Below are positions 1-48,276 of a DNA stretch of 48,276 bases, in pieces. The notes beneath the pieces are model-generated. The model ran no database searches. It saw only the letters and a list, made by a program, of their open reading frames with translations, and had not been told where the DNA came from. The stretch covers positions 1 to 48,276 of the forward strand of contig JAFUFD010000025.1 in assembly GCA_017470055.1 (NCBI GenBank), written 5' to 3'. Origin of the DNA: Prevotella sp. (GTDB lineage: Bacteria > Bacteroidota > Bacteroidia > Bacteroidales > Bacteroidaceae). The position numbers and the translations under genes were made by a program. Positions within the stretch are counted from its first letter, which is position 1, and each line of letters begins with the position of its first letter.

Positions 1-218
1 TACGAAAAATCGTGGATTCTGCGATTTTTCGTTTTCTCCCTTCCCTGAGGGGAGGGAGAGACAGAGGGAGAGGTGGAGCCCCTCCTTACGGTAAGGAGGG
101 GACGGGGGAGGTTGAGAAGTTGCAGCATTCGCTGCATAAAACAAGGACTTTAGGGAACTCCCTAATAAAAAAGGATTACTGCTTAATAAAAAAGTGGGCA
201 TTGGGGGAAGCCCCCAAG
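1..218 (+). repeat. Composite palindromic intergenic repeat, copy a (5' part cut by window edge)
   Basis: Ordered modules are visible: a hairpin ACGAAAAATCG/CGATTTTTCGT (2-12 and 22-32), a purine-rich GGGAGGGAGAGACAGAGGG segment, a CCCCTCCTTACGGTAAGGAGGGG hairpin region, a TGCAGC/GCTGCA hairpin and a terminal TTGGGGGAAGCCCCCAA palindrome (202-218). The same modules recur in order at many other gaps in the window. The terminal palindrome faces mfd. Small reading frames through the repeat are judged non-coding. Confidence 0.85.
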
Positions 219-251
219 AGAAAGAAAGATTAGATGAAAGAAGTTTTTTGA

Positions 252-313
252 GTTCCTTTTTTCAAAAAAGAACAACCGAAAACTTGGTTTTCAAAATAAT
301 TGTAGTACTTTTG
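252..313 (+). promoter_or_regulatory. Hairpin-promoter module upstream of mfd
   Basis: A hairpin of the form GTTC-T-run/A-run-GAAC (252-273) is followed by the palindrome GAAAACTTGGTTTTC (278-292), which holds the TTG of a -33 box. The -7 box TACTTTTG (306-313) matches the Bacteroidetes consensus TAnnTTTG. The predicted transcription start lies only a few bases before the mfd ATG. The same module recurs before the genes at 5011, 16436 and 17572. Confidence 0.75.
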
Positions 314-323
314 CATTCGCAAT

Positions 324-3300
324 ATGACACTGCAGGACTTAGTACAGTTATATGGGCTGGCTCCACAGGTAGAAGCCCTGAGAAACGCCATAGAGGAAAA
401 ACCGGTGAAAACGATTTTCCTCCAGGGACTCGTTGCCTCCTCCGCCCCCATGCTCTTTTCTTCTGTCAACGTCCAGTGCTCTGCACTCTACATCCTTAAC
501 GATGAAGAAGAGGCAGGCTATTTTTATAATGACCTCAAACAGATGGTAGGAGAGGATAACGTCCTGTTTTTCCCTTCCTCCTTCCGTCGTGCCATCAAAT
601 ATGCGCAACGTGACGCTGCTAACGAGATTCTTCGCACAGAAGTCCTCACCAGACTCTCCTCGCTCAACACCCGTCTCTCTATCGTTACTTACCCTGAGGC
701 TCTTGCCGAACAGGTGATAGGGCGACAGCAACTGGAAGAGTGTACCTTGGTATTACGTCAAGGACAGACGATCATTGTCGATGAGGTCGTAAAGACCCTT
801 CGTGACTTAGACTTCCATGAGGTAGACTATGTCTATGAGCCAGGACAGTTCGCTCTGCGTGGCTCTATCCTTGATGTCTATAGTTTCAGTAGTGAATATC
901 CTTTCCGTATTGATTTCTTTGGTGACGATATCGATACCATCCGTACCTTTGAGGTGGAGGACCAGTTGTCAAGGGATAAACGGGATACTGTCAGTATTGT
1001 GGCAGGCGAACCCTCTCAATCCTCCCTACAAAGGGAGGACTTACCAAACCTCCCCCCTCAACAGGGGGGACCGAGGGAGGTCACTCTTCTCTCTTACTTA
1101 CGAGAGGATACCATCCTCATCACCAAGGACTTCTCCTTTGTCCGTGATGCCATCGACCGTATATGTCAGGAGGCGAATCCTGAGGAGGTGCAGGTCATCA
1201 GTGGGACACAATGGATGGGGGGGACGACTCCTTTCCGTAAGATAGAGTTCGGAAGTCGTCCCAGTGCGAAACCTGAGGTGTCGCTGACTTTCCAGATAAC
1301 ACCGCAACCACTGTTGCATAAGAATTTCGACCTCCTCCGCGGGTCCTTCGCTGACTACCAGTCGAAGGGCTACCACCTCTATGTCTTGGCGGATAGCCAG
1401 AAACAACTTGAGCGTCTGATGAATATCTTGTCATCACAACAGGAAACGGCGGCTGCCAACGATCCTCATTCCTCTTTCAACGCTCAATTAGTCAACTATG
1501 TCGACAAAGCCGTTCATGCTGGCTTTATCGACCATGACCTGCGACTCTGTATCTTCACCGACCATGAGATATTCGACCGTTTCCACCGCTACCACCTCCG
1601 TTCGGAGAGAGCACGTAACGGCAAGGCGGCACTCACCCTCAAGGAGATCCAACAGTTTGAGGTGGGTGACTATATCGTCCATGTCGACCATGGCATCGGT
1701 AAGTTCGGTGGCTTGGTGAGAATGCCGATTCAGGACCCTCCTAAATCCCCCCTGTTGAGGGGGGACTTACCAGTCTCTCCCCCTAAACAGGGGGAGTCGG
1801 AGAGGGTCAAATATCAGGAGATGATAAAAATCATCTACCAGGGCGGCGGTGCCATCTATGTATCCATCCATTCCCTCTATAAGGTCAGCAAATATAAGGC
1901 ACAGGATAGTGGGGAACCACCTCGTCTCTCCCAACTGGGTACCGGACAGTGGGAACGGATGAAGGAACGTACCAAGAACAAACTGAAGGATATCGCTCGT
2001 GACCTCATCAAACTCTATGCAGCACGAAAACGGGAGAAAGGCTTTGCCTTCAGTGCCGATAATTTCATGCAGCATGAGTTGGAGGCTTCCTTCCTCTATG
2101 AGGACACTCCCGACCAGTTGAAGACCACCAATGAGGTGAAGGCGGATATGGAACAGGGACGCCCCATGGACCGCCTGGTATGTGGGGATGTAGGCTTCGG
2201 TAAGACGGAGATAGCCGTCAGGGCTGCGTTTAAAGCGGCTTGTGACTCTAAACAGGTGGCGGTGTTGGTACCTACCACCGTTCTTGCCTATCAGCATTTC
2301 CAGACATTCCAGAAACGACTGAAAAACTTGCCTGTCAGGGTTGATTACCTGACTCGTGCCCGTACTCCTAAACAGACAAAGGAGATCCTGCAGGACCTTG
2401 CTGACGGGAAGATTGATATCCTGATCGGTACGCATAAACTCATCGGGAAATCGGTGAGGTTCAAAGACCTCGGACTGCTGATCATCGATGAGGAACAGAA
2501 ATTCGGTGTGTCTACCAAGGAGAAACTCCGTCAGATGCGGACGAATGTCGATACACTGACACTGACGGCGACACCTATCCCTCGTACCCTCCAGTTCTCC
2601 TTGATGGGAGCCCGTGACCTGAGTATCATTCAGACTCCTCCGCCTAACCGCTATCCCATCCAGACGGAGATTCATGTGTTAGGACCGGAGATTATCGCGG
2701 AGGCAATCAATTTCGAGATGTCACGCAACGGACAGGTGTATTTCGTCAATCCCCGTATCAACGACCTGCAGCGTATCGCTGACATGATCCGTACGTATGT
2801 GCCGGATGCTCGTATTGCTATCGGTCATGGACAGATGAAGCCTGACGAACTGGAACGGATTGTCTTCGATTTCATCAATTACGACTATGACGTGCTGTTG
2901 TCTACGACAATCATCGAGAATGGTATTGACATCCCGAATGCGAATACTATCATCATCAATGGTGCCCATCATTTCGGACTCTCTGACCTCCACCAGATGC
3001 GAGGCAGGGTAGGGCGTGGCAACCGCAAGGCATACTGTTACTTGTTGGCACCACCTCTTGCTGACCTCCCTCAGGAGAGTCGCAGACGGTTGGAGGCGTT
3101 AGAGACTTTCAGCGAGTTGGGCAGTGGTATCCAGATCGCCATGCAAGACCTTGATATCCGTGGTGCCGGCAACCTCCTCGGTGCCGAGCAGTCTGGCTTT
3201 ATAGCCGACCTCGGTTATGAGACTTACCAGAAGATTCTCAACCAGGCAATGGCTGAGTTGAGACGAGAAGAAGACCCCTCTAAATCTCCCCTGCTGAGGG

Positions 3301-3788
3301 AAGACTTGAATAGCACTCTCCCTGAACAGGGGGACGTGGAGGGAGTTTTCGACCTGCCTCTCTATTTCCCCGACCAGTATGTACCATCGGATAGTGAACG
3401 GATGCTGTTGTATCGGGAACTCGACAATCTGCACACAGACGAGCAGTTAGTGGCATATCGCAAGCGTCTCATCGACCGCTTCGGACCAGTACCTCAGGAG
3501 GGTGAGGAGTTAATGCGTGTGGTTCCTTTGCGACGGGTCGCAGGACAGTTAGGGTGTGAGAAGTTAATGCTTAAGCAAGGGCGTATGACGCTTTATTTCG
3601 TCTCTGACCCGAATCACCCGTTCTATCAGAGTCCTGTTTTCGATGCTATCTTGCAGTATGTGGCGATGAATCCTCGTCGTTGTCAGTTTCGTGATGTGAA
3701 TGGAAAGCGTTCTCTTTTAATATCCGATACTAAGACTGTTGAGAGTGCTCTCAATCTCTTAAAGGGTATTCTTTCTCTTCATTCCTAA
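324..3788 (+). CDS. mfd: Transcription-repair coupling factor Mfd
   Basis: This is a 1154-residue cytoplasmic ATP-dependent DNA translocase that removes RNA polymerase stalled at lesions and recruits the UvrA/UvrB excision machinery. The UvrB-like N-terminal domains come first. The CarD-like RNA-polymerase-interaction domain begins near residue 445 (VGDYIVHVDHGIGKFGGLVR). The helicase core shows Walker A GDVGFGKT (621-628), DEEQ (722-725) and motif VI QMRGRVGRG (891-899), and the C-terminal regulatory domain follows. Three 25-residue insertions at 229-253, 471-495 and 984-1008 correspond to repeated 75-bp palindromic elements; they fall in inter-domain or surface positions, so the protein is probably functional. 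The ATG follows a good -7 box with almost no leader. A hairpin with a T-run follows the stop codon. Confidence 0.97.
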   Translation: MTLQDLVQLYGLAPQVEALRNAIEEKPVKTIFLQGLVASSAPMLFSSVNVQCSALYILNDEEEAGYFYNDLKQMVGEDNVLFFPSSFRRAIKYAQRDAANEILRTEVLTRLSSLNTRLSIVTYPEALAEQVIGRQQLEECTLVLRQGQTIIVDEVVKTLRDLDFHEVDYVYEPGQFALRGSILDVYSFSSEYPFRIDFFGDDIDTIRTFEVEDQLSRDKRDTVSIVAGEPSQSSLQREDLPNLPPQQGGPREVTLLSYLREDTILITKDFSFVRDAIDRICQEANPEEVQVISGTQWMGGTTPFRKIEFGSRPSAKPEVSLTFQITPQPLLHKNFDLLRGSFADYQSKGYHLYVLADSQKQLERLMNILSSQQETAAANDPHSSFNAQLVNYVDKAVHAGFIDHDLRLCIFTDHEIFDRFHRYHLRSERARNGKAALTLKEIQQFEVGDYIVHVDHGIGKFGGLVRMPIQDPPKSPLLRGDLPVSPPKQGESERVKYQEMIKIIYQGGGAIYVSIHSLYKVSKYKAQDSGEPPRLSQLGTGQWERMKERTKNKLKDIARDLIKLYAARKREKGFAFSADNFMQHELEASFLYEDTPDQLKTTNEVKADMEQGRPMDRLVCGDVGFGKTEIAVRAAFKAACDSKQVAVLVPTTVLAYQHFQTFQKRLKNLPVRVDYLTRARTPKQTKEILQDLADGKIDILIGTHKLIGKSVRFKDLGLLIIDEEQKFGVSTKEKLRQMRTNVDTLTLTATPIPRTLQFSLMGARDLSIIQTPPPNRYPIQTEIHVLGPEIIAEAINFEMSRNGQVYFVNPRINDLQRIADMIRTYVPDARIAIGHGQMKPDELERIVFDFINYDYDVLLSTTIIENGIDIPNANTIIINGAHHFGLSDLHQMRGRVGRGNRKAYCYLLAPPLADLPQESRRRLEALETFSELGSGIQIAMQDLDIRGAGNLLGAEQSGFIADLGYETYQKILNQAMAELRREEDPSKSPLLREDLNSTLPEQGDVEGVFDLPLYFPDQYVPSDSERMLLYRELDNLHTDEQLVAYRKRLIDRFGPVPQEGEELMRVVPLRRVAGQLGCEKLMLKQGRMTLYFVSDPNHPFYQSPVFDAILQYVAMNPRRCQFRDVNGKRSLLISDTKTVESALNLLKGILSLHS
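1008..1082 (+). repeat. 75-bp coding palindromic element 1 in mfd
   Basis: The element has two internal hairpins (CCTCCCT/AGGGAGG and CCCCCCT/AGGGGGG) and a weak outer stem. It is exactly 25 codons and is read in the same frame as the other two mfd copies. Its peptide has the pattern E-P-S-Q-S-S-L-Q-R-E-D-L-P...Q-Q-G-G...V. The aligned segments are 13, 18, 10 and 34 bases long, the same as in elements 2 and 3. Confidence 0.85.
1734..1808 (+). repeat. 75-bp coding palindromic element 2 in mfd
   Basis: This is the best preserved copy. The outer stem is GACCCTC (1734-1740) with GAGGGTC (1802-1808). Inside it are the hairpins CCCCCCTGTTGAGGGGGG and CTCCCCCTAAACAGGGGGAG, giving a three-way-junction layout. 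It encodes 25 residues starting DPPKSPLLRGDLP within the CarD-like domain, where Mfd proteins normally have a short loop between strands. Confidence 0.9.
3273..3347 (+). repeat. 75-bp coding palindromic element 3 in mfd
   Basis: This copy is more diverged but keeps the exact 75-base length and frame. It encodes 25 residues starting DPSKSPLLREDL and containing LPEQG. It lies in the linker between the translocase core and the C-terminal domain. The second hairpin is imperfect (CTCTCCCTGAACAGGGGGA). Confidence 0.85.
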
Positions 3789-3800
3789 TCTTTCTTTCTC

Positions 3801-3829
3801 TTGGGGGCTTCCCCCAATGCCCCCTTTTT
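3801..3829 (+). terminator. Probable terminator of mfd
   Basis: TTGGGGGCTTCCCCCAA (3801-3817) forms a strong hairpin 12 bases after the mfd stop and is followed by C and T runs ending in TTTTT. The sequence is also the terminal palindrome of a reverse-oriented intergenic repeat. Confidence 0.6.
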
Positions 3830-4011
3830 ATTCAGCAATCCTTTCTTTTCTTCTAACATAAATTTCTTTTTCGAACATCCCCCATCCCCTTCACCCTTGA
3901 AGGGGCTTCACCTCTCCCCCTGTATCCCCCTCCCCATCAGGGGCGGGGGAAAACGAAAAATCGCAGAAACCACGATTTTTCGTGGGTTTTGGTAAGGCGG
4001 GACGACGCCTT
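3801..4011 (-). repeat. Composite palindromic intergenic repeat, copy b (reverse)
   Basis: This is the reverse complement of the module order seen in copy a: terminal palindrome, CCCCTTCACCC/GGGTGAAGGGG-type hairpin, the ACGAAAAATCG...CGATTTTTCGT hairpin, then AAGGCGGGACGACGCCTT. The terminal palindrome faces the 3' end of mfd. Confidence 0.85.
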
Positions 4012-4120
4012 GTCTTTTTACGCCGCCTACGCTAAACGCTGGGCGTCGGGGAGGGGAAGGCGGAATAGTTCTCCTTTGTAATTTCCTGTTGCAGGAGGGC
4101 GTAGCCCAAATAAAAAATCC
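4012..4120. repeat. Intergenic middle module type 1
   Basis: This module contains CGCCGCCTACGCTAAACGC and GCTGGGCGTCGGGGAGGGG, then GGCGTAGCCC. Related copies occur at 10328-10420, 15983-16085 (reverse orientation) and, as a short piece, near 18312-18345. It joins oppositely oriented composite repeats. No coding potential is apparent. Confidence 0.7.
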
Positions 4121-4378
4121 AAGGCGTCGTCCCGCCTTACTAAAACATAGCAGGGGGTGGCGGTTCTGCCACCACCTGCTTTTTTCCTTCCCTGAGGGGA
4201 GGAAAGACAAAGGAGAGGTGAAGCCCCTTCAAGGGTGAAGGGGATGGGGGATGTTCGAAAAAAAGTGCAGGATCACTGCAAAAAGAATGAATCGCTGCAT
4301 AAAAAGGCTTTGGGGAAATTCCCCAACAAAGGAATGGAATTTAAAATAAACCCTCGCCGTAGGCGTATAAAAAATGAA
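4121..4378 (+). repeat. Composite palindromic intergenic repeat, copy c
   Basis: The copy starts at AAGGCGTCGTCCCGCCTT. It carries a variant hairpin GCAGGGGGTGGCGG...CCACCACCTGC in place of the ACGAAAAATCG hairpin. It then runs through the CCCCTTCAAGGGTGAAGGGG hairpin and a segment ending in GCCGTAGGCGTATAAAAAAT. It is the first of three tandem forward copies. Confidence 0.8.
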
Positions 4379-4620
4379 AAGGCGTCGTCCCGCCTTACTA
4401 AAACCTACGAAAAATCGTGGTTTCTGCGATTTTTCGTTTTCTCCCTTCCCTGAGGGGAGGGAGATACAGAGGGAGAGGTGGAGCCCCTCCTTACGGTAAG
4501 GAGGGGACGGGGGAGGTTGAGCCGTTGCAGCATTCGCTGCATAAAAAGGGTTTGGGGAAATTCCCCAACAAAGGAATGGAATTTAAAATAAACCCTCGCC
4601 GTAGGCGTATAAAAAATGAA
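4379..4620 (+). repeat. Composite palindromic intergenic repeat, copy d
   Basis: This is the second tandem forward copy, 258 bases after copy c. It has the ACGAAAAATCG/CGATTTTTCGT hairpin, the CCCCTCCTTACGGTAAGGAGGGG region, TGCAGCATTCGCTGCA and the TTTGGGGAAATTCCCCAA region. Much of it is identical to copies a and h. Confidence 0.85.
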
Positions 4621-4847
4621 AAGGCGTCGTCCCGCCTTGCCAAAACCTACGAAAAATCGTGGATTCTGCGATTTTTCGTTTTCTCCCTTCCCTGATGGGG
4701 AGGGGGATACAGGGGGAGAGGTGAAGCCCCTTCAAGGGTGAAGGGGATGGGGGATGTTCGAAAAAGAAATTTATGTTAGTAGAAAAAGAATGAATCGCTG
4801 CATAAAAGATCACTGCTTAATAAGAAGAGGTTTTGGGAAACCCCCAA
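4621..4847 (+). repeat. Composite palindromic intergenic repeat, copy e
   Basis: This is the third tandem forward copy, 242 bases after copy d. It ends in a degenerate terminal palindrome (TTTTGGGAAACCCCCAA) facing upxY. Confidence 0.8.
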
Positions 4848-4927
4848 TGAAAAATAGTAGTTTCACTACAGAAGAAAAAAAGGGACCTTTTGGGAAGCCC
4901 CAAAGAATACTAAAGAAACCATTTTTC

Positions 4928-4987
4928 GTTCTTTTTGCAAAAAGAACAACAGAATACTTGGTATTCAAAAAAAAAATTGTATCTTTG
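4928..4987 (+). promoter_or_regulatory. Hairpin-promoter module upstream of upxY
   Basis: The perfect palindrome GTTCTTTTTGCAAAAAGAAC (4928-4947) is followed by GAATACTTGGTATTC (4952-4966). Compared with the GAAAACTTGGTTTTC copies, paired A-to-T and T-to-A differences keep the palindrome intact. The -7 box is TATCTTTG (4980-4987), 23 bases before the ATG. Confidence 0.75.
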
Positions 4988-5010
4988 CACCCGATTAAGA
5001 GAACACTACG

Positions 5011-5559
5011 ATGGAAAATAGTTGGCTCGTCATACGAACCTTCAATCGTAAGGAGATGGAAGTAGGGTCATTTCTTAAAGAAAAAGGACTCACATACTTC
5101 ATCCCTATGACCTATAAGGAAAAAGTCGTTGGCAATGAGCCGAAGCCCCGTAGGGTGCTGGTCCCTGTGATCCATAACTACGTGTTCCTCCAGAAGACCA
5201 GTCAGGACTGCGATATGCGGAAACTCCTCACAGACTGTCGGGTACCCCTGCAACTGATGAAGAACAAGGGTGACGACCATGTCAGTGAGATTCCTGACAA
5301 GGAGATGATGGACTTCCGTTTGCTCTGTGACCCCGACTACGTGAAGACCCCCGTGGAGTTTATGGATGCCGCAGAGGCAGAGGCAAAACCCGGAATGGAG
5401 GTGGAGGTCGTCCACGGACAGTTCGCTGGTATCCGTGGAAAACTCCATAAGAGCAACCAGAAATACTGGTTCATCAAGACGGTGGGGGGTATCAGTGTCA
5501 TGCTGCGTATCTCCCGTTGGTATTGCAAGCCTTGTAAGGTGGAAGGATTGAAAAGTTGA
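5011..5559 (+). CDS. upxY: UpxY-family NusG-like transcription antiterminator
   Basis: This 182-residue protein belongs to the NusG paralogues that open Bacteroidales polysaccharide operons and let RNA polymerase read through the long operon from its 5' leader. It has an N-terminal NGN-type domain (WLVIRTFNRKEMEVGSFLKE) and a KOW-like C-terminal segment around residues 128-145 (PGMEVEVVHGQFAGIRGKL). It is the first gene of the wza-wzz-rfbC run, the usual place for this family. No UpxZ partner follows. The leader is very short, so any acting site would have to lie within the first transcribed bases or coding region. Identification is by family motifs and context. Confidence 0.88.
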   Translation: MENSWLVIRTFNRKEMEVGSFLKEKGLTYFIPMTYKEKVVGNEPKPRRVLVPVIHNYVFLQKTSQDCDMRKLLTDCRVPLQLMKNKGDDHVSEIPDKEMMDFRLLCDPDYVKTPVEFMDAAEAEAKPGMEVEVVHGQFAGIRGKLHKSNQKYWFIKTVGGISVMLRISRWYCKPCKVEGLKS

Positions 5560-5574
5560 AGGATTGAAAAGTTG
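5543..5574 (+). repeat. Tandem 16-bp direct repeat across the upxY stop
   Basis: Two exact copies of AAGGATTGAAAAGTTG are adjacent, and the first overlaps the upxY stop codon. The short distance to the next gene suggests simple duplication of the intergenic end. Confidence 0.85.
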
Positions 5575-5587
5575 AAGTTATAACGAT

Positions 5588-8044
5588 ATGAAGAAATTTC
5601 TTTTTTCCGTAATGTTGTCGATGATGTCTCTGACCATGATGGCGCAGGGCATGACCGACAGTCAGGTTGCTGATTTCGTTCGCCGTGAGATGAAGGCAGG
5701 AACCGACCAAAGACAGATTGTTGTGAAACTGATGCAGCGTGGTGTGCAGATCGACCAGATTCGTCGTGTCCGTAACCAGTATGATAAGCGGGTAACGGAG
5801 AGTGGGGTGGATAAGGATGCCGCTGGTGCTGCAGGTACTGGTTCTGACCGTATGCGCCAGAACTATACAGGAGCCACCACGCAGGAACTGAATACTGCTA
5901 AGGTGGGTACCACTGGTGAGATTTATGCGGATGCCAGTGAGGAGATGGCTGAGGCAGAACATGACGTACAGGCTACCAGCGGTATTACCGAGGGTACTGG
6001 TAAGCGCATCTTCGGTCATGATATCTTCCGGCGCAGGGCGTTGAGTTTCGAGCCGAATATGAATATCGCCACTCCCCAGAATTACGTCTTGGGTCCTGGC
6101 GATCAGGTGATTGTCGATGTCTATGGCGCATCCCAGAAGTCTTTGCAGTTGACTGTATCCCCAGAGGGCGAGATTACGGTTCCAGGCTATGGACCGATAT
6201 ATGTCAGTGGGATGTCAGTGGCTGCCGCCAATGCGAAGATCCGCTCGACGTTAGGTTCTCGCTATAGCAGCAGTAACCTTAAACTCACGGTAGGGCGTAC
6301 CCGTACCATTATGATTAACGTGATGGGTGAGGTCCAGACACCTGGAACCTATCACCTCAGTGCCTTCTCCACCGTGTTCCATGCCCTGTATATGGCAGGT
6401 GGTATTAACAACAATGGTACGTTACGTAATGTCAAAGTGTTCCGTAATGGTAACTTAGTGACCATCGTCGATATCTATGAGTATATCCTCAACGGTCGTC
6501 TTGCCGGTAATATCACGTTGCAGGACGGTGATGTCATTCAGGTTGGTCTCTACGACTGTCTGGTGGGTATCACGGGAAATGTGAAGCGCCCGATGTTCTA
6601 CGAGATGCGTAAGAACGAGAGTGTTGCCACCCTGCTGAAATACGCTGGTGGTTTCTCTGGTGATGCTTATAAGAAGTCAGTACGTCTGACACGTCAGACG
6701 GGTGAGAAATACTCGGTATATAATATCGACGAGTTTGAGATGAGTTCCTTCCAAGTGGAGGATGGTGATGCCTTGATTGTTGACGGAATGCTTAACCGCT
6801 TCGAGAACATGGTAGAGGTCAAGGGTGCCGTATTCCGTCCCGGACAGTATCAGTTGGGCAAAGATGTCACCAGTGTCCGCTCTTTGTTGCAGGCAGCCGA
6901 GGGGGTTACCGAGGATGCTATGACGACTCGTGGTGTCCTCCATCGTCTGAAGGAAGACCGTAGTTTAGAGGTCATCGCAGTAGATATCAAGGGTATCTTG
7001 GACGGTACTTCTCCTGATATCCCGTTGGCTAACGAGGATGTGCTCTTCATCCCGACAGAGGTGGATCTGCGCCAGCAGCGTACACTGACCATCACGGGTG
7101 AGGTGATGTCACCAGGTTCTTATCAGTATGCCGACAACACCACCTTGGAGGATCTTATCTTGGAGGCTGGTGGACTGACGGATGCCGCATCAACGGCACG
7201 TGTGGATATCTCTCGTCGTATCCGTGACCCGAAGTCTACGGCAGTGCCCCGTGAGATTTCCAAGTCCTTCACCTTTGCGCTGAAAGACGGTTTTGTGATT
7301 GACGGAACACCGGGCTTTGTCTTGGAACCCTACGATGTGGTGCATGTTCGCAGAAGCCCTGGCTTTAAGACTCCAAGGAATATCCGTGTAGTGGGTGAGG
7401 TAGTCTATGAGGGCAGTCAGACGATGACGACCAAGGAGATGCGTCTGAGCGAAGCCATTAAGTTGTCTGGTGGTTTGACACCTCAGGCTTATCCGAAGAA
7501 TGCCCGTCTGATCCGTAAAATCAATGATGATGAGCGTGCCCGTCGTTCATTCCTGCTGCATCAGTTGCGTAAGCAGGTAAATACCAGCAGTGACTCTGTT
7601 GCCATTAGCCAGTTGGATTTGAGTGACACCTATCCGGTGGGCATCTATCTCGACAAGGCATTGGCACATCCAGGTAGTGAGTATGATATTGTATTGCGTG
7701 AGGGCGATGAGATTGTAGTGCCCGAATATATCAATACGGTGAAGATCTCTGGTAATGTGATGTATCCGAATACGGTCACCTACCAGCCTGGTAAGAGTTA
7801 CAAGTGGTATGTCAATCAGGCTGGTGGCTTTGGCAACCGTTCCAAGAAGAACAAGACATGGGTGATCTATCCGAATGGTACGATGGCACAGGTGCGCCAT
7901 GGTGCGAAGATTGAGCCGGGTTGTGAGATTGTCGTACCGATGAAACCGAAACCAGAGGCTGGTATCGTCCAGCAATGGGTAGCCATTGGGCAGTCCGTAG
8001 CAAGTATGGCAGCCCTGATGGTGATTATGATCAAACAGTTCTAA
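5588..8044 (+). CDS. wza: Wza-like polysaccharide export protein with SLBB domains
   Basis: This 818-residue outer-membrane-linked periplasmic protein is of the polysaccharide biosynthesis/export family, which forms the exit channel for capsule or exopolysaccharide. A signal peptide ends near residue 20 (LTMMAQG). The export domain starts around NYVLGPGDQVIVDVYG, about residue 160. Several SLBB repeats follow, seen as recurring GEV..PG.Y segments (VMGEVQTPGTYHLS, ITGEVMSPGSYQY, VVGEVVYEGSQ). A hydrophobic C-terminal helix ends the protein. It is longer than enterobacterial Wza because it has more SLBB units, as is usual in Bacteroidetes. It lies between upxY and wzz with short gaps, consistent with one operon. 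Confidence 0.93.
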   Translation: MKKFLFSVMLSMMSLTMMAQGMTDSQVADFVRREMKAGTDQRQIVVKLMQRGVQIDQIRRVRNQYDKRVTESGVDKDAAGAAGTGSDRMRQNYTGATTQELNTAKVGTTGEIYADASEEMAEAEHDVQATSGITEGTGKRIFGHDIFRRRALSFEPNMNIATPQNYVLGPGDQVIVDVYGASQKSLQLTVSPEGEITVPGYGPIYVSGMSVAAANAKIRSTLGSRYSSSNLKLTVGRTRTIMINVMGEVQTPGTYHLSAFSTVFHALYMAGGINNNGTLRNVKVFRNGNLVTIVDIYEYILNGRLAGNITLQDGDVIQVGLYDCLVGITGNVKRPMFYEMRKNESVATLLKYAGGFSGDAYKKSVRLTRQTGEKYSVYNIDEFEMSSFQVEDGDALIVDGMLNRFENMVEVKGAVFRPGQYQLGKDVTSVRSLLQAAEGVTEDAMTTRGVLHRLKEDRSLEVIAVDIKGILDGTSPDIPLANEDVLFIPTEVDLRQQRTLTITGEVMSPGSYQYADNTTLEDLILEAGGLTDAASTARVDISRRIRDPKSTAVPREISKSFTFALKDGFVIDGTPGFVLEPYDVVHVRRSPGFKTPRNIRVVGEVVYEGSQTMTTKEMRLSEAIKLSGGLTPQAYPKNARLIRKINDDERARRSFLLHQLRKQVNTSSDSVAISQLDLSDTYPVGIYLDKALAHPGSEYDIVLREGDEIVVPEYINTVKISGNVMYPNTVTYQPGKSYKWYVNQAGGFGNRSKKNKTWVIYPNGTMAQVRHGAKIEPGCEIVVPMKPKPEAGIVQQWVAIGQSVASMAALMVIMIKQF

Positions 8045-8084
8045 TTAGTTCATAGTTCATAGTTCATAATTCATAGTTTGAGAT

Positions 8085-9170
8085 ATGGATAATATAGAAA
8101 GACAAGAGATAGAGCAGGAAGAGCGCAGCATAGATTTCGGTGCGATATTCGCTGCAATGAAGAAGCATAAGAAACTCTATAAGAAGTGGATGTTAATCAC
8201 TTTTGTGGCAAGTTGTATCTTTGTGATTGGTCTTCCGAATAAGTACAAATGTGAGGTGATGCTGGCTCCTGAGTTGACGACAAGTGGTAGCCGCAGTTCT
8301 CTCTCTTCCTTGGCGGCAACCTTCGGAATGAAGATTGGTACGGGTGCAATGGGTAATGAGGCGCTGTTCCCAACCCTCTATCCTGACTTGATGAATTCGG
8401 TAGACTTCAAGACCAGTCTCTTTACCATTCCTGTTCATCGGATAGACACAACACTTGTCATGTCTTATTATGACTATATGGCATACGACCAGAAAAAGTC
8501 TTGGTGGGGTGCCGCTATCTCTTATCCGATTAAAATGTTGGCTGAGTTAATCCTTCCGGAGGACACCATCGACCAGCATAAGGTGAATCCTTTCATGCTG
8601 ACGAAGGAACAGACAAAAGTCATAGAGAAGATTGATAAGCAGGTAACCTGTGATGTCGATCAGAAGACGATGGTCATCACGATTGACGTGATTGACCAGG
8701 ATCCGCTGATTGCCGCTACCATCGCAGACTCTGTGAAGGTACGCCTGCAGGACTTCATCACCGACTATCGTACGAAGAAGGCAAGGGTCGACTTGGAGTA
8801 TAACCGTAAACTCTATGATGAGGCGAAGGAGCGTTATACGAAGGCCCGCCAACTCTATTCTAACTTCAGTGATGCCAACCAGGACCTGGTTCTGCAGTCT
8901 GTCCGCTCGAAGTTGGTTGATTTGGAGAATGACATGCAGTTGAAATACAATGCCTATACCATGGTGGCGAATCAAGTGACAGCAGCAGAGGCAAAGGTTC
9001 AGGAGGCAACACCTGCCTTCACCACCCTGCAGACCGCTACTGTCCCGGTGGAGAAGGCTGGACCAGGTAGAAAGAAGATAGTTCTTGTCTTCCTCTTCCT
9101 TGCTTTCCTCATCATCACTGCGTATGTTCTCCACAAGGAGAATCAACTGAAACCTCTGTTGGGGTTGTAA
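8085..9170 (+). CDS. wzz: Wzz-family chain-length determinant protein
   Basis: This 361-residue inner-membrane protein has the Wzz topology: a cytoplasmic N-terminus, a first membrane helix at about residues 37-52 (WMLITFVASCIFVIGL), a large periplasmic coiled-coil region and a second helix near 331-346 (IVLVFLFLAFLIITAYVL) preceded by a proline/glycine-rich segment. The family sets the polymer length made by Wzy. There is no C-terminal tyrosine kinase domain. The gene follows wza after 40 bases that contain AGTTCATAGTTCATAATTC-type repeats also seen near 41470 and 42260. Confidence 0.9.
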   Translation: MDNIERQEIEQEERSIDFGAIFAAMKKHKKLYKKWMLITFVASCIFVIGLPNKYKCEVMLAPELTTSGSRSSLSSLAATFGMKIGTGAMGNEALFPTLYPDLMNSVDFKTSLFTIPVHRIDTTLVMSYYDYMAYDQKKSWWGAAISYPIKMLAELILPEDTIDQHKVNPFMLTKEQTKVIEKIDKQVTCDVDQKTMVITIDVIDQDPLIAATIADSVKVRLQDFITDYRTKKARVDLEYNRKLYDEAKERYTKARQLYSNFSDANQDLVLQSVRSKLVDLENDMQLKYNAYTMVANQVTAAEAKVQEATPAFTTLQTATVPVEKAGPGRKKIVLVFLFLAFLIITAYVLHKENQLKPLLGL

Positions 9171-9274
9171 GATAAGACCCAGAGATCCTTTCTGACTCTC
9201 CCTGAGACCCTCTCTAACTCCCCCCTGTTTAGGAGAGGAAAAGACCTTCTGGGGAGGATATTAAATAATAGGAT

Positions 9275-9958
9275 ATGAACGTAATAGAAACTGCGATAGA
9301 TGGTGTTTTCATCATAGAACCCCGTATCTTCAAGGATGCCCGAGGCTATTTCTTTGAGTCTTACTCCCAACGGGAGTTCGATGAGAAAGTTACCATTCAA
9401 CTTACAACCCGTTTCGTTCAGGACAACGAGTCGAAGTCTACCTATGGTGTCATACGTGGACTCCATTTCCAGCGTCCGCCCTATAGCCAGAGCAAACTCG
9501 TCCGTTGTGTACAGGGTGCCGTCCTCGATGTGGTAGTAGATATCCGCAAGGGCAGTCCCACCTACGGGCAGCATGTCGTTTGTCTTCTCTGTGGTCATGA
9601 TGAGGAAGGCATTCGTATCGCAGAAAAGTATAAAGAATCAGTTGCCCTCCCTAAACAGGGAGGTTTGGAGGGTCTTCTTGGTCTTCAGTTCTTCATCCCC
9701 AAAGGAATGGCGCATGGTTTCGCGGTGTTGAGTGACACGGCAGTATTCCAGTATAAGTGTGATGAGTTTTATCATCCGGAGGCAGAGGGGGGAATTAGTA
9801 TTTTTAGTAAGTCTTCTCTTGCTGGTTCTCTTCCATCAACAAGGGAGCAAGAGGGGGCAACTATTGACTGGCATGTTCCCACTGATCATGCCATCCTTTC
9901 TGAAAAGGATACCAAGCATCCTTTACTATCTGATTTCGATTCTCCCTTCACTTATTAA
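9275..9958 (+). CDS. rfbC: dTDP-4-dehydrorhamnose 3,5-epimerase with palindromic insertions
   Basis: RfbC/RmlC epimerises dTDP-4-keto-6-deoxyglucose on the way to dTDP-L-rhamnose. The family start MNVIETAIDGVFIIEPRIF, the GLHFQ strand with its catalytic histidine, DVVVDIRKGSPTYG, FFIPKGMAHGF and the ILSEKD end are all present. The protein is 227 residues, against about 185-190 for the family. The excess falls at two places that contain palindromic insertions (around residues 112-135 and 176-193). The other rml genes are not in this window. The core motifs are intact, so activity is plausible. It is the last gene of the first polysaccharide segment. Confidence 0.93.
   Translation: MNVIETAIDGVFIIEPRIFKDARGYFFESYSQREFDEKVTIQLTTRFVQDNESKSTYGVIRGLHFQRPPYSQSKLVRCVQGAVLDVVVDIRKGSPTYGQHVVCLLCGHDEEGIRIAEKYKESVALPKQGGLEGLLGLQFFIPKGMAHGFAVLSDTAVFQYKCDEFYHPEAEGGISIFSKSSLAGSLPSTREQEGATIDWHVPTDHAILSEKDTKHPLLSDFDSPFTY
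9644..9674 (+). repeat. Half-copy of the 75-bp palindromic element in rfbC
   Basis: The segment from GCCCTCCCTAAACAGGGAGG to GGAGGGTC corresponds to the second hairpin and right arm of the mfd elements. It is read in the same frame, giving ALPKQGGLEGL, which compares with PPKQGESERV and LPEQGDVEGV in Mfd. Confidence 0.75.
9816..9853 (+). repeat. Second palindromic insertion in rfbC
   Basis: CTCTTGCT (9816-9823) pairs with AGCAAGAG (9846-9853) around an inner CTCTTCC/AAGGGAG pairing. The encoded SKSSLAGSLPS resembles the PSKSPLLRG start of the mfd elements. It interrupts the segment between GGISIF and IDWHVP, which are close together in ordinary RfbC. Confidence 0.5.
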
Positions 9959-9969
9959 TCTCTTTCCTC

Positions 9970-9998
9970 TTGGGGGCTTCCCCCAAGACCCCCTTTTT
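9970..9998 (+). terminator. Probable terminator of the upxY-rfbC operon
   Basis: TTGGGGGCTTCCCCCAA (9970-9986) followed by CCCCC and TTTTT lies 12 bases after the rfbC stop. This is the same arrangement as after mfd and after the gene at 17572. Confidence 0.6.
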
Positions 9999-10235
9999 CC
10001 CATTTACTCAAAACTCCTTTTTTTGCAGTAAAACCACTATTTTCTTTGGGGCTTCCCCCAAACCCCTTTTTATGCAGCGAATGCTGCAACTGCTCAACCT
10101 CCCCCGTCCCCTCCTTACCGTAAGGAGGGGCTCCACCTCACCCTCTGTCTCTCCCTCCCCTCAGGGAAGGGAGAAAACGAAAAATCGCAGAATCCACGAT
10201 TTTTCGTAGGTTTTAGTAAGGCGGGACGACGCCTT
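9970..10235 (-). repeat. Composite palindromic intergenic repeat, copy f (reverse)
   Basis: The full module series is in reverse order: terminal palindrome, a second CTTTGGGGCTTCCCCCAA-type hairpin, TGCAGCGAATGCTGCA, the CCTTACCGTAAGG region, the CGAAAAATCG/CGATTTTTCG hairpin and AAGGCGGGACGACGCCTT. The terminal palindrome faces rfbC. Confidence 0.85.
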
Positions 10236-10422
10236 ATCTTTTTTATTTGCTTACGCACCCTGCATTAAAGCCGCCCCTTATCAAGGGGCTCTAAAGGTAA
10301 GGCGGGACGACGCCTTATGTTATTTGACGCCGCCTACGCTAAACGCTGGGCGTTGGGGAGGGGGATACAGGATTTTGTTTGACATACAATACCTCAAAGG
10401 CGTAGCCCATATAAAAAATAAT
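10236..10422. repeat. Intergenic middle modules types 2 and 1
   Basis: A GCCGCCCCTTATCAAGGGGC hairpin module (type 2, also near 17152-17214 and 20068-20150) is followed by another AAGGCGGGACGACGCCTT. Then comes a type 1 module with CGCCTACGCTAAACGCTGGG. No gene is seen here. Confidence 0.7.
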
Positions 10423-10680
10423 AAGGCGTCGTCCCGCCTTACTAAAACCTAGCAGGTGGTGGCGGTTCTGCCACCTCCTGCTTTTCTCCCTTCCCTGAGG
10501 GGAGGGAGAGACAGAGGAAGAGGTGAAGCCCCTTCAAGGGTGAAGGGGATGGGGGATGTTCGAAAAAATTATGTTAGTAGAAAAAGAATGAATCGCTGCA
10601 TAATAAGGACTTTGGGGAAATTCCCCAACAAAGGAATGGAATTTAAAATAAACCCTCGCCGTAGGCGTATAAAAAATGAA
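10423..10680 (+). repeat. Composite palindromic intergenic repeat, copy g
   Basis: This forward copy carries the variant GCAGGTGGTGGCGG...CCACCTCCTGC hairpin, the CCCCTTCAAGGGTGAAGGGG hairpin and the TTTGGGGAAATTCCCCAA region. It is in tandem with copy h. Confidence 0.8.
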
Positions 10681-10925
10681 AAGGCGTCGTCCCGCCTTGC
10701 CAAAACCTACGAAAAATCGTGGTTTCTGCGATTTTTCGTTTTCTCCCTTCCCTGAGGGGAGGGAGAGACAGAGGGAGAGGTGGAGCCCCTCCTTACAGTA
10801 AGGAGGGGACGGGGGAGGTTGAGCCGTTGCAGCATTCGCTGCATAAAACAAGGACCTTAGGGAACACCCTAATAAAAAAGGATTACTGCTTAATAAAAAA
10901 AGGGGGCATTGGGGGAAGCCCCCAA
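10681..10925 (+). repeat. Composite palindromic intergenic repeat, copy h
   Basis: This forward copy is nearly identical to copy a and ends in TTGGGGGAAGCCCCCAA (10909-10925). The terminal palindrome faces the 3' end of the minus-strand amidase gene. Confidence 0.85.
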
Positions 10926-10933
10926 ATAACTTT

Positions 10934-10973
10934 CGGTACTTTTTCAAAAAGTACAACCGAAAACTTGGTTTTC
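10934..10973 (+). promoter_or_regulatory. Hairpin/GAAAACTTGGTTTTC module without a promoter partner
   Basis: The GGTACTTTTT/AAAAAGTAC hairpin and GAAAACTTGGTTTTC (10959-10973) are present as before plus-strand genes. No TAnnTTTG box follows, and the next gene is convergent. Here the module is probably only part of the repeat end. Confidence 0.5.
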
Positions 10974-11042
10974 TCATCAAAAACCTTACAAAAAAACAAA
11001 AACCCCTCCAACTACTATATAAAAGTCAGAGGGATTCTCGTT

Positions 11043-11456
11043 TCAGAGAATTTTATATTCTTCCCTTGCATCAAAACACGGACAAGCCTTCTTGACCCAA
11101 GGAAGATCCCGGTGTCCGAGAATTTCAGCATCAGGGTAGTCTGCCTTCAGACTGTACAGTAACGTCAGAAGGGTGCGCTTCTGGGCTGGTGTACGAGTGT
11201 CAGCAGGCTTCCCCCTCTCATCCAAACCACCCTCATAACAGATCCCGATACTATGCTTGTTATAGTGTTTGGCATGAGCACCAGGGTCTGCCTCGGAGCG
11301 GGTGAGGTGCATTTGTCCGTCCCGGGTGATGTAGTAGTGGTAGCCAATACCGTTGAAGCCCCTTGCCCTGTGGCATGCCTCCAGTGCCTCCACCGGAAAG
11401 TCTCTGTTGCAGCGTGTCGCACTACAGTGAATCACAATCAGTTCAATCTCTCTCAT
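11043..11456 (-). CDS. N-acetylmuramoyl-L-alanine amidase (T7-lysozyme-like)
   Basis: This 137-residue amidase_2/PGRP-fold enzyme cleaves the bond between muramic acid and the peptide stem of peptidoglycan. Compared with T7 lysozyme, the zinc ligands are H10 (IHCSAT), H115 (GHRD) and C125 (KACP), and the catalytic Y39 (GYHYY) and K123 are also in place. There is no signal peptide, as in phage endolysins, so release would need another route. It is the last gene of a minus-strand set with smalltalk, HU-like, DUF4248 and primase/VirE genes. That set is, to my knowledge, commonly found beside Bacteroidales polysaccharide loci. Confidence 0.93.
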   Translation of the reverse strand: MREIELIVIHCSATRCNRDFPVEALEACHRARGFNGIGYHYYITRDGQMHLTRSEADPGAHAKHYNKHSIGICYEGGLDERGKPADTRTPAQKRTLLTLLYSLKADYPDAEILGHRDLPWVKKACPCFDAREEYKIL

Positions 11457-11461
11457 TTCTA

Positions 11462-11558
11462 ATTCCTAATTTCTAATTCCTAATTCCTAATTCTTTGCAA
11501 GCAAAGCGTCTTGCGACGATTACCTAATTTCTAATTCCTAATTTCTAATTCCTAATTT
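11462..11558. repeat. Short AT-rich tandem repeats (TAATTCC/TAATTTC)
   Basis: Many near-identical copies of TTTCTAATTCCTAA fill the gap between the amidase and smalltalk genes. A TTTGCAAGCAAAGCGTCTTG segment interrupts them. Similar low-complexity runs precede other genes in the window, such as TTCAATTATCAATTTTC at 44115-44140. Confidence 0.8.
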
Positions 11559-11660
11559 CTAATTATTCATCACACAACTCTGCATGAAGAAGGTACTCAG
11601 TGCTGCTGTCAGCACCGTAATGACGAAATTCACGATTTTGTTCAAAGTTTCTTTTTTCAT
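11559..11660 (-). CDS. Smalltalk-type small protein
   Basis: This 33-residue product starts MKKETLNKIVNFVITVL and ends STFFMQSCVMNN. It has one hydrophobic stretch and a terminal cysteine-containing segment. The size, the hydrophobic pattern and the position between an amidase and an HU-like gene fit the smalltalk family of Bacteroidales. The function is unknown. The start codon and the stop (11559-11561) were read directly from the sequence. The amidase lies about 100 bases downstream, separated by TTCTAATTCC-type repeats. Confidence 0.75.
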   Translation of the reverse strand: MKKETLNKIVNFVITVLTAALSTFFMQSCVMNN

Positions 11661-11675
11661 TTTAGTATTTTTTTA

Positions 11676-11836
11676 GACCCTCTCTGACTCCCCCTGATGA
11701 GGGAGCAGAGAAAGGGTGTGATTAAACATGATGGTAAGAACGAAAGTGGAAGGGGTGAGGAACAGGCTGCGTCCATAGGAGATTACGTGTTTGGAGTCCT
11801 TGTCCTCCCCCTAAACAGGGGGAGTTAGAGAGGGTC
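11676..11836. repeat. Facing pair of palindromic-element halves
   Basis: A segment beginning GACCCTCTCTGACTCCCCCTG at 11676 is mirrored by one ending GGGGGAGTTAGAGAGGGTC at 11836. Both belong to the family found inside mfd. The intervening 100 or so bases contain no clear gene. The pair lies between the smalltalk and HU-like genes and could form a large cruciform. Confidence 0.65.
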
Positions 11837-11893
11837 TTTCCTTTTGTCCTATCGCTATGCCCCGGACTCCTCATACCCCTTCACGAAGAGAGT

Positions 11894-12355
11894 CTATTCT
11901 CCCTCTGTAGTAGTCTCCTCCTTTTTCTTCTTCCCTTTTGTGACGATAAGGTCCTTGGCATTCAGGAAGGAGGCACGCTTCTTCAGCGTCTTCGACGACA
12001 GGTCGTTGATGTCCTGACGGTTGGGGCGGAAGCGGAGATACAGCCCTTGGATGTTCTGACCCATGTTGAAGTCCGCCTCCGTATTGGCACCGATGCTCTT
12101 GGCGGCAAGGTAGAACGTGCCGAGGTCGCCAAACTGTACTTTCTTGCCCTCCAGCAACTGCTCCAGGATACAGTTCTGCAACTTAGCGGCGACTCCCAGG
12201 CAGACATCCTCACCATAGACACTGTTGTGCTCCGACATGTGTTTACACAACTCATTGTAACTCATGGTCTTGGTGGTGACCACACGCCCGAAGTGCTTAC
12301 CGAAGGCAGAGGAACGGACGTTCTTGTTTTCTTTGATCTTAATTAATACTGGCAT
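11894..12355 (-). CDS. HU-like DNA-binding protein
   Basis: This 153-residue protein is of the Bacteroidales HU-related family. It has an N-terminal helical segment and an HU/IHF-type core with GKKVQFGDLGTFYLAAKS, the usual strand-turn of the family. A lysine/glutamate-rich tail (KGKKKKEETTTEGE) follows. It is expected to bind and bend DNA in the cytoplasm. It lies between the DUF4248 and smalltalk genes and has its own likely promoter upstream. Confidence 0.88.
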   Translation of the reverse strand: MPVLIKIKENKNVRSSAFGKHFGRVVTTKTMSYNELCKHMSEHNSVYGEDVCLGVAAKLQNCILEQLLEGKKVQFGDLGTFYLAAKSIGANTEADFNMGQNIQGLYLRFRPNRQDINDLSSKTLKKRASFLNAKDLIVTKGKKKKEETTTEGE

Positions 12356-12431
12356 AAATTGAAATTTAGTGTTAAAAGTTCCAAGTTGAGAGTTGGCTAC
12401 CGCGCGACTTGCTTCCTCTCGTTGTCAAGTG

Positions 12432-12439
12432 CAAAGTTA
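12432..12439 (-). promoter_or_regulatory. -7 box for the HU-like gene
   Basis: Read on the minus strand this is TAACTTTG followed by C, an exact TAnnTTTG match. It would give a leader of about 70 bases before the HU-like start at 12355. A clear -33 TTG is not obvious. Confidence 0.55.
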
Positions 12440-12492
12440 CTACATTGCGAAATGCCACTTTCCCTTTTATACACTTTCATGCCTTTTTTTCC

Positions 12493-12690
12493 CTATTTAT
12501 GTTGTTTTGTGTCAATCGTAATGCCGTAATTCTTTACAATCCACTCGCAGACGATAGGGGGAAGAGCCCCCCCTCCTTTAGGCTTGCCGATCCTCTGCAA
12601 CTCCTCTTCATGGTCATCCATCCAGTTACGCAGGGTATGGGGACATACTCCAGCATAATATGCTAATTGTTTTCTTGTCATTGTTTTCAT
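12493..12690 (-). CDS. DUF4248 domain protein
   Basis: This 65-residue basic protein starts MKTMTRKQLAYYAGVCPHTLRNW, a helix-turn-helix-like segment. GKPKGGGALPPIVCEWIVKNYGI follows. The size and pattern match DUF4248 proteins, which sit beside HU-like and primase genes in Bacteroidales. It probably binds DNA, which is inferred from the HTH-like start. A second possible start lies at residue 4. Confidence 0.8.
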   Translation of the reverse strand: MKTMTRKQLAYYAGVCPHTLRNWMDDHEEELQRIGKPKGGGALPPIVCEWIVKNYGITIDTKQHK

Positions 12691-12738
12691 AATGTTGTTG
12701 CTTTAAAACTCGTTTGTACGTTACTTTCGGGTCGTTTG

Positions 12739-12767
12739 AAGCCTCCATTCACCTCGTTTGGAGGCTT
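12739..12767. terminator. Hairpin between the primase and DUF4248 genes
   Basis: AAGCCTCCA (12739-12747) pairs perfectly with TGGAGGCTT (12759-12767) over an 11-base loop. It could terminate transcription in either direction, although the following T-run is short. Confidence 0.45.
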
Positions 12768-12828
12768 TATTTGCCCCAATCTTTTAAATCATCTCTAATT
12801 GTCTGATTTTTAAATTGTTATTCAATGT

Positions 12829-12947
12829 TGGCTGATTTTACTGATTTAACATGCACGAACTATTAGTATATAGTATTTATTTAGGAGGCATATAAATAAA
12901 TGTATATATATAGTAGTTACGGAAACCTTAAATCATTAAATCAGCCA
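12829..12947. repeat. Inverted repeat just downstream of the primase gene
   Basis: TGGCTGATTTTACTGATTTA (12829-12848) is mirrored, with few mismatches, by TTAAATCATTAAATCAGCCA (12928-12947). The enclosed sequence is very AT-rich (TATATATATAG). The right arm ends just before the stop codon of the minus-strand primase gene. Confidence 0.7.
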
Positions 12948-12952
12948 TAGAA

Positions 12953-15148
12953 CTAAAACGACATTGTAAGTTCTTCTTTATCAGATAGATAACTTTGTAT
13001 TTCGTTATATGGTATTTCGACCACCCGATAATAGTCTCCATCCATTCTGTGCTTCCATTTAAATCCCAACTTCCGCATGATGACACCAATCTTCCTCACC
13101 GATATCTGGTGGCTGAGATGGCCGCCCCCGATCAATACAGAGATCATCGTGGAACTCATCAGTTTCGAGGACTCGCCGATACGGGGCTTCCGCAGACGGT
13201 GACTGATCAACTGCTCCTCGATGCTGATGATATGGAAGGGTTGGTTGAGGCGCTCCACCCGTTGCTCTTCCTCTTTGTCAAACCAGAACTGGAACCCCTT
13301 GAGATACTCATCCCGCAACTGGGCATACAGTTGATCGTAGTCGATACCCCATGTTCGTGGGTCGTCGATATGACTGACACGGAAACAGAGCCACCGGCGA
13401 TTACCCGAACTGTCGGTGAGGAACTGCTGCTCATTACCTGTGGCACAGAACGAGGCGAGACGTGCCTTCTGCATGCGGTAACGAGCATAGACCCGTCGCT
13501 CGTTGATGGTCTCTGCCGTCACCAATGCCTTCAGTTCCGACATATACTTACCTTCAATCGCCTCTATCTCCTCGATCTCCACCAGACAGTTCTCCGCAAT
13601 GGCGAGTTTATCGTCCTTCTGGGAGAACGAGTTATGGGCGTTCTCCCAGAAATAAGGACGTAGGGCAGGGGGTAGCAGGTGACGGAAGAAGGTTGTCTTG
13701 TAGATACCCTGTTCTCCGATGATCGTCAGCACTTGGTGGTTAGCCTGACGGTCGTCCATCCAGGTGGCTACCATGGCAATCAGCCATTTGTGGAGTGCCC
13801 ATAGGAAATCCTCCTGTATCTCCTCCTGACACTGTTTCAGGACCACTGGTGTTGCCGTGACATGCCTGGCGAGATCCTGGACACGGTCCTTGCCGTCCCA
13901 GCCTGGCAGTTGGTCGATATAGTCACGGATGGGGTGGAAGAGGATGGAGAAGTCACTGTTCAGCACGCTCAGCACGTCCTTCGTCAGTACACGCTTCCCT
14001 GTGTCCGCCTCCATCTGACACCGCATCGACTCAACGACCCGGTCCGTAATGAGTTCATAGTCCTCCCCGTTCCCCGACAACCGTTTATATACTGTCTGGT
14101 CTGTCACCACGTTATACATCACCTTGCACCGCTCACTGAGCCATGCACGGATCTCCGTCGTCGAGAGCAGGGCATTACGCCGTCCTTTCGTATCCTTCTG
14201 CTGGAGCCTCCAGGTACCATGCTCCTCCGTTTTCTTAAAACAGTGCATGATGACACTGTCACGCTCCTTCTGGGGTACCTCGCTCCATTCCTGTTGCGCC
14301 CATTCCTTCAGTGTCTCCTCCTCACACCCGAAGCGGTTGAAGAGGTAGGCGGCATGCACGATATAGTCGTGATGATGGTGGGGCGCATAACAATAGCCTC
14401 GTTGCTCCATCATCCGCTGTACCTTCGGGAAAGCCTCTATAGGAGTGGCATGCTGCGTATGGGCATCATACACCCTACGAGGCTTCCCGGGTTCTTTGAC
14501 CGTCTCCTCCGTCTCCACAACCATCTCGTCATCGGTGATGACGAAAGGCTCACTGTCGGGGTTGAAATACACCTCCGCATCATGGGCAAGACCTGAGAGC
14601 CTGACAGCATCACTGCATCCGTGGTCGTAGTCATACCCCGTCAATGCCTTGTAGTACTCGTTGCCCTTCCTGAAGGCAGCAGGATATGCCTCACAGTTGA
14701 GGTGGACATCCCCCTCCCTCACAAAACGGTAGATGACACGGAAGCCCTCTCCGCTAATCGTCTGATAACAGAGGAACGTATGTGGATCCTGACAGATCAG
14801 CCCTCTGATATCCTTCCCTTCATGTCCTCCCCCTAAACAGGGGGAGTCAGAGGGGGTCTTGTCAAAGTCACACAAGGCGAATCCCGTGGCATGGCTGATG
14901 TCCTTCGACTGTCTGCCACTGCCATTGAAGAGGACACCGACACTGAAGGCAGGCATCGCCTTCTCCTTCACCTCCTGTCTTGCCACCTTCCTACTGACAT
15001 TGACTGCCATCTCACGAAAGAGTTCCGTCTTCTTCCGGACACTCTCGTCATACTTGATGAGTCTGATGATCTCATCGATTCCCACTGGTTTGCTCTCAAT
15101 GCCATTCAGACATTTGAAAACACTAAACTTAACTTGTTTCTCCATCAC
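12953..15148 (-). CDS. BT4734-like primase/VirE-domain protein
   Basis: This is a 731-residue protein of the type often found near HU-like and DUF4248 genes in Bacteroidales. An N-terminal BT4734-like (primase-related) domain covers about residues 55-200 (SHATGFALCDFD, SGEGFRVIYRF). A primase C-terminal-like segment lies near 240-310. A VirE/D5-like P-loop ATPase domain follows, with IIGEQGIYKTTFFRHLLP as Walker A near residue 480, then CATGNEQQFLTDSSGNRRW. The likely role is a replication or plasmid/phage-derived primase-helicase; this is inferred. A 33-bp half-copy of the palindromic element is embedded near residues 97-108 in reverse orientation. Confidence 0.85.
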   Translation of the reverse strand: MMEKQVKFSVFKCLNGIESKPVGIDEIIRLIKYDESVRKKTELFREMAVNVSRKVARQEVKEKAMPAFSVGVLFNGSGRQSKDISHATGFALCDFDKTPSDSPCLGGGHEGKDIRGLICQDPHTFLCYQTISGEGFRVIYRFVREGDVHLNCEAYPAAFRKGNEYYKALTGYDYDHGCSDAVRLSGLAHDAEVYFNPDSEPFVITDDEMVVETEETVKEPGKPRRVYDAHTQHATPIEAFPKVQRMMEQRGYCYAPHHHHDYIVHAAYLFNRFGCEEETLKEWAQQEWSEVPQKERDSVIMHCFKKTEEHGTWRLQQKDTKGRRNALLSTTEIRAWLSERCKVMYNVVTDQTVYKRLSGNGEDYELITDRVVESMRCQMEADTGKRVLTKDVLSVLNSDFSILFHPIRDYIDQLPGWDGKDRVQDLARHVTATPVVLKQCQEEIQEDFLWALHKWLIAMVATWMDDRQANHQVLTIIGEQGIYKTTFFRHLLPPALRPYFWENAHNSFSQKDDKLAIAENCLVEIEEIEAIEGKYMSELKALVTAETINERRVYARYRMQKARLASFCATGNEQQFLTDSSGNRRWLCFRVSHIDDPRTWGIDYDQLYAQLRDEYLKGFQFWFDKEEEQRVERLNQPFHIISIEEQLISHRLRKPRIGESSKLMSSTMISVLIGGGHLSHQISVRKIGVIMRKLGFKWKHRMDGDYYRVVEIPYNEIQSYLSDKEELTMSF
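14826..14858 (-). repeat. Half-copy of the palindromic element inside the primase gene
   Basis: CCTCCCCCTAAACAGGGGGA and the following GTCAGAGGGGGTC match the second hairpin and right arm of mfd element 2. Relative to the coding strand it is inverted, so it encodes a different peptide (KTPSDSPCLGGGHEG). The reading frame stays open. Confidence 0.8.
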
Positions 15149-15202
15149 TTATAGTTGATTTGGGTTAGTTTAACAAACCCCATAGTTGATAGTATTTAAT
15201 TG

Positions 15203-15499
15203 TTAAACTCCTGTTCCGTCTGTGATGTCAGAATGTTCGTTGACCATGGCTTGGAAATGCTGTCCTAACCTCATCCAGATTTCCATAAACTTCTTGTCCT
15301 CAAGTTTGTACGCCATCCCTGTCAGCATCTTACAGACTCTGTTTAAGTCAACATGAATGGCATTCTCCTGATTGAAGTTGCGGGCATGTACCGCATAGAA
15401 CTTACGCAGGTAATTCTGCATTCCATAAACCTGAGAGATCTCTTTTTGCAGATCTCTGACCAGAAAAACTGGTACTTTGTTTTCGTTTGTCATTTTCAT
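15203..15499 (-). CDS. Unknown 98-residue protein upstream of the primase gene
   Basis: I do not recognise this protein. From the chosen ATG it reads MKMTNENKVPVFLVRDLQKE and is mostly helical and charged, with no membrane segment or signal peptide. A non-ATG start further upstream is possible but would add a short hydrophobic leader. It lies 54 bases before the primase gene on the same strand, so it is probably the first gene of that set. A possible -7 box TAACTTTG lies about 50 bases upstream (15552-15559, minus strand). Confidence 0.65.
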   Translation of the reverse strand: MKMTNENKVPVFLVRDLQKEISQVYGMQNYLRKFYAVHARNFNQENAIHVDLNRVCKMLTGMAYKLEDKKFMEIWMRLGQHFQAMVNEHSDITDGTGV

Positions 15500-15551
15500 T
15501 GTTTTGAAATAATTGATTAATAAATACAAGTTATGTAATTTAAAACCGCTT

Positions 15552-15559
15552 CAAAGTTA
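15552..15559 (-). promoter_or_regulatory. -7 box for the minus-strand primase set
   Basis: On the minus strand this reads TAACTTTG, an exact match to TAnnTTTG, about 50 bases before the ATG at 15499. The -33 element is not clear. Confidence 0.5.
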
Positions 15560-15683
15560 CACATAATTTCAAATGTAATTGTACCAATCTATGAGTGGTG
15601 CAGTTACAATTCTTTTCACTCTGTTAGTCTCTTTTAACCCTAATTCCGAATACTGTTCCCACGTTGTCGTAATACATTTTCTC

Positions 15684-15982
15684 TTGGGGGCTTCCCCCAA
15701 GTCCCCCTTTTTCTCTCAAGTAAATCTTTCTTGGGCTTTCCCCAAATCCTTTTTCTGCAGCAAAACCATTTTCCTTCAATCATTTTTTTCAAACATCCCT
15801 CCCTAAAGTCCTTTTTTATGCAGCGAATGCTGCAACGGCTCAACCTCCCCCGTCCCCTCCTTACAGTAAGGAGGGGCTCCACCTCTCCCTCTGTATCTCC
15901 CTCCCCATCAGGGGCGGGAGAAAACGAAAAATCGCAGAAACCACGATTTTTCGTAGGTTTTGGTAAGGCGGGACGACGCCTT
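15684..15982 (-). repeat. Composite palindromic intergenic repeat, copy i (reverse)
   Basis: TTGGGGGCTTCCCCCAA (15684-15700) is followed by the reverse-ordered modules to AAGGCGGGACGACGCCTT (15965-15982). The terminal palindrome faces the 5' side of the minus-strand primase set. The gap between 15560 and 15683 shows no gene. Confidence 0.85.
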
Positions 15983-16085
15983 ATTATTTTTTATATGGGC
16001 TACGCCTTTGTGGTATTGTATGTCAAACAAAATCCTGTATCCCCCTCCCCAACGCCCAGCGTTTAGCGTAGGCGGCGTAAAAAAT
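15983..16085 (-). repeat. Intergenic middle module type 1 (reverse)
   Basis: This is close to the reverse complement of 10328-10420, including GGGCTACGCCTTTG, CAAAATCCTGTATCCCC and CCCAGCGTTTAGCGTAGG. It joins reverse copy i to forward copy j. Confidence 0.8.
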
Positions 16086-16343
16086 AAGGCGTCGTCCCGC
16101 CTTGCCAAAACCTACGAAAAATCGTGGTTTCTGCGATTTTTCGTTTTCCCCCGCCCCTGATGGGGAGGGGGATACAGGGGGAGAGGTGAAGCCCCTTCAA
16201 GGGTGAAGGGGATGGGGGATGTTCGAAAAAATTATGTTAGTAGAAAAAGAATGAATCGCTGCATAAAGAAAGGGGTTTGGGGAAGCCCCAAATAAAAAAG
16301 AATCACTGTTGAATAATAAGGGGGCATTGGGGGAAGCCCCCAA
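16086..16343 (+). repeat. Composite palindromic intergenic repeat, copy j
   Basis: This forward copy starts AAGGCGTCGTCCCGCCTT and ends TTGGGGGAAGCCCCCAA (16327-16343), facing the toxin-antitoxin pair. Confidence 0.85.
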
Positions 16344-16352
16344 AATAACTTT

Positions 16353-16414
16353 CGGTACTTTTTCAAAAAAGTACAACCGAAAACTTGGTTTTCAAAAATA
16401 AATTCCTATCTTTG
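16353..16414 (+). promoter_or_regulatory. Hairpin-promoter module upstream of the toxin-antitoxin pair
   Basis: A CGGTACTTTTT/AAAAAGTACAACCG hairpin is followed by GAAAACTTGGTTTTC (16379-16393). The -7 box is TATCTTTG (16407-16414), 22 bases before the ATG. Confidence 0.75.
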
Positions 16415-16435
16415 CAACGATTTATAACATAGACT

Positions 16436-16675
16436 ATGGCAACAATATCATTAGAAAAATCATTGCTTAATGAAATGAGCCGCATCATGGGTAATGACGA
16501 TTTGATGGCTCAAACCATCAAGTTCGTGCGTTCCATTCGTCGAAAGGCAAAGGAAACGGAATGGGAATATGTCCCTAATGCTGAGACCCAGGCTGCTATT
16601 GAAGAGTGCGAGAGTGGTGTGGAACTCGAATCACTCGACGTTACCAATTTCAAAGACTACGTCAAAAGTCTCTGA
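16436..16675 (+). CDS. Antitoxin of a YafQ-type toxin-antitoxin pair
   Basis: This 79-residue acidic protein is predicted to bind and neutralise the ribonuclease encoded 6 bases downstream. The N-terminal half (MATISLEKSLLNEMSRIMGN) could form a dimerising DNA-binding region. The C-terminal half is acidic (EECESGVELESLDVTNFKDY), as expected for a segment wrapping a basic toxin. No family was recognised with certainty; the role rests mainly on its partner. The promoter module just upstream would be autoregulated if the pair follows the usual pattern. Confidence 0.75.
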   Translation: MATISLEKSLLNEMSRIMGNDDLMAQTIKFVRSIRRKAKETEWEYVPNAETQAAIEECESGVELESLDVTNFKDYVKSL

Positions 16676-16680
16676 ATCAG

Positions 16681-16992
16681 ATGGAACAGAAACCAGGTTA
16701 CGAATATTCGCTCAAACAGACCTCTCAGTTCAAGAAGGACTTGAAGGCTGTAAAGTTCGATGAACACAAACTTGATGAACTTCAAAAAGTATTAGAATAC
16801 CTTGGACGTACAGGTTTAGTGCCGGCAGAATATTTGCCTCATCCTTTAAAGGGACAATATAAGAATTGTATGGAGTGTCATATTGAGGACGACTTTCTCC
16901 TCATTTGGAAAGATCCAGAGCAGAAAGTAATACGCCTCATACGTTTGGGATCCCACTCCAAACTCTTCGACAAGAAAAGAAAACGGAAATAG
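16681..16992 (+). CDS. YafQ/RelE-family mRNA interferase toxin
   Basis: This 103-residue basic protein is of the YafQ group, which cuts mRNA on the ribosome. Residues matching the E. coli YafQ active site are present: H54 (YLPHPLKG), H67 (ECHIEDDF), D71 and H92 (LGSHSKLF). An upstream in-frame extension overlaps the antitoxin and lacks family similarity, so the ATG at 16681 is chosen. It is co-transcribed with the antitoxin gene. Confidence 0.9.
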   Translation: MEQKPGYEYSLKQTSQFKKDLKAVKFDEHKLDELQKVLEYLGRTGLVPAEYLPHPLKGQYKNCMECHIEDDFLLIWKDPEQKVIRLIRLGSHSKLFDKKRKRK

Positions 16993-17020
16993 AGGATGTG
17001 CCTATTTTGACACACCCTCA

Positions 17021-17214
17021 CGGGGGAGGTTGAGCCATTGCAGCATTCGCTGCATAAAAAGGGTTTGGATAAATTCCCCAACAAAGGAATGGAATTTAAA
17101 ATAAACCCTCGCCGTAGGCATATAAAAAATGATAAGGCGTCGTCCCGCCTTGCCTTTAGAGCCCCTTGATAAGGGGCGGCTATAATGCAGGGTGCGTAAG
17201 CAAATAAAAAAGAT
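17021..17214 (+). repeat. Partial composite repeat copy k plus middle module type 2
   Basis: The copy lacks the first modules and begins at GGGGGAGGTTGAG. It runs through TGCAGCATTCGCTGCA and the GCCGTAGGCATATAAAAAAT segment to AAGGCGTCGTCCCGCCTT, then the CCCCTTGATAAGGGGC hairpin. Just before it, GAGGATGTG and CACACCCTC (16992-17020) form a small hairpin after the toxin stop. Confidence 0.75.
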
Positions 17215-17471
17215 AAGGCGTCGTCCCGCCTTGCCAAAACATAGCAGGGGGTGGCGGTTCTGCCACCACCTGCTTTTTTCCTTCCCTGAGGGGAGGGAGA
17301 GACAGTGGAAGAGGTGAAGCCCCTTCAAGGGTGAAGGGGATGGGGGATGTTCGAAAAAATTATGTTAGTAGAAAAAGAATGAATCGCTGCATAAAAAAAG
17401 GGAGCCTTGGTACCCCCAAGAAAAAAGAATCTCTACATTAAGAAAAAGGGGGCATTGGGGGAAGCCCCCAA
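17215..17471 (+). repeat. Composite palindromic intergenic repeat, copy l
   Basis: This forward copy has the GCAGGGGGTGGCGG...CCACCACCTGC hairpin variant. It ends TTGGGGGAAGCCCCCAA (17455-17471), facing the gene at 17572. Confidence 0.85.
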
Positions 17472-17479
17472 ATAACTTT

Positions 17480-17542
17480 CGGTACTTTTTCAAAAAAGTA
17501 CAACCGAAAACTTGGTTTTCTCAAAAGAAAATATTACTTTTG
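17480..17542 (+). promoter_or_regulatory. Hairpin-promoter module upstream of the gene at 17572
   Basis: A CGGTACTTTTT/AAAAAGTACAACCG hairpin is followed by GAAAACTTGGTTTTC (17506-17520). The -7 box is TACTTTTG (17535-17542), 30 bases before the ATG. Confidence 0.7.
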
Positions 17543-17571
17543 CCCTGTTATCGTAATAGAAACAAAAAACA

Positions 17572-18033
17572 ATGACCCATTTATCGGAAGACGAACATAA
17601 GGCACAGATGGAAAGCATGAAGGCATTCGACGAACAGATGCCGTGCGTTGGTATTTTCTGGTATGACCAGAAAGACCATGCTTTCTTTGGCGTATGCAAA
17701 TCCGAACTCACTCCCAAGATGGTAGAGGAAGCCGCAGAGAAAGGACTTCCGTTCATCAACTATCCTCATTTGCATCGTCAAGTCTGGATGAAGGAATATT
17801 TCCGTGCTCAGGCGAAACATGAGGACACGAAGTTCAAGGGAGACTATACCCAGATACCTCGTGGAAGAGTAGCCTGGAACATAGATAAGTTCATCGTCCT
17901 TGTCGGTCATTGGGCAGAGTCCATCCAAGACGAGTTGACGGTGTTGATAGAGGAAGAGTTCTCCCTCCCATACTTCGAGTTCGTTTATGACGAGCACTGG
18001 GACCTTGGGCATGGTTGGTCGGGAGATATGTAA
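17572..18033 (+). CDS. Unknown conserved-looking 153-residue protein
   Basis: I do not recognise a family. The product is soluble and acidic, rich in aromatic residues (VGIFWYDQKDHAFFGVCKSE, LVGHWAESIQDELTVLIEEE). It has no signal peptide or membrane segment. A histidine/tryptophan-rich end (YDEHWDLGHGWSGDM) is notable. The gene stands alone between a promoter module and a hairpin with a T-run, so it is probably monocistronic. The intact frame and good promoter argue that it is a real gene. Confidence 0.75.
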   Translation: MTHLSEDEHKAQMESMKAFDEQMPCVGIFWYDQKDHAFFGVCKSELTPKMVEEAAEKGLPFINYPHLHRQVWMKEYFRAQAKHEDTKFKGDYTQIPRGRVAWNIDKFIVLVGHWAESIQDELTVLIEEEFSLPYFEFVYDEHWDLGHGWSGDM

Positions 18034-18045
18034 TCTTTCTTTCTC

Positions 18046-18074
18046 TTGGGGGCTTCCCCCAAGTCCCCCTTTTT
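18046..18074 (+). terminator. Probable terminator after the gene at 17572
   Basis: TTGGGGGCTTCCCCCAA (18046-18062) with a following T-run lies 12 bases after the stop codon. It also forms the end of reverse repeat copy m. Confidence 0.6.
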
Positions 18075-18311
18075 CCCATTTACTCAAAACTCCTTTTTTT
18101 GCAGTAAAACCACTATTTCCTTTGGGGCTTCCCCCAAACCTCTTTTTATGCAGCGAATGCTGCAACTTCTCAACCTCCCCCGTCCCCTCCTTACCGTAAG
18201 GAGGGGCTCCACCTCACCCTCTGTCTCTCCCTCCCCTCAGGGAAGGGAGAAAACGAAAAATCGCAGAAACCACGATTTTTCGTAGGTTTTGGTAAGGCGG
18301 GACGACGCCTT
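18046..18311 (-). repeat. Composite palindromic intergenic repeat, copy m (reverse)
   Basis: This full reverse copy is almost identical to copy f and ends AAGGCGGGACGACGCCTT (18294-18311). A fragment of middle module type 1 follows. Confidence 0.85.
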
Positions 18312-18407
18312 TTTTTTACGCCGCCTACGCTAAACGCTGGGCGTCGGTGAAGAAACTATAGGGTTGTTTACCCAAAATACCACAAGGGCATTGCCCATAT
18401 AAATCCT

Positions 18408-18510
18408 CGAAATCATAATACAAAGGATGCGGTAGCCTTCGAAAACATAATATAAGGTGCCCTCCGAAAACATAATGTAAGGGAGGCGGTAGCCCTCGAA
18501 AACATCCCGC
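18408..18510. repeat. Degenerate tandem repeat with CGAAAACATAAT core
   Basis: Four imperfect units begin CGAAA(T/A)CATAAT or CGAAAACAT, and two of them include GGATGCGGTAGCC or GGAGGCGGTAGCC. No gene overlaps. The 18312-18842 gap holds this repeat, the inverted repeat at 18527-18646 and the ATPase promoter. Confidence 0.6.
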
Positions 18511-18526
18511 ACGAGGGGTCTTTAGA

Positions 18527-18646
18527 GTCTGTCCTATTTTCGGAATCTTCATTGAGTCTCAGGGTGCATAGCAGCCTGAGGAACGAAATACGAGATGCCG
18601 TTGAAGCGGAGCGCGTTCTTCGAGTGATTCCGAAAATCGGACAGAC
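18527..18646. repeat. 21-bp inverted repeat enclosing about 78 bp
   Basis: The arm at 18527-18547 (GTCTGTCCTATTTTCGGAAT plus C) pairs with 18626-18646 at 20 of 21 positions. The interior contains a CTCAGG/CCTGAG hairpin and GGAGCGCGTTCTTCG. It may be a small non-autonomous element or a structured RNA; neither is proven. Confidence 0.7.
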
Positions 18647-18689
18647 GTGCCCCGAGCCCAGGACGTTTTCGCCCTCTTTCTTTGTTTCG

Positions 18690-18711
18690 TTTCTTTCTCC
18701 AGAGAAAGAAA
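18690..18711. other. Perfect short hairpin TTTCTTTCTC/GAGAAAGAAA
   Basis: Two 10-base arms are separated by 2 bases, ahead of a purine-rich stretch before the ATPase gene. The role is unknown. Confidence 0.5.
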
Positions 18712-18777
18712 TGAAAGGAGGGAGGTTTGAAAAAAAGAATGAATGTTCGAAGAAAAAGAAATATCTCAAAAATTTTG

Positions 18778-18825
18778 GTTATACTTAAAACTTTTGTTAC
18801 TTTTGCAAAAAGTTTTAAGTATAAC
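18778..18825 (+). promoter_or_regulatory. Promoter inside a perfect 18-bp inverted repeat, upstream of the ATPase
   Basis: GTTATACTTAAAACTTTT (18778-18795) and AAAAGTTTTAAGTATAAC (18808-18825) are exact reverse complements. The 12-base spacer contains a -7-like TACTTTTG followed by C. The symmetry suggests an operator for a dimeric regulator, or a cruciform that masks the promoter. The ATPase start is 18 bases downstream of the right arm. Confidence 0.7.
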
Positions 18826-18842
18826 TAAAATTCAATATTGCT

Positions 18843-20054
18843 ATGGAACGATATGATTATATCCCCCGCCCACTATATATGGAAAAAGTGAAACCATATA
18901 TAAACAAAGACTTGATTAAAGTCTTTCTTGGGCAGCGACGTGTTGGTAAAAGTTATGTGATGCGACAGGTTGCAGATGAAATCCAAAAGGATAATGTAAC
19001 TGCAAATATCATTTATATTGATAAGGAACGTTTGGAGTTCTCTGATATTATAGACGAGAAGACCCTTTATCAATTTGTTTGTGAGCATCTATGTGGTCAG
19101 TCGAATTATCTGTTTATAGACGAAGTACAAGAAATCAAAAATTTCCAGTTAGCACTTCGCAGTTTGTTGAATGAGAGAAAATGTGACATCTATTGCAGTG
19201 GTAGTAATGCTTTTATCCTATCAGGAGAGTTATCTACCTATTTGTCTGGACGGAGCATAAGTATCCATGTCCATGCGCTTAATTACATGGAATACCTGCA
19301 ATTTTATCACATGGAACCGTCACGTGACAGTCTTCGCTCTTTTCTGTTACGGGGAGGAATGCCTTACTTAGTTAACCTGCCAGACCGGCGTGAAGTTATT
19401 TTTGAGTATTTGAGGAGTGTGTATTCCACTATTCTTTTGAAAGACGTAGTAGCGCATCAGTCTATACGTGACGTTCCTTTTTTGGAGGATCTCTGTCAGT
19501 TCTTGGCAGATAATGTAGGTTCTTTGTTTTCTGTAAAAAACATCAGTGATTACCTGAAGTCACAACATATTTCCAAGTCTGTCTCAACGATTCAGAATTA
19601 TCTTCAGGCTTTAGCAGATGCATTTCTGATTTACAAAGTGCCCAGGGCTGAAGTTCAGGGGATGCGTATTTTTGAAATTGGTGAGAAATATTACTTTGAG
19701 GATTTTGGAATTAGAAATGCGCTTCGACAGATTGATATTCAGGTGGATATCAGTAAGTTAATGGAAAATGCAGTATATGCAGAACTTCAGAGTCGAGGGT
19801 ATCAGGTTTATGTCGGAAGAACTCAAGAGAAAGAAGTTGATTTTGTGGCTATTCGTAATGGTGAACGAGTCTATGTGCAAGTCACCTATCTTCTGAATTC
19901 CGAGAAAACCATTGAACGGGAATTTGGGAACCTTGCGAGTATTAAGGACAATTATCCCAAATATGTGGTATCTATGGACGAGTATCCTGTTAGTCAGCCC
20001 TATCAAGGTATAGTTCAACTCCATCTCCAAGATTTTCTTACGAAGTCCCTCTAA
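18843..20054 (+). CDS. AAA-family ATPase with DUF4143 C-terminal domain
   Basis: This 403-residue cytoplasmic ATPase belongs to the large group of archaeal-type AAA proteins with a C-terminal DUF4143 domain, which is widespread in Bacteroidales. Walker A is GQRRVGKS (30-37) and Walker B is LFIDEVQE (90-97). The C-terminal half contains the nuclease-like segment VYVGRTQEKEVDFVAIRNGE, resembling the E-x-D-F-V core often seen at the end of such proteins. The biological role of the family is poorly defined. The gene is monocistronic and has the unusual palindromic promoter just upstream. Confidence 0.9.
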   Translation: MERYDYIPRPLYMEKVKPYINKDLIKVFLGQRRVGKSYVMRQVADEIQKDNVTANIIYIDKERLEFSDIIDEKTLYQFVCEHLCGQSNYLFIDEVQEIKNFQLALRSLLNERKCDIYCSGSNAFILSGELSTYLSGRSISIHVHALNYMEYLQFYHMEPSRDSLRSFLLRGGMPYLVNLPDRREVIFEYLRSVYSTILLKDVVAHQSIRDVPFLEDLCQFLADNVGSLFSVKNISDYLKSQHISKSVSTIQNYLQALADAFLIYKVPRAEVQGMRIFEIGEKYYFEDFGIRNALRQIDIQVDISKLMENAVYAELQSRGYQVYVGRTQEKEVDFVAIRNGERVYVQVTYLLNSEKTIEREFGNLASIKDNYPKYVVSMDEYPVSQPYQGIVQLHLQDFLTKSL

Positions 20055-20067
20055 TTATTAATTCTCA

Positions 20068-20150
20068 CCCAAGCGTCGTCCCGCCGTGCCTTTAGAGCCC
20101 CTTGATAAGGGGCGGCTTTAATGCAAGGTGCGTAAGCAGATAAAAAAGAT
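20068..20150 (+). repeat. Intergenic middle module type 2
   Basis: GCGTCGTCCCGCCGTGCC is followed by the GCCCCTTGATAAGGGGC hairpin and AATGCAAGGTGCGTAAGC, closely matching 17152-17214. It leads directly into copy n. Confidence 0.7.
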
Positions 20151-20412
20151 AAGGCGTCGTCCCGCCTTACTAAAACCTACGAAAAATCGTGGTTTCTGCG
20201 ATTTTTGGTTTTCCCCCGCCCCTGATGGGGAGGGGGATACAGGGGGAGAGGTGAATCCCCTTCAAGGGTGAAGGGGATGGGGGATGTTCGAAAAAATTAT
20301 GTTAGTAGAAAAGGAATGAATCGCTGCATAAAGAAAGGGGTTTGGGGAAGCCCCAAATAAAAAAGAATCACTGTTGAATAAAAAGGGGGGGCATTGGGGG
20401 GAAGCCCCCCAA
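20151..20412 (+). repeat. Composite palindromic intergenic repeat, copy n
   Basis: This forward copy ends in TTGGGGGGAAGCCCCCCAA (20394-20412), one base pair longer per arm than other copies. It is the last copy in the window; none was seen in the polysaccharide operon after 23 kb. Confidence 0.85.
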
Positions 20413-20486
20413 GAAACAAACTTTATAAACTTTAATCAAATAAATATATCAAAATATAGTTAAATAAATCTAAATCAACAATTTTT

Positions 20487-20548
20487 GGTACTTTTTTGAA
20501 AAAGTACAACCGAAAACTTGGTTTTCTTAAAAGAAAATATTACTTTTG
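20487..20548 (+). promoter_or_regulatory. Orphan hairpin-promoter module
   Basis: The GGTACTTTTT/AAAAAGTACAACC hairpin, GAAAACTTGGTTTTC (20512-20526) and -7 box TACTTTTG (20541-20548) are all intact. Only degraded sequence lies within 400 bases downstream. Confidence 0.65.
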
Positions 20549-20578
20549 CACCGTTATAGAGCACTAAACCTATTGAAT

Positions 20579-20603
20579 CTACGGGACTTTGTCCCTCGTG
20601 TAG
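20579..20603 (+). ncRNA. Candidate structured transcript start downstream of the orphan promoter
   Basis: CTACGGGACTTTGTCCC followed by TCGTGTAG forms a hairpin (GGGAC/GTCCC with outer CTAC/GTAG) about 30 bases after the -7 box. No long reading frame follows. This could be the 5' end of a small RNA or just the leader of a lost gene. Confidence 0.25.
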
Positions 20604-20967
20604 AGGTGGTAACTAGTTGACCTATATCCTTTTAGGCATCATTAACCTCACCCTCACCGCCATGAAATCCACGGCAGTGAAGGGAAGGAGAAGATGTATA
20701 GTAAGGACAAGTCAGTACCCCTCTCCAGAGATAGCAAGTAGAAAGTAATTCCCAATAGTAGTGTTTTTGAAACATAAATAGGAATATGTGTACGGTAATA
20801 CATATTCTCAGGAATTGATGGAGAAGAATGTGCATGATGCCTATGACTCGATGCTCGCCATGCTCAAAACATGCACGATGACCAATAATATCCATACATT
20901 GCAGAATTCCAAACACAGAACCATAAAATTAGAAAATGGTTGATAATAAGCATTTTGCTTTCTTATC
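20604..20967. other. Degraded region with no intact gene
   Basis: Only short frames are present, for example one encoding MEKNVHDAYDSMLAMLKTC from about 20820, which ends after about 40 codons. The composition is unlike the repeats. The stretch looks like decayed coding DNA. Confidence 0.4.
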
Positions 20968-21045
20968 ATGACGACACAACAATTCATATTTGAAGAACCC
21001 TTATATAAGTAAGGTCAAACTTTCTGAGAATCCTACTATTAATAT
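20968..21045 (+). pseudogene. Remnant of the N-terminus of the following gene
   Basis: An ATG at 20968 reads MTTQQFIFEEPLYK and then a stop codon. Shifting one base gives VKLSENPTINI in continuation. This suggests an original start followed by a frameshift and loss of the middle of the gene before 21046. Confidence 0.45.
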
Positions 21046-21453
21046 ATGAGGGATTTCACCAAGGCTATTGGTTTGGCCGCCAATGGTATTGGAACAGGTT
21101 CTTTCGTTTATCTACGCCGAATATTTGAATATCTGGTTAATGAGGCTTCAAAAGAGGCGATTAAGAATGGTGATGTAGATGCCCAGCAATTTACTACATC
21201 CAAGATGGATAATAAATTAAAGATGCTGGAAAACTATTTGCCCGATGTCCTTAAAGACAATAAACCTTTATATGGAGTTCTGAGTAAAGGTATACACGAA
21301 CTCCCAGAGGAAGAGTGCCTCAAATACTTCTCTGTAGTCCGTGAAATTATCGAACTCATCCTCGATGAGCGTGAGTTTACACGCCAAAGGGAAGAAAAGA
21401 AAAAACAAGCCCGTAATAACTTGTCTAAAATTGCTGGAGAGTTAAAAGGCTAA
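21046..21453 (+). CDS. C-terminal part of an unknown conserved protein, probably truncated
   Basis: The 135-residue product begins MRDFTKAIGLAANGIGTGSF and continues VYLRRIFEYLVNEA, then SKGIHELPEEECLKYF. This pattern is, as I recall, the C-terminal half of a longer unnamed bacterial protein of about 250-300 residues. The start MTTQQFIFEEPLYK, which looks like the lost N-terminus, lies just upstream in broken frames. The fragment may still be translated. No function can be assigned. Confidence 0.55.
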   Translation: MRDFTKAIGLAANGIGTGSFVYLRRIFEYLVNEASKEAIKNGDVDAQQFTTSKMDNKLKMLENYLPDVLKDNKPLYGVLSKGIHELPEEECLKYFSVVREIIELILDEREFTRQREEKKKQARNNLSKIAGELKG

Positions 21454-21483
21454 AAGTAAAGCACTAAATGTTTTTTATTGAAG

Positions 21484-21867
21484 ATGTCAGAATGGTATAA
21501 AACTTTCACAAACGCTGCCAATAAAATCCGTATAAAGAGTGTTGTTGATAACCTTGTTAGGTTGTTTATATTGTCATTAGGCTTATTTCTCTTTGCTGCT
21601 ATATTTGTCTCACGAATATGGGTGCTGATTTTTTTTGCAGTTGTTGTGGGATTAATCCTGTTAATGATAATTGTCTCATACTTTTTTTGTTTGTTTACCA
21701 ATCCAGATTTACTTCGTTCAGAGGACTATAACATAAGAAAACAATCAATTGAAGTTTTGGGAGATAAAGACAACTATCTTCCTGTAGATTTAGGTCATTA
21801 TGTTAAAATTGCAAATCCATATTCAGAAGTCAAGCAGATAGAAATGGAGGACATGGTTAATGAATAA
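21484..21867 (+). CDS. Small membrane protein, function unknown
   Basis: The 127-residue product has two adjacent hydrophobic segments (about residues 27-45 and 48-72, LFILSLGLFLFAAIFVSRIW and VLIFFAVVVGLILLMIIVSY). A soluble C-terminal half with NIRKQSIEVLGDKDN follows. The ATG at 21484 is preferred over a non-ATG codon two codons upstream. The end overlaps the start of the next gene by 8 bases, so the two are translationally linked and probably work together. Confidence 0.7.
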   Translation: MSEWYKTFTNAANKIRIKSVVDNLVRLFILSLGLFLFAAIFVSRIWVLIFFAVVVGLILLMIIVSYFFCLFTNPDLLRSEDYNIRKQSIEVLGDKDNYLPVDLGHYVKIANPYSEVKQIEMEDMVNE

Positions 21868-22504
21868 GTACGCTTACATCCTCTCTTATGACAGAGACGA
21901 TAATTTTGATTATAAGTCAGTCCACGAAAAGATTACATCTTTGGGAAGTGTGTTGAACTGGTTTCATTATATCAAGTCTTCTTACATTCTCATGACTTAT
22001 TATTCATCGGCAAAGTCTTTTGCAGAGAAAATTTATGAGATATTCCCTGATAAAGATTTCTTGTTGGTAGAACTGAATTTGAACAATCGTCAAGGTTGGC
22101 TTCATAAAGATGCATGGGAGTGGATAAAAAGACAGTGCGACAGTACAAAAAAATCTTTGGCGATGGAAGGTCCTTATCCATTGAATGAGGATGAAATAGA
22201 CAAGCATATTGAGAAAGAGAAAATTGGTAACTATGCATATGGGCATGTTGATGAGGAAGGAACATTTATAGTGGAGTATGTAGGTCGTTCGGATTCCTGC
22301 TTAAATACTCGTATACGACATGGTTTAGGGAAATATGATAGTTTCAAGTTCAGTTATGCTAACTCTGTTAAAGAGGCTTTTGAGAAGGAATGTATAAATT
22401 ATCATGAATTTGGAGGGAAGGAAGAACTGGATAATGAAATACATCCAGCGCGACCGGAAGGACAAAATTATGATTGTCCTTTAGAGGATTGTTCAGAACT
22501 ATAG
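21860..22504 (+). CDS. Cas2/SinR-like domain fused to a GIY-YIG-like nuclease domain
   Basis: The 214-residue product has two parts. Residues 1-90 (YAYILSYDRDDNFDY, LGSVLNWFHYIKSSYILM, FLLVELNLNNRQGWLHKDAW) resemble the ferredoxin-fold SinR/Cas2-like family, with the YD pair at 10-11 at the Cas2 metal-site position. Residues 122-206 resemble a GIY-YIG domain: NYAYG, YVGRSD (140-145), an arginine at 151, EAFEKEC (172-178), YHEFGG, then NEIHPARPEG and C206. A cut-and-bind nuclease role is inferred. The gene overlaps the upstream membrane protein gene. Both assignments are by motif pattern only. Confidence 0.6.
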   Translation: MNKYAYILSYDRDDNFDYKSVHEKITSLGSVLNWFHYIKSSYILMTYYSSAKSFAEKIYEIFPDKDFLLVELNLNNRQGWLHKDAWEWIKRQCDSTKKSLAMEGPYPLNEDEIDKHIEKEKIGNYAYGHVDEEGTFIVEYVGRSDSCLNTRIRHGLGKYDSFKFSYANSVKEAFEKECINYHEFGGKEELDNEIHPARPEGQNYDCPLEDCSEL

Positions 22505-22590
22505 TATTGTATTAATAATATTCAGAATTCAAGATAAACAAATGGCGTAAACAGTTATAGATTAATTAAGAAGTTTATGCAAGAAAGTTT

Positions 22591-22890
22591 ATGCAAGACA
22601 TTTGTAAACAAATAGAAAATATCCATTCTGAACTGTCAAAAATGAATTTGGCCGATAAGATAGGGTATATAATTGGTAAGCAAGCCGAAATTAATTCATA
22701 TGCTAACCAACTTGCTCAGAATAGGGCTTTACGAGGATTCTTCACTTTGGAAGAGCAGATTGCCGTCCGACAGTTACAAGACATACAGAATGATCTAAAC
22801 ACTCATAAGGCTGATATAAATAGGGAAATTCATGACGAAATAGGCAAGAAACTCTTCAAAACTATTGTGAGTTTAGGAAGGTATGCTTGA
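22591..22890 (+). CDS. Unknown small helical protein
   Basis: The 99-residue protein (MQDICKQIENIHSELSKMNL onward) is predicted to be almost entirely helical, with coiled-coil-like spacing. It has no signal peptide or membrane segment. A 14-base direct repeat (AGTTTATGCAAGAA and AGTTTATGCAAGAC, 22573-22600) surrounds the start and offers a second, out-of-frame ATG. I recognise no family. Confidence 0.6.
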   Translation: MQDICKQIENIHSELSKMNLADKIGYIIGKQAEINSYANQLAQNRALRGFFTLEEQIAVRQLQDIQNDLNTHKADINREIHDEIGKKLFKTIVSLGRYA

Positions 22891-22936
22891 TTATTCGTGT
22901 AACTTCGTGCAATTCGTGTTCGAAAGATTAACATAA

Positions 22937-22978
22937 ATGAACGTACTCAAAACCCCAATAGACGGTGTCCTACGTTAA
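22937..22978 (+). pseudogene. rfbC 5'-end remnant
   Basis: An ATG at 22937 reads MNVLKTPIDGVLR and then stops. The first eleven residues match the start of RfbC-family proteins (compare MNVIETAIDGV of the gene at 9275). The rest of the gene is missing, and a different frame (22965-23237) begins within the remnant. Confidence 0.7.
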
Positions 22979-23237
22979 AATCAAAATACAATGTGTCGCA
23001 TCCCATGATGATTTGAAAAGGTGGGAAGACAGAATGCTTGAAAAAGTAAAATGCTGGAACAAGTTCTGTCTTGGGGTATGTGATGAACAGGAATTACGGG
23101 CTGTTCATGTCACAAAAGAAGGTGATGAAGAAAACACTTACCTGACAACTCTTTGTGAAGACTGCATCAAGGAAACAGCCGATTATGGCATATTAGTCAA
23201 TGAAAAACACCTGATGTTGGACTCACACAAAAGATAA
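22965..23237 (+). CDS. Unknown small cysteine-rich protein
   Basis: The 90-residue frame begins with GTG inside the rfbC remnant, so its original start may have been lost at the junction. Six cysteines (C10, C30, C35, C39, C64, C67) include a CEDC pair and suggest a zinc-binding site. No membrane segment is seen. The function is unknown. It is the last gene before the polysaccharide operon. Confidence 0.5.
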   Translation: MSYVKIKIQCVASHDDLKRWEDRMLEKVKCWNKFCLGVCDEQELRAVHVTKEGDEENTYLTTLCEDCIKETADYGILVNEKHLMLDSHKR

Positions 23238-23327
23238 AAGAACCCAAATCACCGGTGGAAACCCCCTGTTTTTGCTTTTTAGTGGCAGGTCCTCCGGATA
23301 AAACAAACATTTAATAACAAAAAAAGT

Positions 23328-24122
23328 ATGAGATTAATTATTGAACCCGACTACGAGAAAATGTCGAAGTGGGCTGCAAACTATGTGGCCAAGTGTATTA
23401 ACGAAGCAAACCCTACGGCAGATAAACCGTTCAAGTTGGGATGCCCTACAGGAAGTTCCCCATTGGGAATGTACAGGGAACTGATTGCCCTGAACAAGGC
23501 AGGTAAGGTGTCGTTCCAGAATGTCATCACGTTCAATATGGACGAGTACGTAAACCTGCCTGAAGACCATCCTGAGAGTTACCACTCCTTTATGTGGAAC
23601 AACTTCTTCAGTCACATAGACATTAAGAAGGAGAATGTACATATCCTCAATGGCAATGCCAAGGATCTGAAGGCAGAATGTGAGAACTACGAGAAGGCCA
23701 TAGAGGCAGCAGGTGGTATTGACCTGTTCATGGGTGGTATTGGTCCAGATGGACATATAGCCTTCAACGAGCCAGGCTCCAGCCTGACCAGCCGTACCCG
23801 TCAGAAAACCCTAACCACTGATACCATTATCGCAAACTGCCGTTTTTTTGACAATGATGTGAATCAGGTACCCAAGACCGCACTTACTGTTGGTGTCGGA
23901 ACTGTGATGGATGCCAAGCAAGTGATGATCATGGTTAATGGACATAATAAGGCTCGTGCCTTGCAGCATGGTGTTGAGGAGGCTGTTAACCACATGTGGA
24001 CCATCAGTTGTCTCCAGATGCACCCACATGCTATCATTGTTGCTGATGAGGCAGCCTGTGGTGAACTGAAGGTTGATACCTATAAGTATTTCAAAGATAT
24101 CGAGAAAGATAATATTTTATAA
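23328..24122 (+). CDS. nagB: Glucosamine-6-phosphate deaminase
   Basis: NagB interconverts glucosamine-6-phosphate and fructose-6-phosphate plus ammonia in the cytoplasm. The 264-residue sequence has the family length. The catalytic residues fall at the same numbers as in E. coli: D72 (NMDEY), D141, H143 ([13 protein letters not shown]) and E148. The [14 protein letters not shown] phosphate-binding loop is intact. Its place at the head of the operon suggests it balances the amino-sugar pool that feeds UDP-GlcNAc, the substrate of PseB. Confidence 0.96.
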
Positions 24123-24140
24123 AAAGTTAAGTTGAAAGGC

Positions 24141-24194
24141 TTCTGACTGCACAGGTGGTCGCACAGCGATGCAGTTCGATACTGCCAGTCAGAA
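24141..24194 (+). other. Structured gap between nagB and pseB
   Basis: TTCTGACTG (24141-24149) pairs exactly with CAGTCAGAA (24186-24194), with further internal pairing (CTGC/GCAG). There is no T-run, so a processing or attenuation hairpin is as likely as a terminator. Confidence 0.5.
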
Positions 24195-24228
24195 CAACAA
24201 TAAGTGTAAATATAATAAATAGAAAACT

Positions 24229-25251
24229 ATGTTAAATGGCAAAACAGTATTGATTACTGGTGGAACAGGTTCCTTTGGTAACAAATTTGTGGAGACGATT
24301 CTCCGTGATTATCCCAATGTGAAGAAGATTGTCATCTATTCACGTGGAGAGTTGAAACAGTACAACATGAAGCAGAAGTATCCTGAGAAGGACTATCCCA
24401 TGCTTCGCTATCTCATCGGCGATGTTCGTGATGCTGAACGTTTGAAGATGGCTTGTGAAGGTGTGGATGTGATTATTCATGCTGCTGCCATCAAGCAGGT
24501 AGATACAGCAGAGTACAATCCTCGTGAGTGCATTAAAACTAACGTGAATGGTGCAGTGAATGTTATTGACGCTGCTTTAGCAAATGGAGTAAAGGATGTG
24601 GTGGCACTCTCTACCGATAAGGCTTGTGCTCCTATTAACCTCTATGGAGCAACCAAACTCACCAGTGATAAACTCTTTATTGCTGCCAACAATATTAAGG
24701 GCTCTCGCGACATTCGCTTCTCTGTGGTACGTTATGGCAACGTGATGGGTTCTCGCGGTTCTGTGATTCCTTTCTTCATTAAACTACGTGATCAGGGTGC
24801 AAAGGAACTGCCTATTACCGATATGCGCATGACCCGTTTCAATATTTCGCTTCAAGAGGGTGTTGACCTTGTGATGTGGGCGCTGAAGAATCATCTCGGA
24901 GGTGAACTCTTCATCCCGAAGATTCCTTCCTATAAGATTACTGACGTTGCCAAGGCAATTGCTCCAAACCTCGCATTGAAGGAAGTTGGTATACGTCCGG
25001 GAGAGAAACTCCATGAGGAGATGATCACACCTACCGACTCTCTGAGCACGATTGATTTGGGCAAGTATTATGCAATTCTTCCTTCGGTCGCTTTCAATCA
25101 TACTATTGAGGATTATCTGAATCATTATCCAGGTTCTCATTTCGTTGAGCAGGGGTTCTATTTTGCTTCCGATAACAACAAAGATTGGGATACAGTAGAG
25201 ACTCTTCGCGAGAAGTTCGCAAAGGTTATCCCTGGTTTTGAAGTTAAATAA
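24229..25251 (+). CDS. pseB: UDP-N-acetylglucosamine 4,6-dehydratase (inverting), PseB
   Basis: PseB is a 340-residue cytoplasmic SDR that converts UDP-GlcNAc to UDP-2-acetamido-2,6-dideoxy-beta-L-arabino-hexos-4-ulose, the first step to pseudaminic acid. The NAD(P)-binding GGTGSFG (residues 11-17) and the altered catalytic set STDKA...YGATK (about 128-142) are present; these distinguish the FlaA1/PseB group from ordinary 4,6-dehydratases. It is followed 12 bases later by pseC. Confidence 0.95.
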   Translation: MLNGKTVLITGGTGSFGNKFVETILRDYPNVKKIVIYSRGELKQYNMKQKYPEKDYPMLRYLIGDVRDAERLKMACEGVDVIIHAAAIKQVDTAEYNPRECIKTNVNGAVNVIDAALANGVKDVVALSTDKACAPINLYGATKLTSDKLFIAANNIKGSRDIRFSVVRYGNVMGSRGSVIPFFIKLRDQGAKELPITDMRMTRFNISLQEGVDLVMWALKNHLGGELFIPKIPSYKITDVAKAIAPNLALKEVGIRPGEKLHEEMITPTDSLSTIDLGKYYAILPSVAFNHTIEDYLNHYPGSHFVEQGFYFASDNNKDWDTVETLREKFAKVIPGFEVK

Positions 25252-25263
25252 TGGAGGATTGTT

Positions 25264-26430
25264 ATGATTAACAAACCTATTCCCTACGGACATCAGCACA
25301 TCAATGATGAGGATGTGCAGGCCGTTATTGCAGCACTAAAGTCCGACTATATGACCCAAGGACCGTTGATTGGGCAGTTTGAGAAGAACTTTGCTGAATA
25401 TTTGGGAGTGAAGTATGCATGCATGGTAAGTAATGGTACTGCTGCGCTCCACCTCTGTGCAATGGCATTGGATATAAAACCGGGCGACAAGATAATTACC
25501 ACCCCCATTACTTTTGTGGCTTCTGCCAACGGATTCCGTTACCAAGGAGCAGAGGTCGTATTCTGTGATATTGATGCTAAGACCTTCTTAATGGACTTGG
25601 ACAAGTTGGAGGATATACTGAAAGCATCACCTAAGGGAACCTACAAGGCAGTTGTTCCTGTTGACTTTGCCGGTTATCCTATTGACGAGGAACGTCTACG
25701 TAAAATGGCTGACGAATATGGCTTTGCCATTGTAGTCGATGCTTGTCACGCTCCAGGTGGCAGCTTCATTGATAGTAAGGGCGAGAAGCAGATGATTGGC
25801 AATTGTAAATATGCAGACTTGACAGTGTTCTCTTTTCACCCCGTGAAGCATATTGCAACGGGCGAAGGTGGTGCTGTCACCACCAATCGTAAAGATTTGT
25901 ATGACAAGGTAGCACTTTTCCGTACCCATGGCATCACCAAAGACCCTGCCTTGTTGGAGAAAAACGATGGTGGCTGGTATTACGAGATGCAGGAGTTGGG
26001 CTATAACTACCGCATTACTGAGATGCAGGCAGCCCTTGGCATTAGCCAGTTAAAGCGTTTGGATTGGAGTATTGAGCGTCGTAACGAGATTGCTAAGAAA
26101 TATGATGAGGCATTCAAAGGAACCTTTGTGAAAACTCCTTTCCGTGGAAACGGGTTGGTTCACGCTTTCCACCTCTATATCATTCAGGTACCTGCAGATA
26201 AGCGTAAGGGCCTGTATGACTATCTGAGAGCTAATAATGTCTATTCTCAGGTGCTTTATATTCCAGCTCATACGATGCCATATTATCGTCAGTTTGGATG
26301 GAAGAAGGGTGATATGCCAGTCGCAGAGGACTACTACAGCAAGTGTTTGGCACTCCCGATGTTTCCAACGTTGACGGATGAAGAGCAGGATTGGGTAATT
26401 GAGAAGGTAAAGGATTTTATTGCAAAATGA
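25264..26430 (+). CDS. pseC: UDP-4-amino-4,6-dideoxy-N-acetyl-L-altrosamine transaminase, PseC
   Basis: This 388-residue PLP enzyme of the DegT/DnrJ/EryC1 family aminates the 4-keto product of PseB. The Schiff-base lysine is K195 in SFHPVKHIATGEGGA. D159 in VVDACHAPGG binds the pyridine ring. N-terminal YGHQHINDEDVQAV and C-terminal PMFPTLTDEEQDWVI are typical of PseC. The stop overlaps the start of the next gene (ATGA), a sign of coupled translation. Confidence 0.95.
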   Translation: MINKPIPYGHQHINDEDVQAVIAALKSDYMTQGPLIGQFEKNFAEYLGVKYACMVSNGTAALHLCAMALDIKPGDKIITTPITFVASANGFRYQGAEVVFCDIDAKTFLMDLDKLEDILKASPKGTYKAVVPVDFAGYPIDEERLRKMADEYGFAIVVDACHAPGGSFIDSKGEKQMIGNCKYADLTVFSFHPVKHIATGEGGAVTTNRKDLYDKVALFRTHGITKDPALLEKNDGGWYYEMQELGYNYRITEMQAALGISQLKRLDWSIERRNEIAKKYDEAFKGTFVKTPFRGNGLVHAFHLYIIQVPADKRKGLYDYLRANNVYSQVLYIPAHTMPYYRQFGWKKGDMPVAEDYYSKCLALPMFPTLTDEEQDWVIEKVKDFIAK

Positions 26431-27257
26431 GCAAATTAGTTCTTGGGACCGTTCAGTTCGGTCTTCAATATGGTGTTAACTCCGCTGGTCGTCCCAGTAA
26501 GGAAGCTGTAAAAGGTATTCTTGCAGAGGCGGCTAAAAGTGGGGTAACTACTTTGGATACCTCCAGTGCCTACGGAAATTCTGAAGAAATCCTTGGAGAA
26601 TGTATAGCACCAGACAAGAGTTTTAAAATCGTTTCTAAGTATCCGAAGGGCTCAACTCCAGTACTGGAAATGTTCAATAGTTCTTTGAAACGTTTGCAGG
26701 TTGATAACCTTTATGGCTATCTCCTTCATCATTTCGAGGTGTACAAGAACAATCCAAAAGTCTGGGATGAATTTATTTCCTTGAAAGAATCTGGTAAAGT
26801 CAAGAAGATTGGCTTCTCCCTTTATTCAACGGAAGAATTAGATTTTATTCTTGATAATAAATCTCCTTTTGACTTGATTCAGGTTCCGTTCAACATTTTT
26901 GATAAGAAGTTCTTACCTTTTATGAAGGAATTGCACGAAAAAGGAGTGGAGATTCACGTAAGGAGCACATTCCTTCAAGGATTGTTCTTTAAAGACAGAA
27001 ACGCACTGCCGGAGAAGTTGCAACCAATGAAGAAATATTTGCTTCAATTGGATGAATATTCAAAGCAGAATGATTTGAGTATATCCGAGATGGCTTTGAA
27101 CTATAACCTACAGAATCCTTATATTGATGGTGTTCTGATTGGTGTGGATAATGTGGAGCAGCTTAAAATGAACTTGAATTCAATAAAAGACACTCCAATA
27201 GATTTAGAAATAGAGGTAAAAGAAAAAGAATTATTGAATCCTGTAAATTGGAATTAA
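26427..27257 (+). CDS. Aldo/keto reductase in the Pse operon
   Basis: This 276-residue NAD(P)H-dependent oxidoreductase has a TIM-barrel fold. The catalytic tetrad can be seen: D44, Y49, K71 and H101 or H102. C-terminal SEMALNYNLQNPYIDGVLIG matches the family cofactor region. Its substrate is unknown. Its overlap with pseC and its place before pseF suggest it acts on a sugar intermediate, perhaps reducing a side-chain ketone of the nonulosonic acid or its precursor; this is inference. It is not one of the six classical Pse enzymes. Confidence 0.88.
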   Translation: MSKLVLGTVQFGLQYGVNSAGRPSKEAVKGILAEAAKSGVTTLDTSSAYGNSEEILGECIAPDKSFKIVSKYPKGSTPVLEMFNSSLKRLQVDNLYGYLLHHFEVYKNNPKVWDEFISLKESGKVKKIGFSLYSTEELDFILDNKSPFDLIQVPFNIFDKKFLPFMKELHEKGVEIHVRSTFLQGLFFKDRNALPEKLQPMKKYLLQLDEYSKQNDLSISEMALNYNLQNPYIDGVLIGVDNVEQLKMNLNSIKDTPIDLEIEVKEKELLNPVNWN

Positions 27258-27258
27258 T

Positions 27259-28044
27259 ATGAAGATACTTGCTATTACGCAGGCTCGTTACGGTTCAACT
27301 CGTTTGCCTGCTAAAATATTGAAGGAAGTGAATGGTCAGACTCTTCTCGAAATACATCTTCGCCGTATCCTTCAAGCTAAAACTATCAATCAGCTGAAGA
27401 TAGCCACAACCGATGAGGAGGGCTCTAAATTCATTGTAGAGGTTGCGGATAAAGTTGGGGTCGGTTATCATAAGGGGTCTGTTGATGACGTGTTGTCTCG
27501 CTTCTATGATACGGCTGCTCCTGAAAAGCCAGATTATGTAATCCGTCTCACTTCAGATTGTCCCTTAATTGATCCTAATGTGATAGATGCTGTCGTTACA
27601 TATGCTATCGAACATCCTGAATACGACTACGTTCGCACTCAGGCTGCCAGTTTCCCCGATGGTCTTGATACGGAGGTAATGAAGTTCTCTGCTCTTGAAA
27701 AAGCTTTCAACGAAGCAACTCTCAAATCAGAACGCGAACACGTAACAGCATATATTTGGAAAAATGGCTCCGCTGATGGTGGCACTATTTACAAAACATA
27801 TAACTTTCCAAATCCAGCAGGAGTGTATAATGCCAATGATTATCGCATTACTATTGATGAACCCGAAGACTTTGAGGTTATTAAGGCTCTCATTGAAAAT
27901 TTGGGCATAGAGAAGGATTGGAAAATATATATAGACTATCTTATTGAGCATAAGGAACTTTATGCTATCAATAGCAAATTTGCAAACAATGAGGGGTATG
28001 CAAAGTCTATAGCTAATGATGGAATTTATATAAAAAACAAGTAA
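27259..28044 (+). CDS. pseF: CMP-pseudaminic acid synthetase-like cytidylyltransferase
   Basis: This 261-residue nucleotidyltransferase is of the SpsF/KdsB/NeuA fold. It activates the nine-carbon sugar with CTP. The N-terminal nucleotide loop ITQARYGSTRLPAK, the LTSDCPLIDP metal-binding segment and DYRITIDEPEDFEV are present. SpsF-type proteins in Pse operons serve as PseF. It could instead activate a related sugar. It lies 1 base after the aldo/keto reductase gene. No PseG hydrolase domain is fused to it. Confidence 0.82.
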   Translation: MKILAITQARYGSTRLPAKILKEVNGQTLLEIHLRRILQAKTINQLKIATTDEEGSKFIVEVADKVGVGYHKGSVDDVLSRFYDTAAPEKPDYVIRLTSDCPLIDPNVIDAVVTYAIEHPEYDYVRTQAASFPDGLDTEVMKFSALEKAFNEATLKSEREHVTAYIWKNGSADGGTIYKTYNFPNPAGVYNANDYRITIDEPEDFEVIKALIENLGIEKDWKIYIDYLIEHKELYAINSKFANNEGYAKSIANDGIYIKNK

Positions 28045-28046
28045 TT

Positions 28047-29354
28047 ATGGGAAAAGGACAAGAGCTTTACAAGAAAGCTAAAACATTGATTCCTGGAGGA
28101 ACATCCCTCCTTTCAAAAAGACCTGAACAATTTCTGCCAGAGAACTGGCCTGCTTACTATAGTAAGTCCAAGGGTTGTGAAGTTTGGGACTTAGATGGCA
28201 ATCATTATTACGACTGCTGTTCAATGGGCGTTGGCACTAATACCCTTGGCTATGCTAACGATGCAGTAGATGAAAAGGTGATGGAGGTTGTAAAGAATGG
28301 CAACCTTACAACTTTCAACTGCCCCGAAGAAGTTTATCTGGCAGAACGTTTGATTGGTTTTAATACATGGGCAGGTGGTGTTCGTTATACACGTGGTGGC
28401 GGTGAAGCCAACTCCGTATGTGTTCGTATTGCACGAGCTTACACAGGTAAAGACAAAATTGCTATTTGCGGTTATCACGGCTGGCACGACTGGTATGTTT
28501 CTGTAAACCTTGGAGAGAACGATGCTCTAGCCGGTCATCTGCTTCCTGGCATTCCAACCGGTGGCGTACCCCGTGCTTTACGTGGAACGACCATCCCATT
28601 CCATTACAACGACTTTGAGGAAATTGAAAACATTATTCGCAATACTCCCGACCTTGCTGCCGTAAAGATGGAAGTCTGCCGCAACTTTGGCCCAGCAGAA
28701 GGTTATCTTGAGTTCATTCGTAATCTCTGCAATGAATATGGTGTTCTTCTTATCTTTGATGAGTGCACCAGTGGCTTCCGTGAGACCTTTGGTGGTCTGC
28801 ACAAGAAATATGGTGTTTATCCTGATATGACTATCTATTCTAAGACAATGGGTAACGGATATGTGATTGCAGCCATCCTTGGTAAGAAAGAGATTATGGA
28901 CGCTGCACAGGGTTCTTGGATTAGTTCTACTTTCTGGACTGACCGTATTGGACCGACTGCCGCACTTGCTGCATTGGATGAGATGGAAAGGGTGAAGTCT
29001 TGGGAAATTATCACTGAGAATGGCAATAAGACGAAAGCCCGCTGGCAAGCCTTGGCTGATAAGTATGGCTTGAAGATTAACCATTGGGGTATTCCTGCAA
29101 TGTGCGGTTATACCTTCGATAGTCCCAACGCTTTGGCTTATAAGACTTATATCACTCAGGAAATGTTGAAGAAAGGATTCTTGGGAAGCACTAATCTTAA
29201 TTCATGCATTGCTCACACTCCAAAGATTATGGACATGTACTTTGAAGCACTTGATCCTATCTTTGCAGACATCCGCGACTTCGAGGATGGCAAGGATGTG
29301 ATGAAGGCTCTTGATGGTCCAGTCTGCCAGTCTGGATTTAAGCGGCTCAATTAA
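28047..29354 (+). CDS. Class-III aminotransferase (glutamate-1-semialdehyde aminomutase-like)
   Basis: The 435-residue PLP-dependent enzyme resembles HemL. The PLP lysine is K266 in YSKTMGNGY, the pyridine-binding aspartate D238 lies in LIFDECTSGFR, and the GGGEANSVCVRIARAYTGK region contacts phosphate. Its position within the Pse operon argues for a sugar substrate and against haem synthesis. With the aldo/keto reductase it may add an amino group to the nonulosonic acid or its precursor. That role is inferred. Confidence 0.87.
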   Translation: MGKGQELYKKAKTLIPGGTSLLSKRPEQFLPENWPAYYSKSKGCEVWDLDGNHYYDCCSMGVGTNTLGYANDAVDEKVMEVVKNGNLTTFNCPEEVYLAERLIGFNTWAGGVRYTRGGGEANSVCVRIARAYTGKDKIAICGYHGWHDWYVSVNLGENDALAGHLLPGIPTGGVPRALRGTTIPFHYNDFEEIENIIRNTPDLAAVKMEVCRNFGPAEGYLEFIRNLCNEYGVLLIFDECTSGFRETFGGLHKKYGVYPDMTIYSKTMGNGYVIAAILGKKEIMDAAQGSWISSTFWTDRIGPTAALAALDEMERVKSWEIITENGNKTKARWQALADKYGLKINHWGIPAMCGYTFDSPNALAYKTYITQEMLKKGFLGSTNLNSCIAHTPKIMDMYFEALDPIFADIRDFEDGKDVMKALDGPVCQSGFKRLN

Positions 29355-29359
29355 TATTT

Positions 29360-29920
29360 ATGCCAAATTACATTTGTTTACAGCAACAGGAGCAGCATCT
29401 TGGAGATTACTCCATTGTGCCGTTGCGCTATGAAGATAGGTTTTCTATCATGAAGTGGCGTAATGAGCAGATTTATCATCTGCGTCAGGCACGCCCTCTT
29501 ACGGAGGAAGATCAGCAGCGGTACTTTGACAATGTTGTTTCCAAACTGTACGACAACCCCAAACCTGATCAGATACTCTTCTCCTATTTGGAGCAGGGTA
29601 TCTGCATAGGGTATGGTGGACTTGTCCATATTAATTGGATTGACCGTAATGCGGAAATATCCTTTATTATGGATACAAAGTTGGAGAAAGAGCACTTTGC
29701 AAAGCATTGGAGTAACTTTTTGACCATGCTCAAAGAACTTTCTTTTTCTGATTTGAACTTGCATAAGATTTATACTTACGCCTTTGACCTACGCCGTCAT
29801 TTATACACAATGCTCGAAGCAAATGGTTTTGTCCGTGAGGCAACACTGAAAGACCATTGTTTCTTTGAGGGTGAGTATAGGGATGTAGTTCTACACTCAT
29901 TTATCAATGATAGGGTATAG
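29360..29920 (+). CDS. GNAT N-acetyltransferase, possible sugar acyltransferase
   Basis: The 186-residue protein has the GNAT-type pattern WRNEQIYHLRQARPLTEED, GYGGLVHINWIDRNAEISF, LHKIYTYAFD and LEANGFVREATLKDHCFFEG. It probably acylates an amino-sugar intermediate using acetyl-CoA or an acyl donor. It overlaps the next gene by 14 bases. It differs from the PseH-like gene that follows, so the operon has two acyl-transfer steps near pseI. Confidence 0.78.
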   Translation: MPNYICLQQQEQHLGDYSIVPLRYEDRFSIMKWRNEQIYHLRQARPLTEEDQQRYFDNVVSKLYDNPKPDQILFSYLEQGICIGYGGLVHINWIDRNAEISFIMDTKLEKEHFAKHWSNFLTMLKELSFSDLNLHKIYTYAFDLRRHLYTMLEANGFVREATLKDHCFFEGEYRDVVLHSFINDRV

Positions 29921-30371
29921 CATTGTTAACTACATTGATTGTAATCGTGAACAGCAGTTGGAGATTCTGAATCTGAGGAATCTTGATGATGTTCGTAAAT
30001 GGATGGTCAATCCAGAGATAATACAGGAAGATAATCATTTTAAGTTTGTTGAGAGCCTGAAAAGGAATCCTAACAGACTTTATTATGCCGTATATAAGGA
30101 TGGCTTTTTGGTAGGAACTTATAATCTTACCAAGGGAGAAAATGGAGTGTGGGAACGCGGTATTATAGCGAATCCAACAACCCAAGGAAAAGGGGAAACT
30201 ATTAAGTGGGAACAACAGATATTGGCAGATCTGCCCAAACAAGGCATCAATGCTGTTACTGCAAAAGTAAAACTTGATAATCCAAGATCTATCAAATACC
30301 ATGAGAAACTTGGATATCAAGAATATTTAAGAGATAACGAGTACATATATTATATACTAATATTACAATGA
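29907..30371 (+). CDS. pseH: PseH-like N-acetyltransferase
   Basis: The 154-residue GNAT has the start LEILNLRNLDDVRKWMVNPE, typical of PseH, which N-acetylates UDP-4-amino-4,6-dideoxy-N-acetyl-altrosamine. FLVGTYNL, TTQGKGETIKW (acetyl-CoA loop) and YHEKLGYQEY are further GNAT signs. The ATG is inside the previous gene, and the stop overlaps the pseI start, so translation is coupled on both sides. Confidence 0.8.
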   Translation: MIGYSIVNYIDCNREQQLEILNLRNLDDVRKWMVNPEIIQEDNHFKFVESLKRNPNRLYYAVYKDGFLVGTYNLTKGENGVWERGIIANPTTQGKGETIKWEQQILADLPKQGINAVTAKVKLDNPRSIKYHEKLGYQEYLRDNEYIYYILILQ

Positions 30372-31375
30372 GTAAGACATTCATTGTAGCGGAACTATCC
30401 GCTAATCACGGTCATAAGTTGGAGGTGGCTCTGGAATCGGTAAGGGCTGCGAAAGAAGCTGGTGCTGATGCCGTGAAGATTCAGACCTACACTGCTGACA
30501 CTATTACACTTAATTGTGATGCAGAAGATTTTAGAGTAAAAGGTACATTGTGGGATGGTCGTACGCTTTACGACCTCTATCAGGAGGCATATACTCCCTG
30601 GGAATGGCATCAGGCTATCTTTGACGAGGCTAAGAAGTGTGGACTGATTTGTTTCTCAACGCCGTTTGATAAGACTGCTGTGGATTTCCTGGAGGATCTT
30701 GGTAATCCGATTATGAAGATTGCCAGCTTTGAAATAACTGATATTCCCTTGATTGAGTATGCTGCAATGAAAGGCAAGCCTATGGTGATATCTACAGGTA
30801 TTGCAATGCCTGAGGATATAGAGCTTGCCGTGAAGACTTGTAAAGAGGCTGGCAACAGCGATATAACTCTCCTAAAATGCACATCATCTTATCCTGCACC
30901 TATTGAGGATGCTAATTTGATGACTATGGTGGATATGAAACAGCGCTATGGCGTAAAGGTGGGTTTGTCTGACCATACCATGGGTTATGATGTAGCAGTA
31001 GCAGCTGTCGCTCTTGGTGCTACATTGGTTGAGAAACATTTTATTCTTGACCGTTCTATTGGTGGACCAGACGCTGCGTTTTCAATGGAGATAGGAGAGT
31101 TTGCTGCTATGGTGAAGTCTATTCGAAATGTGGAGAAAGCATTGGGCACTGTTAATTATCCTACGGATCCTTCCAAAATTAGAGGAAGAGAGTTTTGTCG
31201 TTCACTATATGTTGCAAAGGATATTAAGAAAGGGAATGTGATTACTGAAAAGGAAGTTAGAAGTGTAAGACCAGGTTATGGACTTCATCCTAAATTTTTG
31301 AATGAAGTGATAGGAAAGGTTGTTAACTGCGATCTTGAAAAAGGCACTCGTTTTTCACAAGAATTTGTTCGGTAG
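30368..31375 (+). CDS. pseI: Pseudaminic acid synthase, PseI
   Basis: PseI condenses phosphoenolpyruvate with 2,4-diacetamido-2,4,6-trideoxy-L-altrose to make pseudaminic acid. The 335-residue protein has the NeuB barrel with ELSANHGHKLEVALES, GADAVKIQTYTADTITLNC, LWDGRTLYDLYQEAYTPWEW, STPFDKTAV, GLSDHTMGYDV and VEKHFILDRSIGGPDAAFS. The C-terminal SAF (antifreeze-like) domain has SVRPGYGLHPK. The LWDGRTLYDLYQEAYTPW block is characteristic of PseI as opposed to sialic or legionaminic acid synthases. Confidence 0.95.
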   Translation: MSKTFIVAELSANHGHKLEVALESVRAAKEAGADAVKIQTYTADTITLNCDAEDFRVKGTLWDGRTLYDLYQEAYTPWEWHQAIFDEAKKCGLICFSTPFDKTAVDFLEDLGNPIMKIASFEITDIPLIEYAAMKGKPMVISTGIAMPEDIELAVKTCKEAGNSDITLLKCTSSYPAPIEDANLMTMVDMKQRYGVKVGLSDHTMGYDVAVAAVALGATLVEKHFILDRSIGGPDAAFSMEIGEFAAMVKSIRNVEKALGTVNYPTDPSKIRGREFCRSLYVAKDIKKGNVITEKEVRSVRPGYGLHPKFLNEVIGKVVNCDLEKGTRFSQEFVR

Positions 31376-31406
31376 TAATTTGTTTGGTATCAAATTCCAT
31401 TTGATT

Positions 31407-32255
31407 ATGAAACGCTATTTATTTCTGTGGCTTGTGTTGAGTGTTTCACTAATTGGGATGGCACAAAAACAGAAAATCGCAGGATCTATGGTTGAAAAGT
31501 TAAGGTTTAGTGGAGATAAGGTTATAATTAATGATACTGTAGAAAAAAGCATGAACAATTTAATAATTCAAATGTCATTGCTATTAGATGAAAATAATTT
31601 AGATAATATAATTGATGAACGTTATAGGGCAATATGTTTATCATACACACCTAATATCAAGTGGAATACACTCTCATTACCATTCACTCCTACACATGAG
31701 TTTTTAAAACAAATATTTGGACATAATTATCAATTGTTTTATTACAGTGGATATGAAGATGGTAAAATTCTATTAGAAAAGTTGAGTTCTGACGATGCAA
31801 TTAGATATGGTCAACCATTAATTGTATATGCATCAGAGGATGCAATGCTCGGCAAGAGCCCTTTTTATTTGACAGATGTAAATATCAATAAAGAGGCTCA
31901 AATTGTAGTTGATAATACTTCTGGCATTAATTTTTGGGGTGCTTTTTCTACATCAAATATTTCAGCACATAATGATTGTGTTTTTAATTTGACTAACGAT
32001 GGTACAGTAATTATGTTAGAAGGTGACGTGAACTATAAGGCCTTTCATGGGTATTTTGATATGACATCAGTTTTGGGAGATGCTGAAAGATTTTCCGTTT
32101 ATTATAAAGGTGAAAATGAAACTGTAAAGGTAATTACACACTCTATAAAGAATGATTCTATTCCTCAAATGCTCTATGACTTACAAGGGCGATGTATCAA
32201 GAATCCTGGCAAAGGGATTTTCATTTTGAATGGAAAGAAAGTAGTGCTTCATTAA
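31407..32255 (+). CDS. Secreted protein of unknown function with a YDLQGR-type C-terminal tail
   Basis: From the chosen ATG the product is 282 residues with a signal peptide (MKRYLFLWLVLSVSLIGMAQ). A frame extension into pseI upstream is discarded. The middle part is unrecognised. The end MLYDLQGRCIKNPGKGIFIL and KKVVLH match the short C-terminal tail common on Prevotella/Bacteroides surface proteins, which resembles sorting signals of the type IX secretion system. The gene is more AT-rich than the Pse genes. Confidence 0.75.
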   Translation: MKRYLFLWLVLSVSLIGMAQKQKIAGSMVEKLRFSGDKVIINDTVEKSMNNLIIQMSLLLDENNLDNIIDERYRAICLSYTPNIKWNTLSLPFTPTHEFLKQIFGHNYQLFYYSGYEDGKILLEKLSSDDAIRYGQPLIVYASEDAMLGKSPFYLTDVNINKEAQIVVDNTSGINFWGAFSTSNISAHNDCVFNLTNDGTVIMLEGDVNYKAFHGYFDMTSVLGDAERFSVYYKGENETVKVITHSIKNDSIPQMLYDLQGRCIKNPGKGIFILNGKKVVLH

Positions 32256-32280
32256 TAATAATGGCTTCAATCAAAAAGAT

Positions 32281-33744
32281 ATGAGAAAATTTTTCAAATA
32301 TGTCATGTTATTTTGTCCAACTATTGCGATGGCACAAAATATGAATTATTCAGTAAATATCCATGCAGGAGGTCATATTATAGCCGCATACCCTGCGAAT
32401 ATGATTGATAGCATTTCTTTCACTAAGGTGTCTAAAGATGTTCTTGATAATCTTTCAGCTTTCACAGATACGACTTTAGCAATAATAAAAGAGGATGATG
32501 GCTCTAATTTAACTATAAATCAAGGAATAGTAAGTCAGTCGAAACAAACAATTAGAGTAATACGAGAGGATGATGTTGTAGCAATATTGAAATTGAGCGA
32601 ACCACAAATAATTGCACAAGCGGAAAAAAAAGAGCAGTGGGGGTTCTTCCAATTTCCAGTAATATACAGAGGAGCCAATCAACGATTATTCATTGATTGG
32701 CAGATGAGACCAGACTCATATACGGCATATGGAGAAGAATCACATGGTCGTATAATGTCAACAGATGAGGGTAAAACGTGGAAGGCATTAGATGACGAAT
32801 ACCCCCGTTTTGAACGATATAGGGTAGAACTCAACAATGGAGACGTTCTTCAAGTGAAGGATCCTCCATCTAAGGATGTTAGGGCTTATGTGTCTTTTCC
32901 ACAACCTGTCAATGATATGACGATAAATGGTTATGATTTCTATCTTCATTCAGAACTTCCAGAAGATTTACAAGGAGTGTATTTATCATTATGGGATAAG
33001 ATAAATCACCAACAACAAATCATTCATGCTTCTTTAGACGACCCTTTATTATTACGATATTCTATTAACAATATGATGCCTGTTGTTTGGTGGGGCAATA
33101 TTAAAGAGACGGAAGATGGTACGCTTTTTGCTGGTGTATATCCATGTTATTATCAAGATTTTAATGGAAAGGTAAATAGAACTGCAGTATCATTTTACAA
33201 GAGCGTAGATACGGGACTAAATTGGTCGAAGGTTGGAACTATCAGTTATCAAAGGGATGGCGCAGATATTCCATTTGATGGAAGCGAAGGATTTGAAGAA
33301 CCTGCATTTGAGGTCCTTAAAGATGGAACGTTCTTTTGTGTGATGAGGACAGGTTATACTTCTCCGATGTATAAGTCTTTTTCATACGATAAAGGGCGGC
33401 AATGGACAGATCCCATACCTTTTACTTCTAATGGCGTGATGCCCAATTTATTGCTTCTTGATAATGGCGCTCTTGTGCTAGCATCTGGGCGTCCTGGACT
33501 TCAACTTCGTTTTTGTGTAGATGGGGATGGAAAAAAATGGACTGAACCAATTGAAATGTTGCCTTTCATGGACGATAAAGGAAATTTTAACATATGGGGG
33601 GCAACTTGTGGTTATCCAAGTATTCTTCAAGTTAATGATAATACTTTTTATATAGTTTATTCAGATTTTAAGACAAAAGATGAATCTGGTGAAATAAGAA
33701 AATCAATTATGTTTAGGAAGATTGAGGTAATTAAACGAAAATGA
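32281..33744 (+). CDS. Secreted sialidase-like beta-propeller protein
   Basis: The 487-residue protein has a signal peptide cut near residue 19 (IAMAQN). The following segment, VNIHAGGHIIAAYPANMIDS, resembles a short N-terminal module of many Bacteroidetes surface proteins. Asp-box motifs occur at 160-167 (STDEGKTW), 308-315 (SVDTGLNW) and 368-375 (SYDKGRQW), with a weaker one at 412-420. These repeats are typical of sialidase/BNR propellers. FEEPAFEVLKDGTFFCVMRT fits a catalytic strand region, but the arginine triad cannot be assigned. It may cut or bind a nonulosonic-acid polymer, possibly the operon's own product. Confidence 0.78.
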   Translation: MRKFFKYVMLFCPTIAMAQNMNYSVNIHAGGHIIAAYPANMIDSISFTKVSKDVLDNLSAFTDTTLAIIKEDDGSNLTINQGIVSQSKQTIRVIREDDVVAILKLSEPQIIAQAEKKEQWGFFQFPVIYRGANQRLFIDWQMRPDSYTAYGEESHGRIMSTDEGKTWKALDDEYPRFERYRVELNNGDVLQVKDPPSKDVRAYVSFPQPVNDMTINGYDFYLHSELPEDLQGVYLSLWDKINHQQQIIHASLDDPLLLRYSINNMMPVVWWGNIKETEDGTLFAGVYPCYYQDFNGKVNRTAVSFYKSVDTGLNWSKVGTISYQRDGADIPFDGSEGFEEPAFEVLKDGTFFCVMRTGYTSPMYKSFSYDKGRQWTDPIPFTSNGVMPNLLLLDNGALVLASGRPGLQLRFCVDGDGKKWTEPIEMLPFMDDKGNFNIWGATCGYPSILQVNDNTFYIVYSDFKTKDESGEIRKSIMFRKIEVIKRK

Positions 33745-33795
33745 TAACTCCCCTTCTTATTTAGTTAAGACTTTATAATTATGTAAATTGCAATT

Positions 33796-35319
33796 GTGAA
33801 TAGAAATATTCCTATTTCTGATAACAAACGTATAGCCAAGAATACTATCTATCTTTATGTTAGGATGGTAGTAATTATGGCAATCACTTTGTTTACGTCA
33901 CGTGAAATTCTTCGCATCTTAGGTGTAGATAATTTCGGCATTTACAATGTGGTGGCAGGAGTTGTTGTCTTATTGGCCTTTTTACAAACAGGACTGACCT
34001 CTGCATTCCAACGCTATTTGGCTTATGACATAGGAAGGGGAGATGAAGAACAGGTGAATAGAACGTTTTGCATGAGTGTTAATGCCAACTTATGTATCGT
34101 TCTTATAATTGTCTTGTTAGCAGAGACTTTGGGCTTGTGGTTTGTAAATACTCAACTTGTTATACCAGAAGACAGAATGAGTACAGCCATAATCGTATAT
34201 CATTTCTCCGTTCTCTCCTTTGTTTTTACTATTTTTAGAGTTCCATACAATTCTGCCATCGTTGCTTATGAAAGAATGTCTTTTTATGCTTATATAAGCA
34301 TTGCGGAATCTGTCTTAAAACTTGGAATTGTTTACTTGTTGGTATTTTCATCTGCTGATAAACTGTATTTGTATGCGATTCTATTAACAATAGTGTCAGC
34401 CCTTATCCTTTTCTTATATTTCTTATATTGTTTTAAACATATCAAGACTTGTCGATACCATTATTATTGGAATACCAGTTATTTTAGGGAATTGTTGAGC
34501 TTTTCAGGGTGGTCTATGTTGGCTGGAGTGGCAAATGTATCTGCGCAACAAGGTGGTAATATCCTATTAAATATTTTTTCGGGATTATCTGCAAATGCTT
34601 CATATGGCGTTGCCAACCAAGTGAGCCATGCTGTATATGCATTTTCTCAGAATTTTCAAGTTGCCTTTAATCCGCAAATTACTAAATTATTTGCGGCTCG
34701 TAGTTATACAGATCTATATCAATTAGTTTTTCGCTCTTCTTTAGCCTCCTACTATTTGATGTTGATAGTTGCTGTTCCTTTTATACTGCAAATAGATTTT
34801 GTTCTTGATCTTTGGTTAGATAAAGTCCCAGAATACGCAAGTGGCTTTTGTATCTTGATGACTCTTTATCAGTTGGTAGATGCTTTTCAAGCTCCAATTA
34901 ACACCCTGATATATGCCTCAGGAAAAGTTAAAATTTACAATATATGGCTAAGTGCGATGATCTTTCTAAATCTCCCTTTGTCTTATATGTTACTTAAAAT
35001 AGGTGTTACCATTTATGTTGTGTTTATTATTCGTGTCAATTTGAATGTTTTGACCGCAATTGTTCGTATATGGTATATGAAATCGCTCATGGAGTTCCCT
35101 ACGATTACCTATATCAAGGAGGTCTTGATAAAAGCAAGTACCATAACATTACTCTCCTTTGGAATGTCTATGGTCATTTGCTCAATTGTTGATAATAGTT
35201 TCCTGAATATTCTTCTTTCTGGGTTTATTACCTTGCTGATAATAGCCATGTGGGGCTTTTCTAAAAAAGATAGGATGATAGTTTGGGCTGTTATAAGGCA
35301 GAAAGTATTTAGATATTAA
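33796..35319 (+). CDS. wzx: Wzx-type polysaccharide flippase
   Basis: The 507-residue inner-membrane protein has about twelve to fourteen hydrophobic segments and belongs to the polysaccharide-transport/MATE-like group that flips lipid-linked repeat units to the periplasm. The start NKRIAKNTIYLYVRMVVIMA with SREILRILGVDNFGIYNVVA is typical. The start codon is GTG, with no in-frame ATG nearby. It is directly followed by the polymerase gene. Confidence 0.93.
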   Translation: MNRNIPISDNKRIAKNTIYLYVRMVVIMAITLFTSREILRILGVDNFGIYNVVAGVVVLLAFLQTGLTSAFQRYLAYDIGRGDEEQVNRTFCMSVNANLCIVLIIVLLAETLGLWFVNTQLVIPEDRMSTAIIVYHFSVLSFVFTIFRVPYNSAIVAYERMSFYAYISIAESVLKLGIVYLLVFSSADKLYLYAILLTIVSALILFLYFLYCFKHIKTCRYHYYWNTSYFRELLSFSGWSMLAGVANVSAQQGGNILLNIFSGLSANASYGVANQVSHAVYAFSQNFQVAFNPQITKLFAARSYTDLYQLVFRSSLASYYLMLIVAVPFILQIDFVLDLWLDKVPEYASGFCILMTLYQLVDAFQAPINTLIYASGKVKIYNIWLSAMIFLNLPLSYMLLKIGVTIYVVFIIRVNLNVLTAIVRIWYMKSLMEFPTITYIKEVLIKASTITLLSFGMSMVICSIVDNSFLNILLSGFITLLIIAMWGFSKKDRMIVWAVIRQKVFRY

Positions 35320-35327
35320 GGATTTAT

Positions 35328-36731
35328 ATGATCTTATTCGTATTTACTATTGTTTTTTTTACTGGGTATTTCACTGACAACCAAACAACAATGGGGATAG
35401 CATTATTATTGCTATTCTGTTATGTTGTTTTCTTTGCTATCCGCAAAATCGATAAACATATCACTTTATTAGTGTTTGCTATCGCGTTCTTTACGTTTTT
35501 GATGGGTAGAATGATCTTGCCAATTTTTTATGATACTTCTAACCTTATTTATGACATAGGAGGGGCTAATTTTTCTAATGAGACGATATCTCATATGGAT
35601 TTATCACTTTTTTTGGCGCTTTTATTTGTTTATATAGGTTATAAGTATGTGTACAGGGAAAAGTATTATGAGAAGGAACCGTTCAATCGTGATGAACTAT
35701 ATGTACAGAATGTAAGAAACTTAAGTAGGAAACTTATGTATATGACTTTTCCTGTGGCATTATTACTAACTTTGGAGAAAGTGTATCTTGTGCTTACCAT
35801 GGGATATGTGGCCATGTATATTGATTTCCAATCGAGTTTTCCCTATTTTGTTACATTGATCGGAGGATGGTTCTATCATGCATTCTTTATATTTCTCGCA
35901 ACTCTGCCCTCCAAAAAAGAGGCGAAGATCCCTTTGTCTTTTTATGTGACGATTTCTATTCTTTCTTTGGCAACAGGACAGAGAGGTAGTTTTGTGCTTG
36001 GTTTGTTATTCGTTGTTATGTACCTGTTTCTTAGGAATTCACTGCAAACAGGAGATGGGTCTTGGATAGGAAGACGCGGTATCATAGCCATATTGGTCTC
36101 TCTTCCTCTTATGGTGTCTTTCTTATTCCTGATGGTTTATATTCGTTCTGATAGAGACCGTTCAATGTCGGAGAATCTGTTGATCTCATTTTTTTATCAA
36201 CAAGGTGTAAGTGCAGAGGTGATAGGTTATACGTATGACTATGAGAATAGGTTTCCTGAGGGAAAAGTGTATCTACTTGGTGATGTTACAGATTATTTTC
36301 GTCATAACATATTTGCCAGATTATTATTTGGCGCAAAATCTGCTGAACCTCAGTCTGTGGAACATGCATTGGAAGACAATAGCTTGGATGCTGCTTTGAC
36401 CTATTTTGTAAAACCAGATTTGTATTTATCTGGAGGTGGCTTAGGTGGGTGCTATGTTGCTGAGGCATGGAAAGATTTGGGCTATTTCGGTATATGCTTG
36501 GTAAGTTTTCTATATGGATTGTTATTAGCAAAAATCCCTTTATGGTGTAGGAAAAATTTTTGGATAGGCTCTGTTGGCCTTGTTATGTTTAACCAGATTA
36601 TTTTTGCTCCTCGAGCACATGCAATTAAACCAATATATGTATTCTTCTCTTTGAATGTGATAATTGTTTATGCTTATCTATATATAGCGAGCAAGAGAAG
36701 AGGAAATCGTGTTCAAGTGGTAAATAGTTGA
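35328..36731 (+). CDS. wzy: Wzy-type oligosaccharide repeat-unit polymerase
   Basis: The 467-residue multi-spanning membrane protein has about eleven hydrophobic segments and a large periplasmic loop (LEDNSLDAALTYFVKPDLYL). The GQRGSFVLGLL and GGLGGCYVAEAWKDLGYFGI motifs match O-antigen polymerase-family proteins. It joins flipped repeat units in the periplasm. Wzx sits just upstream and glycosyltransferases follow. Confidence 0.88.
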   Translation: MILFVFTIVFFTGYFTDNQTTMGIALLLLFCYVVFFAIRKIDKHITLLVFAIAFFTFLMGRMILPIFYDTSNLIYDIGGANFSNETISHMDLSLFLALLFVYIGYKYVYREKYYEKEPFNRDELYVQNVRNLSRKLMYMTFPVALLLTLEKVYLVLTMGYVAMYIDFQSSFPYFVTLIGGWFYHAFFIFLATLPSKKEAKIPLSFYVTISILSLATGQRGSFVLGLLFVVMYLFLRNSLQTGDGSWIGRRGIIAILVSLPLMVSFLFLMVYIRSDRDRSMSENLLISFFYQQGVSAEVIGYTYDYENRFPEGKVYLLGDVTDYFRHNIFARLLFGAKSAEPQSVEHALEDNSLDAALTYFVKPDLYLSGGGLGGCYVAEAWKDLGYFGICLVSFLYGLLLAKIPLWCRKNFWIGSVGLVMFNQIIFAPRAHAIKPIYVFFSLNVIIVYAYLYIASKRRGNRVQVVNS

Positions 36732-36753
36732 ACCATTATCAAACGAAGTGAAT

Positions 36754-37944
36754 ATGAATGTCAAATTGATTTATTCTAAAAACTTAAGTGATCCTACTGG
36801 AGCAAGTACTGTGATGAGAATCCATGCAGAACAAGTTGATCGTTATGCAAAGGCAGGTATCAATTTTGAAGTTCTGGCTCGGGATACCATATATAAAAAG
36901 GCTAATACTGCAAACTCGGCACAAAAGCCGCACTTCTCTTATAAGAAACTGATAACCGGCAGCCTTGAGCGTCTTTCAAGAAAGAGTGCAACGGCTGCTT
37001 ATTTATGGACTTATATTAGAAGCTTACGTCCTGCTAAGAAATTAAACAATCTGTTACGTGATTATATTGAAGAGGATGACGTGTTGTTCTTTAATGAATT
37101 TGTCATGTGCTATTATTATTTGAAACAATACGGTAAAGGCAATCATAAGATTGTAACCATGTTCCATAGTGATGGAGAGGATTTTACCGCTGAGAAGGAA
37201 AGGACAAGAGGCTTTGAGAAAACATGGGTCTATCGTATGTATATGCGCAGACAAGATCTTGTGATTAGTCAGACAGATAGACTTGGTTTCGTTTCCCGAA
37301 TGGCTGCAGAGCGTTTTAAGGAACTTCACAAAGAAGTTGATACAGATAAGGTCTTTTATATTCAGAATGGAATGCAATCATATCCCCAACGTGATGTTCC
37401 TATCCACCGTCCAATTGAGATTGTATGCGTTGGAACGATAAATCCTCGTAAGAATCAGGAGTCTATTGTTCGTGCATTAATCAAATGTAAGGACAATGGC
37501 ATCAGTCTTGACCATATCCATTTTACCTTGGTCGGTGGGGGAGAGAAACTTCCACTCTTGATGCAACTTTCCGATTCATATGGTCTTAGTAAAACTGTTA
37601 GTTTTGTGGGATCTTCAAATGAAGTCGATAGATACTTACGTGAAGCCGATATTTTTATTTTGCCTAGTATAAGTGAAGGGTTACCGATGGCGATTTTGGA
37701 AGCCATGAGGTTGTCATTGCCAATTGTTTCTACTCGTGTTGGGGGAATCCCTGAAACTATTATTGATGGTGAAAGTGGCTTGCTCATTGACAGTACTGCT
37801 GATGGCGTATATCAGTTTATTACTCACATTAATGATTATGACTGGAAGAAGATGGGACAAAAGTCATATCAACTATTCCAGGATAGATTTACTGTTGAGA
37901 AGATGATAGAGTCATATATCAGTATTTTTAAATCTTTATCATAA
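36754..37944 (+). CDS. Family 4-type glycosyltransferase
   Basis: The 396-residue protein (from the ATG; a GTG two codons upstream is also possible) is a GT-B transferase. IVCVGTINPRKNQESIVRAL is the start of the C-terminal Rossmann domain, and LPSISEGLPMAILEAMRLSL has the E-x7-E donor-binding motif. GGIPETIIDGESGLLI is typical of GT4. It should add one sugar of the repeat unit at the cytoplasmic membrane face; the sugar is unknown. The stop overlaps the next start by one base (TAATG). Confidence 0.9.
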   Translation: MNVKLIYSKNLSDPTGASTVMRIHAEQVDRYAKAGINFEVLARDTIYKKANTANSAQKPHFSYKKLITGSLERLSRKSATAAYLWTYIRSLRPAKKLNNLLRDYIEEDDVLFFNEFVMCYYYLKQYGKGNHKIVTMFHSDGEDFTAEKERTRGFEKTWVYRMYMRRQDLVISQTDRLGFVSRMAAERFKELHKEVDTDKVFYIQNGMQSYPQRDVPIHRPIEIVCVGTINPRKNQESIVRALIKCKDNGISLDHIHFTLVGGGEKLPLLMQLSDSYGLSKTVSFVGSSNEVDRYLREADIFILPSISEGLPMAILEAMRLSLPIVSTRVGGIPETIIDGESGLLIDSTADGVYQFITHINDYDWKKMGQKSYQLFQDRFTVEKMIESYISIFKSLS

Positions 37945-39308
37945 TGAGATTAGACGAAGTCTTAACGAACCTCGTAGAAAAAGAGAATAGGGAAGGCCTG
38001 GATGTAATACAAGTTTCAGGAGTTCCTGTATGGAATCATTTGAAGTATGATATCCGGAGGAGATATGTTTTAGCAAATGGTATTTGTGATAGTGTTCAAT
38101 CTTCTAAGGGTAAAATCATATTGAAGGAATCTGTCAAAGGAATGTTGTCTTCATTTTATAAGGTTCATAAACAACTGTTATTCCCTTCTGTAGCAGATAA
38201 TTTCATAATGGGCTTTTCCCGATTGGATAGAATTGATGATTTGTATTTAGATCGGTTTGTAGATCCTGTAATAGACCTGACACAATTAAAGGAGAGTTAT
38301 ATTTGTTTTGAATACGGTCGTGTTGGCATACACCACCAGCCGCGTAAACATAAGGAGCATGTAATCTATACTGATTATATCTATATGTTCTCTTTTGTTT
38401 GCAGTTATTTACTGGCAATTTTCTTTTTATGTGCACACTATCGGGCTGTTTCTGTGTTAAAAAGGAAAATACAGGCCGTGACATCACTGACATTAAGTCC
38501 GTTATGGCTCGCAAGGAAGATTGTAGAGTTTAAGTCAAATGCCGCTATTTTTTCTCTTCTCTTATCACGGTCAAAAGCAAAACGTGTTTTCGGTGTAAGT
38601 CGTATTTTATTTAGGCATGTCTCTTATGCTGCCAAAAAGAAAAAGATACCTGTATTTGAATTTCAGCACGGTATTACTTTAGGAGCAACAGAACTTTATT
38701 CTGGGAATTATGTTCCAGAAATCGATCCAGACTACTTCTTGTTATTTGGTGATTCATGTCCAAATAACGTTTTTGGGATTCCAGAGAGTAAAACTATTGT
38801 CATTGGGTGGGCGTTTAAAGACTATCTGAAAGGTATTGCAAGCGGAACGTATCAAAAGGATTGTTGTTTGGTTGTTTCAGAACCACAAATAAGCAATCAG
38901 GTGATTTCTGCTACCTTATTGTTGGCAGAGAATTTTCCCAATATACAGTTTCATATAAGAAGGCACCCTCAAGAATCTTTTACAGAAGAACAGAAAAGAC
39001 AATTTGAGAAAATTCCCAATGTTATTGATGCCACGAACAAAAGGAATTCCACATTGGTAGCAATGACTTACGATTATATCATAGGAGAAAATTCTACAGT
39101 ATTGTTTGAGGGATTAAGTTTAGGGAAAAAAGTGGCAAGGCTGAATATTTGTGGTCTTCAACCCGTTAACCGTTCTGACGATGACGCTTTCTATTATATT
39201 GATAATATGGGGGATTTCGGATCGTATCTGAATGCTCCTGTTAAACAAATGAAAGAAAAAGTCTATTCGGATTTCAATGTAGATCTTTTTAATTCTTTCT
39301 TAGTGTAA
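37944..39308 (+). CDS. Putative GT-B glycosyltransferase, possible nonulosonic-acid transferase
   Basis: The 454-residue protein has a hydrophobic segment near residues 145-165 (FSFVCSYLLAIFFLCAHY). A C-terminal half contains FEFQHGITLGATEL, HIRRHPQES and GENSTVLFEGLSLGKK. The QHG, R-H-P-E and N-S-T-V-L-F-E-G series is seen in GT-B transferases of capsule synthesis, including sialyl- and Kdo-type families, and suggests a CMP-sugar donor. The assignment to a CAZy family is uncertain. It is the best candidate in the operon for transferring the Pse residue. Confidence 0.65.
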   Translation: MRLDEVLTNLVEKENREGLDVIQVSGVPVWNHLKYDIRRRYVLANGICDSVQSSKGKIILKESVKGMLSSFYKVHKQLLFPSVADNFIMGFSRLDRIDDLYLDRFVDPVIDLTQLKESYICFEYGRVGIHHQPRKHKEHVIYTDYIYMFSFVCSYLLAIFFLCAHYRAVSVLKRKIQAVTSLTLSPLWLARKIVEFKSNAAIFSLLLSRSKAKRVFGVSRILFRHVSYAAKKKKIPVFEFQHGITLGATELYSGNYVPEIDPDYFLLFGDSCPNNVFGIPESKTIVIGWAFKDYLKGIASGTYQKDCCLVVSEPQISNQVISATLLLAENFPNIQFHIRRHPQESFTEEQKRQFEKIPNVIDATNKRNSTLVAMTYDYIIGENSTVLFEGLSLGKKVARLNICGLQPVNRSDDDAFYYIDNMGDFGSYLNAPVKQMKEKVYSDFNVDLFNSFLV

Positions 39309-39310
39309 GG

Positions 39311-40471
39311 ATGTTAAAAATAATACTGTTATTTCTTCTCACTTTTCAATTAATGGCAGGGTCATGTTCTGGACAAGGCAGGACTCTTGAAGAAGAGATA
39401 GTCAGCATAATGAACAGACGAAAATGTGTTGGAATAACAGCATTGGCGGTAAAAAACAATACAATATGCTATTTTAAGACTTTTGGCTACAATCCAGATT
39501 ACAATGACAGCACTTCTCGAAAACCAATACCAGACAATGGGGTATATTTGATAGCATCAATATCAAAAACATTTGTAAGTACTGCCATCATGCAGCTGGT
39601 TGAAAAGAAAAAGTTGAAACTGGATGATGATGTTAATAAATACTTGTCATTCAAAGTCGTCAATCCCAATTATCCTAAAACACCGATAACTATTCGGATG
39701 CTTCTTAGTCATCGCTCAAGTATTAACGATAAAATTTACTCATGGAGCCTGGATCAGATTAATCCAGAAACAGGAAAACGTTGGAAAGAATGTTATAATG
39801 ACTATCCTCCTGGTACTAAGTATGAATATTGTAATCTGGCTTATAATATGCTGGGTGCAATTATAGAAAATGTGTCAGGTGAAAGGTTTTATGATTATAT
39901 TGACAATCATATCAATAAGCCACTGGGAATAACCGGCAGTTATAACCTTACCAGGATAGACAGTTCATTGCAGGTAAAAGCATATCGTTATTACCCACAA
40001 ACTAAATCTTTTGGAAAAGACAAGAGCGAAGTATATGATTACTCCTTTTATAGAAAGGTAGAGGATAATTATAAAATGGGTTTTTCTGCTGCTTATTATT
40101 CACCGACGGGATGTATGCGAATGACGGCAAAAGACCTGGCTTCGTATATGATGATGCACATGAATTTTGGGAAATATAGGAGTAAGCGCATCATTAGTAA
40201 GAAGAGCGAAAGGGAGATGAGGTCCCCACAATTGGGGAATCCTGAATATGGATTAGCGTTTGCTCAATATCCACGAAGAATCAAAGATGTAGAACTTGTC
40301 GGGATGGTAGGAGATGCTCATGGAATTCATAGTACAATGCTATTTGATCCTAATGGCAGATTCGGTTTTATTGTTATTTGCAATGGGTGTACAACGCCCT
40401 CTTCATCTGCTGGCCAGACAATGAATACCGAAATAATACAAAGATTGTATAAATATATAATAAAGAATTGA
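39311..40471 (+). CDS. Secreted beta-lactamase-fold serine hydrolase
   Basis: The 386-residue protein has an N-terminal signal (LLFLLTFQLMAGSC) with a possible lipobox cysteine at residue 19. The class C beta-lactamase/penicillin-binding-like fold is indicated by S83-I-S-K86 in IASISKTFVS, the YCNLAYNMLG tyrosine motif and GDAHGIHSTM near the third motif. Possible substrates are acyl or D-amino acid groups. Its position suggests a task on the polysaccharide, such as deacylation; this is inferred. Confidence 0.85.
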   Translation: MLKIILLFLLTFQLMAGSCSGQGRTLEEEIVSIMNRRKCVGITALAVKNNTICYFKTFGYNPDYNDSTSRKPIPDNGVYLIASISKTFVSTAIMQLVEKKKLKLDDDVNKYLSFKVVNPNYPKTPITIRMLLSHRSSINDKIYSWSLDQINPETGKRWKECYNDYPPGTKYEYCNLAYNMLGAIIENVSGERFYDYIDNHINKPLGITGSYNLTRIDSSLQVKAYRYYPQTKSFGKDKSEVYDYSFYRKVEDNYKMGFSAAYYSPTGCMRMTAKDLASYMMMHMNFGKYRSKRIISKKSEREMRSPQLGNPEYGLAFAQYPRRIKDVELVGMVGDAHGIHSTMLFDPNGRFGFIVICNGCTTPSSSAGQTMNTEIIQRLYKYIIKN

Positions 40472-40475
40472 AAAT

Positions 40476-40706
40476 ATGGAAATTAAAGAATTTATTCAGC
40501 ACTTTGCTGAGCAGTTTGATGACACGGACATTAGTGAGTTTAAACCAGAAACAGTGTTTCACGAGTTGGACGAGTACTCGTCGTTAATAGCCCTTACTAT
40601 TATTGGTATGGTAGACGATGAGTATAATGTTACAATCGGTGCAGAGGAAATGTCTTCTGCTGTGACTATTGAGGACTTATTTAACATCGTTAAATCAAAG
40701 ATTTAA
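40476..40706 (+). CDS. Acyl carrier protein 1
   Basis: The 76-residue acidic helical protein matches acyl carrier proteins in size and pattern. The phosphopantetheine attachment region is DEYSSLIALTIIGMVDDEYN; S36 before L takes the place of the usual D-S-L serine, with Y-S preceding. It lies 2 bases before an SDR gene. It would carry the acyl group built by the enzymes that follow. Confidence 0.82.
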   Translation: MEIKEFIQHFAEQFDDTDISEFKPETVFHELDEYSSLIALTIIGMVDDEYNVTIGAEEMSSAVTIEDLFNIVKSKI

Positions 40707-40708
40707 TA

Positions 40709-41467
40709 ATGGAAGTGAATAATCCATTTACACTTGTAGGTAAAACTATTTTGATTACAGGAGGGGCTGGTGGTATTGGCTCAGCCGTGGCAAAGACATG
40801 TATCCAGTTGGGTGCAAGGGTGATCCTGACGGATATCCGTCAGGATGCCCTTCAGACCACCCTGGCTTCATTGCCAGAGTCTCAGATGCGAGAGCCTAAT
40901 CTCTGTTTTACAGCAGACCTGACAGATGCTGAACAACTGGTGTCTTTAATTGATTTTTGCCCTACATTAGATGGTCTGGTATGCAATGCTGGAGTGATGA
41001 AACTGACGTTGACTCAATTTATCACGGAGGAGGAACTGACGCGTATCCAGAAGATTAACCTGAATGCACCCATCTTGTTGACGCGTTCTCTTTTGAAGAA
41101 GAAGAAAGTGGCGAAAGGAGGCTCCATCGTGTTCACAGCCTCTGCCGCTGGGGTCTATCGCGTGTCGCCAGGTAATGGCATCTATGCCACAACGAAATGC
41201 GGTATCGATGCCTTCATGCGGACGGTGGCGCTTGAGTTTGGTCCCAAGGGCATCCGCTGTAACAGCGTGAACCCTGGTATGGTGGAGACAGCCTTGATAG
41301 GTTCGTTCACGGAGGAACAGAAGGAAAAGGAGAAACAGAACTATCCCTTGCGCCGCTTTGCCCAACCCGAGGATATTGCCAATGGCATCGCCTATCTTTT
41401 GTCTGATGCCTCGTCATTCGTGACAGGTACGGCACTGAAGATAGATGGAGGAATGACGTTAGGATAG
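40709..41467 (+). CDS. SDR-family oxidoreductase 1 (FabG-like)
   Basis: The 252-residue short-chain dehydrogenase has the cofactor motif TGGAGGIG, the NAG strand, the catalytic serine in VFTASAAGVY and Y-x3-K in YATTKCGID. The end YLLSDASSFVTGTALKIDGG is classical. In this gene group it is likely to reduce a 3-oxoacyl thioester on the carrier protein, or a sugar ketone. Confidence 0.88.
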   Translation: MEVNNPFTLVGKTILITGGAGGIGSAVAKTCIQLGARVILTDIRQDALQTTLASLPESQMREPNLCFTADLTDAEQLVSLIDFCPTLDGLVCNAGVMKLTLTQFITEEELTRIQKINLNAPILLTRSLLKKKKVAKGGSIVFTASAAGVYRVSPGNGIYATTKCGIDAFMRTVALEFGPKGIRCNSVNPGMVETALIGSFTEEQKEKEKQNYPLRRFAQPEDIANGIAYLLSDASSFVTGTALKIDGGMTLG

Positions 41468-41497
41468 TTTATAGTTCATAATTCTTAGTTCATAGTT

Positions 41498-42256
41498 ATG
41501 GAAAGACTATTAGATAATAAGGTATGCATCATCACTGGTGCAGCACAGGGGATAGGCAAGGGCATTGCGGAGCGTTTTGCCGTTGATGGCGCTGTTGTCT
41601 ATGCCTGTGATTTGCGTGAAGGAAGCATGGACGACTGGGCAAAGGATTGTTCACAGCGGAATAATACCCGTGTGGTTCCTATGTATTTCGACGTATCGGA
41701 GGCGGTGGCAGTCAAGAATGCCTTGATGAGCATCTTCAAGGCTGAGAAGCGTATTGACGCATTGGTGAACAATGCAGGTGTGGTGTTCAATAAGAAGATT
41801 GGTATGATTGTGCGTCAAGAAACCGAACTGATGTTCCGCATCAACGTGATTGCTGTCATCGAATTGGTGCAGTTTTGTTCACGTTTAATGGCACGTACTG
41901 GTGGTGGTTCCATCGTGAATATCGCATCAGTGACGGCTGTGCTTGGTTCGCCTGGCCAGTCTGCCTATTCGGCCACGAAGGGGGCTATCATCTCCTTTAC
42001 CAAATCTGCCGCCAAGGAATTGGCTCCGCAGGGTATCCGTGTGAATGCAGTAGCACCGGGCATTGTTAAGACAGAGCGTTTTGCGGAACTTTACGAGAGT
42101 GACGGGGCGAAGATAGACCAGCGTATATCACGCATAGGACTGGGACGGCTTGGAACACCAGAGGATATTGCCAATGCCTGTGCATTTTTAGCATCTGACA
42201 GAGCAAGTTATATCTCTGGTGAGATATTAGGCGTTAACGGATGTGCGTCGATTTAG
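41498..42256 (+). CDS. SDR-family oxidoreductase 2 (3-oxoacyl-ACP reductase-like)
   Basis: This is a second 252-residue SDR, with TGAAQGIGKGIAERF, VNNAGV, IVNIASVTAVLG, YSATKGAIISFTKSAAKEL and FLASDRASYISGEILGVNG. It is closer to FabG in its pattern than the first SDR. A gap of 30 bases with AGTTCATAATTC repeats separates the two. Two reductases in one short cluster suggest either stereochemically different steps or different substrates. Confidence 0.9.
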   Translation: MERLLDNKVCIITGAAQGIGKGIAERFAVDGAVVYACDLREGSMDDWAKDCSQRNNTRVVPMYFDVSEAVAVKNALMSIFKAEKRIDALVNNAGVVFNKKIGMIVRQETELMFRINVIAVIELVQFCSRLMARTGGGSIVNIASVTAVLGSPGQSAYSATKGAIISFTKSAAKELAPQGIRVNAVAPGIVKTERFAELYESDGAKIDQRISRIGLGRLGTPEDIANACAFLASDRASYISGEILGVNGCASI

Positions 42257-42283
42257 TTCATAATTCATAGTTCATAGTTGAAG

Positions 42284-43687
42284 ATGATATTGAATCTGGA
42301 TAAGTGGTCGCGAGAAGCAGTTGCTGCTATTGACTCGCAGGGACAGCAACTGACTTATGGTGAGTTGAGGGACTTTGCTGAACAGGTGAAACATCTGATG
42401 CCTTCACGTTCATTAGTGTTCCTGTTAGTGGAGAATAATGTGGGTGGTATTGCCTGGACGATAGGGGATATCTGTGCCAGAAACGTACCGCTGATATTGA
42501 ATGCCCATTTAGACGAGGGCTTATATACGAGTCTGTATGACTTGTATCAGCCCCCATATATTTGTGTGCCAGAGGCAATGGCAGACAAGTATGATTTTGA
42601 GAAGGTCATTACTTGTTATGGATATACACTGATGAAGACAGGAAATGAAGCATGCCCGATGAACGAAGAACTGTCACACCTGCTGCCAACATCAGGCAGT
42701 ACGGGCAGTCCGAAACTCGTGCGTCATAAGTATGCGAACATCGAGGCTGCGGCACTGAATATCTCCACATTCTTTGAACTGACAGAGAAAGATCGTCCAC
42801 TAATGGTCCTGCCATTATATTACACCATGGGGTTATCGATGGTGTTCAGTCATTTCTACGTAGGTGCGACGGTACTTATCACGAACCTCAGCATGACGGA
42901 CCGTAACTTCTGGAAGTTCATTAAAGAAGAGAAGGCGACGAGCTTCACAGGCGTTCCCTATAGTTTTGAGATATTGAACATGATGCGCTTCTTCCGTATG
43001 GATCTGCCTGACTTGACACTGCTAACGCAGGGTGGAGGACGAATGCCTAAAGAACTGAACTTGAAGTTTGCAGAGTTCTGCCGTGATAATGACAAGCAAT
43101 GGATTGCCACTTACGGACAGTCGGAGTGTACGGCACGAATGGCATGGTTGCCCTCGAAGTGGGCAATAGAGAAGGTCGGTAGTATTGGTATCGCTGTACC
43201 CAACGCAGAACTCTCACTCATTGACATGGATGGTAATCCCATCACTACGCCGAATACGGAGGGCGAGATGTGTTATCGTGGCAAGAACGTGACGATGGGC
43301 TATGCTCGTAGTCGTGAGGACTTACTATTAGGAGATAAGCGTCATGGTTTTATTCGTACAGGCGACTTGGCTTATTTTGATGAAGACGGTTGTTATTATA
43401 TTGTTGGTCGTATGGGGCGTTTCCTGAAACTCTTTGGTATGCGTGTCGGGCTCGATGAATGTGAACGTATCGTCAAAGGTAAATTCTCTGGATTAGAATG
43501 TGCCTGTGTCGGAACAGATGAGAAGATGCTTGTCTATCTGACGGATGAGAATTATAAGGAACAAGTAAAAGAAGAACTTGTTAACCGTCTAAAACTTGTT
43601 GCCTCTTCTTTTGAGGTTCGAATCATTGATGAGATCCCAAAGAACGAAGCCGGCAAAACACTTTACGCAAAATTAGAGACCAAATAG
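42284..43687 (+). CDS. AMP-dependent acyl ligase
   Basis: The 467-residue (from the ATG; a TTG two codons upstream is possible) ANL-superfamily adenylating enzyme has the P-loop TSGSTGSPK (136-144), TYGQSEC, GEMCYRGKNVTMGY, FIRTGDLAYFDEDG and a C-terminal catalytic lysine in NEAGKTLYAK. It should activate a small carboxylic acid and load it on one of the flanking carrier proteins. It is shorter than typical acetyl-CoA synthetases. Confidence 0.88.
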   Translation: MILNLDKWSREAVAAIDSQGQQLTYGELRDFAEQVKHLMPSRSLVFLLVENNVGGIAWTIGDICARNVPLILNAHLDEGLYTSLYDLYQPPYICVPEAMADKYDFEKVITCYGYTLMKTGNEACPMNEELSHLLPTSGSTGSPKLVRHKYANIEAAALNISTFFELTEKDRPLMVLPLYYTMGLSMVFSHFYVGATVLITNLSMTDRNFWKFIKEEKATSFTGVPYSFEILNMMRFFRMDLPDLTLLTQGGGRMPKELNLKFAEFCRDNDKQWIATYGQSECTARMAWLPSKWAIEKVGSIGIAVPNAELSLIDMDGNPITTPNTEGEMCYRGKNVTMGYARSREDLLLGDKRHGFIRTGDLAYFDEDGCYYIVGRMGRFLKLFGMRVGLDECERIVKGKFSGLECACVGTDEKMLVYLTDENYKEQVKEELVNRLKLVASSFEVRIIDEIPKNEAGKTLYAKLETK

Positions 43688-43870
43688 ACCACGGATCTAA
43701 CAGATACCCTTGTAATCCGTTCAATCCGAGTAATCCGTGTTCAACAAAACACATTATCAGAGGTAAGTATTTCTGTGCTTTCTGTGCTTTCTGCGGGACA
43801 TCATTAATCTGTGTTATCTGTGCGATCTGTGTGACATAAATAAAAAACAAATAAATCAGTGTGAAATAAA
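43688..43870. repeat. GTG-rich short repeats between the ligase and ACP 2 genes
   Basis: The gap holds degenerate repeats of the forms AATCCGTGTT, TCTGTGCTTTCTGTGC and TCTGTGTTATCTGTGCGATC. Related runs occur at 22895-22925 (TTCGTGCAATTCGTGTTCG). There is no gene or clear terminator. Confidence 0.6.
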
Positions 43871-44110
43871 ATGGAGAATTTAGAAAAGTACAACAACGCG
43901 TTTGTTGAAGTGTTTGGAGCAAAAGTAGAAGAATTAAACGATGACTATTCGAAGGATAATGTCGGTGAGTGGGATTCTGTCCATCAACTGACATTGATCT
44001 CCATCTTCGAGGAAGCCTTTGACATCATGTTCGACCCCGAAGACATTATGGAGATGACCTCTTATGCCAAAGGCAAGGAGCTCCTTGCCAAGTATGACGT
44101 AACCCTTTAA
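43871..44110 (+). CDS. Acyl carrier protein 2
   Basis: The 79-residue acidic protein has EWDSVHQLTLI, with the phosphopantetheine serine in a canonical D-S context, and a typical helix pattern. It lies between the ligase and KAS III genes. Having two carrier proteins suggests separate loading and condensation steps. Confidence 0.9.
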   Translation: MENLEKYNNAFVEVFGAKVEELNDDYSKDNVGEWDSVHQLTLISIFEEAFDIMFDPEDIMEMTSYAKGKELLAKYDVTL

Positions 44111-44146
44111 TTCTCAATTTTCAATTATCAATTTTCAATTTGAGAA

Positions 44147-45205
44147 ATGGCTCGTTGGGAAATAAAAAACGTAAACATTGCCGGTGTGTCGATGGCTGTG
44201 CCTGAGCATACGGTGAAGACGGCAGAGATAGACCTGTTTACACAGGAAGAGGCTGATGTGTTCGACAAGACGGTCGGAATCAAATCAAGGCACATCGCTC
44301 CAGATACCATGTGTGCATCGGACATGTGTCAGGCTGCAGGTGAGAAATTGTTAGAAGAACTTGGCTGGGAGAAGGAGAGTATTAACGCACTGATATTTGA
44401 GTCTGTGACAGGTGACTACCGCACACCTCCAACCTCCTGTCTCTTGCAATACCGGATGGGACTGAGCGAGGACTGCTTTTGTGTGGATATCCCCATGGGC
44501 TGTTGTGGGTGTATGTATGCCTTCACGGTTGCTGGTAACCTGCTGACTACAGGACAGATCAAGCGTGCATTGGTTCTGGTAGGTGATACCGCCCTCAGGA
44601 TGGGCTCGATGAAGGATAAGAGCCGCGTGCCCTTGTTTGGTGACGGAGGCACAGCGCTTGCGTTGGAGTATGATGAGACAGCCAATGACATCATTATTGA
44701 CTTCCATACCTTAGGTAAAGGGTATGAGGCTCTAATGACTCCTCACGGAGGATTTCGCCATCCAGCCACTCCAGAGAGTTTCGAGTATGAGGACTTTGGC
44801 AATGGCATTGTACGTGCCCCAATCCATACGATGATTAACGGAATGAACGTCTTCTCGTTTGCCATTAGTCGGCCTCCGAAGAGCGTGGAACAGTTTATGG
44901 CAGACTATAACATCGACAGGAATACGGACATAGACTATTTCCTGATTCACCAGGCGAACAAGATGATTGTCGACAGGGTAGTGAAAAAGCTGAAGCTGCC
45001 CGTGGAGAAGTGCCCCTACAACCTCGAGGAGTTCGGCAACCTGGGCGGTGCCAGCATCCCCTCGCTGATGGTGACGCGAATAGCAGACAAGCTGCGCAAG
45101 GAGCCCACCACCATCCTCGGCTCAAGCTTCGGCCTCGGTCTCAGCTGGGGCACCATGCTGCTGAAGACGAAGCCGATGGTGGTGCCAGAGATGATCATTA
45201 TGTAG
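44147..45205 (+). CDS. 3-oxoacyl-ACP synthase III-like (KAS III)
   Basis: The 352-residue thiolase-fold enzyme has the nucleophile C119 in DIPMGCCGCMYAF. A catalytic histidine lies in FLIHQANKMIVDRV and an asparagine in EEFGNLGGASIPSL. It would condense an acyl-CoA or acyl-ACP with malonyl-ACP to start a short acyl chain. The last third of the gene is much richer in G+C, with C- or G-ending codons, than the first part, suggesting recombination within the gene. Confidence 0.9.
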   Translation: MARWEIKNVNIAGVSMAVPEHTVKTAEIDLFTQEEADVFDKTVGIKSRHIAPDTMCASDMCQAAGEKLLEELGWEKESINALIFESVTGDYRTPPTSCLLQYRMGLSEDCFCVDIPMGCCGCMYAFTVAGNLLTTGQIKRALVLVGDTALRMGSMKDKSRVPLFGDGGTALALEYDETANDIIIDFHTLGKGYEALMTPHGGFRHPATPESFEYEDFGNGIVRAPIHTMINGMNVFSFAISRPPKSVEQFMADYNIDRNTDIDYFLIHQANKMIVDRVVKKLKLPVEKCPYNLEEFGNLGGASIPSLMVTRIADKLRKEPTTILGSSFGLGLSWGTMLLKTKPMVVPEMIIM

Positions 45206-45535
45206 CTTTCGTGTTTTTTCCTTGTACATTTTGTGCTTTCGCAAAATATTTGTAACGATGTCCCGCAAAACTTGATGGCATACAGAAATTACTATGCCAA
45301 AGGTCATGCATCAGTTTTGGTGTGTATTAAGACGGCTCCAGGGATGAGTGCCCATCGGAATTCACAGCGGCTTACGGCCAAAGACGCCTTTACCTCACGG
45401 ACGGACTTGAAGATAGAGTACAAGACGAACGTGGCATTCTAATAGTTAGCCAGATATAATACATTTTTTTCTATACACAGGTGAACATCGAAAGTGTTCA
45501 CCCTTTGAGATTTTGAATTAAATCAATTATAAATT
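45206..45535. other. Gap of 330 bases without a convincing gene
   Basis: A frame of 69 codons (45233-45442) is present but shows no recognisable pattern. Its end (SRTDLKIEYKTNVAF) could be a leftover C-terminus of a lost gene. The stretch is flanked by GTG-rich repeats at its left side. A short palindrome, GGTGAACATCG...CGAAAGTGTTCACC (45480-45503), precedes the next gene. Confidence 0.4.
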
Positions 45536-46159
45536 ATGAGTGAAATACGTTACCGTTTGGCAAAGCCGAGCGATGCAAAAGAGATTGCTAATGTTCATTG
45601 GCATGTAAGGGATCGGTATAATGAAGGAATCGCTTTAGCATTAGGGAAAAAATACATTGAAGCTTATTACAGAATTGTGTTGAACGATCCGTGGGAAGTG
45701 GTAGTGTGTGCTGTTAATTTAGAAGATAGGATTGTTGGTTTTACAAGCACCTCCATGGATGCTAAGAAGAGGTTTAATAATATAAGAAATCATCGAATAA
45801 AATTAGCATTTGCTGCTATGAAGTCGTTAATCATCCATCCTTCCCTTATAAAGCAAGTATGGCTTAGATACAAATCATTAGGTGATGCAAAAAGTAGTGT
45901 AAAGTTTGTTAATACAGAAGGCGCACGAGGCGGATATTGGTGTTGGTTGAAAAGTGATGATAGCCTTAAATCATTTGAAATGAGCAATGTCAAGAATAAT
46001 ATTCTTAAAGAACTTGGGGTCAAAGAACTTTTCTTCGAAGTGGATAAATTTAACAAGGCGGTATATAAATTCCATTTAAAAGTTAATAAAGCAGAGCCAA
46101 TAGAGGAAATAACATTGCCAGATGGAAGAGAACGTGTGTTAATGAGAAAAAAGTTGTAA
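45536..46159 (+). CDS. GNAT-family N-acyltransferase
   Basis: The 207-residue protein starts YRLAKPSDAKEIANVHWHVR, typical for GNAT proteins. VVVCAVNLEDRIVGFTSTSM corresponds to the central strands. The middle part with YWCWLKSDDSLKSFEMSNVK is less typical. It is a candidate for moving the acyl group made by the preceding genes to a sugar amine. Confidence 0.7.
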   Translation: MSEIRYRLAKPSDAKEIANVHWHVRDRYNEGIALALGKKYIEAYYRIVLNDPWEVVVCAVNLEDRIVGFTSTSMDAKKRFNNIRNHRIKLAFAAMKSLIIHPSLIKQVWLRYKSLGDAKSSVKFVNTEGARGGYWCWLKSDDSLKSFEMSNVKNNILKELGVKELFFEVDKFNKAVYKFHLKVNKAEPIEEITLPDGRERVLMRKKL

Positions 46160-46324
46160 ATAATAGAAATGATAACATCCTCTATAGATTATTAGTGTTA
46201 GGATGTAATATGTAATTCGCATTCTGAAATGGTCAGTCACATATAGAAAAGCAAAGTGCAGTCTGATACCAACGCATTGAAAGTAAAAAAGTATTATCAG
46301 AAAAAGATATCTACGGGAAGGAAT

Positions 46325-46888
46325 ATGATTGAAAAACAGAAGGTTAAATATTTAAAACATTCGAAATGGTACTATCTATGGCAGATAGTTCTCTCTATTA
46401 TAACATTAAGAGTGTTTTATGATTACGCATACAAGTTTGCTTATTATGTGGTAAACCACACTATAGGGAAACATCTGGCAGAAATTGGTGAAGGAACAAA
46501 AATACATGCTACAGCATTCATTCGTCATGGTGAAAGGGTTAAAATTGGTAGTCATGGTTTGTTTAACCACAATAATGTGATTCAGGGTGGTAAGAATTCT
46601 GCAAGAGTCATTATTGGGGATTATGTCCAGACCGGTCCCAATGTGATGATTTTTGCATTTAATCATGGTACAGAGATGAGTGGTGTGCCGATGATAGAAC
46701 AGGATTATTATGAGGCAGATGTAGTGATAGAGGATGATGTGTGGATAGGTGCTTGTTCCGTCATTACTGCTGGTGTTCATATTGGAAAAGGATGTGTAAT
46801 CGGTGCTGGAAGTGTCGTAACCAAAGACATGCCTGAATATACCATCTGTGGTGGCATTCCTTGCAAGCCACTAAAAAAAAGGGAATAG
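46325..46888 (+). CDS. Left-handed beta-helix acyltransferase (WbbJ-like)
   Basis: The 187-residue hexapeptide-repeat acetyltransferase reads MIEKQKVKYLKHSKWYYLW from the chosen ATG, which follows a GGGAAGGA stretch. A GTG start 69 bases upstream is also open. The repeats include IGEGTKIHATAFI, VIIGDYVQTGPNVMI, FNHGTEM, VVIEDDVWIGACSVITAGVH and GKGCVIGAGSVVTKDMP. The family O-acetylates sugars. It is probably a decorating enzyme for the polysaccharide. The next gene starts after 1 base. Confidence 0.9.
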   Translation: MIEKQKVKYLKHSKWYYLWQIVLSIITLRVFYDYAYKFAYYVVNHTIGKHLAEIGEGTKIHATAFIRHGERVKIGSHGLFNHNNVIQGGKNSARVIIGDYVQTGPNVMIFAFNHGTEMSGVPMIEQDYYEADVVIEDDVWIGACSVITAGVHIGKGCVIGAGSVVTKDMPEYTICGGIPCKPLKKRE

Positions 46889-46889
46889 T

Positions 46890-48044
46890 ATGAAGAGCGT
46901 TTTGCTGCTTGAAGCATATTTGATTCAAACTCAGTCTATTGCAAAATCTTTGCATCAGGCTGGCTATCGAGTTATTTCTTTTTGTGAGGAGAAATACTCG
47001 TATGGCTATCATACAAAATATGTTGATGAAAAACATATCACAATTCCTTGTGAAGGGCATCAAGAAGAGTATTATCAATTGTTGTTGGATTTCTTGAAAA
47101 ACAATTCTGTTTCTGCAATTATTCCAATGAGTGATGAGTCGGCAAAAATGTTGGCTCAACATCAAGATGAGATATTCCGATACTCTGCTGTATCCTGTCC
47201 TCAGATTGACTCTTTTTTGAAGGGTTATGATAAGAACCAACTGATGAAAGTATGCGAGCGTTTGGGAGTAGGCCATCCACTAACCATTGATTTGTCTGAA
47301 ACATACGACTTAAAGAAGATGAGTTATCCTGCTATTATAAAGCCCAATATTACATCTGGTGGCAGAGGCATGAGAATCTTAGAAAATGAAGAAGAACTGA
47401 AGGCAATTATTCCTCAAACAATCAAAGAATATGGCAATTGCCACGTTCAGGAATATATACCACAAGGTGGCAGACAAATCAAGGTACAGTTGCTTATAGA
47501 TAGGAAAAACAGTTTGGTCTGTTCTTCTGTGATGCAGAAAACGAGATGGTATCCAGTAAAAGGAGGTAGTAGTTGTTGTAATATTACGATAGAAGAACCT
47601 GAATTAGTAAAGGCTTGCTTTTCTATATTGCAGGAACTGAATTGGCATGGTTTTGCTGACTTTGATGTGATAGAAGATCCACGTGATGAAACACTGAAAA
47701 TAATGGAAATAAACCCACGTGTACCAGCATGCATCAAAAGTGCAATAGTTTCTGGCATAAACTGGGGTGAGATTATTGTTAATGATATACTCTATCAACC
47801 TCAGAAGAACTATGATTATGATCCAGGACATGTACTTCGTTTCTTGGGCTTTGATACCCTATGGTTCCTGAAATCAAAGGATAGACATCATACGTATCCG
47901 TCATGGTATTCATTCTTTGGTAGGAAAGTCCATTATCAGGATTTGGATTGGACTGATTTGGGATCGTTCTTCTGGGGAAGTTACGGGAATATAAGAAAAT
48001 TGTTCAGTTCGGATTTTAGGAAATCGAAATCTGGGTTAAACTAA
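46890..48044 (+). CDS. ATP-grasp ligase
   Basis: The 384-residue protein has an N-terminal pre-ATP-grasp Rossmann part (VLLLEAYLIQTQSIAKSLHQ) and an ATP-grasp core with PAIIKPNITSGGRGMRIL, VQEYIPQGGRQIKVQ, GFADFDVIEDPRDETLKIME and INPRVPACIKSAI. Such enzymes form amide or peptide bonds using ATP. A role in adding an amino acid or other acid to a sugar of the polymer is inferred. The stop codon is 2 bases before the probable insertion-sequence end. Confidence 0.85.
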   Translation: MKSVLLLEAYLIQTQSIAKSLHQAGYRVISFCEEKYSYGYHTKYVDEKHITIPCEGHQEEYYQLLLDFLKNNSVSAIIPMSDESAKMLAQHQDEIFRYSAVSCPQIDSFLKGYDKNQLMKVCERLGVGHPLTIDLSETYDLKKMSYPAIIKPNITSGGRGMRILENEEELKAIIPQTIKEYGNCHVQEYIPQGGRQIKVQLLIDRKNSLVCSSVMQKTRWYPVKGGSSCCNITIEEPELVKACFSILQELNWHGFADFDVIEDPRDETLKIMEINPRVPACIKSAIVSGINWGEIIVNDILYQPQKNYDYDPGHVLRFLGFDTLWFLKSKDRHHTYPSWYSFFGRKVHYQDLDWTDLGSFFWGSYGNIRKLFSSDFRKSKSGLN

Positions 48045-48089
48045 TGGTAAACGACCATTTTAGCGTAAGGTCATTCAAAATATAATATG

Positions 48090-48097
48090 TACTTTTG
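48090..48097 (+). promoter_or_regulatory. -7 box within the probable insertion sequence
   Basis: TACTTTTG followed by C matches TAnnTTTG, 23 bases before the ATG at 48121. Confidence 0.45.
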
Positions 48098-48120
48098 CCT
48101 CCGTTTAATTTTTCAAAATT

Positions 48121-48174
48121 ATGGAGTCAAGAGAAGTAAGCATCCAACCCCTTTTTAGGTGGTCTAATATATAG
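48121..48174 (+). CDS. Possible 17-residue leader peptide
   Basis: The small frame reads MESREVSIQPLFRWSNI and stops. It has a good -7 box upstream and a second one (TACCTTTG, 48179-48186) downstream, before the next gene. It could be a leader peptide of the insertion sequence or chance. Confidence 0.25.
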   Translation: MESREVSIQPLFRWSNI

Positions 48175-48212
48175 TTATTACCTTTGTGCCATTAATTCTA
48201 AAAACATAAGTT

Positions 48213-48276
48213 ATGGCAATAAGTAGTAAAGACATTGAAATCCTGTGGAAACGGTACTCTGAGGAAGGTAGTAAAA
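48213..48276 (+). CDS. Partial gene, probable IS66 accessory protein
   Basis: Only the first 21 codons are visible (MAISSKDIEILWKRYSEEGS). The pattern resembles the start of small IS66 TnpA-type proteins. A -7 box (48179-48186) lies 26 bases upstream. Confidence 0.45.
   Translation, partial: MAISSKDIEILWKRYSEEGSK

Follow-up and report, generated by a model that had tools for sequence, protein, structure and literature searches.

Small palindromic DNA elements reside in frame in mfd and other core genes of Prevotella and related bacteria

What are the three related 75-nt blocks in the mfd gene of a Prevotella sp., and how did they come to lie there in frame? The question was raised by the window analyzed here, a stretch of 48,276 nucleotides (contig JAFUFD010000025.1). 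Its ORF at positions 324-3788 of the + strand encodes a protein of 1154 amino acids, identified as Mfd, the transcription-repair coupling factor, by the NCBIfam model TIGR00580 (902 bits, cut-off 800). A first-pass annotation had described three in-frame copies of a palindromic element in this gene, and this was confirmed: the copies align without gaps, each begins at codon position 1 and each adds 25 codons on the + strand. Copy 1 (1008-1082, hairpins at 1020-1039 and 1051-1070) encodes residues 229-253, directly after the match to the UvrB-interaction domain. Copy 2 (1734-1808, hairpins at 1746-1765 and 1777-1796) encodes residues 471-495, within the CarD-like/TRCF RID domain match, and copy 3 (3273-3347, hairpins at 3285-3304 and 3316-3335) encodes residues 984-1008, directly ahead of the TRCF domain match. 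The corresponding peptides are EPSQSSLQREDLPNLPPQQGGPREV, DPPKSPLLRGDLPVSPPKQGESERV and DPSKSPLLREDLNSTLPEQGDVEGV, respectively. Pairwise identities among the three copies are 52, 48 and 54 of 75 positions; as a control, the best unrelated 75-mer within mfd is identical to copy 2 at 33 of 75. We consider it highly probable that each block is a copy of a small palindromic and non-autonomous DNA element, RPE-like and REPIN-like, which is dispersed through Prevotella and relatives and copied in trans, with in-frame insertions into loops surviving.

Folding z-scores of copies 1 to 3 were -3.6, -4.1 and -4.0. Of the architecture initially proposed, two hairpins inside an outer stem, the two-hairpin form is supported by covariation. 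Among 41 copies aligned at first, 15 were dropped as other subtypes or for poorly aligned loops. In the remaining 26, 8 of 19 pairs had changed on both sides (37 cells), a level reached by none of 500 shuffles, while further pair types were not above the shuffled level (493 of 500 shuffles as high). The hairpins are conserved through compensatory changes. The outer stem proved slippery: its register varies from copy to copy, and because it slips, only 77% of cells in this alignment were standard for the three outer pairs tested. When copies 2 and 3 were folded alone, one long bulged stem was favored over the two-hairpin form. As a separate observation, a search of window positions 1-20600 against Rfam gave seven matches at E <= 1, all far under their gathering scores; one of them, to a microRNA family (31 bits for a gathering score of 72), lies over copy 2 and was taken as chance.

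The building block of the element is a unit of about 32 nt made of a terminal GACCC and a GC-rich hairpin, and the element itself is an inverted pair of such units (GACCC...hairpin / hairpin...GGGTC) separated by a variable short spacer; single units occur too. Set against its right partner in reverse complement, the left unit matches at 0.75, compared with 0.53 after letter shuffling (n = 87). Element length was mostly 63-85 nt among the copies read. GACCC/GGGTC terminal inverted repeats were present at the ends of 52 of 92 copies, and an A preceded and a T followed the ends in 54 of 92. Such ends are in line with another origin, namely that the element is a MITE left behind by a DDE-type insertion sequence, with these terminal inverted repeats used by the transposase of that sequence. 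However, conservation covers the internal hairpins and not the ends alone, and no constant target-site duplication was seen at insertions; we regard this origin as unlikely. At some insertions, residues of the loop appear to have been replaced.

To assess the distribution of the family, covariance models were used. Model R1 matched 45 of 150 genomes of the same genus and model R2 matched 56 of 201 genomes of the family, in 11 of 30 genera; order-level and phylum-level searches found the family in 13 of 198 and 12 of 198 genomes, the bin of the window being included in each of these counts. The element family is scattered over many loci in many genomes of Prevotella and relatives. Within the window's own bin (G000), full copies are confined to the contig of the window, an outcome that the first-pass annotation had named as counting against a spreading element; but this bin is a mixture of two genomes. 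It holds two mfd genes and has a contamination of 6.84%, hence another species may account for much of it. The mixed bin could also point to an assembly or binning artefact, a reading to which we give almost no credence, since many other assemblies contain the same family, and so do the single-contig genome G117 and a record without the MAG label, that of Prevotella sp. tf2-5.

We then compared the mfd sites with those of relatives. In none of 109 other Mfd proteins was one of these 25-residue blocks present at its site (best local score 4). Short element remnants persist at mfd sites: in one relative (G035), exactly the final 12 nt of copy 2 are left at site 2. Other palindromes have struck these same linkers of mfd in relatives. 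The mfd gene of Prevotella sp. tf2-5 has a 275-aa Y1_Tnp gene immediately upstream, after which comes a GGGGACAGTCCC hairpin doublet; three similar doublets are carried in frame by this mfd itself. Palindromes found next to a Y1_Tnp gene thus do enter mfd, although these doublets belong to a palindrome family other than the GACCC element. At the level of all R2 matches, 15 of 33 distinct places (80 loci) fell in mfd, which makes up 17.9% of the bases (p 2e-4), an enrichment weakened by shared ancestry of loci (e.g., L054, L055 and L101), by the mfd copies contained in R2 itself and by the fact that two weak matches (L055, L101 at 10295) cover native sequence.

Residence inside genes extends well beyond mfd. 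Under a first, stricter rule, 35 of 68 copies were inside ORFs, and under a looser rule 55 of 89 chosen copies read. Host genes include leuC, mnmA, surE, rsgA, sufD, leuS, uvrA, mutS, obgE and tsaD, among others, and the genic share differs by genome, from 15 of 17 copies in G067 to none of the 8 copies read in the single-contig genome G117. With near-identical loci (>= 97%) excluded, a homologue spanning both flanks was found for 35 of 55 genic copies versus 2 of 34 unspanned copies, the two exceptions being the mnmA of G106 (in two frames) and G067:C26:16209. In all eight G067 hosts tested, the element occupies a loop whose counterpart in relatives is shorter or differs. A structure model of Mfd placed the three inserts largely in stretches with pLDDT < 50; built from 35 sequences only (mean pLDDT 67.8, pTM 0.43), it is weak support because insert-free stretches also fall under 50. 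Core genes frequently harbor the element in frame, at variable loops. The suggestion that a palindromic element spreads into genes while keeping frame is therefore supported, with in-frame members in other genes and loops that are empty or different in relatives.

A single preferred frame for genic copies was not observed. Genic copies are translated in both orientations and in different frames, and only 16 of 35 have a length that is a multiple of 3. Two open frames were present in 21 of 35 copies inside genes and in 19 of 33 outside them; with open frames equally common in both groups, no sign of special adaptation to translation was found. The element would land irrespective of frame, and genic insertions would survive only when hitting a loop and keeping frame, in which case the element peptide would be a tolerated linker. 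Left and right flanks of genic copies were no more complementary than shuffled pairs (n 38, z 0.36), whereas those of nongenic copies were (n 33, z 4.6). The latter signal was carried by G071/G111 (n 13, p 0.007), whose nongenic copies seem to lie within palindromes that are AT-rich and terminator-like, with p 0.38 for the remaining 20.

Some occupied sites are common to different species. Six are shared by G067 and G544, with the same orientation in 6/6; same-site partners are more alike than shuffled ones (p 0.004), and identity is 0.82-0.91 for the elements against 0.69-0.84 for the gene flanks. These shared sites would fit inserts kept as functional protein modules for host benefit, such as a linker with a regulatory role in Mfd. 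Against this stand the translation in both orientations and different frames, the absence of the peptide from relatives and the mere 12 nt left at site 2 in G035. The window copies also lack codon-position bias: differences between them at positions 1/2/3 number 25/21/25, versus 185/113/490 for the mfd core, and the host gene is under purifying selection (dN/dS 0.116-0.133). The even spread among the paralogous copies partly reflects divergence predating insertion. We find a functional module very improbable.

Copying of the element in trans would be performed by an enzyme recognizing hairpins or ends, the leading, yet unproven, candidate being a single-strand transposase of the RAYT type. REPINs are RAYT-associated inverted REP pairs, that is, two inverted hairpin units with a variable spacer. 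The Prevotella element has the same layout, plus singlets, but its terminal motif is GACCC instead of GTAG, and its enzyme is a candidate only. According to this scheme, a host Y1 (IS200/IS605-like) tyrosine transposase would copy inverted hairpin pairs via single-strand intermediates. Besides the anatomy, the doublets adjoining the Y1_Tnp gene of tf2-5 and occurring in its mfd favor the scheme, their different family notwithstanding, as does a GACCC-type hairpin inside a Y1_Tnp locus of G274. The distribution of the enzyme is less favorable. A Y1_Tnp match was absent in 10 of 25 element-bearing genomes (G000, G027, G008, G105, G106, G112, G341, G241, G300 and G345; drafts, 71-95% complete) and, in roughly equal proportion, in 3 of 8 genomes without R1 matches, while G010, G016, G045, G061 and G122 have Y1_Tnp yet no R1 match at 1e-4. 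A strong element match was found in only 1 of 34 Y1_Tnp loci examined (of 41 Y1_Tnp matches). Neither GTAG nor CGTC tags are characteristic of the ends, with 6 occurrences <= 6 nt from either end in 92 copies. We entertain mobilization by a RAYT as a tentative possibility.

In-frame genic palindromes are already known from Rickettsia, Wolbachia and several other lineages; in the literature searched, none was found described for Prevotella, in agreement with the first-pass annotation. In two reports, the palindromic elements of Rickettsia (RPE) and Wolbachia are described both from intergenic positions and from within genes, where they lie in frame in conserved housekeeping proteins (PMC2229807, PMC2996958); an RPE length of 105-146 bp is quoted (PMC2229807). 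Compared by description only, the Prevotella element is likewise palindromic and in frame inside conserved protein genes, but it occurs in a different phylum, is mostly shorter (63-85 nt) and lacks the CGTC tag. For intragenic GTAG/CGTC REPs, PMC3733652 states that more than half of the inserts consist of dimers or of repeats in groups, coding for 20-30 residues, and that many targets are DNA synthesis and repair genes; it reports CGTC repeats in Bacteroidetes, and the word Prevotella does not occur in it. These REPs are also short palindromes inside ORFs, but with tags untypical of the Prevotella element. ERIC, Correia/NEMIS and YPAL, MITEs that contain open reading frames, share with it a non-autonomous, palindromic nature and in-frame gene fusions, but are about 100-200 bp long with target-site duplications, as presented in PMC2229807.

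With such elements present in the core genes of bacteria abundant in the gut, it becomes testable how palindromes enter genes and how proteins acquire new segments, with shared and empty sites over many species serving as natural replicates. Annotators should be warned that the element peptide in such proteins is not ancestral domain sequence. A broader and more doubtful proposal is that coding sequence is the main habitat of a REPIN-like family in some Prevotella and relatives. The same loops of UvrA, ObgE, SurE, RsgA and HemW would be occupied across species, exchange between elements would keep copies alike and changing more slowly than the surrounding genes, and several palindrome families, among them the doublets beside the mfd-adjacent Y1 transposase gene, would use Mfd linkers as landing pads.

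Single-hairpin (half) forms are also present in the window. Two of them, at 11676-11718 and 11805-11836, have no assigned strand. The third, at 14827-14858 on the - strand, is in frame in a VapE-like/BT4734-like gene (12953-15148) and encodes the peptide KTPSDSPCLGG.

The mfd gene of the window (324-3788) holds three copies of the GACCC element, a palindromic family built as an inverted pair of ~32-nt hairpin units. As the first-pass annotation had proposed, the copies (sites 1, 2 and 3, at 1008-1082, 1734-1808 and 3273-3347) are each 75 nt long, align without gaps and share one common reading frame. They are identical to one another at 48-54 of 75 positions, the best of other mfd stretches reaching 33. 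Both strands of each copy score with R1, a covariance model made from the three, which is a sign of the element's likeness to its own reverse complement. The window also contains half forms, at 11676-11718, 11805-11836 and 14827-14858, the last in frame within a VapE-like gene. Other palindromic modules of several kinds, repeated in the window, form mosaics in its intergenic regions (3800-5000, 9960-11000, 15650-16400, 17020-18320 and 20070-20550), with examples around CTTGGGGGCTTCCCCCAA and AAGGCGTCGTCCCGCCTT.

The distribution of the element was assessed with R1, which gave matches in 45 of 150 same-genus genomes (E 1e-4). Sixty-eight copies from 11 genomes, picked among the matches listed, were read; 41 were aligned, and 26 of these were realigned for pair counts. 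Across the 26 copies, pairing was standard in 97% and 98% of hairpin cells and in 77% of those of the three outer pairs; sliding the partner along lowered it to 47-73%. Changes on both sides were found in 8 of 19 pairs (37 cells), a level that none of 500 shuffles reached, and the covariation score also exceeded every shuffle; the number of further pair types was no higher than in shuffles (493/500 as high). A second model built from the aligned copies, R2, detected the element in at least 56 of 201 genomes and 11 of 30 genera of the family, at least 13 of 198 genomes at order level and at least 12 of 198 at phylum level (window's bin counted each time), these genome counts being lower bounds since many-genome searches scored 24-32 candidates per genome. 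In 14 chosen genomes, R2 gave 12-131 matches per genome at E 0.001, both strands counted.

Many copies reside in genes. Among the 68 read, 35 fall within an ORF of ≥150 aa that extends ≥30 codons to each side of the element, and the element length is a multiple of 3 in 16 of these 35 genic copies. Relaxing the rule to 120 aa and 25 codons, and adding 21 high-scoring copies from four genomes, gave 55 of 89 copies spanned by an ORF. Once loci ≥97% identical were excluded, one homologue covered both flanks of 35/55 spanned copies, and the flanks matched one protein in 2/34 unspanned copies. The genic share varied by genome: 15/17 in G067, 12/14 in G544, 6/8 in G074, 6/15 in G071, 2/6 in G111 and 0/8 in G117. 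Among 30 host proteins compared with NCBIfam, 17 scored above the curated cut-off, including LeuC, MnmA, HemW, SurE, RsgA, SufD, LeuS, IspG, MutS, ObgE, TsaD, UvrA, a ferredoxin-type protein and an ABC-F ATPase; the other 13 fell below it or had no NCBIfam family. One host protein is a putative GH31 enzyme. In G106, an element (L193:2440-2511) lies near the place in mnmA used in G067, and the gene's two parts do not share a frame, reflecting either an insertion that failed or a misassembly.

For all eight G067 hosts compared, the relatives' loop at the insertion site is shorter or unrelated. SurE provides the cleanest empty site: where a relative reads ...PAAQE|FRGVRVCRM, the G067 protein has 24 residues separating E from FRGV. 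The element seems to have taken the place of a few loop residues in SufD, ArgF and LeuS. No fixed target duplication was visible at the insertion sites compared.

Six occupied sites are common to G067 and G544 (SurE, RsgA, HemW, ObgE, UvrA and one unnamed gene), with the two genomes agreeing in element orientation at each site. Same-site partners were more alike than shuffled ones (p 0.004); the partner ranked first, in one direction or both, at only three sites (RsgA, UvrA and the unnamed gene), and fifth or sixth for SurE and ObgE. Identity over aligned positions was 0.82-0.91 for elements and 0.69-0.84 for flanks, the element exceeding both its flanks at 6/6 sites. Two comparisons of an epimerase-like gene from other genomes gave 0.84 for the element against 0.73 and 0.76 for the flanks, and 0.73 against 0.68 and 0.80, the element exceeding both flanks in the first only. 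Inherited old insertions with exchange between copies would fit the shared sites, as would repeated insertion.

The window's Mfd was aligned with that of 109 other loci (101 distinct), and none carries any of the three blocks at its own site, in agreement with the earlier reading of the blocks as insertions. The three sites are variable linkers of Mfd, and further repeat-like peptides sit at the same linkers in many relatives among the aligned sequences listed. Over 80 of the loci, R1 (E up to 0.1) and R2 (E up to 0.05) gave 22 matches within mfd. These come from 13 loci and fall in linkers around residues 100-119, 310, 370, 470 and 985; two doubtful ones cover native sequence (L055 and L101, near residue 100). 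Site 2 of the G035 mfd retains TCGGAGAGGGTC, an exact match to the final 12 nt of copy 2, the remaining 63 nt being absent, and the same 12 nt stand at site 1 in Prevotella sp. tf2-5. The simplest reading of these remnants is old insertion followed by in-frame deletion. Short tandem repeats of the LSPLTSHLSPLTSHLS type also occur in frame, in an mfd linker of G035 (L144) close to window residue 375 and in rsgA of L270, so palindromes are not the sole repeat kind in such loops.

The window's bin, G000 (3.39 Mb, 125 contigs, contamination 6.84%), is probably a mixture of two genomes, because it holds a second mfd, on contig C62, whose protein is 82% identical and lacks inserts. Strong full-length matches are confined to the window's contig (C61), the other contigs giving weak, for the most part single-hairpin, matches. 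Against two relatives, mfd dN/dS was 0.116 and 0.133, with synonymous sites near saturation. Differences from the C62 mfd by codon position were 185/113/490, third positions dominating; those among the three element copies were flat (25/21/25). Since divergence among the copies may predate their insertion, this flat pattern speaks to what the family conserves rather than to change after landing.

No paper among those listed by the literature searches describes protein-coding palindromes in Prevotella or Bacteroidales, the collection searched covering a minority of subscription papers and no bioRxiv preprints. The comparison with known elements drew on PMC2229807, PMC3733652, PMC2996958 and PMC5771137. 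PMC3733652 reports that intragenic palindromes have many of their targets in genes for DNA synthesis and repair, and this fits the mfd, uvrA and mutS hosts of the GACCC element.

The Y1_Tnp transposase domain (PF01797) is a candidate mobiliser of the element. Among 33 genomes, it was matched in 15/25 element-bearing ones versus 5/8 others; its presence therefore does not track the element. A strong element match was found in one of 34 Y1_Tnp loci (L358 of G274), and R1 gave none over the first 22; several contain palindromes of other kinds. In tf2-5 (L028), the gene immediately upstream of mfd is a Y1_Tnp gene (9097-9924). This locus has seven hairpin doublets of the GGGGACAGTCCC type, at 4803, 5630, 7351, 9933, 10409, 10808 and 11282; one separates the two genes and three sit in frame within mfd. 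These doublets belong to another palindrome family, and the case does not establish a link between Y1_Tnp and the GACCC element; it does show that transposase-adjacent palindromes enter mfd.
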